A DNA stretch of 45,064 nt from Terriglobia bacterium (lineage in GTDB: Bacteria > Acidobacteriota > Terriglobia > Acidiferrales > UBA7541), in contig JAIQEV010000029.1 of the NCBI GenBank assembly GCA_020073585.1, forward strand, positions 1 to 45,064, read 5' to 3'. Positions within the stretch are counted from its first letter, which is position 1. Each line of letters opens with the position of its first letter. The notes under the pieces are model-generated. The model saw nothing but the letters and a program-made list of their open reading frames with translations, did not search any database and was not told where the DNA came from. Below, in pieces: positions 1 to 45,064 of this stretch. The position numbers and the translations under genes are program-made.

Positions 1-411
1 GGGATGCGCGGCGGCGGCGTGGGCGCCGGCGCTGTTGCGCTCCTCGCCGACGACGAAGAGCAGGCCGAAGTTGCGGGTGCCGCCGGCCAGGAGCTTTTCC
101 GCGGCGGCGATCATGGCCGCGATGATGCCCTTGGCGTCGCAGGCGCCGCGGCCCCAGAGGAAGCCGTCATCCTCGCGGGAAGCGAAGAACGGGGGCACGG
201 TGTCCATGTGCGTGGAGAGGGTGACCACGGGCTGGCCCCAGCAGGCGAAGACGTTGCTGCGCTGCGGCTCGGCCTGCATCTGCTCGAGATGCCCGCCGTA
301 GGAGCTGACGAGAGCCGAGAGATGCCCGAGCAGGAAGTCGCCTACCTGCTGCTCGTGATTGGTGACCGAGTCGATGTCGACGAGGGCACGCGTCAATTCG
401 AAAAGATTCAT
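1..411 (-). CDS. M20 family metallopeptidase, N-terminal part (DapE/ArgE-like), cut by window edge
   Basis: The minus strand encodes 137 codons from an ATG at 411 to the window edge. The family is zinc-dependent aminoacylase/deacylase/dipeptidase. Visible family motifs are the metal-binding THMDTVP about residue 70, the GRGACDAKG block (bridging Asp) about residue 90 and the GEE catalytic/metal Glu pair about residue 122. The C-terminal dimerisation and metal-binding region lies outside the window. The gene is preceded by a lysine riboswitch and a strong promoter, so I infer a role in lysine or diaminopimelate metabolism, such as succinyl- or acetyl-DAP deacylase (DapE-like) or a LysK-like deblocking enzyme. 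Exact substrate cannot be read from the fragment. No good Shine-Dalgarno sequence stands before the ATG; an in-frame GTG two codons upstream is an alternative start. Confidence 0.85.
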   Translation of the reverse strand, partial: MNLFELTRALVDIDSVTNHEQQVGDFLLGHLSALVSSYGGHLEQMQAEPQRSNVFACWGQPVVTLSTHMDTVPPFFASREDDGFLWGRGACDAKGIIAAMIAAAEKLLAGGTRNFGLLFVVGEERNSAGAHAAAAHP

Positions 412-480
412 GTGCACCGGGCGATTCAGGGGGGAACGGAACGAGAAGGAGAAACCGCGAGGTAAGGCTCGGGGCCGCTG

Positions 481-521
481 CCACTCGATAGCGCTCCACC
501 CGTTTTCACGGATGACAGTGG
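481..521 (-). promoter_or_regulatory. Possible riboswitch expression platform (alternative hairpin)
   Basis: On the minus strand CCACT (521-517), which overlaps the 3' strand of aptamer helix P1, can instead pair with AGTGG (485-481). A small CATCCG/CGGGTG stem-loop lies inside. The two pairings are mutually exclusive, as expected for a switch. No U-run follows, so a classical intrinsic terminator is not evident; control could be translational or Rho-dependent. The remaining leader (412-480) shows nothing else that I recognise. Confidence 0.4.
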
Positions 522-672
522 ACAGGCCTTAGACCTGAGCCCCCAACCGCTGCGGGTTCAGCGAACGCAGCGACTTCGGCGGAAAGAACTGATGAGCCCC
601 TTTGGCCGGGTGCTCCGATGCTGCTCGGAACTGCGCGCCCGGCTACTGATGGCTTCCGCGCCTCTACCAAGA
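511..672 (-). promoter_or_regulatory. Lysine riboswitch (L box) aptamer
   Basis: Read on the minus strand, the leader carries the L-box landmarks in order: GGTAGAGGCGC at the 5' side, AGTA, AAAGGGG, CCGCCGAAG, GGTTGG and a closing CACTGTCA. The 5' TGGTAG (669-664) can pair with CTGTCA (518-513) as P1. Internal hairpins are present: GCCGGG/CCCGGC (643-638 with 610-605) with an inner TCCGA/TCGGA; a long P4-like stem over 571-549 (GCTGCG/CGCAGC and GTTC/GAAC); and CAGG/CCTG over 537-523. The order and the sequences match what I know of the B. subtilis lysC and Thermotoga lysine aptamers. It lies about 100 nt upstream of the M20 peptidase start and should repress that gene when lysine is abundant. 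Confidence 0.9.
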
Positions 673-673
673 A

Positions 674-709
674 CTTAGAAAGTGTAGGGGAGGGCGGAAG
701 GAGTGTCAA
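674..709 (-). promoter_or_regulatory. Sigma70-type promoter for the riboswitch leader
   Basis: On the minus strand there is a perfect -35 TTGACA (709-704), a 17-bp C-rich spacer and a -10 TACACT (686-681). Transcription would begin near 674-676, just before the aptamer begins at about 672, which supports both calls. Confidence 0.82.
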
Positions 710-863
710 TGAAAGTTTGGGATAGGAGATAGGGCCGTTCAAAACTGCCCCTGTTGCACTATTGTGGTGTAATTTGCGACTGGGATGCCCGCAAAGCCCA
801 TGCGCGTGCGCTGGCGGCGCGAGGCCAACGCGGTGATTTCACTTGTCCGATAAATGCTGCGGG

Positions 864-884
864 CTCAACGGGTCAACGCAACAC
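864..884 (+). repeat. IS30 left terminal inverted repeat
   Basis: It matches the reverse complement of 2061-2081 at all but two positions. It lies 36 bp before the transposase start and marks the outer edge of the element. Confidence 0.75.
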
Positions 885-919
885 CATCTGATATAAAGCT
901 GCTTTCAAGGGTGGTGTTT

Positions 920-2080
920 ATGGCCCAAGGGAAACGGGCGGGGCTTTCTGCGGTGCAGAAGAGCGACATGTGGTGCCGTTGGAAGGCGGGACAGTCGTTG
1001 CATGAGATCGGGCGCGCGTTCGGCAAGAATCATTCGTCCATTCGCTGTCTGGTGTCGCATCACGGTGGGTTTGTTCCGGCGGTCCGGCGGCGCTCGCTCC
1101 TCGCGCTCACGCTGCGTGAGCGCGAGGAGATCTCTCGAGGGATCGCTTCCGGCTCGTCGATACGTGAGATTGCCAAATGCCTGGACCGAACGGTGTCGAC
1201 CGTGAGCCGGGAAGTCGCACGTCATGGTGGCCGTTCTGTGTATCGAGCCAACGAAGCCGACTACGAAGCCTGGGAGTCGGCTTTGCGGCCCAAGCGGTGC
1301 CTTCTTTCGATCCATGTGAAGTTGCAGAAGATCGTTGCGAGTAAACTGATTCTGGACTGGTCGCCGGAACAGGTTTCCGGATGGCTGAAAACCCAGTATC
1401 CCGATGACGAGAGCCTGCGCGTGTCCCACGAGACCATTTACCGTAGCTTATTCATTCAAGCGCGAGGAGTGCTGAAGAAAGAGCTGATTGGGCACCTGCG
1501 ATCCAAGCGTCGCATACGCCGCTCGCAGCACTCTCGTGTCGGCGGCCAGTCCCGCGGCCAAATCGTCGACGCCATCTCCATCCGGGAAAGACCCGCAGAA
1601 ATCCAGGACCGCGCCATTCCAGGTCATTGGGAGGGCGACCTCATCGGCGGCTCAAAGAACAGTCACGTTGTGACCTTAGTGGAGCGACATTCGCGTTTTA
1701 CCGCACTCGTAAAGGTGCCCAGCAAAGATACGGCGGTTGTCGTCGCCGCACTGACTCGGCATGTTCGTAAGATACCCGCGGCACTGCGGCGCTCGTTGAC
1801 GTGGGATCGCGGGCTGGAGATGGCCAAACACAAGACCTTTACGGTGGCTACCAATGTGAAAGTCTACTTCTGTGATCCGCATAGTCCTTGGCAGCGCGGC
1901 ACCAACGAAAACACGAACCGGCTCTTACGGCAATACCTTCCTAAGGGAACCGACCTGTCCTGCTTTGCGCAATCGGAACTGGACAAAGTGGCACTGCGCT
2001 TAAATCAACGCCCGAGAAAAACCTTAGGTTTTCAGACTCCTGCGAGTAGACTTCGCGCAAGTGTTGCGTCGACCCATTGA
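920..2080 (+). CDS. IS30 family DDE transposase
   Basis: 386 residues from ATG 920; an upstream in-frame ATG at 854 lies outside the inverted repeat, so it is less likely. It cuts and joins the IS ends. Two N-terminal helix-turn-helix regions are visible: SLHEIGRAFGKNHSSIRCL near residue 27 and SIREIAKCLDRTVSTVSREV near residue 80. The integrase core follows, with the three acidic residues in GHWEGDLIGG, LTWDRGLEM and WQRGTNENTNRLLR, the last being the typical IS30 glutamate block. Length is normal for the family and the frame is intact, so the copy may be active. Its codon use looks less GC-rich than its neighbours, which fits recent arrival. Confidence 0.93.
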   Translation: MAQGKRAGLSAVQKSDMWCRWKAGQSLHEIGRAFGKNHSSIRCLVSHHGGFVPAVRRRSLLALTLREREEISRGIASGSSIREIAKCLDRTVSTVSREVARHGGRSVYRANEADYEAWESALRPKRCLLSIHVKLQKIVASKLILDWSPEQVSGWLKTQYPDDESLRVSHETIYRSLFIQARGVLKKELIGHLRSKRRIRRSQHSRVGGQSRGQIVDAISIRERPAEIQDRAIPGHWEGDLIGGSKNSHVVTLVERHSRFTALVKVPSKDTAVVVAALTRHVRKIPAALRRSLTWDRGLEMAKHKTFTVATNVKVYFCDPHSPWQRGTNENTNRLLRQYLPKGTDLSCFAQSELDKVALRLNQRPRKTLGFQTPASRLRASVASTH

Positions 2081-2081
2081 G
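2061..2081 (-). repeat. IS30 right terminal inverted repeat
   Basis: It is the inverse of 864-884 with two mismatches. The transposase reading frame runs through it, and the stop codon (2078-2080) lies in the last bases of the repeat. Confidence 0.75.
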
Positions 2082-2091
2082 ATCACCGCGG

Positions 2092-3303
2092 CTATTGGGG
2101 AATGTCGGGGTTCAGCGTTTGCGAACTTCCCGCTTCCTTGTATACCTGCGGGTACGCCGAACGAATGCGCGCCCGGGCTTCGCGCAATTCCTTGAACGTT
2201 GCCAATTCCTGAGCGGCTTCGGAAGGACGTCCCAGTTCCCGGTATAACTGCGAGAGCCGGTAGTGGGCCCCGGCATTGCCGGGATCCATTCGGACGGCCG
2301 CAAGCAGGTGCTCCAGAGCTTTGCCGTGCTGACCGGTTGCGGTCAGGGCCTTGGCGATACCTATTTGGGCCTCGGACTCCCGGGAGTTCAGTTCCACGGC
2401 ACGCGTGTAATGCTGGAGTGCGGCATCCATATCGCCGCGCAAGGCGAGGATTCCGGCCAGTTTGCATTCCGCTTTGGCATCGTTGGGATTCAGCGCCAGC
2501 GCGGCTGCGAATTCCTTTTGCGCATCGTCCTGGGCGTGTTCGGAGGATGCGTCCTGCAGAATGGCCTCGCCCAGCTCAAAATGCGCGCCAGGAAGCTGCG
2601 GATTGATGCGCAGGGCCTCGCGATATTGCGCTACCGCGCCCTTGGCGTCGCCCTCATTGATCAAGTGCTGGGCCAGGATCTGGTGCATGCGGGCGGAGTC
2701 CGGAGCAAGCAAAGCGATGCTCTCGCGGGCTTGCACCGCCAGGTCGGAGTGGATTCGATAGGAAACATAGAGAACATCCAGATTGGCGGGATCCAGCTTC
2801 CGCAGGGTATCGAGGACAGACAGAGCCTGCTCCAGATTTCCGCGCTGATAATGGAGCTCGACGAGAGCCATTCCGGCGTGCGTTTGCAACTTGAGATCCT
2901 GCAGATGCGGGAATGACTTTTCCAGCAGCGCCTGGGCCTTGTCGGGTCTCCCGGAGCTTTTTTCGCATAAGCCCAGCATGGCCTGGACCTTCCAGAGCGA
3001 GGGCTGCAGCTCCAGGGCCTTCCGGAAATGCTCACTGGCCTCGGCGCACCGGCCATGCAAGAAGTGGACCACGCCGATATTGGCCCGGGCGTCCACGTCG
3101 CGCGGATCCAGCTCCAGGATGGCCTGGAACTCACGAATCGCCAATTCCGGGTTCTTCGCGTCCAGAGCCCGCCGGGCGCGGGCGGCATGCAACTGCATTT
3201 CGCGCTGCTTGGCGGGGCTGGTCTGGGCGAAGGAGCAGGGGGAAAGAAGCAGCAGGAGAAGCAGCAGAGCTACGAAATTTGAAGCACTGGGGATTCCGCG
3301 CAT
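2092..3303 (-). CDS. Exported tetratricopeptide-repeat protein
   Basis: 403 residues from ATG 3303; the frame stays open upstream, but that part is not protein-like and the signal peptide begins here. Residues 1-27 form a signal peptide (basic start, a run of leucines, cleavage likely after SFA). The cysteine in SPCSFA lacks a lipobox, so a lipoprotein is unlikely. The rest is about ten 34-residue TPR units, such as ELAIREFQAILELDPRD and DMDAALQHYTRAVELN. Such proteins act as periplasmic or outer-membrane-associated scaffolds. No catalytic domain is visible, and the specific role is unknown. A weak -10-like TATCAT lies at 3331-3326. The IS30 element ends just past its stop codon. Confidence 0.85.
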   Translation of the reverse strand: MRGIPSASNFVALLLLLLLLSPCSFAQTSPAKQREMQLHAARARRALDAKNPELAIREFQAILELDPRDVDARANIGVVHFLHGRCAEASEHFRKALELQPSLWKVQAMLGLCEKSSGRPDKAQALLEKSFPHLQDLKLQTHAGMALVELHYQRGNLEQALSVLDTLRKLDPANLDVLYVSYRIHSDLAVQARESIALLAPDSARMHQILAQHLINEGDAKGAVAQYREALRINPQLPGAHFELGEAILQDASSEHAQDDAQKEFAAALALNPNDAKAECKLAGILALRGDMDAALQHYTRAVELNSRESEAQIGIAKALTATGQHGKALEHLLAAVRMDPGNAGAHYRLSQLYRELGRPSEAAQELATFKELREARARIRSAYPQVYKEAGSSQTLNPDIPQ

Positions 3304-3660
3304 GCGCTTACTCCATAAAATGGGCATGATAGCATGCCATGCGGCCATCGAAATTTCGCTGCAAGACACCCCCTAGGTTTGCCTACACAAATTCATAGGT
3401 TCCTGGCGGCCGCGGCCGTTCCGGAGATTCTTTCCAGAAAGCGCTGATACGGATGCGCTTTTCTGCGATTTGTCGCGGAGGCGGGTCAATTTCGCGTGAA
3501 TATTTGTTGCGAACTTTATGTAACGTGGGCGGCGAACCGTTACGAACTTGACGCCAGGAATGAATCAGACCAAAGTGCGCGAAATCGTTGAAAGACATAG
3601 CTGCAATGCATTTCAGCAGGGGTTGCCGCAGGGGTCGAAATGCGCGAGAGAGGGGAATTC
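3304..3660. other. Divergent intergenic region between the TPR gene and the TonB receptor gene
   Basis: About 360 bases with no credible coding frame on either strand. It is less GC-rich than its surroundings and must hold promoters for both genes. The best elements I see are weak: TATCAT on the minus strand (3331-3326) and TTGACG at about 3549 on the plus strand without a good -10. I see no riboswitch-like structure. Confidence 0.5.
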
Positions 3661-6600
3661 GTGATTTCCAAGATGAATTCGAGTTTTCGTTGGGCCGCAG
3701 TTTTGGTTCTAGTACTGGCCGCATGCGGCTCGTTTAGCAGGGCTGCGGCCCAGGGCACGCAGAGCGCGGAGATCCGTGGAACAGTGACGGATCAATCCCA
3801 GGCGCCGGTGGCGAAAGTCACCGTGACCATCGCCAATGTGGCGACCGGCGTGAGCCAGACGGCCTCGACCGATGCGTCGGGTGTGTACGACGCGCCCTAT
3901 GTGGTGCCGGGCGAGTATTCCCTGACGTTCGCAAAAGACGGCTTCAAGACTTTCATCCGCAAAGGCATTGTGCTGCACGTGGAAACCGTCACGGTGGACG
4001 CGGTGCTGGAAGTGGGGGCGATCTCGGAGCACATTTCGGTGACCGCGGAAGCGCCGCTGGTGCAGACCGAGTCCGCGGTGAAGAGCACGACGCTCACCGC
4101 GCAGGTGATCACCGACGCCCCGAGCATGAACCGCAGTTGGTACGATTTGCTGGCGGTGCTGCCGGGAGTGAATCCTGGCGGCGGTGAACAGTCCAGCGGG
4201 CAGGGCATCGGCGTCAACGGGCAGCAGTCTTTTAACGCCAACTGGCAGATCGACGGCGGCATCGCCATGTTCGGACAGTCCGCAAACCCCGATGCGCTGA
4301 CACCCCCGCTGGAATCGATCGAAGAGGTAAGCCTAAGTACGGCGAACTTCGGCGCCGAGCACGGCAACGGGCTGTCGGCCTTCAACGTCATCACCAAGAG
4401 CGGCACCAACAATTTCCATGGGTCCCTCTACGAATATATCCAGAATGAATTCTTCAATGCGCGCAACTATTTCGTGCAAGGGGCGAAGCCCGCGCAGCGC
4501 TGGAACGAATACGGGGGCAACCTAGGCGGGCCCATTAAGCGCAACAAAGCTTTCTTTTTCTTCAATTACGAGAGGAATCCGATCCGGAATTTCAGTCCGG
4601 CGCCGCAATCGTATCCCACCGACGCGCTGAAGACGGGGGACTTTTCGATTCTCCTGGGGCCGCTACTCTGGGCCGACGCCGCGCATACGATCCCGGTGAT
4701 TAATCCCTGTTCCGGCTTACAGGAGCGCCAGGGGCAGATTTACGATCCGGCTACCTATAATCCTGGGCTCAACTGCCGCATGGAATTTCCTGGGAACATT
4801 ATTCCCGTGAATCGGTTCGATGCGCTGGCGGCGAAGATCCAGAGCTATTTCCCCACAGCCCAGTTGCAAAATACGCTGTACCGCAACTACTACGTGAATC
4901 TGGGGAATCCAGTCACGAACAGTTGGACGAACGGAAAAGTGGATTACAACCTCACGGCGAACAACCGGCTGAGCGCTTCGGTTCTCTATTCCACTTTCGA
5001 CCAGCAATTTAACGACGTGAATTGCGCCCTGAGTTGCGGAGCCTGGGCGGGCAGCGAATCGCAGGGACAGATTACCGATGTATGGACGATTAACCCGAAT
5101 GTGGTGAGCGAATTCCGCTTTTCGGTTAGCCGTGCGAACGGCCACGCTACGGTGGCCAGTCAGGGGCAGGGCTGGCCCGCCAAGCTGGGCATGGTCAATC
5201 CGATCGGGGATCTTTTCCCGACGATCTGGATTAATGGAGCGCTCAATACCGGCATCGGCTACGCCGCCGGATTCCCCCCGGCGATAGACGTGGAGACGAC
5301 GTTCATTCCCTCCGAAGTGGTCACCTGGGTGAAAGGGAAGCACATCATCAAGTTCGGCGGGGAATTTGACCGCTGGTGGGTGAATACCGGGTGGGGAACG
5401 GAAGATAACGGGGGCTATTGGTTCGGCGGGTCGTTTACGCAGAACCCCGCGGACGGAAACGGTGGGGAAGGTTATGCCGACTTCCTGCTGGGCTCGCCGA
5501 GCGCCTATTGGATCTCCATCAACCCGGAAACGGGAGGGCGCATGTGGAGCGCCCAGACGTTTGTCCAGGATGCCTACAAGGCCAAATCGAACCTTACGCT
5601 GACGGCGGGATTGCGCTACGTGATCCAGAGCGGCTGGAGCGAAGTGAACAACAAGATCTCCAGTTTTGATCCGACGATCACGAACCCCGCCACGGGTACG
5701 CTGGGAGCGATGTGGTTCGCCGGTCAAAATGGGCGCACCGCACTCACGAAGACCATTCCCAATTTCTTTGCCCCGCGAGTGGGAGTGGCCTGGTCCCCCA
5801 CGAGCAAATTGTCGGTCCGCGGGGGCTTCGGAATCTACAGCATCATTGCGGGGCAGAACACGACCGGGCCGGCTGCGGCCTGGGGGCAGGGTTGGATTCC
5901 GGCGTACAACGGCACGTACTTCCAGCTTGCGGCAGGACCTCCGGCGGGCGCCATCATCTATCCCACGGACGCGACACGGACTCCCGACGTGCTGAACGGG
6001 ACCCCAGTCACGTATTCCATCTACGACTCACCGCTGTCCTACGCCGCAGAGTACCAGCTGGACGTGCAGTATCAGCTCAAAGGCGGAGTGGTGCTGGACC
6101 TGGGCTACGTGGGAAACAGAGGGGTGAATCTGCAAAATGGCCGGGATCTCAACCAGGTGCCGGCGAATTTGCTGGCCACGGGCCAGCGGCCCTACCCGCA
6201 GTTCGGCGATATCCGCGCCGCGCTCTTCGATGGCCGCTCGAACTACAATGCGCTGCAAGTAAGCGTGAAGAAGCAGACCTCCCATGGGCTGTCGTTTGCG
6301 GCCAACTACACATGGTCGAAGACGCTGGACACGCTCACCAGCGCCGGATGGGGCGGCGCGGGAGCTGCGGAGCGTGGCGGCTACCAGAATGCCTATGATC
6401 CCAATTCGAACTATGGCGCCGCGGCCAACGACATCCGCCACACGCTCAATGGCAACCTCGATTACCACCTGCCCTTTGGAAGCGGGAAGCGCTATCTGAA
6501 CAAGGAAGGCGTGTTGAATGGCCTGCTGGGAGGCTGGGAGGTTTCCTCGATCTTCTTTCTGCGCGGAGGCCTGCCCTTTACTCCGGTCATGACCAACGAC

Positions 6601-7005
6601 ACTTCGGGGGCGGGAACGGCATATGGACATCACGCGTTGCGCCCGAACCTGGTCGGCGATCCCAACAGCGGAACGTGTCCGGGCGGCGATCCTGTCGGAA
6701 CCATCAACTGCTGGTTTAACCCCGCGGCGTTCGCCCAGCCAGCAAACTTCACCTTCGGGAACCTGGGGCGCAATACCTTGCGGGGCCCGAACTGGCGGAC
6801 GTTCGATGTGGCGCTGTTGAAGAGCTTCGCGCTGAAAATGCTCGGTGAGTCCGGAAGGCTGCAGTTCAAGCTGGCCATCACCGACGTGTTCAATCATCCG
6901 AACCTCGGAATACCGGGCAGGGTTCTCGGTTCGGGCGGGGAGGGCATGATCGGCTACGCCAACACCAGCCGCCAGATGCAGTTGGGAGCCAAGATCAGCT
7001 TCTAA
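3661..7005 (+). CDS. Oar-type TonB-dependent receptor with carboxypeptidase-regulatory-like domain
   Basis: About 1,114 residues from GTG 3661, chosen because AGAGAGGGG lies 6-7 bases upstream; ATG 3640 and ATG 3673 are alternatives. A signal peptide ends near AAAQG. Next comes a beta-sandwich carboxypeptidase-regulatory domain (GTVTDQSQAPVAKVTVTIAN to about residue 115), then a plug region (NVITKSGTNNFHGSLYEYIQ) and a long beta-barrel ending in ..QLGAKISF, the terminal Phe usual for outer-membrane barrels. It should import a large ligand through the outer membrane using TonB/ExbBD energy. Neighbouring GH20 and GH2 genes suggest an amino-sugar oligosaccharide, by inference. No SusD-like gene accompanies it. 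This large receptor class is highly expanded in Acidobacteriota. Confidence 0.92.
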   Translation: MISKMNSSFRWAAVLVLVLAACGSFSRAAAQGTQSAEIRGTVTDQSQAPVAKVTVTIANVATGVSQTASTDASGVYDAPYVVPGEYSLTFAKDGFKTFIRKGIVLHVETVTVDAVLEVGAISEHISVTAEAPLVQTESAVKSTTLTAQVITDAPSMNRSWYDLLAVLPGVNPGGGEQSSGQGIGVNGQQSFNANWQIDGGIAMFGQSANPDALTPPLESIEEVSLSTANFGAEHGNGLSAFNVITKSGTNNFHGSLYEYIQNEFFNARNYFVQGAKPAQRWNEYGGNLGGPIKRNKAFFFFNYERNPIRNFSPAPQSYPTDALKTGDFSILLGPLLWADAAHTIPVINPCSGLQERQGQIYDPATYNPGLNCRMEFPGNIIPVNRFDALAAKIQSYFPTAQLQNTLYRNYYVNLGNPVTNSWTNGKVDYNLTANNRLSASVLYSTFDQQFNDVNCALSCGAWAGSESQGQITDVWTINPNVVSEFRFSVSRANGHATVASQGQGWPAKLGMVNPIGDLFPTIWINGALNTGIGYAAGFPPAIDVETTFIPSEVVTWVKGKHIIKFGGEFDRWWVNTGWGTEDNGGYWFGGSFTQNPADGNGGEGYADFLLGSPSAYWISINPETGGRMWSAQTFVQDAYKAKSNLTLTAGLRYVIQSGWSEVNNKISSFDPTITNPATGTLGAMWFAGQNGRTALTKTIPNFFAPRVGVAWSPTSKLSVRGGFGIYSIIAGQNTTGPAAAWGQGWIPAYNGTYFQLAAGPPAGAIIYPTDATRTPDVLNGTPVTYSIYDSPLSYAAEYQLDVQYQLKGGVVLDLGYVGNRGVNLQNGRDLNQVPANLLATGQRPYPQFGDIRAALFDGRSNYNALQVSVKKQTSHGLSFAANYTWSKTLDTLTSAGWGGAGAAERGGYQNAYDPNSNYGAAANDIRHTLNGNLDYHLPFGSGKRYLNKEGVLNGLLGGWEVSSIFFLRGGLPFTPVMTNDTSGAGTAYGHHALRPNLVGDPNSGTCPGGDPVGTINCWFNPAAFAQPANFTFGNLGRNTLRGPNWRTFDVALLKSFALKMLGESGRLQFKLAITDVFNHPNLGIPGRVLGSGGEGMIGYANTSRQMQLGAKISF

Positions 7006-7070
7006 TCGCGCGGACACCGGTGAACGCAGATGACTCAGAAACCGGTGTTCTCGGCCCTTACCATGCGGTT

Positions 7071-7103
7071 TGAGCCGCAGCCGGATGGTCCGGCTGCGGC
7101 TCA
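7071..7103 (+). terminator. Perfect 15-bp hairpin downstream of the receptor gene
   Basis: TGAGCCGCAGCCGGA (7071-7085) is followed after a 3-base TGG loop by its exact complement (7089-7103). No T-run follows, so it is not a textbook intrinsic terminator. It lies 65 bp after the receptor stop and 60 bp before the GH20 start. It could stop or process the transcript, or stabilise the upstream mRNA so receptor and enzymes are made in different amounts. Confidence 0.55.
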
Positions 7104-7162
7104 GCCCTCGCAATATTCCTTGGCCCAGCGATTTGCCATTTCTGACTGAGCATCCCCTGTCC

Positions 7163-9268
7163 ATGACCACCAAGAGCATACTCGCACTCTTTGTCTGCCT
7201 GTTTTCGCTGCGTAGCTCCGCGGCGGCGCAGTCCTCCGACCCGGTCCGCAACCTGCATCTGCTTCCGGCCCCCAAGGAGGTCAGCCTGGGCCAGGGCAGC
7301 TTTGTGGTCGGACCCGGCACGCGCATCTGGATCAGCGCGAAGCACGCCAGCGAAGACACGACCGCAGCGGAGACGCTGGCTGCCGAGATTGCCGGCCAGG
7401 CCGGAATCAAGGTGCCAATTGTAGTGGCCCAGGTCATGCCGGCTGGCCCGGGTTCCATCGTACTGGGGCGTCTGCAGGACCGCAGTGTGCGCGCCGCGCT
7501 GGAAGCCAGGGGACTGAAGGCAGGAGACGCCTTTCACGCCCAGGGCTATCTGCTATTTGCCGATAAGTCGCGCATCCTCGTGGCGGGAGAGAGCGGGCAG
7601 GGGCTGTTCTACGGGGTGCAAACGCTGCGGCAGTTGTTGCGGCCGAGCGGGAAGCAGTTGCGTTGCCCGGGGGCCGCCATCCGGGACTGGCCGAGCATGG
7701 AGTGGCGTGGGGCGCAGAATCACCTGATCGGCGGGCCAATTCCCAGGCTGGACTACGTGAAGAAGCAGATTCGCGTGCTGGCCTCCTACAAGATGAACAT
7801 GTTCGTTCTCTATCTGGAGGGTGCATTCGATTATCAGCAGGAGCCGCTGACGGTACCCAAGGAGGCTGTATTCCAAACCGCCGAGGTTAAGGAGCTTGTG
7901 GAGTACGCGCGCAAGTACTACGTGACCGTGGTACCGGAGCAGCAGAGTTTCAGCCACCTGCATCACCTGCTCAAGCTGGAAATCTACAACGATTTGGCGG
8001 AGACCCCGCACGGACAGGTTCTGGCACCGGCGAATGAGAAGTCTTACCAGTTGCTCCAGGAGATGTACGCGGAGCTGGTGCCGCTGTTTCCCGGACCGTT
8101 CCTGCATATCGGTGCGGACGAAACCTGGGAACTCGGCAACGGACAGAGCAAGCAGCGCGCGGCGGAGATCGGCTTGGGGCAGGTGTATCTGGGACACTTG
8201 CTGAAGCTGAACGAAATGCTGAAGCCGTACAATAAGCGGCTGCTGTTCTGGGGCGATGTGGCGGTGGAATACCCGGAGCTACTGCGTACCGTGCCCAAGG
8301 AGATGATCGCCGTGCCCTGGAATTACAATGTGCTGCCCAGCTTCGACGCGCAGTTGAAGCCGTTTCGGGAAGCGGGACTGGATGTGATCGTCGCGCCTTC
8401 GACCGTCAACTGGAACCGGATTTGGCCGGATGTGGACCGGGCGCTGGTCAACATCCGCAACTTCGTGCGCGATGGGCAGAAATATGGCGCACTGGGCATG
8501 CTCAACACCACCTGGGATGACGATGGCGAGGCGCTGTTCGAACAGACCTGGCCGGGGCAGGTGTTCGGCGCGGCGGCGGGCTGGCAGCCCGGGGAATCCT
8601 CGTTGGAAGCGTTTAAGGATAGCTACGATTGGGCTTTCTACCGAAACGGGGAGTCCACGTTCCGTGACGCGATTGAGAAGCTGAACCGGGCCACGGAGCT
8701 GCTGAACAAAGCCGGCTTCGACGAAGCCACCGACGCCCTGTTCTGGGCGGACCCCTTCACGGAGGAAGGCGCCCGCACCCTGCAAAAAGGATTGCCTGTG
8801 GCACGCGAAGTGCGCCTGGAGGCCGAACACGCGCTGGAGTCGCTCTACCGTAACCGCGCGCGGGCCCGCGCCCATGGCGAAACGGTGGAGGCCATGATCC
8901 TGGCGGCCTGGCGGCTGGACGTACTGGGGATGAAAATCCAGTTCACCGGAGAGATGAACCGGTTCTACTGGGACGCCTACCAGAACGCCACGACTCGCAA
9001 CCGGGTCATTGACGATCTGGACGCGATAGGGGAGGTGCGCCTGCAAGATTTGCGCGAAGCGACCACCCGCATGCGCGCACTCTACCAGGAAGCCTGGTTG
9101 CGGGAAGCCAAACCGTACTGGCTGGCGAACATACTGTTGCGCTACGACATCCTGGCGCGGACCTACGAGACCATGGCCATGCGCCTGGCCAGCGTCGAGA
9201 AGCAATACAATACGACCAAGACGCTGCCTGCACCGGAGCAGATGGGATTCTACCTAAAACCGGAGTAG
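7163..9268 (+). CDS. GH20 family beta-N-acetylhexosaminidase-like enzyme (paralogue 1)
   Basis: 701 residues from ATG 7163, where the signal peptide begins (KSILALFVCLFSLRSSAAAQ). An N-terminal GH20b-type alpha/beta domain (HLLPAPKEVSLG to about residue 150) precedes a (beta/alpha)8 catalytic domain. The catalytic Asp-Glu pair is in HIGADETWELG at about residues 319-320. In GH20 enzymes the Asp positions the substrate N-acetyl group and the Glu is the acid/base, so terminal GlcNAc or GalNAc residues are released. The helical C-terminal region of some 200 residues is longer than in minimal GH20 enzymes. The protein is probably periplasmic or secreted. Its stop is 3 bases from the next ATG, so it forms an operon with the SGNH hydrolase and GH20 paralogue 2. 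Confidence 0.87.
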   Translation: MTTKSILALFVCLFSLRSSAAAQSSDPVRNLHLLPAPKEVSLGQGSFVVGPGTRIWISAKHASEDTTAAETLAAEIAGQAGIKVPIVVAQVMPAGPGSIVLGRLQDRSVRAALEARGLKAGDAFHAQGYLLFADKSRILVAGESGQGLFYGVQTLRQLLRPSGKQLRCPGAAIRDWPSMEWRGAQNHLIGGPIPRLDYVKKQIRVLASYKMNMFVLYLEGAFDYQQEPLTVPKEAVFQTAEVKELVEYARKYYVTVVPEQQSFSHLHHLLKLEIYNDLAETPHGQVLAPANEKSYQLLQEMYAELVPLFPGPFLHIGADETWELGNGQSKQRAAEIGLGQVYLGHLLKLNEMLKPYNKRLLFWGDVAVEYPELLRTVPKEMIAVPWNYNVLPSFDAQLKPFREAGLDVIVAPSTVNWNRIWPDVDRALVNIRNFVRDGQKYGALGMLNTTWDDDGEALFEQTWPGQVFGAAAGWQPGESSLEAFKDSYDWAFYRNGESTFRDAIEKLNRATELLNKAGFDEATDALFWADPFTEEGARTLQKGLPVAREVRLEAEHALESLYRNRARARAHGETVEAMILAAWRLDVLGMKIQFTGEMNRFYWDAYQNATTRNRVIDDLDAIGEVRLQDLREATTRMRALYQEAWLREAKPYWLANILLRYDILARTYETMAMRLASVEKQYNTTKTLPAPEQMGFYLKPE

Positions 9269-9271
9269 CTC

Positions 9272-10075
9272 ATGAAACGCAGCCTGGTATTTCTACTTGG
9301 CTTGATTCTGGCGCAAACGGCGGCGGCGCAGCAATCCGCGGATCCCTGCGAAACCCTGAAGCGGGAGCGGCAAGAGATGGAAGCGAAGCTGCGCGACTGG
9401 CCCGACTTGGCGCGCTACCGGGAAGACAACGCCAAACTCGGCGCTCCCGCCAGCGGGGAATCGCGAGTCGTCTTCTTCGGAGACTCCATCACCGAGTTCT
9501 GGAATCTTCCCGCGTCCTTTCCCGGGAAGCCGTATGTGAACCGCGGAATCAGCGGACAAACCACGCCGCAGATGCTGCTGCGATTCCGGCAGGACGTGAT
9601 CGCGCTGAAGCCGAAAGTGGCGGTGATTCTGGCGGGCACCAACGATATCGCGGAGAATGCCGGGCCCACCACGCTGGCCGCGATCGAGGGCAATCTTATG
9701 TCCATGGCCGAGCTGGCGAGGAAAAACGAAATCCGGGTGGTGCTCGCGTCGGTCCTGCCGGCCGCGCGCTATCCGTGGAGGCCGGAGATCCGGCCGGTGG
9801 AGAAAATTCTCGCGCTGAATGCCTGGATGAAGGAGTACGCCGCGCAGGAGGGCCTGGTGTACCTGGACTATTACGCGGCGATGGCCGATGAGAAGCAGGG
9901 TCTAAAGGCGGCACTAACCGGCGATGGAGTACATCCCAACGATGCGGGCTATGCGATGATGGCGCCTCTTGCTGCGGAGGCGATTGCCCGGGCATCTGCA
10001 AAAATATCTCCCGCACGCGGGGCTGCAGGCGGCGATTCCGCGGCAATTTCTTTAACGCGTTCAGCGATTTCATAG
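9272..10075 (+). CDS. Exported SGNH/GDSL-family hydrolase
   Basis: 267 residues with a signal peptide ending at TAAAQQ. The SGNH blocks are all visible: FFGDSITEFW (nucleophile Ser), RGISGQTT (Gly), LAGTNDIA (Asn) and DGVHPNDAG (Asp/His dyad). Such enzymes are esterases or carbohydrate deacetylases, and many sugar-locus members remove acetyl groups. Sandwiched between two GH20 genes (3-base and 15-base gaps), it may de-O- or de-N-acetylate the same amino-sugar substrate. That is inference, since the fold does not fix the substrate. GGAG six bases before the ATG, inside the end of the upstream gene, supports the start. Confidence 0.88.
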   Translation: MKRSLVFLLGLILAQTAAAQQSADPCETLKRERQEMEAKLRDWPDLARYREDNAKLGAPASGESRVVFFGDSITEFWNLPASFPGKPYVNRGISGQTTPQMLLRFRQDVIALKPKVAVILAGTNDIAENAGPTTLAAIEGNLMSMAELARKNEIRVVLASVLPAARYPWRPEIRPVEKILALNAWMKEYAAQEGLVYLDYYAAMADEKQGLKAALTGDGVHPNDAGYAMMAPLAAEAIARASAKISPARGAAGGDSAAISLTRSAIS

Positions 10076-10090
10076 AGAGCGGGGAAAACG

Positions 10091-12223
10091 GTGCAAAAGA
10101 GATATTTTATGAACCACAGATTTCTGCTGGCTCTCTTGCTTCTTTCCGCAGTTTGCGGAGGCGCCGCCGCACAAGCGGACAGCGATGCCAGCGCGTTGCA
10201 TCTTCTTCCGGCGCCGAAGGCGGTGCGATTGAGTGGGGGGAAATTCGTTGTCGGGCCGGCTACGCGCATCCTGCTCGACGCGCGGCACGCGGCGGAAGAT
10301 CGCACCGCCGCGGAGATGCTGGCGGAGGATATCCGCGAGCAGTCCGGCAGGAAAGTGCCCATCGAGACGGTGGCGGCGCCGGCGCAGGGCGGCGGCGCGA
10401 TTGTTTTGGGGCGGCTCGGCGACCGCGGAGTGCGCGCGGCACTGCGGGCCCGGGGCGTGAAGCCGGAGGAACAACTGGGCAGCCAGGGCTACGTGATTGT
10501 TGCCGACGCGTCGCGCATTCTGGTGGCGGGAAATACCGGGCAGGGTCTGTTTTACGGAGTGCAGACGCTGCGGCAAATGCTCCACCCGGAGGGCAAGGGC
10601 CTGGCCTGCCCGGCGGGCACGCTGCAGGACTGGCCGAGCATGGAGTGGCGCGGGGTGCACGACGACATCAGCCGCGGGCCGATTCCCACGCTGGAGTATG
10701 TGAAGAAGCAGGTGCGCACGCTGGCGGGATACAAGGTCAACCTGGTCTCGCTGTACATGGAGCACGTATTCGATTTCCAGAGCCATCCGCTGGTGGCTCC
10801 GAAAGAGGCGGCGCTGACGCCGGAGAAGATACGGGATCTCGTGGCCTACGCCCGGAAATATTACGTGACCATCCTGCCCGAGCAGCAGGGCTTCGGCCAC
10901 CTGCATCACGTCTTGAAATACGAGCAGTACGCCGGCGTGGCGGAAACGCCGCACGGCCACGTCCTCACGCCAACCAAGGAAGCGTCGTACGACATCATCC
11001 GCAGTTTCTACGGGGAACTTGCGCCGCTTTTTCCAGGGCCGTTGTTTCATATCGGCGCGGACGAGACCTTCGAGCTGGGCACCGGCCAGACGAAAGCGCG
11101 CGCGGCGGAGGTGGGGCTGGGCCGCGTATATCTGGAGCACCTGCAGAAGGTCCATGAGATCATGCAGCCCTATCACAAGCGGCTGCTTTTCTGGGGTGAC
11201 ATCGCGGTGAAGTACCCGGAACTGCTGGGCATGCTGCCGAAAGAGATGGTAGCCGTGCCGTGGGACTATTCAGCGCGGGCGGAGTTCGAAACGCTGTTGA
11301 AGCCTTTTCACGATGCCGGATTGGTGACCATGGTCGCCCCCGGTGCGAACAACTGGAGCATGATCTGGCCGGACCTGGATACGGCGTACGTCAATATCCG
11401 CAACTTCGTGCGCGATGGGCAGAAGTACGGCTCCCTCGGCGTGCTCAATACCACCTGGAACGACGACGGGGAAGCGCTCTACGAAATGACCTGGCCGGCG
11501 CTGGTGTTCGGGGCCGCCGCAGGATGGCAACCGGGCGAGAGCTCCATTGAGCAGTTCAAGGCCGGCTATGACTGGGCCTTCTACCGGAACGAGGACTCCA
11601 CGTTCGGCGATGCGCTGGAGAATCTCGACCGCACGCATGCGCTGTTGCGCAAGGCCGGCTTCCGAGGCGCCGAGGACGACCTCTTCTGGAACGATCCCTT
11701 CAGCGACACGGGCGCGAAGATGGCGCAGAAGGCGCTGCCGGTGGCGGGCGATCTGCGGATGTCCGCGGAGGCCGCGCTGTCTTCGCTGTACCGCAACCGC
11801 CAGAAGGCGCGGGCCAATGCCGGCACGGTGGATGCGTTGATTTTCGCGGCCCTGCGGCTGGACACGCTGGGCATGAAGATCCAGTTCACGCAGGAGATCA
11901 ATGGGTTTTACGCGGATGCCTGGGCCAATCAGACGGATAAGGAGCGCGTGGGGCGGGATCTGGCGGAGATCACGGGCATCAACGCGCGGCTCGAAGACCT
12001 GCGCGATGCCACCACCCGCCTGCGCGAACTATACGCGCAGAATTGGCAGCGGGAGAATTACTCGTACTGGCTGCCAAACGTGCTGGTGCGCTACGACAAC
12101 CTAGCGCGGGAGATGCAGGCGAAAATCGTCGCTGTGCGGCAGGCCGAAGTGCAATACCGGCAGGAAAAGACGCTGCCCTCGCCGCAGCAGCTCGGCCTGT
12201 TCCCCCAGCCCGCGGCAAACTGA
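10091..12223 (+). CDS. GH20 family beta-N-acetylhexosaminidase-like enzyme (paralogue 2)
   Basis: 710 residues from ATG 10091; ATG 10109 (MNHRFLLALLLLS) is an alternative that keeps the signal peptide. Architecture equals paralogue 1 along the full length: signal peptide, GH20b domain (LHLLPAPKAVRLSGG), catalytic barrel with HIGADETFELG (Asp-Glu about residues 324-325) and the same helical C-terminus with TLPSPQQLG near the end. Long identical stretches such as NIRNFVRDGQKYG show a tandem duplication, later separated by the SGNH gene. Divergence around the substrate-facing loops could give different linkage or chain-length preference. It is the last gene of the plus-strand operon and converges on the GH2 gene 81 bases away. 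Confidence 0.87.
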   Translation: MQKRYFMNHRFLLALLLLSAVCGGAAAQADSDASALHLLPAPKAVRLSGGKFVVGPATRILLDARHAAEDRTAAEMLAEDIREQSGRKVPIETVAAPAQGGGAIVLGRLGDRGVRAALRARGVKPEEQLGSQGYVIVADASRILVAGNTGQGLFYGVQTLRQMLHPEGKGLACPAGTLQDWPSMEWRGVHDDISRGPIPTLEYVKKQVRTLAGYKVNLVSLYMEHVFDFQSHPLVAPKEAALTPEKIRDLVAYARKYYVTILPEQQGFGHLHHVLKYEQYAGVAETPHGHVLTPTKEASYDIIRSFYGELAPLFPGPLFHIGADETFELGTGQTKARAAEVGLGRVYLEHLQKVHEIMQPYHKRLLFWGDIAVKYPELLGMLPKEMVAVPWDYSARAEFETLLKPFHDAGLVTMVAPGANNWSMIWPDLDTAYVNIRNFVRDGQKYGSLGVLNTTWNDDGEALYEMTWPALVFGAAAGWQPGESSIEQFKAGYDWAFYRNEDSTFGDALENLDRTHALLRKAGFRGAEDDLFWNDPFSDTGAKMAQKALPVAGDLRMSAEAALSSLYRNRQKARANAGTVDALIFAALRLDTLGMKIQFTQEINGFYADAWANQTDKERVGRDLAEITGINARLEDLRDATTRLRELYAQNWQRENYSYWLPNVLVRYDNLAREMQAKIVAVRQAEVQYRQEKTLPSPQQLGLFPQPAAN

Positions 12224-12304
12224 ATCGGAATGCCCGGCCGCCTAGGCGCTGCCGGCGGAAGGATGGCACGCGCGAATCCGTGGCATGCGTGACCGCGAAG
12301 CGGG

Positions 12305-14983
12305 TCAATGCGCTGCGATGACGTTCCAGCCGTCCACGGCCAGAACCGGCGGTGCGCCGCCCGCATCGCTGGTGCGGTAGCGCACCGCGATGGTGCGCTT
12401 CTCGCCGGGCAGCAGCGAGAAGTAGTTGTCTTCCCAGAATACGGGGAGCACTTCTTCTCCGCCAGGCCCGCGCAGGAGCCGCAAGCGCACCAGATAGGCC
12501 AGGGTCTTGCCGGTGTTTTGCAGCGTGACGTCCGCCAGGCTCTCCGTCCCGGACTCCTGTTTCGCGAGCGACGCCTTCACGGCCACCTTGGGCAGGTTCT
12601 GCAGCGCGGTGAAGTCCGCGAAGGCCGTTTGCGGCGTGTAATACCATTCGCCCTTGGCCCAATCGAGTATGTCCGGTTTGGTCGAGAGCCAGTAGAAGTT
12701 GCGGCTGAGGAGCTTGCCCGCTGGGGTGAGCAGCCGCAGGGTGAGGAAATAGGTGGTGGAGATGCTCGCAGGCTCGGGGACGGCGAAGGCCCGCACCACG
12801 CCATCCGCCGGAACGTCCACCACGGCCTCGGACGCAAAGCGCTCCTTCATCTCCATGTCGTAGAGCCGGGCTTCCACCCGTAGCCCGGCAAGCGGCGCCT
12901 GGCGATCGCTGACGACGGCCACCGAACGGTCGTCGTAGGAGAACTGCACGTGCACGGGTTCCAGGGCCTTCTTGGAGCCGAAGTAGCCGCCGCCCGGGCG
13001 CAGATAGTAGTCGTAGAGGTGCCAGATGAGGCCGGGCCAGGCATTGTTGAGCATCCACTGGATGACGCCGGTGGAGCGGTACTTGTTGCGGGCGAAGGCC
13101 TCGAACATGGCGCGCTGGCCCTCGTAGGCCACGGCTTGCGACTTCCAGGCGAAGTCGGAGGCGTCGCAGGCCTGGCCGTAGCGCTGTTCCAGCGCGTTGG
13201 TGTACAGCTTGATGTCCTTGAAGACGCCGCCGCCGGCATGGAAGTTCCAGGTGTCGTTGATGGGCCAAAGCTGGTCCGCGGGCATCATCTTGCGCAGCGA
13301 TTCGAGGGGCGGCACGGCCGGCCCCGGACTGGTCTCCGTGTTGAAACCGTGCGCGCCTCCGGTCTTGGTGTCCAGCAGCCAGTAGTTGGGCGGAACGTAG
13401 TCATACGGCCCGGTCATTTTCACGCCGGAGGGGCCGGTGACGTCCGTAGGTTTCGCCGTAGCGGAGGAGACCACGGAGTACGGCCAGTTGACCTGCTGCA
13501 GGACGTCGAGGTAGGCGCGCTCGCGGTCCGCCGGGGGCGGGTTGTCGCTGCCGTTGAGCCAGACAAAGACGCTGGGATGGCGGCGCAAGCGGAGCGCCTG
13601 GTCGCGCAGGGACTCCACGGAAACGAGGCGGTTCTCGTCGTTCCACGCGCCCCATTTTTCCCAGGCGTCGCAGCAGCACCACCCGGCCATGACCAGGATG
13701 CCTTCGCGGTCGGCGAAGGCGAAGAAATCTTCGTCCTCGAGTTTGCCTTCCAAGCGGATGGTGTTGAGGCCCATCCCCTTGACGTAACGAAACTCCGCCG
13801 CGCGGCGCTTGGCATCCACGCGCAAGAGCATGTCCGGAGCCCAGCCGCCGCCGCGGATCAGCACGGGCTTGCCGTTCACGCGGAAGAGGCGATGCCCCTC
13901 GGCGGTCATCTGCGAATCGTGCTGCACGATGCCGAACTCGATGCGCTGGGTGTCGGAGACGGCGCCGTCCGCGGTGAGAAAGTCCAGGACCAGCGTATGG
14001 AGATACGGCTGACCCATGGTGTAGGGCCACCACAGCCTGGGTTGAGCCACGAGCAATGCCGCAACCGTGTCCGGCGAAAGGGTGATCGTGCGGCTTTCCC
14101 CCGGTGCGAGGGCCACGGCCTGGGTGAACTCGATGGGCTTCTTTTCGCCGAGGATTTTGCCGCGCAGCGTGCCGGTGACGGCGGCAGCGCTGTCGTTGCG
14201 CACGGCGACGCGCACGGTGAGGCGCGCCGTGGCTGCGGCGGGCAGATCGAGCTTGGTCTCCACAAACGGATGGCGCACGGAGACCGGCCCGCTCGCAGAA
14301 ACCACCACCTCCTGCCACAGCCCCATGTCTTTGTCGGGAGGGGTGGGGTTCCAGTCCACCCAGGTGATGCCCAGCTCGCCGGCCTTTGGTGCGGAGACTT
14401 TCACGGCGAGGGCATTTTTTTCGCCGGCGCGCACGTAGCGCGTCACGTTCAGGTCATAGCGGCGGAAGGCGCCGGCGATCTGGTCCTCGCCCGCCACCTT
14501 CTGCCCGTTGATCCAGATTTCCGCGCGGTAGTTGATTCCGCGGAACGCGATGCGCACGATCTTGCCGGCGTAGCTGGCGGGCAGGTCGAATTCCGTGCGG
14601 TACCACCAGGGCTTGGCGAAGGGGCTGTCCTCGGGCATCTCCTGGTTGGAGAATTCCGAGCCGATCTCGTAGGTAACGCCGGGCAGGGAGCGCAGATTCT
14701 TGCCGAAGTAGGGATCGGGGTGGACGCCATTCTCGACCAGCGCGGCGAAGACCGTCTTCGGGAGGGAGGTCTTGCACCAGCCGGAGGCAGCGAAGCCGGC
14801 GCGGGAGATCTGTTCGGCGCTGGCGTCCACTTTGGCTGAAGATTGAATGGCCCAGTTTTCCCGCAGCGCGATCTCGTCGTTGCCACGAGCAGGAGCAGGC
14901 AGGAGGGCAAGGGTGGCCGCGAGCACAGCCGGAAGCAGGATTCCCCAGCGGATGCTCTTTTTTCGGTGCGCGGGTACCGCCAT
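12305..14983 (-). CDS. GH2 family exo-beta-D-glucosaminidase-like enzyme
   Basis: About 892 residues from ATG 14983; a TTG at 14995 with AGGA seven bases upstream is an alternative. A signal peptide is followed by a jelly-roll sugar-binding domain (GINYRAEIWINGQKV), an immunoglobulin-like domain, the TIM barrel and C-terminal beta domains. Compared with the characterised glucosaminidase CsxA, the key blocks match: EGKLEDEDFFAFADREGI, GWCCCDAWEKW, the WLNGSD block with the acid Asp (about residue 480) and the GFNTETSPGP block with the nucleophile Glu (about residue 550). A GSD acid and this spacing distinguish glucosaminidases from beta-mannosidases and beta-galactosidases. It should remove GlcN from the non-reducing end of chitosan oligomers, complementing the GH20 enzymes. 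A beta-mannosidase is the main alternative. Confidence 0.85.
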   Translation of the reverse strand: MAVPAHRKKSIRWGILLPAVLAATLALLPAPARGNDEIALRENWAIQSSAKVDASAEQISRAGFAASGWCKTSLPKTVFAALVENGVHPDPYFGKNLRSLPGVTYEIGSEFSNQEMPEDSPFAKPWWYRTEFDLPASYAGKIVRIAFRGINYRAEIWINGQKVAGEDQIAGAFRRYDLNVTRYVRAGEKNALAVKVSAPKAGELGITWVDWNPTPPDKDMGLWQEVVVSASGPVSVRHPFVETKLDLPAAATARLTVRVAVRNDSAAAVTGTLRGKILGEKKPIEFTQAVALAPGESRTITLSPDTVAALLVAQPRLWWPYTMGQPYLHTLVLDFLTADGAVSDTQRIEFGIVQHDSQMTAEGHRLFRVNGKPVLIRGGGWAPDMLLRVDAKRRAAEFRYVKGMGLNTIRLEGKLEDEDFFAFADREGILVMAGWCCCDAWEKWGAWNDENRLVSVESLRDQALRLRRHPSVFVWLNGSDNPPPADRERAYLDVLQQVNWPYSVVSSATAKPTDVTGPSGVKMTGPYDYVPPNYWLLDTKTGGAHGFNTETSPGPAVPPLESLRKMMPADQLWPINDTWNFHAGGGVFKDIKLYTNALEQRYGQACDASDFAWKSQAVAYEGQRAMFEAFARNKYRSTGVIQWMLNNAWPGLIWHLYDYYLRPGGGYFGSKKALEPVHVQFSYDDRSVAVVSDRQAPLAGLRVEARLYDMEMKERFASEAVVDVPADGVVRAFAVPEPASISTTYFLTLRLLTPAGKLLSRNFYWLSTKPDILDWAKGEWYYTPQTAFADFTALQNLPKVAVKASLAKQESGTESLADVTLQNTGKTLAYLVRLRLLRGPGGEEVLPVFWEDNYFSLLPGEKRTIAVRYRTSDAGGAPPVLAVDGWNVIAAH

Positions 14984-15247
14984 GAGTGGGTGCAAGAAGG
15001 GTTCCTAAGAAAAGATTGGCCTGCGCTAAGTGCTGTTTTCCGTCAAACGTAACGGGAGTCTACAACACCGCCAAGGGCGCCGCAATTGGATTAAGCGCAG
15101 TCCAGGCGAATGGCCAGCGCAGTTCCGCTTGCGGCGCGCGCAGGTTCCGATCATCCGTGCGCCCGCCTCTGCGCGAGGGGACGGCGTGATAGACTCGGCG
15201 GTTTGTGAGCGTACAGCAGCAGGCAGAAATCTTCGAGGTGGGGCATC

Positions 15248-16648
15248 GTGCACTTTCTATCCGCGCGGGACATGGCAGAGAAGATTCGGCGGCGTGAACT
15301 CTCGCCCGTCGAGGTCGTCGAAGCGCATCTGCGGCGGGCGACAGAGCTGCAGCCGAAGCTGAACGCCTTCGTGCATCTCGCGCACGACGAGGCGCGCGCG
15401 CAAGCGCGCAGTGCGGAAGCGGCGGTGCTCCGCGGAGAGCCGCTGGGGGCGCTGCACGGGGTTCCGGTGAGCGTGAAGAGCTGCATCGACGTGGCCGGCT
15501 GGCGGTGCCCCGCGGGGTCCGCGCTGCGGAAGGAGTACGTTCCCCAGCAGGACGCCGTGCTCGTCGCGCGTCTTCGGGCGGCTGGGGCCATTCTCGTCAG
15601 CAGCACGAACACGCCGGAATTCCTCATGGCCTACGAGACGAATAACTCCGTGCATGGCAGGACCAGCAACCCGTGGGACCTCTCGCGCAGCGCGGGCGGC
15701 TCGAGCGGCGGGGAAGCCGCGGCCATCGCTTCCGGGTGCTCGGCTGGAGGCATCGGCAGCGATGGCGGAGGTTCCGTGCGGGTGCCAGCGCATTTTTGCG
15801 GCATCTGCGGGCTGAAGCCAACTCCGGGGCGGATCGCCGCGACAGGCCATTTTCCCGCGGGCGCCGGAGCCTTTCCCTGGCTCGGGGTGGTGGGCCCGAT
15901 GGCGCGCACGGTCGGGGATCTGCGCCTGCTGCTGGGAGCCATCGCCGGGCCGGATGCAGGGGACTCCTGCTCGGTAGGGGTGCCCTTGCGGCGCGCGGAG
16001 GATGGTCCGCAGCGCGGCGCGCGGATCGGAGTCCTGGAGTGTGACGCACTCGGCGCGGTGAGCTCCGAGACACGCGCCGCCGTGGAGCACGCCGCGCAAG
16101 CTCTGGAGGACCAGGGCATGGTTGTGGAGCCAATCCGGCTCACGGGGCTCGACCGGGCGATTGCCCTGTGGTGGTATTTCTTTGGGCCGGTGATTGGGCA
16201 TCTGGTGCGCGGGAGCGTTGCGGGGCAGGAAGCGGAGTTGAGTCCAATGCTCCGCGAATATTTGGAGGTCGCTGCCGGGGAACCAGAAGTTACGCTCGAC
16301 GCTTTCCTCGCCGCATGCACCGAGCGCGACAGCGTGCGCGCGGAGATTGTGCGGCAGACGGAGGACGTTCCGGTGCTGCTTGCGCCGGTGTGCGCGGCGC
16401 CGGCGTTCCGCCACGGGGAAGGGAGCTGGCGCCCTGGGGCCGGGTCGTCCTATCGCGAGACGATGCGCCATTCGCAATGGCTGAATCTGGCGGGTCTGCC
16501 AGGAGTAGCCGTTCCCGCCGGGGTGTCTGCGGAAGGCTTGCCTATTGGCGTGCAGGTGATCGGGCGGCCCTTTGAAGAAGAGCGGATACTGGGCGTCGCC
16601 GAGCGTATCGAGGACGCGATGGGCGGCCCGCGCCGCCCGCCGGAATGA
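15248..16648 (+). CDS. Amidase-signature family amidase
   Basis: 466 residues from GTG 15248, with GAGGTGG at a good distance upstream. The Ser-cisSer-Lys triad is complete: Lys about 77 in VSVKSCID, cis-Ser about 152 in AGGSSGGEA, and nucleophile Ser about 176 in GGGSVRVPA. Members hydrolyse amides; GatA is the best-known relative, but there are no gatB or gatC genes nearby. Residues after the signature region (LTGLDRAIALWWYF) do not let me name a substrate. It lacks a signal peptide, so it is probably cytoplasmic. It is transcribed divergently from the GH2 gene across 264 bases with no clear promoter. Confidence 0.87.
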   Translation: MHFLSARDMAEKIRRRELSPVEVVEAHLRRATELQPKLNAFVHLAHDEARAQARSAEAAVLRGEPLGALHGVPVSVKSCIDVAGWRCPAGSALRKEYVPQQDAVLVARLRAAGAILVSSTNTPEFLMAYETNNSVHGRTSNPWDLSRSAGGSSGGEAAAIASGCSAGGIGSDGGGSVRVPAHFCGICGLKPTPGRIAATGHFPAGAGAFPWLGVVGPMARTVGDLRLLLGAIAGPDAGDSCSVGVPLRRAEDGPQRGARIGVLECDALGAVSSETRAAVEHAAQALEDQGMVVEPIRLTGLDRAIALWWYFFGPVIGHLVRGSVAGQEAELSPMLREYLEVAAGEPEVTLDAFLAACTERDSVRAEIVRQTEDVPVLLAPVCAAPAFRHGEGSWRPGAGSSYRETMRHSQWLNLAGLPGVAVPAGVSAEGLPIGVQVIGRPFEEERILGVAERIEDAMGGPRRPPE

Positions 16649-16738
16649 GACGGTTGGTGCGGGTAATCCAGGAAGAAGGCGGGATGACCCGCCGGACTGG
16701 AATTTGCTAACTCAAGAAAGAAGCGGAATGAGTTTGAG

Positions 16739-16813
16739 TGGTGCCGGGGGCCAGAATCGAACTGGCTACGCCCGCCTTTTCAGGGCGGCGCTCTACCGGT
16801 GAGCTACCCCGGC
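16739..16813 (-). tRNA. tRNA-Phe (GAA), CCA encoded
   Basis: On the minus strand from 16813: acceptor GCCGGGG pairs with CCCCGGC; D arm GCTC/GAGC; anticodon stem CCGCC/GGCGG with loop CTGAAAA, anticodon GAA; T arm GCCAG-TTCGATT-CTGGC; discriminator A, then encoded CCA (16741-16739). The mature body is 72 nt plus CCA. Confidence 0.96.
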
Positions 16814-16827
16814 ACTGGGGTCTATAA

Positions 16828-16856
16828 ATTGTAGGGAGGAGTGCGGGGTGTGTCAA
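16828..16856 (-). promoter_or_regulatory. Sigma70-type promoter of tRNA-Phe
   Basis: On the minus strand a perfect -35 TTGACA (16856-16851), a 17-bp C-rich spacer and -10 TACAAT (16833-16828) lie about 15 bases before the tRNA 5' end. The tRNA can therefore be transcribed independently of ftsK. Confidence 0.85.
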
Positions 16857-16939
16857 ATCGGGCCGGCCCGCCGGAAGAAAATAGGGCAGGGCTCAGGAGC
16901 GCTATATTCTGAACCCTGCCGATAGAATGCGCCTGCCAG

Positions 16940-19330
16940 CTACTGCATGGAATCGTCGAACTCTTTCATCCAGCCGCGGCTCTTGAGCACTTCCCGGGGC
17001 CGCGTGCCGTCCGGCGGGCCCACGATGCCGTCTTTCTCCATCAAGTCGATCAGACGCGCGGCACGGCCGTAGCCGATGCGCAGCCGCCGCTGCAGCGTGG
17101 AGGTCGAGGCGCGGCCCATCTCGCAGACCACCCGCACGGCATCCTGGTACAGCGCGTCGTCCACGGCCTCGCCGCCATCGCCGTCCACGTCCGCTTCGCC
17201 GGCGTCCTCGCCCTCTTCCTTGGGCGCTTCGAGGAGTTGTTCGTTGTATTTGGCTTCCGCCTGGGCGCGCCAGAAATCGCACACCGCCGTGATTTCCTCC
17301 TCCCGGACGTAGGGTCCGTGGATGCGGTGCAGGCGCGAGGAACCCGCCGGCAGGTAGAGCATGTCACCGCGGCCCAGCAGCGATTCCGAGCCGTTGGCGT
17401 CCAGGATCGTCCGCGAGTCCACCTTGCTGGCCACCCGGAAGGAGATGCGGGCAGGGAAGTTGGCTTTGATCAGACCGGTGATGACGTCCACCGACGGCCG
17501 CTGCGTGGCCAGCAGCAGGTGGATGCCCACGGCGCGGGCCATCTGCGCCAGCCGCGTGATGGACTCTTCCACGGTGTTGGTGTCCACCATCATCAGGTCG
17601 GCCAGCTCGTCGATCACGATCAGGATGTAGGGCAGCGGCTTGTGCTGGCTCTCCTCGTTGGTGTCGAAGAGGGAGAGCGATTGCCCCTTCTGGAACTGGC
17701 GGTTGTACTGGTCGATGTTGCGCACGCCGCGCTCGGCCAGCAGCGTCAGCCGCTTTTCCATCTCTTTCGTGGCATTGCGCAGCACGTTCGAGGCGACCTT
17801 CGGGTCGGTCACCACCGGCGCCAGCAGGTGCGGAATCTTCTCGTAGAGATTCAGCTCCAGCCGCTTGGGATCCACCAGGACCAGCTTGACCTCGTCCGGC
17901 GTGGACTTGTAGAGAATGGACATCAGCAGGGAGTTGATGAACACGCTCTTGCCCGTGCCGGTGGACCCTGCAATCAGCAAGTGCGGCATCTGCGACAGGT
18001 CGCTCACGCGGATGCGCCCGTGCAGGTCGCGGCCCATGGCCAGCGTCAGCCGGCTGGGCGAATTGACGAATTCCGGGGCCTCGATCACCTCGCGCAGGGC
18101 GATGGTCTGGCGGTTCACGTTGGGCACTTCGATGCCGATTGTGGACTTCCCGGGAATGCGCTCGATCAGGATCGATTCCGCCTGCAGCGCCAGGCACAGG
18201 TCGTCCGCCAGGCCGGTGATGCGGCTCACCTTGATGCCCGCCTCGGGCTTGAACTCGAAGGTGGTGACCACTGGCCCGGGGTTGATCTGCGTCACGTGGC
18301 CCTTGATGTCGAACTCCTCGCACTTCAGTTCGATGGCCCGTGCGCGCTCCTTCAGTTCGGTTTCGTCCAGTAACTCGCTGCGCTCGCCGGGCTGCAGCAG
18401 CGAAGGCGACGGCAGTTTGTAGTTGGCGCTGCCGCGGGCGATCTTCGGTTCGGCGCCGGCCTTGCGCGCCGCCGCCGGTTTGGGCTTCTCGTCATGCAGG
18501 AACAGGATGGGCGCGAGGCGCTCTTCCTTCTCCGCGGCGGCCGATTCCTCGTCGGCTTCTTCGATCTCTTCGTCCTCGTCGGCCAGATGGATCGTCTTGT
18601 GCGCGTCCTTCAGCAGCGTGGCCGCGCCCACTCCCGGCTGCGAAACGGGCGGCCGCCCCGCCGCGCGCATCGCCTCGACGCGCCGGCGCATCAGTTCCTG
18701 CTGGCGCGCCTCCCGCCAGTTCCGCCACTTGGCCTGGGCCTTCTGGATGATGCCGAGGCGTTCGACGGCGCCCACAGGGCCCGTGGGGCCGCTCACCCAG
18801 GCGTGCGCTCCGGAAAAAGAAAAGCGCGTGGTCATGAACAGCGCCGTGAGAAACAGCGCCAGCGCCACCAGATGGGCGCCTACGGCGTTGAACCCGGCGC
18901 GCAGACCGTTGGCCACCAGCGTGCCCGTGAGCCCGCCCGCCGGCACCGCCCCGCGCACTCCGGGCAGATGCCAGAGCATCAGCAGGGCGGGCAGGGAAAG
19001 CAGCAGCAGGCCGTAGCCTATCAGTTTCGCCGTCTGCGAATTCACCTCATGGCTGCGGAACCACCGCCAGCCCAGCGTACCCAGCGCCATCGGCAGCAGA
19101 AACGCCGCGAACCCCAATAACTGGAAAAGTAGGTCCGCGCTGTAGGAGCCCGCCAAGCCGATCCAGTTCCGCGCCGGATTTTCTCCCGGCGCGGATGCCG
19201 ACACGTTGAACGAGGCGTCGCGCGGGGAATAGGAAATCAACGCCAGGGCCAGCAACACGCCCAGCGTTATGCACAAAAAGCCGATCAGTTCATTGAGCCG
19301 CTTATTTCCAGTGGGTGTCAGGAAGCGCAC
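16940..19330 (-). CDS. ftsK: DNA translocase FtsK/SpoIIIE
   Basis: 796 residues from GTG 19330, chosen for GAGGAG seven bases upstream; the frame extends to 19417. It pumps chromosomal DNA through the closing division septum and activates XerCD. About four membrane segments fill the N-terminus (residues 15-180), followed by a charged linker rich in Glu and Ala, an alpha/beta motor domain with Walker A GSTGTGKSVFINS and Walker B LIVIDELADLMMV, and a C-terminal gamma winged helix (DALYQDAVRVVCEMGRAS to the end) that reads KOPS sequences. Length is normal for the SpoIIIE-like short form. It is downstream of uppP with a 53-base gap. Confidence 0.95.
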   Translation of the reverse strand: MRFLTPTGNKRLNELIGFLCITLGVLLALALISYSPRDASFNVSASAPGENPARNWIGLAGSYSADLLFQLLGFAAFLLPMALGTLGWRWFRSHEVNSQTAKLIGYGLLLLSLPALLMLWHLPGVRGAVPAGGLTGTLVANGLRAGFNAVGAHLVALALFLTALFMTTRFSFSGAHAWVSGPTGPVGAVERLGIIQKAQAKWRNWREARQQELMRRRVEAMRAAGRPPVSQPGVGAATLLKDAHKTIHLADEDEEIEEADEESAAAEKEERLAPILFLHDEKPKPAAARKAGAEPKIARGSANYKLPSPSLLQPGERSELLDETELKERARAIELKCEEFDIKGHVTQINPGPVVTTFEFKPEAGIKVSRITGLADDLCLALQAESILIERIPGKSTIGIEVPNVNRQTIALREVIEAPEFVNSPSRLTLAMGRDLHGRIRVSDLSQMPHLLIAGSTGTGKSVFINSLLMSILYKSTPDEVKLVLVDPKRLELNLYEKIPHLLAPVVTDPKVASNVLRNATKEMEKRLTLLAERGVRNIDQYNRQFQKGQSLSLFDTNEESQHKPLPYILIVIDELADLMMVDTNTVEESITRLAQMARAVGIHLLLATQRPSVDVITGLIKANFPARISFRVASKVDSRTILDANGSESLLGRGDMLYLPAGSSRLHRIHGPYVREEEITAVCDFWRAQAEAKYNEQLLEAPKEEGEDAGEADVDGDGGEAVDDALYQDAVRVVCEMGRASTSTLQRRLRIGYGRAARLIDLMEKDGIVGPPDGTRPREVLKSRGWMKEFDDSMQ

Positions 19331-19383
19331 TTGTCTCTCCTCAGCGTTGGGGAAGGCCGAGTCACGAGCGGCACGCGCGGGCG

Positions 19384-20229
19384 CTATCGCGCGAAGCCGG
19401 TTTGGTGGAACCACCAAACCAAGACGACTATACCAAACAGCAGCCGGTAGACAACAAATACTTTCAGCGTGCGTGTTTGCAAATAACGCAGGAAGAAGGC
19501 GATCACGAAATAGCCGGCAATGCCCGAAGTCAGAATGGCGGCGGCTAAAGTGGAAAGCGGCAGATCTAGGCCGCCCGCGCGGTGCAACTTCAGGAGCTTG
19601 GGCAGTTCGTTCAGCACCGCCCCGGCGATGATTGGCGCCGAAAGCAGGAAGGAAAAGCGAGTGGCGGCCTCGCGCGTGAACCCGCGGAATAGCCCGGCAA
19701 CAATGGTGCTCCCGGAACGCGACACGCCGGGAAGCAGCGCGCAGGCCTGCGCCAGGCCGATGGTGCCGGCATCGCCCAGATTGCTCTGCTGGAGTTCACG
19801 CGAAAGCCTGGCCCGCGAATCCGCCCACCACATCAGCAGCGCCACACTCACCAGCGAAAACCCGATGATGAGCGGCTTGCGCAGCGTGTCTTCGATCTGG
19901 TGGTGGAAGAGCTTGCCGGCGATGGCTGCGGGAATCGTGCCCGCAACCATGTACCAGAACATCCGGCGGTGCGTGGCGATTTCCTCGGTAGCGGCGCCCG
20001 CCGGGTAGTTGAGGCCCAGCCCGCACAGCGCCAGCTTCAGCCAGTCGCGGAAGAAGAAGAGCAGCACAGCGACCAGCGTGCCCGCGTGCAGGGCCACGTC
20101 GAAGGCCAGCCCCGGCTCCGGCCAGTGCAGCAGCCAGGGAAAGAGGATGAGATGCGCCGTGCTGCTGACGGGAAGAAATTCGGTGAGGGCCTGGACGAGG
20201 GCGAGGATGATCGCCTGGATCAACGGCAT
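19384..20229 (-). CDS. uppP: Undecaprenyl-diphosphatase (BacA family)
   Basis: 281 residues. The membrane enzyme dephosphorylates undecaprenyl pyrophosphate, so the lipid carrier of peptidoglycan synthesis is recycled; overproduction in other bacteria gives bacitracin resistance. Both signature motifs are present: the Glu-rich LTEFLPVSSTAHL near residue 15 and PGVSRSGST near residue 170. About eight hydrophobic helices are visible and the length is typical. It starts only 5 bases after the stop of the acetyltransferase gene, and ftsK follows, so the three form a likely cell-envelope/division operon. Confidence 0.95.
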   Translation of the reverse strand: MPLIQAIILALVQALTEFLPVSSTAHLILFPWLLHWPEPGLAFDVALHAGTLVAVLLFFFRDWLKLALCGLGLNYPAGAATEEIATHRRMFWYMVAGTIPAAIAGKLFHHQIEDTLRKPLIIGFSLVSVALLMWWADSRARLSRELQQSNLGDAGTIGLAQACALLPGVSRSGSTIVAGLFRGFTREAATRFSFLLSAPIIAGAVLNELPKLLKLHRAGGLDLPLSTLAAAILTSGIAGYFVIAFFLRYLQTRTLKVFVVYRLLFGIVVLVWWFHQTGFAR

Positions 20230-20234
20230 TGCGT

Positions 20235-20726
20235 CTAGTTCTCCTTTGGCTTTGGGCCCGGACCGCCCGGCGCATCCGCACCGGGCAGAACCTTGCGCAT
20301 TTCATAGGCGTCCAGGCGGCCGAGATAGTAGCGCTTCAAGACAGCTTCGATACGATAGCCGTGCCGCTTCCAGAAGGCAACCGCCGCTTCATTGTTGATG
20401 GCGGTCTCCAGGAGAATGGCGCGCACGTCGCGGGCCGCCAGATTCGTTTCCATCTCTTTCACGAGAGCCGAGCCCACCCCGTGCCGGCGATGCGATTCCG
20501 CGACGTCCAGGGTGATGATGTGCGCCAGCGGATGGTTCTCTTCCGCCAGCAGGAAGCCTACGGTGTGCTTGCCCTCTTCCGCCACCAGGCATTGCGCCCC
20601 GTCCAGCTTCAGGAAGTAGCGCAGCCCGGTCTTTGTGTAGGCGATCCCCGGCGGAAAGCAGGCCTGGTCGAGGCTGTAAAGCGCTGCGAAGTCGCCGGGC
20701 TGGTAGGGCCGGATATGCCAGGGCAT
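20235..20726 (-). CDS. GNAT acetyltransferase, RimI-like
   Basis: 163 residues from ATG 20726 (MPWHIRPYQPGD); upstream in-frame codons do not look like protein. The GNAT fold is evident: the N-terminal strand and helix, then the acetyl-CoA binding motif A (ITLDVAESHRRHGVGSALV, with R-x-x-G-x-G/A) and motif B (NNEAAVAFWKRHGYRIEAVL). The best match by pattern is RimI-type N-alpha-acetyltransferase, which acetylates ribosomal protein S18 in E. coli, but RimI paralogues have many substrates. The last 15 residues are a Pro/Gly-rich tail not seen in E. coli RimI (148 residues). It probably shares a transcript with uppP. Confidence 0.8.
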   Translation of the reverse strand: MPWHIRPYQPGDFAALYSLDQACFPPGIAYTKTGLRYFLKLDGAQCLVAEEGKHTVGFLLAEENHPLAHIITLDVAESHRRHGVGSALVKEMETNLAARDVRAILLETAINNEAAVAFWKRHGYRIEAVLKRYYLGRLDAYEMRKVLPGADAPGGPGPKPKEN

Positions 20727-20795
20727 GGAGGATTGTATGGCAGAGCCGAGGGTCCGAAGCAAGCTCCGCGGCCGGGGCGGGAACCCCGGAAACGC

Positions 20796-20828
20796 AACAG
20801 GCCCGGCGGGTGAGGAGCCGGGCCTGTT
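20796..20828 (-). terminator. Terminator-like hairpin after the aldehyde dehydrogenase gene
   Basis: AACAGGCCCGGC (20796-20807) and GCCGGGCCTGTT (20817-20828) form a perfect 12-bp stem with a 9-base loop, 37 bp after the aldehyde dehydrogenase stop. Downstream on the minus strand comes GCGTTT, a weak T-tract. It separates this gene from the rimI-like gene. Confidence 0.65.
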
Positions 20829-20865
20829 CTTGCGTCAACCGGGGCCGAAGCCCGCGCGACGCAGT

Positions 20866-22338
20866 TTAGAGTTTTACGGTCACGGTCTTGACTTCGGTGT
20901 AGTTGGCCAAGCCGTATTCGCCAAGTTCGCGGCCCAACCCCGACTGCTTGAACCCGCCGAAGGGAGCTCCCGCGTCAAACACGTCGAAGCAATTCACCCA
21001 CACCGTTCCCGCGCGGACGCTGTCGGCAATGGCGTGAGCCTTGGTGATATCCCTGGTCCACACCGCCGCCGCAAGCCCGTACATCGTCTTGTTCGCGCGC
21101 TCGACCACTTCGTCCATGTCCTTGAACTTCAGAATGGACATGACCGGCCCGAAGATCTCTTCCCGGGCGATCTTCATGTCGTCCTTCACGTCGGCGAAGA
21201 TCGTGGGCTCGATGAAGTATCCCTTGTCGCCGACGCGCTTTCCGCCGGTTCGCAGGCTGGCTTTGTCCTGCTTCCCGGCCTCGATGTAACCCATGATCTT
21301 GTCGAACTGGTCGCTGTCCACCTGCGGGCCCTGTTCGGTGTTTTTGTCGAAGGGATCGCCCACCGTCCGCTTCTTGGCCCGGGCAACGCTCTTCTCCACG
21401 AACTCGTCGTAGCACTTCTCTTCCACGAAGAGCCGCGATCCCGCGCAGCAGCACTGCCCCTGATTGAAGAACAGCGCCTGGTGCGATCCTTCGATGGCTT
21501 CATCCATGTCCGCATCCGCGAAGACGATGTTCGGGCTCTTTCCGCCCAGCTCCAGCGTCACCCGCTTCAGGTTGGATTCCGCGGAAGCCTTCATGATCAG
21601 GTGCCCCACTTCGGTCGAGCCGGTGAACGCCACCTTGTCCACGTCCATGTGCCGCGCGAGGGCCGCGCCCGCCGTCGGACCGTATCCCGGCAGCAGGTTG
21701 ACGACCCCCGGCGGGAATCCCGCCTCCAGAATCAGCTCGCCCACACGCAGCGCCGTCAGCGGCGTCTGCTCCGCGGGCTTCAGCACCACCGTGCACCCTG
21801 CGGCCAGCGCCGGGCCCAGCTTCCACGCCTGCATCAGCAGGGGAAAGTTCCACGGGATAATCTGCGCGCAAACTCCCACCGGTTCGTGCTTGGTGTAGCT
21901 GAAGTAATTCCCATTGACCGGGATGGTCTTGCCTTCGGTCTTGTCCGCCCAGCCGGCGTAGTACCGGTAGCAGGCGATGGTCAGCGGCAGGTCGGCGACC
22001 GAGGCGATGAAGTACGGCTTCCCGTTGTCCAGGGCCTCGAGGCGGGCCAGTTCGTCGGCGTGCTTTTCGAGGAGGTCTGCAAGCCGGTAGAGCAGCAGGC
22101 CGCGCTGCGAGGCGCTCATCTTCCGCCACGCCCCTTTTTCAAACGCGGCCCGCGCCGCGCGAACCGCCTTGTCCACGTCCGCCGCGTCCGCTTCCGCTAC
22201 CCGGCAGATCTCTTCGCCGGTCGCCGGGTTGATTGTAGGAAAGGTCTTCCCGGAGACGCTGTCGGTCCATTCGTTATTGATTAAGAGCTTTTTGGCCCGG
22301 ACTTCGACGCCGGGTTTCAGTGTCGCTGCTGTTGCCAT
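20866..22338 (-). CDS. NAD(P)-dependent aldehyde dehydrogenase (ALDH1/2-like)
   Basis: 490 residues from ATG 22338, which has AAGGAGG six bases upstream; the longer frame to 22446 is not used. It oxidises an aldehyde to a carboxylic acid. Catalytic Glu is in TLELGGKSP (about residue 263) and the nucleophilic Cys in [11 protein letters not shown] (residues 296-298), the triple-Cys pattern typical of the ALDH1/ALDH2 branch. The cofactor-binding NPATGEE, PWNFPL and FTGSTEVG blocks are present. The aldehyde is unknown. Aminoaldehydes from polyamine breakdown are possible, given the polyamine genes 2.3 kb away, but this is only a guess. It seems to be a single-gene unit with its own promoter and terminator. 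Confidence 0.93.
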
Positions 22339-22419
22339 AAGAGCCTCCTTCATGGGGTTTGCGCCGGGTGCTGGGGAAACAGGCCGACGGGCGCGGCATG
22401 CTGTGAGAAACGGGGCCAT

Positions 22420-22446
22420 ACTATACCCCACAGGGGGGACAGGCAA
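22420..22446 (-). promoter_or_regulatory. Candidate promoter of the aldehyde dehydrogenase gene
   Basis: On the minus strand, -10 TATAGT (22425-22420) is close to consensus. TTGCCT (22446-22441) stands upstream with a 15-bp spacer, which is short. The leader would be about 75 nt. Confidence 0.4.
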
Positions 22447-22567
22447 GACTCTTGTGTTCGCAGGCAGTCCGCGGTCAGGCAGGTATTTCCAAGTCAGTTG
22501 GCTGGATGCAAAGCGCCGAATTTTCGGGCCCGCCCGCGAACGCTCCCGGCCTTGCCGTGGAAGGCGC

Positions 22568-24238
22568 TTAAACTTCCAGAATCACCGGGAGAATCAGCGG
22601 CCGCTTGGAGGTCTGCTTGCTAATGTATTTCTTCATATCCACGCGGATCTTTTCCTTGATGACGCTCCAATCGGTTTTTTCCTCGGCATTGGACTGTTCC
22701 ACCGTGCGCAGGATGACGTCGCGCGCCCCGGCGACAATCTCCTGTCCATTGTCGCTCGGCAGGAAGCCGCGGGTTACGATTTCCGGCTGCGATTCCAGCT
22801 TGCCGGTGTGCTTGTCGATGGCGATGATCGGAACGACGATACCGTCCTCGGAAAGGTGCTTGCGGTCGCGGATCACCACCTCTTCGATCTCCTCGAGCGA
22901 CCCGGAATCCACGCACACCCGCCCGGCCGTCACCGGCTCGATGCGCCGCGCCCCGTCCGCGGTGAACTCGATGGGCTGCCCGTCTTCAATCAGCAGAATC
23001 TCTCCGGAGACCACGCCCAATTGGTGCGCCAGCGCCGCGTGCCGGAAGAGCTGCCGGTACTCGCCGTGGATGGGGATGAAATAGCGCGGCCGCACGAGCT
23101 GCAGGACGAGCTTCTGCTCTTCCTGGCTGGCATGGCCGGAGACGTGAATCGTGCCTCCGCTGTTGTCGTAATAGACCAGGGCGCGCCGCCGGAACATGTG
23201 GTCCAGCATGCGGAAGATGGCCTTGTCGTTGCCGGGAATGATGCGCGCCGAAAGGATGACCGTGTCGTTTTCGTCTACGGTGACGAAGCGATGGTTGTCC
23301 ACCGCGATGCGCGAGAGGGAGGACATCGGTTCGGCCTGGCTCCCGCTCGCCAGCACGATCAAGCGCTTCTGGTCGAACGAGCGGATATCCTGCGGACGCA
23401 CCACGATCCCGTCGGGGATGCGCAGGCAGTCCATGGAATGCGCGATCTCCACGTTGTCCACCATGCTGCGGCCGACGAACGCGATCTTGCGCCCCACGCG
23501 CTGTGCGATCTCGATCACCTGCTGGATGCGGTGAATCGACGAGGCGAAGCAGGAAAGCACCACCTTGCGCGGGGCCATCCGGCAGAGCTCTTCCAGCCGC
23601 GGCACCACCACGCGCTCCGACGGCGTGAACCCCGGGCGCTCCACGTTGGTGCTATCGCTGAACAGCGCCAGCACCCCTTCGTTTCCGTAGCGCGCAAACG
23701 CGTGCAGGTCGAACGGCGCTCCGTCCACCGGCGTCTGGTCGATCTTGAAGTCTCCGGTGTGGATGATCACCCCGACCGGGGTGCGCACTGCCAGCGCCAC
23801 GCAGTCGATGGTGCTGTGCGTCACGGCGATGAACTCGATTTCGAAGGGCCCGAGCTCCACCTTGCGTCCGGGCAGCACTTCGCGCAGTTTGGTGGATTGC
23901 AGCAGCCCCGCTTCTTCCAGCCGTTTCTTGGCCAGCGCCAGCGTGAACCGCGTGCCGTACACCGGCACGTTCAGGTCGCGGAGGATGTAGGACAGCCCGC
24001 CGATGTGGTCTTCGTGGCCGTGGGTCAGCAGGATGGCGCGGACGTGCGCGCGGTTCTGCTTCAGGTAGGTGATGTCCGGTATGACCAGGTCTACGCCCAG
24101 CAGTTCGGACTCCGGAAACATCATTCCGGAATCGATCACAATGATGTCGTCTCCGTAGCGGAGCGCCATCATGTTCATGCCGAATTCGCCCAGACCGCCG
24201 AGGGGGATTGCTGTGAGGGAGGCTTTGCTATTGCTCAA
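22568..24238 (-). CDS. rnj: Ribonuclease J
   Basis: 556 residues, full length for the family. It is a metallo-beta-lactamase/beta-CASP ribonuclease with endo- and 5'-3' exonuclease activity in mRNA decay and rRNA maturation. The zinc motif [10 protein letters not shown] (His73, His75, Asp77, His78) is intact, followed by [20 protein letters not shown], the beta-CASP blocks ([26 protein letters not shown]) and the C-terminal [10 protein letters not shown] and [11 protein letters not shown] histidine motifs. The start [20 protein letters not shown] agrees with other RNase J proteins. The upstream small membrane-protein gene lies 68 bases away and may be co-transcribed. Confidence 0.95.
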
Positions 24239-24306
24239 GGGAAGGTCATCTCCATGGTATGACAGTCCATCGTATCACAGAGAGGGAGGCGCGAGGGGGG
24301 CGGCGC

Positions 24307-24603
24307 CTACGAGCTGGGTCCCGCGAACAAGCGCGCGATGGCCACCAGCAGCACCGCGCCCAGCGTCGCCGCGGCCAGCGAATAGAGGAATCCGCCGCCG
24401 AAGATGCCCAGCTTCCAGAAGATCCAGCCGCCCAGCACCGCGCCAATCAGCCCCAGCGTCACGTTCGTGAAGCATCCGTAGCCGTGCCCGTGCGAAAGCT
24501 TACCGGCCAGCCACCCCGCCAGCAGTCCGATCAGCAGCCAGCCGAGGAGCCCATGGTGAAATCCGAAAACAAAAGTACGTTCTTCGAACAGTGTGGAAAA
24601 CAT
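24307..24603 (-). CDS. Small membrane protein of the GlsB/YeaQ/YmgE (transglycosylase-associated) family
   Basis: 98 residues with three hydrophobic segments. The Gly-rich pattern LLIGLLAGWLAGKL followed by GLIGAVLGGWIFWKLGI is the signature of this family, whose function is poorly known; some members respond to envelope or general stress. This copy has an unusual Phe-rich N-terminus (about 18 residues) and a His/Gly patch, SHGHGYGC, between the first two helices. An AGCACAGG palindrome lies just upstream. Confidence 0.8.
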   Translation of the reverse strand: MFSTLFEERTFVFGFHHGLLGWLLIGLLAGWLAGKLSHGHGYGCFTNVTLGLIGAVLGGWIFWKLGIFGGGFLYSLAAATLGAVLLVAIARLFAGPSS

Positions 24604-24630
24604 CGCGCCCCCTCACTTTCCCCGAAAGGT

Positions 24631-24652
24631 AGCACAGGCTTTAACCTGTGCT
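24631..24652. repeat. AGCACAGG palindromic repeat
   Basis: AGCACAGG (24631-24638) and CCTGTGCT (24645-24652) flank a 6-base loop. The same arms recur around the hairpin repeat at 43952-43994. It lies between the small membrane-protein gene and aguA, in noncoding DNA. Confidence 0.7.
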
Positions 24653-24688
24653 CCGCCTTCCGCCGGACTGCCCCCGCCGCGGCGCGCT

Positions 24689-25774
24689 CTATCCCGCCGC
24701 CGGCTGCTGCTGCGTCATGCAGTGCAGCGTGCCCAGCCCCAGCACCAGGTCGCGGCAGGGAATTCCCACCACTTCGCGCCCGGGAAAGAGCGCCGTCAGC
24801 GTGTTCAGCGCCACGCGGTCGTTGGGATCGCTGAACGTCGGCACGATCACCAGCTTGTTCGCGATGTAGAAATTCGCGTAGCTGGCAGGCAGCCGCTGCC
24901 CGTTGAAGAACACCGGCGCGGGCATGGGCAGCGTCTCCACGCGCAGCACCCGCCCGTCCTGGTCCTTCATGGTCTTGAGCAGCGCCAGATTTTCCTGCAG
25001 CGCCGCGTAATTGACGTCCGAAGGGTCCTCTTCCACGGCGGTGACCACGGTCGTGGGATTGACGAAGCGCGTCAGGTCGTCCACGTGGCCGTGCGTGTCG
25101 TCCCCGGCGATGCCGTTCTTCAGCCACAGCACGTTCGTCGCGCCCAGGTACTCCCGCAGGATCTCCTCGAGCTCTCCGCGCGTTACCCCGGGATTTCTCG
25201 CCTGCACCGGGCTCAGCAGGCACTCTTCCGTCGTCAGCAGCGTGCCGCGCCCGTTCACGTCGATGCTCCCGCCCTCCAGCACCACGCGGCGGCCCTTGTG
25301 CACCGGCTGCCAGACGCGGTGCTTCAGCCGCGCGTTGACGCGCGCCGCGGACACCGCATCCTTCTTGTAATTGTCGTACTTGGCCCAGGCGTTGAAGGAC
25401 CAGTGCGTGCAGGCCACTTCGCCCGCGGAGTTTTTCACGCAGATCGGTCCGGAATCGCGCATCCAGCCGCGGTCGGTGGGCACGCGGAAGAAATCCACGG
25501 CGTCGAGCTGGGCCCCGGACTTCTTCAGCATCGAGCGCACCCGCGCTTCCGCCGCGCGATTTTCCACCAGCAGGTAGACGCGCTCGACGCGCGAGAGATG
25601 CCGCACGATATCGGCATACACCCACGGCACGGGAGCAAATTTTCCTGGCCAATCGCTCAGCTCATGCGGCCAGCCCAGCCAGGTCGCCTCGTGGCGCTCC
25701 CATTCCGCCGACATGCGGTAGCCCAGGGAAAACGGAGTACCTTGCGCGGGGCCCGGCTTGTTCTTGGCGCTCAT
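24689..25774 (-). CDS. aguA: Agmatine deiminase
   Basis: 361 residues from ATG 25774. It converts agmatine and water to N-carbamoylputrescine and ammonia. Family blocks are seen throughout: YRMSAEWERHEATWLGWP at the start, RDSGPICVKN, LEGGSIDVNGRGTLLTTEE, DTHGHVDDLTRFV, and the catalytic Cys in GLGTLHCMTQQ close to the C-terminus (commonly GGGNIHCITQQ). The active-site Asp, His and Cys are retained. The start overlaps the stop of the preceding aguB in an ATGA (25774-25771), which implies translational coupling. The frame continues upstream through aguB, but that part is a shadow. Confidence 0.94.
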   Translation of the reverse strand: MSAKNKPGPAQGTPFSLGYRMSAEWERHEATWLGWPHELSDWPGKFAPVPWVYADIVRHLSRVERVYLLVENRAAEARVRSMLKKSGAQLDAVDFFRVPTDRGWMRDSGPICVKNSAGEVACTHWSFNAWAKYDNYKKDAVSAARVNARLKHRVWQPVHKGRRVVLEGGSIDVNGRGTLLTTEECLLSPVQARNPGVTRGELEEILREYLGATNVLWLKNGIAGDDTHGHVDDLTRFVNPTTVVTAVEEDPSDVNYAALQENLALLKTMKDQDGRVLRVETLPMPAPVFFNGQRLPASYANFYIANKLVIVPTFSDPNDRVALNTLTALFPGREVVGIPCRDLVLGLGTLHCMTQQQPAAG

Positions 25775-26652
25775 TCGCCCAGCCACCGCTGCAGGATCGG
25801 CTGGTAGGCGTCGATGCGCCGGTCGCGCAGAAACGGCCAGTTGCGCCGGGTCTCCTCGCAACGCTGCGGATCGCATTCCACCACGAGAATCTCTTCCTGG
25901 CCGCTGGAAGCCTGCGCCAGCACCTGTCCTAAGGGATCGGCCACGAACGAATTGCCCCAGAACTCCAGCCCGCTTTCCGGCGTGCCCTCGTAGCCCGTGC
26001 GGTTCACCGCGGCGACGTACACCCCGTTGGCAATGGCGTGCGCGCGCTGAATGGTGCGCCATGCGTCCAGTTGCGCCGCGCCGTGCTGCGCTTTCTCCGC
26101 CGGGTGCCAGCCGATGGCCGTGGGGTAGAAGAGGACGCTCGCGCCGCCGAGGCTCGCCAGGCGCGCCGCTTCCGGATACCACTGGTCCCAGCAGATCAGC
26201 ACGCCGATGCGTCCGCGCGCCGTATCGAAATTCACGAAGCCCAGATCGCCCGGAGTAAAATAAAATTTCTCGTAGTACAGCGGATCGTCGGGGATGTGCA
26301 TCTTGCGGTACTTGCCGAGCAGCGCTCCGTCGCTGTTCATCACCACCGCGGTGTTGTGGTAGACCCCGGCGGCGCGTCGCTCGAAGAGCGACCCGATTAC
26401 CACCACGCCGAGCTCCTTCGCGATTTTTCCCAGCGCGCCGCTCGAGGGGCCGGGAATCGGCTCCGCCAGCGCAAACAGCTCCGCGTTTTCTTCGCGGCAG
26501 AAATACTGCGAGCGGAACAGTTCCTGCAGGCAGATGATCTGCGCGCCCTTCTGCGCGGCTTCCCGGATCTTCCCGAGGGCCTTGGCGAGGTTGGCGGCCG
26601 GGTCGGGGCCGCAGGTCATTTGGATCAGCCCGATTTTGAATTTTTCCGACAT
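25771..26652 (-). CDS. aguB: N-carbamoylputrescine amidohydrolase
   Basis: 293 residues from ATG 26652 (MSEKFKIGLIQMTCGPD); upstream in-frame residues lack family similarity. It is a nitrilase-superfamily enzyme that splits N-carbamoylputrescine into putrescine, CO2 and ammonia. The Glu-Lys-Cys triad is visible: ICLQELFRSQYFC (Glu), GKYRKMHIPDD (Lys) and VLICWDQWYPEAAR (Cys). The block FYFTPGDLGF is also typical of AguB. Coupled to aguA by a 4-base overlap, it completes the agmatine-to-putrescine route. It is transcribed divergently from the deoxyhypusine-synthase-family gene. Confidence 0.94.
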   Translation of the reverse strand: MSEKFKIGLIQMTCGPDPAANLAKALGKIREAAQKGAQIICLQELFRSQYFCREENAELFALAEPIPGPSSGALGKIAKELGVVVIGSLFERRAAGVYHNTAVVMNSDGALLGKYRKMHIPDDPLYYEKFYFTPGDLGFVNFDTARGRIGVLICWDQWYPEAARLASLGGASVLFYPTAIGWHPAEKAQHGAAQLDAWRTIQRAHAIANGVYVAAVNRTGYEGTPESGLEFWGNSFVADPLGQVLAQASSGQEEILVVECDPQRCEETRRNWPFLRDRRIDAYQPILQRWLGE

Positions 26653-26853
26653 GCGGGAATCATACATCATCTTTTCCACGGCAAAAGCCTTCTTCGGAAA
26701 GTTCGGCGAAAATTGACGGAAACGACTTTCCCTCTTCCTTTGCGGGCGAGTTTGTACTATCAATCGTTACGCGTTTATGATGCCCTTCGGGTTTCCGCCT
26801 GTCCGGCAGGGAATTCGCAAGCGGCAATCATCCTGGAGATTTGAGGAGACGGA

Positions 26854-27927
26854 ATGGCGAAATCGAAAAAGACGGTGACCGGGCGGGTGCTGCATGACCC
26901 GGTGAAAGACAAGCTGCGCCCCATTTTTCCGCTCGACCTGTCGAAGTGCCGCACCATCGACGCGCTGGTGCGCGCCATGGGCGACACGGCCTTCACCGGA
27001 CGCCAGGTCGGCGATGCCGCCGACATCCTCGAAGCCATGGCCCGCGACAAGGACTGTTTCGTCGTCCTGACCCTTTCCGGCGCGCTCACCGTCGGCAAGA
27101 TGGGCCTCATCTTCTGCGACCTGATCGAATCCGGCGTCGTCAACGCCATCGTTTCCACCGGCGCGCTCATGGCCCACGGCCTCGTCGAGGCCACCGGCCA
27201 CTCGCACTTCCGTTACAGCAAGAACATGGACGACAAGGCGCTCTTCCACGCCGGCTACAACCGCGTTTACGACTCTCTCGAGCCGGAAGTGAACCTGGAC
27301 CACGTGGAAGAGGTCATGGACCGCATCCTCGATCAGTGGGACGCGGACGAAGTCGTGGCCAGCCACAAGCTGCACCGCAAGATCGGCGAATTCCTCGTGA
27401 AGCATTCCAAGGGCCGCGGCATCCTGAAGTCGGCTTACCAGCACAACGTCCCGGTCTTCGTGCCGGCTTTCACCGATTCCGAGCTGGGCATCGATTTCGC
27501 CCTGCACAAGTTCGCCCGGCAGAAGCAGCAGCGGCCGCTGCTGCGCTTCGATCCCTTCGAGGATTTCGAAAAGTTCGCCGACACCATGCTGGCCACCAAG
27601 CGCATGGGCATCTTCACCATCGGCGGCGGCGTGCCGCGCAACTGGTCGCAGCAGTTCGGCGTTTACGCGGAGTTGCTGGCCCGCCGCGGCTACAGGAAGA
27701 TGCCGCTCAAGCGCTACAACTACGGTCTGCGCATCTGCCCCGAGCCGGACTTCTGGGGCGGCCTCAGCGGCAGCACCTACACGGAAGCCGTCTCCTGGGG
27801 CAAGTTCGTTCCGCCGGAAGAGGGGGGCCGCTTCGCCGAGGTCTTTGATGACGCCACGGTGGCCCTGCCGCTGGTCGTCGGCGCGGTCCTGGAGCGCATC
27901 GGCTACTTCAAGAAGAAGAAAAGGTAA
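26854..27927 (+). CDS. Deoxyhypusine synthase family protein (probable homospermidine/polyamine synthase)
   Basis: 357 residues. The deoxyhypusine synthase family uses NAD to oxidise a polyamine, then transfers the aminobutyl group to an enzyme lysine and on to an acceptor. The SGALTVGKMG and STGALMAHGLVEA blocks, FTIGGGVPRNW and the lysine motif EAVSWGKFVP (Lys317, equal to human Lys329) are conserved. Bacteria lack eIF5A, so the acceptor should be a small amine such as putrescine, giving homospermidine; a few family members make other triamines. Its neighbours aguA, aguB and pyruvoyl arginine decarboxylase supply putrescine, which strongly supports this. Divergent from aguB and convergent with the decarboxylase gene. 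Confidence 0.88.
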   Translation: MAKSKKTVTGRVLHDPVKDKLRPIFPLDLSKCRTIDALVRAMGDTAFTGRQVGDAADILEAMARDKDCFVVLTLSGALTVGKMGLIFCDLIESGVVNAIVSTGALMAHGLVEATGHSHFRYSKNMDDKALFHAGYNRVYDSLEPEVNLDHVEEVMDRILDQWDADEVVASHKLHRKIGEFLVKHSKGRGILKSAYQHNVPVFVPAFTDSELGIDFALHKFARQKQQRPLLRFDPFEDFEKFADTMLATKRMGIFTIGGGVPRNWSQQFGVYAELLARRGYRKMPLKRYNYGLRICPEPDFWGGLSGSTYTEAVSWGKFVPPEEGGRFAEVFDDATVALPLVVGAVLERIGYFKKKKR

Positions 27928-27960
27928 CTCGTTCGCGGGAGCAGGGAAGCGGCCGCAAAC

Positions 27961-28000
27961 AAAAAGGGCCGCCCTCGCGGGAGGGCGGCCTGAACTTTTT
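27961..28000. terminator. Bidirectional intrinsic terminator
   Basis: GGCCGCCCTC (27967-27976) and GAGGGCGGCC (27981-27990) form a 10-bp stem with a GCGG loop. It has an A-run before (27961-27965, giving CTTTTTG on the minus strand) and a CTTTTT run after on the plus strand. It sits between two convergent genes and should end both. Confidence 0.88.
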
Positions 28001-28012
28001 GCGGGTACGCGG

Positions 28013-28570
28013 TTAGTCGTCTTCGCCGATGAGGATGGCCGCGCCGAGCACCGTGGTCCACAGTCCGCGCTTGTCGCCCACGGCGGACTGCGTGACGTTC
28101 AGCGTGCGCACGATCTTGTTCGAAATCCGGTAGACCTCTTTTTTCTCGTCCCACGACAGGTCCGGATCGAACTCCACGTTCAGCGTGGTCGCCAGCATTT
28201 CCGCCGCGAGTTCCTCGGCGTACTCCCCGGCGACTTCTTCGGTCTCCCCGAAGGAATGGTGCTCGGAAAGATAGCCGTACATCGATTTGTCGGCGGGCAG
28301 CGCCAGGCCGATGCTGGCGGCGATCAGCCGATGTGGCTCCTTGGTCGAATTCTCGCTGATGACCGTGAAGGCCACCTGGCCCGGCTTGATGTGCTTCAGC
28401 CCCTCGCTGCGCGAGATCAGCTTGCAGTTCGGAGGAAAGATGGAGGAGACGCGCACGATGTTGCATGCCGCGATCCCCGCGTTGCGAAGTGCGAGCTCGA
28501 AGCTCGAAAGTCTTTCGCGATGTTTGCCCACGCCTTTGGTGAGGAAGATCTTTTTTGCGACGAACGCCAT
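28013..28570 (-). CDS. Pyruvoyl-dependent arginine decarboxylase
   Basis: 185 residues. The proenzyme self-cleaves at a Ser-Ser pair to give a beta chain and an alpha chain with an N-terminal pyruvoyl group; the product decarboxylates arginine to agmatine. The cleavage site is RVSSIFPP, between Ser42 and Ser43. The blocks [20 protein letters not shown] and [14 protein letters not shown] match the family, including the Glu near the pyruvoyl. The enzyme type is best known from archaea and chlamydiae, where it replaces PLP-dependent SpeA. Its product is the substrate of aguA 2.2 kb away. Its promoter lies at 28634-28662. Confidence 0.92.
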
Positions 28571-28633
28571 GGATGATTCCGGGTTGCGGTTCCTCCGTGC
28601 GTGGAATGTACAAAAATATTTACGGCCGTGAAA

Positions 28634-28662
28634 AAAGTAACAAGAAGGACAGGGAGTGTCAA
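28634..28662 (-). promoter_or_regulatory. Promoter of the pyruvoyl arginine decarboxylase gene
   Basis: On the minus strand, perfect -35 TTGACA (28662-28657), 17-bp pyrimidine-rich spacer and a poorer -10 TACTTT (28639-28634). The leader is about 60 nt. The -35 context CATTGACACTCC is the same as at the lysine riboswitch promoter. Confidence 0.6.
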
Positions 28663-28742
28663 TGCAATTCGCGGCTTCGGCGCGGAAAATGCGCGCCGGA
28701 CAAACTGGCTCTGCGCCCTGCGCGGAACGCCGCCGCAGATTC

Positions 28743-29279
28743 CTACGTTGCGAGGAAATGGGGCAGCAGTTTCCCGAGCGGGCGGCACAGCGCGAGCACT
28801 TTGCCCAGATCTTCCTGCGTGAAGTCCGGCCCGGCCTTGCGCGGACTCGTTCCTTTGCGGCTGACCTGCAGCACGCCGATGACTTTACCTTCGGCCAGAA
28901 TCGGGGCGCTGATGATCTTCTGGATGGTGTCCACCGTATCGCGGCCTTCCAGCGGCACGCCTTCGAAGACGCTGGCGTGACGCGTGTTCGGAAAATTATT
29001 CACGATTTCCGGGCGGTTCTCGCGCGCGGTGCGCGCTGCGAGCGAACTGGTGCTGCTTGCCGGAATGGACCCCACGTTGCGCAGCTTTTCCGGGCTCAGA
29101 AACTGCAACTGCCGTGTCCGTCCAGAGAGCGCCAGGATGGCTACTTCGTCCGGCTGCACGTCCAGGGCCTTGGCCAGGCGCTCCGCTACCGTAGCCAGGG
29201 AAATGGGGCACTCGGCACCCGTCTCCCCGCCCAATGCATCTGCGAGGCGTTCCAGTTCGGTGACTAAGGTCGCACTCAT
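28743..29279 (-). CDS. GAF-domain protein
   Basis: 178 residues from ATG 29279. A single GAF-like domain extends over most of the protein: the helix [14 protein letters not shown], strands DEVAILALS, the central [14 protein letters not shown] region and the closing strands [20 protein letters not shown]. The last segment is the most family-like. GAF domains bind cyclic nucleotides, haem, chromophores or other small molecules. No output domain (kinase, GGDEF, HTH) is attached, so it may act as a free-standing sensor or partner protein. No invariant cysteine pair was seen. It is divergent from sdhC and precedes the arginine decarboxylase gene on the same strand by 172 bases. Confidence 0.78.
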
Positions 29280-29422
29280 GGGTTTGGCTTACTCGCGAAA
29301 GCGGTTTGTCCGGGGATGAATATCCCGGAAAACTTGTTCGTACCGGATAGTCTACCCGGCGCGAGATTTCCCTCGGAGCGGGTTTTTCCGGGCGTGTGCG
29401 AGGAATGACAACGCCGCGCCGC

Positions 29423-29451
29423 TTGCAACATTTCGCGCAAGTGCCTATACT
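29423..29451 (+). promoter_or_regulatory. Promoter of the sdhCAB operon
   Basis: TTGCAA (29423-29428), a 17-bp spacer and TATACT (29446-29451, five of six to consensus) lie 55 bp before the sdhC ATG. Confidence 0.78.
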
Positions 29452-29505
29452 GTCCGCGCCGTGAAAGTTTGGCGCTGTTTCGGTGCGCTGCGCGGCGGAG
29501 AGGGC

Positions 29506-30156
29506 ATGTCCGCAAAGGTATTCCGGCCTGACCGCAGTTATCTCCTGCGAAAACTTCATTCTTTGTCCGGCATCGTGCCTGTCGGCGCTTTCCTGGCCGA
29601 GCATTTCTGGTCCAACAGCACGGTCCTCGTCAGCATTAGCAAATACAACGAGACCTCGCGCGAGCTCCAGACTATCCCCTTCCGCATTTTTGCCGAAGCC
29701 CTGATGATCTGGCTGCCCATCCTGTACCACGGCTGCTACGGCATTCATATTTGGATGCGCGGCAAGTCCAATGTTTCCGATTATCCCTGGGTGGGCAACT
29801 GGCTCTACACCCTGCAGCGCGCGACCGGACTCGTCGCCTTCGTCTATATCGGCTGGCACGTCTACGCCGAACGCTTTCTGACGCACGGCAAATCCACCTA
29901 TGGGGACATGGAACGCACGCTGCAGAACCCCTATGCGCTGGCCTTTATGGCCGTGGGGATCGTGGCCTCATCCTTTCATTTCGGCATCGGCATCTGGAAC
30001 TTTCTCTGCAAATGGGGGCTGACAGCGACCGTGCAGGCTCAGCGCGCCGCCGGGCGGTTGGGCGTGCTGGTTGGCCTTGCCTTCAGCCTCGTGGGCATTC
30101 TGATCCTGGTGAGCTTCCGCCTCAACTGGCACCCCTTCGAGTTCTACATAAAATGA
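29506..30156 (+). CDS. sdhC: Succinate dehydrogenase cytochrome b subunit (Bacillus type)
   Basis: 216 residues from ATG 29506, which has GGAGAGGG upstream; GTG 29461 is a poorer start. It is the single large five-helix membrane anchor of B-type succinate:quinone oxidoreductase, which binds two haems and passes electrons to quinone. Hydrophobic helices carry the expected histidines in RKLHSLSGIVP, LAEHFW, LYHGCYGIHIW, YIGWHVYAERF and SSFHFGIGIW. The N-terminal YLLRKLHSLSG and the terminal FRLNWHPFEF are typical. Its stop overlaps sdhA in ATGA (30153-30156). No sdhD is present, as expected for this type. Confidence 0.92.
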   Translation: MSAKVFRPDRSYLLRKLHSLSGIVPVGAFLAEHFWSNSTVLVSISKYNETSRELQTIPFRIFAEALMIWLPILYHGCYGIHIWMRGKSNVSDYPWVGNWLYTLQRATGLVAFVYIGWHVYAERFLTHGKSTYGDMERTLQNPYALAFMAVGIVASSFHFGIGIWNFLCKWGLTATVQAQRAAGRLGVLVGLAFSLVGILILVSFRLNWHPFEFYIK

Positions 30157-31937
30157 GACAGCCAAAAATCATCATCGTGGGCGGTGGACTGGCAGGCCTG
30201 ATGGCTACGATTCGTGTGGCCGAAGCCGGCGTCCCCGTGGATTTGTTTTCGATCGTTCCCGTCAAGCGCTCGCACTCCGTCTGCGCGCAGGGCGGCATCA
30301 ACGCCGCTAAGAACACCAAGGGCGAGGGCGACTCTACCTGGAAGCACTTTGACGACTCCATCTACGGCGGCGATTTCCTCGCCAACCAGACGCTCGTCAA
30401 GCGCATGTGCGAGGCCGCGCCCGGCATCATCGACCTGCTCGACCGCATGGGCGTCATGTTCAACCGCACGCCCGAGGGCCTGCTCGACTATCGCCGCTTC
30501 GGCGGCACCCTCTATAACCGCACGGCTTTTGCCGGCGCCACCACCGGCCAGCAGTTGCTCTACGCTCTCGACGAGCAGGTGCGCCGCCACGAAGCCGACG
30601 GCAAAGTCCGCAAGTACGAGGGCTGGACCTTCCTCTCCGCGGTTCTCGATGACGCCGGCGTCTGCCGCGGCATCTGCGGCATGGACCTCAAGTCCATGGA
30701 AGTGAAAGTTTTTCCCGCCGATGCGGTGATCTTCTGCACCGGCGGCGTGGGCGCCGTCTTCGGCCGCTCCACCAACTCCGTCGTCTGCACCGGCTCCGCC
30801 CAGGCCGCGCTCTTCCAGCAGGGCGTGGACTACGCCAACGGCGAATTCATCCAGGTGCATCCCACGGCCATCCCCGGCGAGGACAAGCTGCGGCTGATGA
30901 GCGAATCGGCGCGCGGCGAAGGCGGCCGTGTCTGGGTGCCCCGCAAGCCCGGCGACACCCGCCCGGCCAAGAGCATTCCCGATGCCGAGCGCTTTTACTT
31001 TCTCGAGGAGTGGTATCCCAAGTACGGCAACCTCGTGCCGCGCGACATCGCCACCCGCGCCATTCACCGCGTCGTCTTCCAGGAAAAGCTCGGCCTCGCC
31101 GGACAGCAGGCCGTCTATCTGGACCTCACGCACATTCCGCGCGAGACCCTCGACCGCAAACTCGAAGGCATCCTCGAAATTTACGAAAAGTTCCTCGGCG
31201 TGGATCCCCGCGAAGAGCCCATGAAGGTCTTCCCGGCCATGCACTACACCATGGGCGGCATCTGGGTGAACAACGAGGACCAGGCCACCAACGTTCCCGG
31301 CATTTACGCCGCCGGCGAATGCGACTATCAGTATCATGGGGCCAACCGGCTGGGCGCGAATTCCCTCGTCTCCTGCATTTTCGGCGGGGGCATCGCCGGG
31401 CCCGCGGCCGTCAAATACGCCAAGAACCTGGAAAAGGGCTCCGAGAGCGCCGATCCCGCCATCTTCGAGCGCGAAAGGAAGCGCCAGGCGGCCATGAACG
31501 ACGCGCTCATCAAGCAGGACGGCTCGGAAAACCCCGTCACCATCTGGAAAGAGATGGGCGATGTCATGTCCGAGCACGTCACCGTCACGCGCTACAACAA
31601 GAACCTGGAACTCGCCGATGGCAAGCTGCAGGCGCTCGCGGCTCGTTTCAAGAAAATCAACTTGTCCGACCGCACGCAGTGGTCGAATCAGACCCTCAAT
31701 TTCACGCGCGAGCTCGGCAATATGCTCGTCCTGGCGCGCGTCATGACCCTGGGGGCGCTGGCCCGCAATGAATCGCGCGGCGCGCATTACAAGCCGGATT
31801 ACCCGGACCGCGACGACGCCAATTTCCTCAAGACCACGCGCGCCAAGTGGGTCAACGGGGAAATCAAGCTGACCTACGAAGCGGTGGATACGTCGCACAT
31901 CCCGCCGCGGCCGCGGCGTTACGACGTGGCTCAGTAG
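30153..31937 (+). CDS. sdhA: Succinate dehydrogenase flavoprotein subunit
   Basis: 594 residues from ATG 30153; the frame extends upstream through sdhC, which is a shadow. It oxidises succinate to fumarate with covalent FAD. The nucleotide-binding IIIVGGGLAGLMA is at the N-terminus, the FAD-linking His is in KRSHSVCAQGG (about residue 44), and the active-site block HPTAIPGEDKLRLMSE, the SARGEGGRVW and MHYTMGGIWVN motifs and AGECDYQYHGANRLGANS are present. The length and the AQGG pattern fit the Bacillus/epsilonproteobacterial branch. Translational coupling to sdhC is likely. Confidence 0.96.
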   Translation: MRQPKIIIVGGGLAGLMATIRVAEAGVPVDLFSIVPVKRSHSVCAQGGINAAKNTKGEGDSTWKHFDDSIYGGDFLANQTLVKRMCEAAPGIIDLLDRMGVMFNRTPEGLLDYRRFGGTLYNRTAFAGATTGQQLLYALDEQVRRHEADGKVRKYEGWTFLSAVLDDAGVCRGICGMDLKSMEVKVFPADAVIFCTGGVGAVFGRSTNSVVCTGSAQAALFQQGVDYANGEFIQVHPTAIPGEDKLRLMSESARGEGGRVWVPRKPGDTRPAKSIPDAERFYFLEEWYPKYGNLVPRDIATRAIHRVVFQEKLGLAGQQAVYLDLTHIPRETLDRKLEGILEIYEKFLGVDPREEPMKVFPAMHYTMGGIWVNNEDQATNVPGIYAAGECDYQYHGANRLGANSLVSCIFGGGIAGPAAVKYAKNLEKGSESADPAIFERERKRQAAMNDALIKQDGSENPVTIWKEMGDVMSEHVTVTRYNKNLELADGKLQALAARFKKINLSDRTQWSNQTLNFTRELGNMLVLARVMTLGALARNESRGAHYKPDYPDRDDANFLKTTRAKWVNGEIKLTYEAVDTSHIPPRPRRYDVAQ

Positions 31938-31994
31938 CGGGTGGCCGCTCCGCGGCCGCACTTTACGGTTGTGGTTTGCGCCAGAGAGGGCGCC

Positions 31995-32747
31995 ATGGCA
32001 GACAAAAAGAAAGTCATCGTTCGTGTGAAGCGTCAAGCCGGGCCGAAGCAAGAGGCGCGCTGGGAGGAGTTCGCTCTCGACTGGCGTCCCTCCATGAACG
32101 TCATCATCGCCCTGCGCGATATCGCCGAAAATCCGCTCACCCGCGACGGCCAGAAGACCACGCCCGTCAGCTACGACTCCAACTGTCTCGAGGAGATCTG
32201 CGGCTCCTGCGCCATGGTCATCAACGGCAAAGCGCGCATGGCCTGCTCCGCGCTCATCGACGATCTCGAGCAGCCCATCCGCATCGAGCCGCTCTCCAAG
32301 TTTCCCGTCGTCCGCGATCTCGCCGTGGACCGCCAGTTCATGTTCGAAAGCCTCAAGCGGGTCCATGCCTGGGTGCCCATTGACGGCACTTACGACCTGG
32401 GCGAAGGCCCCCGCGTCTCCCCGGAGACCCAGGAGAAGGGCTATCCGCTTTCCAACTGCATTACCTGTGGAAGCTGCCTGGAAGTCTGCCCCCAGGTCAA
32501 TGAGAAGAATCCTTTCATCGGCGCCGCCATCATCAGCCAGGTGCGCCTCTTCAACATGCATCCCACGGGCGCCATGCATGCCCGCGAGCGCCTGGAAGCC
32601 CTGATGGGCCCGGGCGGCATCGCCGACTGCGCCAACGCGCAGAACTGCGTGCAGGCCTGCCCCAAGGGCATCCCCCTCACCGAATCCATCGCCGAAGTGA
32701 ATCGCCAGGTCTGGAAGCAGGCGCTTTTCGGCTGGCTGCTGGGTTAA
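31995..32747 (+). CDS. sdhB: Succinate dehydrogenase iron-sulfur subunit
   Basis: 250 residues from ATG 31995, with AGAGAGGG upstream. It wires electrons from the flavoprotein to the membrane anchor. The [2Fe-2S] cysteines are in SNCLEEICGSCAMVING followed by ARMAC. The [4Fe-4S] and [3Fe-4S] ligands are in CITCGSCLEVCPQ and CVQACPKGIPLT. All expected cysteines appear to be present. It is 57 bases after sdhA and closes the sdhCAB operon. The first dipeptidase gene follows 39 bases later on the same strand with no clear terminator, so read-through is possible. Confidence 0.96.
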   Translation: MADKKKVIVRVKRQAGPKQEARWEEFALDWRPSMNVIIALRDIAENPLTRDGQKTTPVSYDSNCLEEICGSCAMVINGKARMACSALIDDLEQPIRIEPLSKFPVVRDLAVDRQFMFESLKRVHAWVPIDGTYDLGEGPRVSPETQEKGYPLSNCITCGSCLEVCPQVNEKNPFIGAAIISQVRLFNMHPTGAMHARERLEALMGPGGIADCANAQNCVQACPKGIPLTESIAEVNRQVWKQALFGWLLG

Positions 32748-32786
32748 CTCAGGCCGCGCGCCAGAATCTTCCGCCCGGAGGCAGGT

Positions 32787-34013
<1,227 letters not shown>

Positions 34014-34039
34014 CCGTCCCGAGGGAGAGCCGAGGTGCC

Positions 34040-35263
34040 ATGTCACGAGCGCTGTTTACTGCCTGCGTTTGTATTCTTGCCGGTTTCTCTCTGGCGGGCA
34101 CAGTGACCGCCGACGATATCTCGGTCCGGGCCAGGAAGCTGCACTTCTCCTCGCTCATCGTCGACACTCACGACGACACCACCCAGCGCCTGCTGGACCC
34201 CTCCTTTGACCTCGGCCGCCGCGACCCCTCCGGCAGCATCGACATTCCGCGCATGCGCGAAGGCGGCCTCGGCGGCATCTTCTTTTCCATCTGGATCCCC
34301 AGCAAGGTGACCGGGCCGGAAGCCGTCAAGCGCGCGCTCGACCAGATCGACGCCGTTCGCCGGCAGGTGCTCCGTCACCCCAGCGACCTCGTCCTTGCCA
34401 CCACCGCCGCCCAAGTCCGCGAAGCGCGCCAGCAGGGCAAGATCGCGGCCCTCATCGGCGTCGAAGGCGGCCACATGATCGCCGGCGACCTCGGCGTTCT
34501 GCGCACCTTCGCCGCGCTCGGCGCCCGCTACATGACCCTCACGCACAGCGGCAACAACGACTGGGCCGATTCCTCCACCGACAAGCCCGCCCACAACGGC
34601 CTCAGCGATTTCGGCAAGGACGTCGTGCGCGAAATGAACCGCCTCGGCGTCGTCGTGGACATCTCCCACGTTGCCGACAAGACCTTCTATGACGTGCTCG
34701 CCGCCAGCAAGGCCCCGGTCTTCGCCTCCCACTCTTCCTGCCGTGCCCTCTGCGACCATCCGCGCAACATGACCGACGAGATGATGCAGGCCCTGGCCGC
34801 CAAAGGCGGTGTAGTGCACATCAACTACCACGTCGGCTTCCTCAGCCAGGAGTTCCGCGACGCCGAGCGCGCCCATCCTGAAATCAACAAGCAGATCGCC
34901 GCGGAAATCGACAAGCGCTGCGGCGAGAACGAAGCCTGCCAACTCCTCGAAGGCGACCGCCTCACCCGCGAGATGGTCGCGCAGGGCAAGCTCCCGCGCG
35001 TCGGCTGGGAGAAGATCATCGAACACATCGATCACGCCGTGAAGGTCGCCGGCGTGGACCATGTCGGCCTGGGCTCCGATTTCGACGGCGCCAACATGCC
35101 CTACGGCATGGAGGATGCCACGCACCTCCCGCAGATCACCGAGGCGCTCCTGCGCAAGGGCTATTCCGAGGCTGACATTCGCAAGATTCTCGGCGAAAAT
35201 ACCCTGCGCGTCCTGGCCGAGGCCGAGCGCGTCAGCCGCGAGCTGAACGCGGAGAAAAAGTAG
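34040..35263 (+). CDS. Exported M19 (renal-type) dipeptidase, paralogue 2
   Basis: 407 residues from ATG 34040; upstream in-frame codons are shadow. It shares the full architecture of the preceding gene: signal peptide (ending near VTADD), zinc ligands in VDTHDDTTQR, GVEGGHMIAGD, VDISHVADKT and FASHSSCRAL, the Asp in GLGSDFDGANMP, and nearly identical 40-residue ends (EALLRKGYSEADIRKILG). The two-cysteine insertion is also kept (RCGENEACQ). It arose by tandem duplication. First ligand residue changed from HAD to HDD, and TLTHSGNNDWADSS differs from TLTHFYNDEWADSS, which may alter substrate choice. Confidence 0.92.
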   Translation: MSRALFTACVCILAGFSLAGTVTADDISVRARKLHFSSLIVDTHDDTTQRLLDPSFDLGRRDPSGSIDIPRMREGGLGGIFFSIWIPSKVTGPEAVKRALDQIDAVRRQVLRHPSDLVLATTAAQVREARQQGKIAALIGVEGGHMIAGDLGVLRTFAALGARYMTLTHSGNNDWADSSTDKPAHNGLSDFGKDVVREMNRLGVVVDISHVADKTFYDVLAASKAPVFASHSSCRALCDHPRNMTDEMMQALAAKGGVVHINYHVGFLSQEFRDAERAHPEINKQIAAEIDKRCGENEACQLLEGDRLTREMVAQGKLPRVGWEKIIEHIDHAVKVAGVDHVGLGSDFDGANMPYGMEDATHLPQITEALLRKGYSEADIRKILGENTLRVLAEAERVSRELNAEKK

Positions 35264-35328
35264 CGGGGAAGAGCAGGCAGTGGAAGCGTTCCGTCGTCAG
35301 GCGGCCATACAAGCAGAGAGGTAATGCG

Positions 35329-36105
35329 ATGCGCATGAGAAACTGGCTGGTGGGTGGTTTGCTGTTCCTGCAGGCGGCGGCCGTGTGCGCCCAAGCGCCC
35401 GCGGCGCCGGCGCAGAAGCCGCCGGCAGCGCCAAGGACCGGCGTAGCCGGGAAGAAGCCGCTTGCGGCGCGCCCGGCCTTCGACCGCACCTTGCTGCGGC
35501 CCGCGCTGCTGAAGGCCAAGGCCCCGGAGATCTACGACGTGAAGTTTGCCACCACCAAGGGCGACTTCACCCTCCGCGTCACCCGCGCCTGGGCCCCCCT
35601 CGGCGCCGACCGCTTCTACAACCTCGTCAAGCATCACTTCTACGATGGCGCGAGCTTCTTCCGCGTCCTCGATGGTTTCGTAGCGCAGTTCGGCGTCAGC
35701 CCCTATCCGCAGGTCAGTGCGGCCTGGCGGAACTCAGTCTTCAAGGACGATCCCGTCAAGCAGAGCAATAAACGTGGCACCATCACTTATGCCACCGGCG
35801 GGCCCAACACCCGTACCACGCAGGTCTTCATCAACCTGGCGGACAACACGCGGCTCGACGCCAGTGGTTTTTCGCCTTTCGGCCAGGTCACCGAGGGCAT
35901 GCTCACCGTCGTAAAGCTCTACGGCGGCTACGGCGACGGCCCTCCCGAAGGCAACGGCCCCGACCAGGCGAAGCTCGAGAGGCTCGGCAAGCCGTACCTG
36001 GACAAGGGCTGGCCCAAGCTCGACAGCATCAAGACGGCCACCATCGTGACTCCGGATGCGGCGGCCGGTCACGCCGCGCCGCCGGCCACGAAAAAGCCGC
36101 AATAG
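35329..36105 (+). CDS. Exported cyclophilin-type peptidyl-prolyl isomerase
   Basis: 258 residues from ATG 35329, with AGAGAGG upstream. A signal peptide ends after VCAQ, then an Ala/Pro/Lys-rich linker of about 55 residues precedes the cyclophilin fold (KFATTKGDFTLRVTRAWAP to near residue 220). The blocks FFRVLDGFVAQFG, RGTITYAT and TTQVFINLADNTRLD are typical and include the catalytic Arg and Phe. Such proteins catalyse cis-trans isomerisation at X-Pro bonds and assist folding in the periplasm or outer membrane. An extra C-terminal segment after the fold (DGPPEGNGPD onward) is not in E. coli PpiA. Confidence 0.9.
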   Translation: MRMRNWLVGGLLFLQAAAVCAQAPAAPAQKPPAAPRTGVAGKKPLAARPAFDRTLLRPALLKAKAPEIYDVKFATTKGDFTLRVTRAWAPLGADRFYNLVKHHFYDGASFFRVLDGFVAQFGVSPYPQVSAAWRNSVFKDDPVKQSNKRGTITYATGGPNTRTTQVFINLADNTRLDASGFSPFGQVTEGMLTVVKLYGGYGDGPPEGNGPDQAKLERLGKPYLDKGWPKLDSIKTATIVTPDAAAGHAAPPATKKPQ

Positions 36106-36191
36106 GCGGCTTTCCATTTCCCGATAGACGCGGGCCTCTTCCGGAGGCATCCTCGGAGCTGTGCGAGGGTAATTTGTCTGTAGGCGTTCCG

Positions 36192-37769
36192 ATGCCGCCG
36201 GTGCTCTCTTCTCCCGGACGCGCGCAAGGAGGCACTCCCGGCTGGCTGCCTTCTGCGTTGCCGCTGACGCGCTGGGTCCTCGCGCTGGCCGCCTTCGCCA
36301 CGCTCCTGCATCTCGCCTTCAGCGGCCGCTACGGCTACTTCCGCGACGAACTCTACTACGCCGCTTGCGGCGAGCATCTCGCTTGGGGCTATCTCGACCA
36401 CGCCCCCCTGGCCCCCGCCGTGGCCTGGTTCAGCCGCCGCCTTCTCGGCGATTCGCTCTTTGCCCTGCGCTTCTTCCCGGCGCTCTCTGCCGCGGCCAAG
36501 GTGTGCCTCGCCGGCTGGATGGCCCGCGAGATGGGCGGCGCGCGCTTCGCCCAGTTCCTCGCCGCGCTCGCCGTGCTTCTCGCTCCCATCTACCTCACCT
36601 TCGACAATTTCCTCTCCATGAACGCCTTCGAGCCGGTCTTGTGGATGGCCTGCGCGGCCGTCTTTCTTCGCATCCGCAATGGCGGCAGCGCCAAGTTGTG
36701 GCTCCTCTTCGGGGCCGTTGCCGGCCTCGGCCTGCTCAACAAGCATTCCATGCTCTTCTTCGGCTCCGGCCTCTGCGCGGGCCTCCTGCTCACCTCCGCG
36801 CGCCGCGCCTTCACCGCAAGATGGATCTGGCTCGGCGCCACACTCGCGTTGCTTATCTTCCTGCCGAACCTTCTCTGGGAAATCCGCAACGGCTTCCCGA
36901 CCATCTCCCTCCTCCATGCCGTGATCGGCACGAAGTACACCCTCGTCGCACCCTGGACCTTCATCGCCCAGCAGGCTCTCCTGACGCATCCTCTCGCGGC
37001 GCCCCTGTGGCTCTCCGGGCTCTGGTTTCTGCTGGGGGATTCCGCCGAACGAAAATACGCAGCGCTCGGGTGGGCCTATCTTGTTGTTCTGGCCGAGATG
37101 ATTTTCTTGCACGGAAAAATCTACTATCTCGCGCCAGCCTACCCCATGCTCCTCGCCGCCGGCGCCGTCTGGGTGGAGTCGCGCCTTCTGCCGCGCACCG
37201 GAGCCTGGCTCAAGCCCGCCATCGTCGCCCCGCTGCTTCTCGGCGGTTTCATCGCCGCGCCGCTGGCCATGCCCATTCTGCCGGTCGCTGCCGCCATTAA
37301 ATACTGCCGCTTCTGGGACGTCGAGGCCGTGCGCGTGGAAAACGTGCCCTTGAGCGAGTTGCCGCAACTCTTCGGCGACATGTTTGGCTGGCCGGAGCAG
37401 GTCGAGGCCATGGCGCGCGTATACGGCTCGCTGTCGCCCGACGAGCGCGCCAAGGCCGCCCTGCTCGCCTATAACTACGGTGAAGCCGGCGCCATCGATT
37501 ACTTCGGCCCGCGCTACGGCCTGCCCAAGGCGATCAGCGGCCACAACCAGTACGGCCTGTGGGGCCCGCGCGCCTACACCGGCGAGGTCGTTGTCGCCAT
37601 CGGCTACACCGCGGAAGAGTTGCAGCCCTACTTCGGCGATATCCGCCTTGCCGCGCGCATCTCGCCCCGCTACGCCATCCCCGAAGAGAGCAACCTGCCC
37701 ATCTACCTCTGCCGCCAGCCCCGGAAACCCCTCGCCGCGATGTGGCCCAGCCTCCGCTGGCTCGGCTGA
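36192..37769 (+). CDS. Glycosyltransferase family 39 (ArnT/PMT-like) membrane protein
   Basis: 525 residues from ATG 36192; a TTG at 36174 with GAGGG before it is an alternative. About ten hydrophobic helices fill residues 25-370, followed by a soluble C-terminal domain of about 150 residues. The first loop holds the acidic catalytic motif RDELYYAACGEHLAWGYLDH, which in GT-C enzymes such as ArnT and PMT binds polyprenyl-phosphate sugar donors and the divalent metal. Similar proteins add mannose or modified arabinose to proteins or lipid A, but the acceptor here is unknown. The C-terminal domain (NYGEAGAIDYFG, ISGHNQYGLWGPR) is common in uncharacterised bacterial members. It follows the cyclophilin gene by 86 bases. 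Confidence 0.88.
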   Translation: MPPVLSSPGRAQGGTPGWLPSALPLTRWVLALAAFATLLHLAFSGRYGYFRDELYYAACGEHLAWGYLDHAPLAPAVAWFSRRLLGDSLFALRFFPALSAAAKVCLAGWMAREMGGARFAQFLAALAVLLAPIYLTFDNFLSMNAFEPVLWMACAAVFLRIRNGGSAKLWLLFGAVAGLGLLNKHSMLFFGSGLCAGLLLTSARRAFTARWIWLGATLALLIFLPNLLWEIRNGFPTISLLHAVIGTKYTLVAPWTFIAQQALLTHPLAAPLWLSGLWFLLGDSAERKYAALGWAYLVVLAEMIFLHGKIYYLAPAYPMLLAAGAVWVESRLLPRTGAWLKPAIVAPLLLGGFIAAPLAMPILPVAAAIKYCRFWDVEAVRVENVPLSELPQLFGDMFGWPEQVEAMARVYGSLSPDERAKAALLAYNYGEAGAIDYFGPRYGLPKAISGHNQYGLWGPRAYTGEVVVAIGYTAEELQPYFGDIRLAARISPRYAIPEESNLPIYLCRQPRKPLAAMWPSLRWLG

Positions 37770-37775
37770 AAACAG

Positions 37776-37812
37776 TTCAACCGTTGAACTGGTGATCAGC
37801 TCAACGGTTGAA
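37776..37812. repeat. Paired near-palindromes TCAAC(C/G)GTTGA
   Basis: TTCAACCGTTGA (37776-37787) is the exact complement of TCAACGGTTGAA (37801-37812). Each arm is itself a near-perfect palindrome, and the 13-base centre also has CTG/CAG complementarity. It sits between convergent GT39 and mdh genes. No T-run is present. A terminator hairpin or a two-site operator are both possible. Confidence 0.55.
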
Positions 37813-37840
37813 GGGAAAACCGCGCGGATTGTTCGGCTGC

Positions 37841-38779
37841 CTAGATCCCCAGGACGCTCACCAGCTCCCGCACCGACGCCGAGGACTTCTGCAGCGCCGC
37901 ATTTTCCTCCGCCGTCAGCTTGATCTGGATGATCTCCTCCACACCCTTCGCGCCGAGCTTTACCGGCACGCCCACGAACAGTCCGTTGATCCCGTACTCC
38001 CCGGTCAGATACGCCGCGCAGGGCAGAATTTTCTTCTTGTCCTTCAGAATCGCTTCGACCATCTCAACCGCCGCGGCCGACGGCGCGTAGTACGCCGAGC
38101 CGGTCTTCAGCAGGTTCACGATCTCCGCGCCGCCCTTGCGTGTGCGGTCCACGATCGCGTCTATGCGTTCCTTGGGCAGCAGGTCGGGCAGGGGAATGCC
38201 CGCCACGGTCGAATAGCGCGGCAGCGGCACCATGTCGTCGCCGTGCCCGCCCAGCACGAACGAGTGCACGTTCTCCACACTCACGTTGCACTCCATGGCC
38301 ACGAACGCGCTCATGCGCGCCGAGTCCAGCACCCCGGCCATCCCGATCACCCGCTGCTTCGGGAAGCCGCTGACCTTGAACGCCGCCTGCGCCATGGCGT
38401 CCAGCGGGTTGGTGACGATGATGATGATGCACTCCGGCGAATGCCGCACGATCTGCTCCACCACGGCCTTCACCACGTTGTAGTTGGCCTTCAGCAGGTC
38501 GTCCCGGCTCATCCCCGGCTTGCGCGGGAAGCCTGCGGTGATCACCACGATGTCGCTGCCCGCGGTGGCGCTGTAATCCCCAGTGTTCGTCGAAATCCCC
38601 GCGGCCCGCGAATCGGTCCGCGTGATCGGCCCGGACTCGCACATGTCCAGCGCCTTCCCGGCCGGCACGCCCTCCAGGATGTCCGTAATCACCACGTCGG
38701 CCAGCTCCATGTCCACGATGCGCTGCGCCGTCGTCGAGCCCACAAACCCTGAACCCACTACCGTCACTTTCTTACGCAT
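37841..38779 (-). CDS. mdh: Malate dehydrogenase (LDH-like type)
   Basis: 312 residues from ATG 38779 with AGGAGA eight bases upstream. It interconverts malate and oxaloacetate with NAD. Rossmann motif [13 protein letters not shown] at the N-terminus, substrate arginines in [14 protein letters not shown] (MDH-like rather than LDH-like Gln), VTNPLDAMA, and the catalytic His in [11 protein letters not shown]. The length matches tetrameric bacterial LDH-like MDH. It is 90 bases downstream of icd on the same strand, so the two TCA genes probably form one operon. Confidence 0.95.
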
Positions 38780-38869
38780 GAATGTTCTCCTGTCAGATGG
38801 AAAACCGAATTCCGCCTTTCGATTTTCGAGTTTCGAATGTTGGACCATGCCGCGCGTTACCGCGGCCAG

Positions 38870-40270
38870 CTACATATTCTCGATGATGGCCGAGGCGAAC
38901 GCCGACGTCCCGAGCTTCGTCGCCCCGCTCATCAGCCGCTCCAGGTCGTACGTCACGCGCTTCTGCTGGATGGTCTTGGCGATTCCGTTTTCGATCAGCT
39001 TCGCCGCTTCCTTCCAGCCCAGGAACTCGAACATCATCCCCCCGCTCAGCATCACCGAGCTGGGGTTGATGACGTCCTTGTCCGCGTATTTCGGCGCCGT
39101 CCCGTGCGTCGCTTCGAACACCCCGTAGCCGTCGCCGATGTTCGCTCCCGGGGCCATCCCCAGCCCGCCCACCTGCGCCGCGCAGGCATCCGACAGATAG
39201 TCCCCGTTCAGGTTCGACGTGGCCAGCACGCTGTACTCATCCGCGCGCAGCAGCACCTGCTGGAACACCGAATCCGCGATGCGGTCGTTGATCATCAGCT
39301 TCTTCTTCCACTGCCCCTTGCCGTGCGTCGCCCCGATCGCGGCCAGCGTCCTCTTCACTTCCTCGTAGATGCCTTTCTTGAACGTCTCCGTGGCCTGTTC
39401 CAGTCCCGGCTCGACCATCGCCGCATTTTGCTCCACCGTCAGTTGCGGGTTCTTGTCCAGGTTGTCCAGAATCCAGCTCTCGCGCTCCGTCACCGTCTGC
39501 GCCCGGAACTCTTCCCGCGCCAGGTCGTAGCCCCAGTCGCGGAACGCCCCCTCCGTGAATTTCTGGATGTTGCCCTTGTGCACCAGCGTCACGCTCTTGC
39601 GGTTGTTGGCCAGCGCGTACTTGATCGCCCGCCGCACCAGCCGCTTCGTTCCCGTCGGCGAGATCGGCTTGATGCCCACCCCGGAATCCCAGCGGATCTG
39701 CTTCTTGGCGTCCTTCAGCATCTCGTTGTTCAGGAATTCCAGCACCTTCTTCGCTTCCGGCGTGCCGGATTTCCACTCGATCCCCATGTACACGTCCTCG
39801 GTATTCTCCCGGAAGATGAACACGTCCATCTTCTCCGGATGCTTCACCGGCGACGGCACCCCCTCGAAATAGCGCACGGGCCGCTCGCAGGAATACAGGT
39901 CCAGGAGTTGCCGCAGCGCCACGTTCAGCGAGCGGATGCCCCCGCCCACCGGTGTGGTCAGCGGGCCTTTCAGCGCGATCCGGAAATCGCGGATCGCTTC
40001 CACCGTCTCGTCCGGCAGCCACTGCTGGAACTGGTTGAAGGCCTTCTCCCCGGCGAACACTTCGAACCACGCCACGCGCCGCTTGCCCCCGTAAGCCTTG
40101 GCCACCGCCGCGTCAAACACCCGCCGCGACGCTTTCCAGATGTCTCGCCCCGTGCCGTCTCCCTCGATGTAGGGAATGATCGGCGTGTCGGGCACTTGCA
40201 GTTGGTCCCCGCTGTATCCGATTGCTTTGCCGTCGGCGGGAACCGCCTGGCCGTTGTAAGACGATTTCAT
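38870..40270 (-). CDS. icd: NADP-dependent isocitrate dehydrogenase
   Basis: 466 residues from ATG 40270; the frame extends to 40411 but the conserved region starts with this Met. It decarboxylates isocitrate to 2-oxoglutarate. The sequence follows E. coli Icd closely: [29 protein letters not shown] (containing the Ser that AceK phosphorylates in E. coli), [27 protein letters not shown] and the cofactor block near [17 protein letters not shown]. It is longer than E. coli Icd (416 residues) through an insertion around [18 protein letters not shown] and after LERLMSG. It is followed by mdh. Confidence 0.95.
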
Positions 40271-40465
40271 GGATGGCCCCTCTTGCAGATTTGGAAGATG
40301 ACGTGCCCCGCGCAGCGCCAAACAGACGTTTGTAGCAGCCCCGCGCGAAACAGCTAAGTTACCACATCGGGCGAGCGGAAGAGAAATTCGAACTGCGGGG
40401 AACTCGTCCAATAAAACACGAAGGCAGGAAAAACTCCGGCAAAACGCGCATCCGCCGCGAACTTC

Positions 40466-41623
40466 TTACCGCGCGGCCGCCAGAAGATACACAGTCAGAC
40501 TGCCCTTGCCCGGCGCCACCACCGCCAGAAAGCGCCCGTCCGGCGAGATCTGAAAATCGTGGATCGCCAGCCCGTGGAAAATCGGTGTCAGCGCCGGTTG
40601 CACCACCCCTCCATCCGGCTCCTGCTTCTTCGTGCTTTCCTCCGCGAGCGGCGGCACTTCGACCCACACCAGTTCGCCCGCTTTCCTCTCCGGTGCGCGC
40701 TTCAGCAGGATGCGCTTTTCGTCCGGAGCCCACTGGAACGCGCCGTAGCCCACGCGCAGCCGCGCGATGCGGCTGGGCGCCGTGAGGTCGCGAATCTCCA
40801 GCACCTCCTGATCGAGGTAATACGCCGCCTTCGTCCCGCTCGGGGAAACCTCCAGGCCCCCGGCGTAACCATCCAGCGTGGCCAGTTCCGTATCCGCTTC
40901 CTTCACCAGGTCCAGCCGCTGCATGCGCGGCGGCCCGCTCAGCGAGCGGTCGCGCTCGATGACGATTCCCGTGCCGGTCTTCGCCATCCAGTCCGCGTCC
41001 ACGAACGTCCGCCCGGCAAACAGCGGTCCGCCGCGCCCGGCCTCCGGGCGCATTATCTGGATGGAAGAAAGCAGGTGCGGCTTTACCGCCTCCGCCAGAT
41101 AGACCACCGTGGCTCCGTCGGCGATCCACGCGGCGTTGTAGCCGTCGGGGATCACGCTGTCCCCGTCGCGGATGCGGATCTCTTTGCCCGCATCATCGAG
41201 CAGCAGCGCCTGCATCTGGTCCCGCGTGTTGCTCTCGCTGTCCACCACCGCCGTCGTGAACAGCTCGGCCACCATGCGCCGCCCGTCCCCCGACCACCGG
41301 AACTTGTTCACCGTGTAGCTGAACGGCGCGCTCCCGCGCACGAATTTCTCTCCCTGCACCACCCGCCGCCGCTTGCCGTCCGTCCCCGCGATCCAGATGT
41401 CGTCCCGCTGCAGGTCATACTTCTTGGTCTTGAACAGCCGCCGCACTGCATAGACGATCCGCCCGTCCGGCGCGTAGGCGAACGCCGTGATCTCCTCGTC
41501 GATCGTCTGCACCGGCGCTTCCTGCGCCCGCGCCCGCGGCAGGGAACTGCCCCACGCCAGCAGCACGAGCACCGCGAGCCGCACCAGCCGCCGAAATCGC
41601 CCTTCCCAGGACCCGCCGCTCAC
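40466..41623 (-). CDS. Exported beta-propeller (WD40/TolB-like) protein
   Basis: 385 residues from GTG 41623; the longer frame upstream runs through rarA and is a shadow. A signal peptide ends near ARAQEAP. The rest is a series of beta-propeller blades: FAYAPDGRIVYAVRR, KFRWSGDGRRMVAELF, AAWIADGATVVYLAE, LEVSPSGTKAAYYLD, FQWAPDEKRILLKRA and FQISPDGRFLAVVAP. These repeat the xPDGxx pattern of WD40-like/TolB/dipeptidyl-peptidase-type propellers. No hydrolase domain follows. The GTG start overlaps the rarA stop as GTGA, so it is translationally coupled, though functional links to rarA are unclear. Function unknown. Confidence 0.82.
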   Translation of the reverse strand: MSGGSWEGRFRRLVRLAVLVLLAWGSSLPRARAQEAPVQTIDEEITAFAYAPDGRIVYAVRRLFKTKKYDLQRDDIWIAGTDGKRRRVVQGEKFVRGSAPFSYTVNKFRWSGDGRRMVAELFTTAVVDSESNTRDQMQALLLDDAGKEIRIRDGDSVIPDGYNAAWIADGATVVYLAEAVKPHLLSSIQIMRPEAGRGGPLFAGRTFVDADWMAKTGTGIVIERDRSLSGPPRMQRLDLVKEADTELATLDGYAGGLEVSPSGTKAAYYLDQEVLEIRDLTAPSRIARLRVGYGAFQWAPDEKRILLKRAPERKAGELVWVEVPPLAEESTKKQEPDGGVVQPALTPIFHGLAIHDFQISPDGRFLAVVAPGKGSLTVYLLAAAR

Positions 41624-42969
41624 GAATTCGCCTTCCCCCGTGCGCGGATTTTGCCGATCTCCTCCAGCCGTGCCCGCAGCCGCTGCTCGAATCCCTGGTC
41701 CGTCGGCTGGTAGTAGCGGTGCCCCCGCAGATTCTCCGGCAAACAGGTCATGTCCGTGACCTTCTCCTCGAAATTGTGCGCGTACTTGTAGCCCGCGCCG
41801 TAGCCTAGGTTCTTCATCAGCCCCGTTGGGGCATTGCGCAGGTGCAGCGGCACGGGCTCGGCCTCCGTCTCGCGCACATCCTCCAGCACCTTCCCGTAGC
41901 CCGCGTACAGCGCGTTGGACTTCGGCGCTAGCGACAGATACACCGCCGCCTGCGCTAGCGCCAGATGCCCCTCCGGGGCCCCCAAAAAATCGAACGCCTC
42001 CTTCGCCGCCAGCGTCACCGCCAGCGCTCCCGGTTCGGCCAGCCCGATGTCTTCGCTGGCCATGCGCACCATGCGCCGCGCCAAAAACAGCGGATCCTCC
42101 CCGGATTCGATCATCCGCGCCAGCCAGTACAGCGCCGCGTCCGGATCCGAGTTGCGCACGGACTTGTGCAGCGCCGAAATCAGGTTGTAGTGCTCCTCGC
42201 CGCTCTTGTCGTAGCGCAGCAGTTTGCGCTGCAGCACGTCCTCCAGCAGCTCCTTCGTCAGCACCCGCCGCCCCGCGGCATCCGCTCGCGCGCCGCGCAC
42301 CGCCAGCTCCAGCGTGTTGTAGCCGGCGCGCGCGTCCCCGTTGGCGAACGACGCGATGCGCATCAGCACCTCGTCGCTGGCCTCGGCATTTTCCTTGCCC
42401 AGCCCGTGCTCCGTGTCCGCCAGCGCCCGCCGCAGCAGCTCCGCGATCTGCGGCGCCGTCAGCGGCTCCAGCACGTACACCTTGGTCCGCGAAAGCAGCG
42501 GTGCGATCACCTCGAACGACGGGTTCTCGGTCGTCGCCCCGATAAACAGAATGTGCCCCGCCTCCACGTGCGGCAGAAACGCGTCCTGCTGCGCCTTGTT
42601 GAAGCGGTGCACCTCGTCCACGAAGACGATCGTGCGGTGCCCGGAGCGCGCCTGGCGCTCCGCCACCGCCATCACTTCTTTGATCTCCTTGATCCCCGCC
42701 AGCACCGCGCTGAACGGCACAAACTCCGCCCGCGTCAGCCGCGCGATCAGCCGCGCCAGCGTCGTCTTCCCGCACCCCGGCGGCCCCCACAGGATCATGG
42801 ACCCCAGGTCGTCGTTCTCGATCTGCACGCGCAGCGGCTTGCCCGGCCCCAGCAGCTTTTCCTGGCCCAGAAATTCGTCCAGCGTGCGCGGGCGCATGCG
42901 CTCCGCCAGCGGTTGCAGCGCCGCGGGCGTTTCCGTTCCGCCATCCGGCAATTTCGAAAACAGGCTCAC
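41620..42969 (-). CDS. rarA: Replication-associated recombination protein A (AAA+ ATPase)
   Basis: 449 residues. A AAA+ clamp-loader-like ATPase that acts at stalled or damaged replication forks (MgsA/RarA, related to eukaryotic WRNIP1). Walker A is GPPGCGKTTLARL, Walker B FVDEVHRFNKAQQDAF, sensor region GATTENPSFEV, and the long C-terminal oligomerisation domain contains VRNSDPDAALYWLARM and SLAPKSNALYAGYG. Length is full. It begins 9 bases after the trmH-family gene ends and overlaps the propeller gene at its end, so the three genes form one operon. Confidence 0.95.
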   Translation of the reverse strand: MSLFSKLPDGGTETPAALQPLAERMRPRTLDEFLGQEKLLGPGKPLRVQIENDDLGSMILWGPPGCGKTTLARLIARLTRAEFVPFSAVLAGIKEIKEVMAVAERQARSGHRTIVFVDEVHRFNKAQQDAFLPHVEAGHILFIGATTENPSFEVIAPLLSRTKVYVLEPLTAPQIAELLRRALADTEHGLGKENAEASDEVLMRIASFANGDARAGYNTLELAVRGARADAAGRRVLTKELLEDVLQRKLLRYDKSGEEHYNLISALHKSVRNSDPDAALYWLARMIESGEDPLFLARRMVRMASEDIGLAEPGALAVTLAAKEAFDFLGAPEGHLALAQAAVYLSLAPKSNALYAGYGKVLEDVRETEAEPVPLHLRNAPTGLMKNLGYGAGYKYAHNFEEKVTDMTCLPENLRGHRYYQPTDQGFEQRLRARLEEIGKIRARGKANS

Positions 42970-42978
42970 AGGGTCGTC

Positions 42979-43908
42979 TCACTCACGGGAAAGCAGTTTC
43001 CTCTGCCGCGCGGCTTCGTAGAACAACACCGCGGCCGCCGCCGCCGCGTTCAGCGATTCCACCGCGCTGGCCGTCGGGATGCTCACCCGCGCATCCGCGC
43101 TGCGCTCCACCTCTTCCGGCAGCCCCGCGCCTTCGTTGCCCACCAGCAACGCCACCGGCTCGCGCCAGTCCACTTCCCACGGCCGCAGCAGCTTGCCCTC
43201 GCCTCCGTGCTCCTCGCGCACGCTCGACGCCAGCGTGTGCACCCCCGCCAGCCGCAACTGCGTCAGCAGGATCGCCAGGGACATCCCCGCCAGAATCGGC
43301 AGGTGCAGCGCCGCTCCCGCCGAAGCTCGCAGCGCCTTCGGCGAATACGGATTCGCCGTCCCGCTCTGCCCGGAAGCGCAGGTGACCGCGCCCGTCGCGC
43401 CGAACGCCGCAGCCGTGCGCAAGATCGTCCCCACGTTGCCCGGGTCCTGCACCCCCACCAGCACCGCCAGCAGCGGCGCACCTGCGGCCTCGGCAAATTG
43501 CCCCGAAGGCTGCAGCAACTCCTCCAGCGTCGCCTTCCGCGGCTCCACCAGCGCGGCCACTCCCTGCGGGTGCTCCGTGTCGGCGATGCCTTCGAAGAGC
43601 CGGTCGGTCGTGCGCAGCACCGGGAAGGCCATCTCCGGCCGGTCCACGTACGGCGCCAGGCGCGCGCGGTGGCGCTCCCCGGATTCGCTGAACAGCACCG
43701 CCTCGATCCGGCAGCCCGAGCGCAGCGCCTCTTCCACCAGCCGCGCCCCTTCCACACCGGCGCAGCCCGACGCCGTGGCCACGCCCCCGCGCAGCGCCAG
43801 CCGGAACTCCTTCAGCCAGCGATTGTCCCGGCTGGTCAGCAGGGCAGCTTCGCCCGGCGTACGCCCGCGCGGCCGCGCGGGATTGGGTGGTGGGTTCGGC
43901 GGCGCCAT
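42979..43908 (-). CDS. TrmH/SpoU family RNA 2'-O-methyltransferase
   Basis: 309 residues from ATG 43908; the frame extends upstream but is not protein-like. It belongs to the SPOUT class that transfers a methyl from SAM to a ribose in rRNA or tRNA. An N-terminal substrate-binding domain (LTSRDNRWLKEFRLALRG) precedes the knotted domain with LVGVQDPGNVGTILRTAAAFG, LLVGNEGAGLP and IPTASAVESLNAAAAAAVLF, the three SPOUT motifs. The N-terminal MAPPNPPPNPARPRGR tail is Pro/Arg-rich. Close to RlmB/TsnR-type enzymes; the modified base is not known. First gene of the rarA operon. Confidence 0.9.
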   Translation of the reverse strand: MAPPNPPPNPARPRGRTPGEAALLTSRDNRWLKEFRLALRGGVATASGCAGVEGARLVEEALRSGCRIEAVLFSESGERHRARLAPYVDRPEMAFPVLRTTDRLFEGIADTEHPQGVAALVEPRKATLEELLQPSGQFAEAAGAPLLAVLVGVQDPGNVGTILRTAAAFGATGAVTCASGQSGTANPYSPKALRASAGAALHLPILAGMSLAILLTQLRLAGVHTLASSVREEHGGEGKLLRPWEVDWREPVALLVGNEGAGLPEEVERSADARVSIPTASAVESLNAAAAAAVLFYEAARQRKLLSRE

Positions 43909-43951
43909 GCAGCGAGCGTAACAAAGCCCGCCCCCCACGGCAAAGCCCAGT

Positions 43952-43994
43952 AGCACAGGCGGAACTTGTCCCGACTCGGTCGGGAGCCTGTGCT
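43952..43994. repeat. REP-like hairpin repeat, copy 1, within AGCACAGGC/GCCTGTGCT arms
   Basis: Outer arms AGCACAGGC (43952-43960) and GCCTGTGCT (43986-43994) are complementary. Inside is GGAACTTG and the hairpin TCCCGAC-TCG-GTCGGGA (43969-43985). The core 43958-43989 recurs at 44867-44897. Also AGCCTGTGCTCTTC (43985-43998) recurs as a direct repeat at 44044-44057. Confidence 0.8.
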
Positions 43995-44186
43995 CTTCGA
44001 TCTCCAACCCCACCCAGCCTTTCACCGCACTAGCCCAAACTTCAGCCTGTGCTCTTCTCTTGCCTGTGCCGCCAACCCCGCTCCCCGTTGCGTCCCCGCC
44101 GCGCCCTGTGATAGCGTCGCGCGCGGGATACGGCAGCGCAACTGCGTTGCAGGAATGCTCATACGTCAGCCCCGAAGGCCAATGAT

Positions 44187-44822
44187 TTGCCTGCAGAACT
44201 CTTGCGCATAAACGCGCAGGCTCCCGAACCGGAACTCCTGCGCTACGCCGCGGATTTCCTCACCCGCGGGTGTGTCATCGGCATTCCCACGGACACCCTC
44301 TACGGCCTTGCCGCCGATCCCTTCAACCTGGCCGCCGTGGATGAAATCTACCGCGTGAAAGGCCGCCCGGAAACCCGCGCCCTGCCCATCCTCATCAATT
44401 CCGTCGAGCAGGCTATGGTCCTCGCCCGCGCAACCCCGTCCAGCTTCATCCGCCTCGCCGAGGAGTTCTGGCCCGGCGCCCTGACCCTCATCGTGGAAGC
44501 CTCGCACCGCCTCCCGCTCAAGGTCACCGCCAACACCGGGCGCATCGCCCTGCGCTGGCCGCGCAGCGAAGTCGTCGTCCGCCTCATCGCGGAGTTCGAC
44601 GGCCCCATCACCGGCACCAGCGCCAACATCTCCGGCTTTCCCCCGTGTTCCAGCGCCGCCCAGGTCATGAAGCAGCTCGGCGAGCGCCTGCCCCTCATCC
44701 TCGACGCCGGCGATACCGGCGCGGCTCTCCCCTCCACCATCGTCGAGCTCCGCGGCGACTCCTGGAAAATCCTCCGCGAAGGCGCCATCCCCGTCGCCGA
44801 CATCCAGCGCGCCCTCAGCTAG
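44187..44822 (+). CDS. L-threonylcarbamoyladenylate synthase (Sua5/YrdC/YciO family)
   Basis: 211 residues from TTG 44187, with GAAGG about 10 bases upstream; no ATG lies near in frame. It makes threonylcarbamoyl-AMP from threonine, bicarbonate and ATP, the first step of t6A modification at position 37 of ANN-decoding tRNAs. Motifs: IPTDTLYGLAADP, YRVKGRPETRALPILI (KxR), FWPGALTLIVEA, and GPITGTSANISG (SxN). The protein has only the YrdC domain, without the Sua5 C-terminal extension. It stands alone between repeat copies. Confidence 0.9.
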   Translation: MPAELLRINAQAPEPELLRYAADFLTRGCVIGIPTDTLYGLAADPFNLAAVDEIYRVKGRPETRALPILINSVEQAMVLARATPSSFIRLAEEFWPGALTLIVEASHRLPLKVTANTGRIALRWPRSEVVVRLIAEFDGPITGTSANISGFPPCSSAAQVMKQLGERLPLILDAGDTGAALPSTIVELRGDSWKILREGAIPVADIQRALS

Positions 44823-44842
44823 TCTGCTGTTCCGGAAGTTTC

Positions 44843-45064
44843 TTACATTTCGCGGCAGGAGGTCAGGGCGGAACTTGTCCCGGCTTTGCCGGGAGCCTCG
44901 CCAGCTACGACTGTGATCCCGGCGGGGCCGGAGCCCACTACTGCCACCTTCTTCCCTGTTGGTGGAGGCAAGTCAGGGATGGGCGGTGTGCCTTGGGAGG
45001 CTTCCCAATCGGCAGCGAATCGTTCGAGCCGGCCAACTGCTACAGACTCGAAGCGTTTGGATAG
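44843..45064 (-). pseudogene. Truncated glutamate synthase small-subunit / NfnB-SudA-like flavoprotein fragment
   Basis: From the window edge the minus strand stays open for 73 codons, then stops at TAA (44845-44843). It contains VAVGRLERFAADWE and, after a Pro-rich linker, the FAD-binding KKVAVVGSGPAGITVVAG, which match the start of the nucleotide-binding domain in GltD, NfnB and SudA proteins. The homologous sequence stops exactly where hairpin repeat copy 2 starts; the repeat then encodes about 15 unrelated residues. At least 300 further residues of the family are missing. I read it as a gene remnant cut at the repeat, though the part beyond the window is unknown. An alternative is a chance end of a decayed gene. 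Confidence 0.72.
44867..44897. repeat. REP-like hairpin repeat, copy 2
   Basis: Matches 43958-43989 with GGCGGAACTTGTCCCG then a hairpin CCCGGC-TTT-GCCGGG and GGAGCCT. Compared with copy 1 the stem changes from CCCGAC/GTCGGG to CCCGGC/GCCGGG, so pairing is preserved by compensating changes. Confidence 0.8.

What the first reader, a model, noticed from the sequence alone, without database searches (positions are those of the whole stretch)
24689..28570. Compact arginine-to-polyamine module with archaeal/eukaryotic-style enzymes
Pyruvoyl arginine decarboxylase, agmatine deiminase, carbamoylputrescine amidase and a deoxyhypusine-synthase-family protein lie within 3.9 kb. Arginine can go to agmatine, N-carbamoylputrescine and putrescine, and then probably to homospermidine, without S-adenosylmethionine decarboxylase, PLP-dependent SpeA or SpeE. 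The layout, aguBA coupled and divergent from the synthase, which converges on the decarboxylase, may be a mobile unit of pathway.
Basis: partly seen in the sequence, partly recalled or inferred. Interest (0 to 1): 0.72.

Follow-up and report, generated by a model that had tools for sequence, protein, structure and literature searches.

The report
Arginine-to-homospermidine gene cluster in soil Acidobacteria
A soil bacterium carries, side by side, four genes that probably turn arginine into the polyamine homospermidine by an unusual enzyme set; the pathway type is known, but the last enzyme belongs to an untested branch of its family, and the set looks like an inherited part of the chromosome rather than a mobile unit.

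Summary
AguA (24689-25774 -), AguB (25771-26652 -, overlapping AguA by 4 bases), a deoxyhypusine-synthase-family (DHS) protein (26854-27927 +) and a pyruvoyl arginine decarboxylase, PvlArgDC (28013-28570 -), are intact and keep known catalytic residues. The genome (about 97% complete, Acidobacteriota, near subdivision 2 and 'Ca. Acidiferrum') shows no SpeD, SpeE, or PLP arginine/ornithine decarboxylase. Best reading: arginine > agmatine > N-carbamoylputrescine > putrescine > homospermidine. The DHS protein lies in a distinct clade below every NCBIfam DHS cut-off, both SpeY-type and caldomycin-synthase models included, so its substrate is inferred; it lacks the Ser and Phe noted at the agmatine site of Thermus caldomycin synthase. 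'Mobile unit' is not supported: gene order and strand are kept in 30 of 32 other family genomes that have the DHS gene, mostly with the same outer neighbours, and no copy of the block was found on plasmids or phages. A new result: in sister lineages agmatinase (speB) occupies the aguBA slot. Of 80 named loci 45 hold aguBA there, 4 aguB alone, 19 speB, 12 neither, none both. Clusters of other arginine decarboxylases with AguBA or SpeB and SpeY are published, so this is a new variant of a known kind.

The parts
24689..25774 (-). AguA-like agmatine deiminase, 361 aa
   Evidence: PF04371 390 bits; TIGR03380 289 bits, below its cut-off 381.8; aligns to 1xkn with the Cys of HCMTQQ / HCVTHE in register (that this Cys is catalytic is recalled); translation
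25771..26652 (-). AguB-like N-carbamoylputrescine amidase, 293 aa; stop overlaps AguA start (ATGA)
   Evidence: PF00795 214 bits; TIGR03381 305 bits, below cut-off 410; motifs LQEL, YRKMH and CWDQWYPEA (Glu, Lys, Cys; roles recalled) in register with 6mg6
26653..26853 (.). divergent intergenic region, 201 bp, between aguB and the DHS-family gene
   Evidence: no sigma-70-like site found by the simple scan
26854..27927 (+). DHS-family protein, 357 aa, probable homospermidine synthase; K317 matches human catalytic Lys329
   Evidence: PF01916 264 bits; below all NCBIfam DHS cut-offs; K317, W315, E311, D208 conserved; AlphaFold model pLDDT 74, pTM 0.77, Z about 26 to solved DHS structures
27966..27991 (.). 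terminator-like hairpin with T-runs on both strands between the convergent genes
   Evidence: by a simple scan similar in few relatives, so taken as local
28013..28570 (-). pyruvoyl-dependent arginine decarboxylase (PvlArgDC), 185 aa; probable self-cleavage site S42-S43
   Evidence: PF01862 200 bits; TIGR00286 124 bits over cut-off 107; S43 aligns with residue 53 of 1n2m (role of that residue recalled)

Best explanation
A chromosomal, vertically inherited polyamine locus. PvlArgDC cuts itself to make a pyruvoyl cofactor and decarboxylates arginine to agmatine. AguA deiminates agmatine to N-carbamoylputrescine and AguB hydrolyses that to putrescine. The DHS-family protein then moves an aminobutyl group from one putrescine to a second one, through NAD-dependent dehydrogenation and an imine on K317, giving sym-homospermidine without S-adenosylmethionine or PLP. 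Shown: gene families, residues expected for catalysis, gene order and its conservation, no hit for the spermidine and ornithine-decarboxylase families searched in the assembly. Inferred: every reaction in the cell, and above all that putrescine and not agmatine is the substrate of the DHS-family protein.
For: Families and residues. No SpeD (7), SpeE (11), PF01276; only LysA in PF02784, so no carboxyspermidine decarboxylase of that fold either. Block kept in the family. In sister lineages agmatinase stands in the aguBA slot: 45 aguBA, 4 aguB alone, 19 speB, 12 neither, 0 both, of 80 loci; three order-level relatives without any AguA hit (G037, G038, G039) have an arginase-family gene there, which in the two scored (G037, G038) passes the TIGR01230 agmatinase cut-off. 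Two unrelated ways to turn agmatine into putrescine exchanging at one slot point to putrescine as the needed product. The position of Ser67 of caldomycin synthase is Ala in 27 of 27 aligned sequences of the window clade. Published clusters of the same logic make homospermidine (PMC9992855, PMC10407285; passages read).
Against: No activity data. The DHS protein scores 158 against the SpeY-type model (cut-off 450) and 223 against the caldomycin-synthase model (cut-off 500), so by raw score it is nearer the agmatine-using model, though below both. Ala at the Ser67 position is common to most DHS-like clades I aligned, so it speaks only against the caldomycin-synthase type, not for SpeY. The slot exchange also fits hydrolysis of a coupled agmatine product, since Thermus TtSpeBap, an agmatinase-like ureohydrolase, acts on caldomycin (PMC10981699). 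AguA and AguB are below their NCBIfam cut-offs; for AguB no match in any of 61 genomes, host included, passes. 12 of 80 loci have neither enzyme in the slot, 9 of them with at least 2 kb of flank. Carboxynorspermidine-synthase likeness of two host proteins is weak (30 bits, cut-off 800) but not nil.
Confidence: 0.7

Rival explanations
1. [quoted passage not shown] AguA and AguB (in sister lineages SpeB) then strip the guanidine groups to give homospermidine.
For: CdmS is a DHS homologue that used agmatine only (PMC10981699). The DHS gene converges with the arginine decarboxylase gene; in 9 of 80 loci with at least 2 kb of flank the slot next to it holds neither aguBA nor speB. By raw score the window protein is nearer the CdmS model than the SpeY-type model.
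Against: Positions of CdmS Ser67 and Phe204 are Ala and Ile in the window protein (in the clade Ile 17, Leu 9, Asn 1 of 27), whereas the 5 sequences of the CdmS-model type that I aligned have Ser and Phe; the tree places the clade apart from them. No AguA or AguB is known to me to act on caldomycin (recalled; not searched).
Confidence: 0.17
2. The DHS-family protein has another acceptor or donor (for example N-carbamoylputrescine, imported spermidine, or a protein lysine), and the cluster yields putrescine plus an unknown aminobutylated product.
For: The clade is uncharacterised as far as my searches show and outside all curated DHS models. DHS enzymes are promiscuous (PMC7780104, abstract in the listing).
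Against: The bacterial DHS homologues in the papers I read make homospermidine or its diamidino precursor. No eIF5A is expected in a bacterium (recalled; not searched).
Confidence: 0.1
3. The four genes are a mobile pathway cassette recently acquired as a unit.
For: One congener (G034, 95% complete) has no PvlArgDC and no AguA hit, and its only DHS-family hit is a weak one. PvlArgDC has one plasmid relative, at 48% identity.
Against: Flanking genes mostly fixed in the family: RNase J within the stretch fetched in 29 of 32 loci, GAF in 28, an SdhA in 26, the rest mostly at contig ends; no clear GC shift over the block; of 14 plasmids with a match none covers 80% of the block and the ten listed cover at most 8%, and no phage matches; DHS protein alone.
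Confidence: 0.03

Closest known systems
ADC - SpeY - NCPAH - AIH cluster of Ca. Pelagibacter and Ca. Fonsibacter (PMC9992855, Fig. 2 legend read in a passage)
   Same: Same logic and same other three enzyme kinds: agmatine deiminase, carbamoylputrescine amidase, DHS homologue as homospermidine synthase
   Different: Decarboxylase there is an alanine-racemase-fold enzyme related to ornithine decarboxylase; here it is the PvlArgDC family. Sequence kinship of the two DHS proteins not tested.
SpeD-derived pyruvoyl arginine decarboxylase (SpeDA) clusters with speY and speB or aguA-aguB (PMC10407285, passages read)
   Same: Pyruvoyl decarboxylase, speY, and speB or aguA-aguB; lower dependence on PLP and AdoMet is discussed there
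   Different: SpeDA comes from the AdoMet decarboxylase family (PF02675); no hit of that family in the host, PF01862 takes its place
Caldomycin synthase CdmS, Thermus thermophilus TTHA1570 (PMC10981699, parts 1-2 of 4 read)
   Same: DHS homologue in homospermidine synthesis; catalytic Lys, Glu293 and Leu286 positions shared
   Different: Used agmatine only; Ser67 and Phe204 positions are Ala and Ile here; window protein 223 bits against a model cut-off of 500
SpeY-type, NF001980 homospermidine biosynthesis protein
   Same: Fold family, catalytic Lys, Ala at the Ser67 position
   Different: 158 bits against cut-off 450; separate branch in the tree

Membership tests
Deoxyhypusine synthase family (PF01916) | Score over the family cut-off, catalytic Lys in SWGK | tested here: met
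   264 bits against 27; K317 in register with human K329; Z about 26 to solved DHS
True deoxyhypusine synthase | Asp243 and Asp316 of human DHS at the spermidine site | tested here: not met
   Positions are Ile213 and Leu304. Archaeal DHS 8put also has Leu at the second position, so this is a weak test.
True deoxyhypusine synthase | Modifies eIF5A / aIF5A | not tested
   eIF5A not searched in the genome
SpeY-type (NF001980) | Equivalog score cut-off 450 bits | tested here: not met
   158 bits
SpeY | Makes homospermidine from putrescine | not testable with these tools
   needs enzyme assay
Caldomycin synthase (NF002699) | Equivalog score cut-off 500 bits | tested here: not met
   223 bits
Caldomycin synthase | Ser67 (proposed to bind the guanidine) and Phe204 | tested here: not met
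   Ala77 and Ile213; the role of Ser67 comes from a docking model in PMC10981699
Pyruvoyl arginine decarboxylase (TIGR00286, PF01862) | Score over cut-off; Ser-Ser self-cleavage site | tested here: met
   124 against 107 bits; S43 at 1n2m residue 53. It is just below NF009064 (195 against 207).
AguA agmatine deiminase (TIGR03380) | Equivalog cut-off 381.8 bits | tested here: not met
   289 bits; over PF04371
AguA agmatine deiminase | Catalytic Cys near the C-terminus | tested here: met
   aligned with 1xkn
AguB (TIGR03381) | Equivalog cut-off 410 bits | tested here: not met
   305 bits; the cut-off is met in 0 of 61 genomes and in 2 of 14 control genomes
Mobile genetic element | Variable location or presence on mobile replicons | tested here: not met
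   fixed place; whole block; DHS protein; PvlArgDC on plasmids: one at 48%. AguA and AguB proteins were not searched alone.

The most novel reading that the evidence does not exclude
The acidobacterial DHS clade couples agmatine (or N-carbamoylputrescine) directly, and AguA plus AguB act afterwards on the guanidino-polyamine, so that the textbook agmatine-to-putrescine pair here works on a triamine precursor.
Probability: 0.15. Interest if true: 0.6.

Novelty: new variant of a known kind. Interest (0 to 1): 0.38.

Why it matters
It would give a large, mostly uncultured soil group a defined polyamine pathway that needs neither AdoMet nor PLP, and it names a DHS subfamily whose substrate can be tested directly. 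The exchange of aguBA for speB at one chromosomal slot is a natural experiment on which product the locus must deliver.

Tried and rejected
Mobile-unit reading: rejected by synteny and by searches of the whole block (14 plasmids match, none over 80% of the block, the ten listed at most 8% of it, all in the stretch of aguB and its neighbourhood; phages none), of the DHS protein and of PvlArgDC in plasmids (one, 48%).

SpeD in the genus as a refutation: SpeD-family hits occur in 15 of 61 genomes, not in the host. In the 4 loci opened (L211-L214) I recognised no SpeE-like gene next to it by eye, and the neighbours are proteins of another kind; I did not scan those neighbours with a family library.

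Second DHS hit of the host (contig C61): GSU2086 family (390 bits, cut-off 250), far below the DHS models. PF03435 hits of the host as homospermidine synthase or carboxyspermidine dehydrogenase: the best two of six give at most 31 bits to carboxynorspermidine synthase (cut-off 800), the third has DUF5938; the other three were judged by eye only. No homospermidine-synthase model was searched by name.

NCBIfam name as a guide to substrate: not relied on, since NF002699 also takes a Sphingomonas plasmid DHS that lies beside a PLP-dependent enzyme of the decarboxylase type.

Shared terminator as a conserved part: a simple hairpin scan passes in 6 of 38 short DHS-PvlArgDC gaps (window included), with T-runs on both sides in 2; shuffled controls 15 and 1 of 760. 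The scan misses L122, whose stem takes in its own T-runs.

Active-site positions: a first try by counting residues put the Phe204 column one residue off; corrected.

Fold search shows 50 entries, 49 of them DHS and one AgrE (6lrf); absence of others means nothing. The structure model is middling (pLDDT 74).

Papers: the listings show no paper on a PvlArgDC plus DHS cluster in Acidobacteriota; the library holds open-licence papers only and some listings were capped. Read: PMC10981699 parts 1-2 of 4; passages of PMC9992855, PMC10407285, PMC8503589; the rest only as search listings.
Full report
What is there. The window is the whole of contig C93 of a 4.03 Mb, 113-contig genome, 96.7% complete. 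The four genes are intact: aguA 24689-25774 (-), aguB 25771-26652 (-), a DHS-family gene 26854-27927 (+), and PvlArgDC 28013-28570 (-). aguB and aguA overlap by four bases. The DHS gene is divergent from aguB and convergent with PvlArgDC, with a terminator-like hairpin between the last two. Expected catalytic residues are in place: S43 of PvlArgDC at residue 53 of 1n2m; AguA Cys; AguB Glu/Lys/Cys motifs; DHS K317, W315 and E311 at human K329, W327 and E323 (human numbers counted by me on the alignment). The roles of the PvlArgDC, AguA and AguB residues are recalled.

Taxon. The 80 best loci of a scan of GTDB contigs with the DHS alignment carry Acidobacteriota titles (gp2 and gp1, 'Candidatus Acidiferrum typicum', Acidiferrales, Terriglobia, Acidobacteriaceae and the like), except two labels, Betaproteobacteria (L142) and Bacillota (L170); 415 stretches encode a relative, only the best 80 were kept. 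That the host is itself near subdivision 2 is inferred from the titles of the closest loci.

Rest of the pathway in the host. No SpeD, no SpeE, no PF01276 decarboxylase; the single PF02784 protein is LysA (434 bits, cut-off 298), so no PLP arginine or ornithine decarboxylase of these families and no carboxyspermidine decarboxylase of that fold. The host also has an agmatinase-like protein (210 bits, TIGR01230 cut-off 174) and an arginase (321, cut-off 228) on other contigs, so AguBA need not be its only route from agmatine. A gene in the missing 3% cannot be excluded.

Conservation. Of 61 genomes, host included, 56 have a PF01916 match, 47 PvlArgDC and 51 PF04371. In the family of the host, 32 of 36 other genomes have the DHS gene; in 30 of the 32 all four genes keep order and strand. 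In the two others PvlArgDC is at the edge of another contig: L059, where the contig end cuts the DHS gene, and L050, where the contig ends 2.5 kb past it. In G007 the missing DHS would fall between two contig ends; G021 and G029 are 73-74% complete. G034 (95% complete) has no PvlArgDC or AguA hit and one weak PF01916 hit (21 bits, 28.3 with its neighbours in the frame, cut-off 27), like the host hit that is GSU2086. Outer neighbours are mostly kept: of the 32 stretches fetched, RNase J lies in 29, the small membrane protein in 31, GAF in 28, an SdhA in 26 (some only about 37% alike); most absences are at contig ends, but L053 lacks RNase J without one. Insertions of unrelated genes, up to about 4 kb, occur between DHS and PvlArgDC. 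Within the genus PvlArgDC is 94-100% identical to that of the window (median 97), against 81-96 for DHS, 70-95 for AguA and 64-94 for AguB.

A swap at one slot. In order-level relatives G037, G038 and G039, which have no PF04371 hit, an arginase-family gene lies where aguBA would be, divergent from the DHS gene; those of G037 and G038 pass the agmatinase model (G039 not scored). In the 80 named loci the slot holds aguB+aguA in 45, aguB alone in 4 (three of these with under 2 kb of flank), an agmatinase related to that of G037 in 19, neither in 12 (9 with at least 2 kb of flank), and never both; PvlArgDC is convergent with DHS in 70 of 80, and of the other 10 six have under 6 kb of flank. The agmatinase was sought with one query at E 1e-10. 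This is the strongest hint that the locus must convert agmatine to putrescine, though the same swap would fit hydrolysis of a coupled agmatine product.

Which DHS. The window protein is below every NCBIfam DHS model it matches: PRK00805 236 of 434, caldomycin synthase 223 of 500, PRK02301 219 of 364, TIGR00321 196 of 304, SpeY-type 158 of 450, PRK01221 127 of 350, PRK03971 96 of 380. Other members of the class pass the SpeY-type model (557 and 465) or the caldomycin-synthase model (607). In the tree the window clade (27 sequences) is separate from both (FastTree, midpoint root; its deep order is not to be trusted). At the position of CdmS Ser67 it has Ala in 27 of 27; at Phe204 Ile in 17, Leu in 9, Asn in 1. 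The five CdmS-type sequences have Ser and Phe, the six SpeY-type ones Ala and Met. Three further sequences near PRK00805 (L075, L079, L091) have Ala and Ile, and L040, L078, L081 have Ala and Asn, so Ala is the common state. Of these types the models were run on L083 and L080 (SpeY-type) and on L084, L202 and L203 (CdmS-type); L074, L082, L087, L089 and L077, L090 were assigned by their place in the tree. I located Ser67 and Phe204 by motif, not with the Thermus sequence, which I did not have. A model (pLDDT 74, pTM 0.77; 22 sequences) matches solved DHS structures at Z about 26.

Known ground. Clusters of an arginine decarboxylase, SpeB or AguA/AguB, and a DHS homologue that makes homospermidine are published: Pelagibacter with an alanine-racemase-fold enzyme (PMC9992855), and several bacteria and archaea with a SpeD-derived pyruvoyl enzyme, one with a fused aguA-aguB (PMC10407285). 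Caldomycin synthase shows a DHS homologue that joins two agmatines (PMC10981699). What seems new here is the combination with PvlArgDC, a distinct DHS clade, its fixed place in the chromosome and the aguBA/speB exchange; the paper searches named under Tried and rejected listed nothing on it, in an open-licence library.

Verdict. A real pathway locus, ordinary in kind but interesting: likely arginine to homospermidine, vertically inherited; the last step is a good enzymology question.

Noticed in passing
L211-L214 (congeners and G043): SpeD-family genes in 15 of 61 genomes; in the four opened they sit beside a roughly 330-360 aa protein with a C-terminal zinc-ribbon-like motif and, in three, a second zinc-ribbon-like protein, not beside a recognisable SpeE, so perhaps not polyamine genes.
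   Followed up: partly
L002, host contig C61: A GSU2086-family protein with weak DHS likeness (390 bits to NF052581) in the host; similar weak PF01916 hits in several relatives.
   Followed up: no
28013-28570: PvlArgDC is nearly unchanged across the genus (94-100% identity), more than its pathway partners.
   Followed up: no
481-674: Lysine riboswitch on the - strand, 62 bits, close to the contig end.
   Followed up: no
854-2080: Transposase-like protein with HTH_38 and integrase core domains.
   Followed up: no
18047-18142: ARAGORN calls a tRNA-Ser on the + strand that Rfam does not report at its gathering score; probably false.
   Followed up: partly
L203:4491-6960: Sphingomonas plasmid DHS homologue that passes the caldomycin-synthase model yet follows a type III PLP-dependent enzyme near an exosortase gene; the model name may claim too much about substrate.
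   Followed up: partly
L142, L170: Records labelled Betaproteobacteria and Bacillota carry the acidobacterial DHS-PvlArgDC block with its neighbours; labels probably wrong.
   Followed up: no
L040, L078, L081: A further DHS-like clade in the class with Tyr and Asp at positions that are Leu and Asn in the other bacterial ones aligned, apart from one Cys; the one scanned (L081) is below all models.
   Followed up: no
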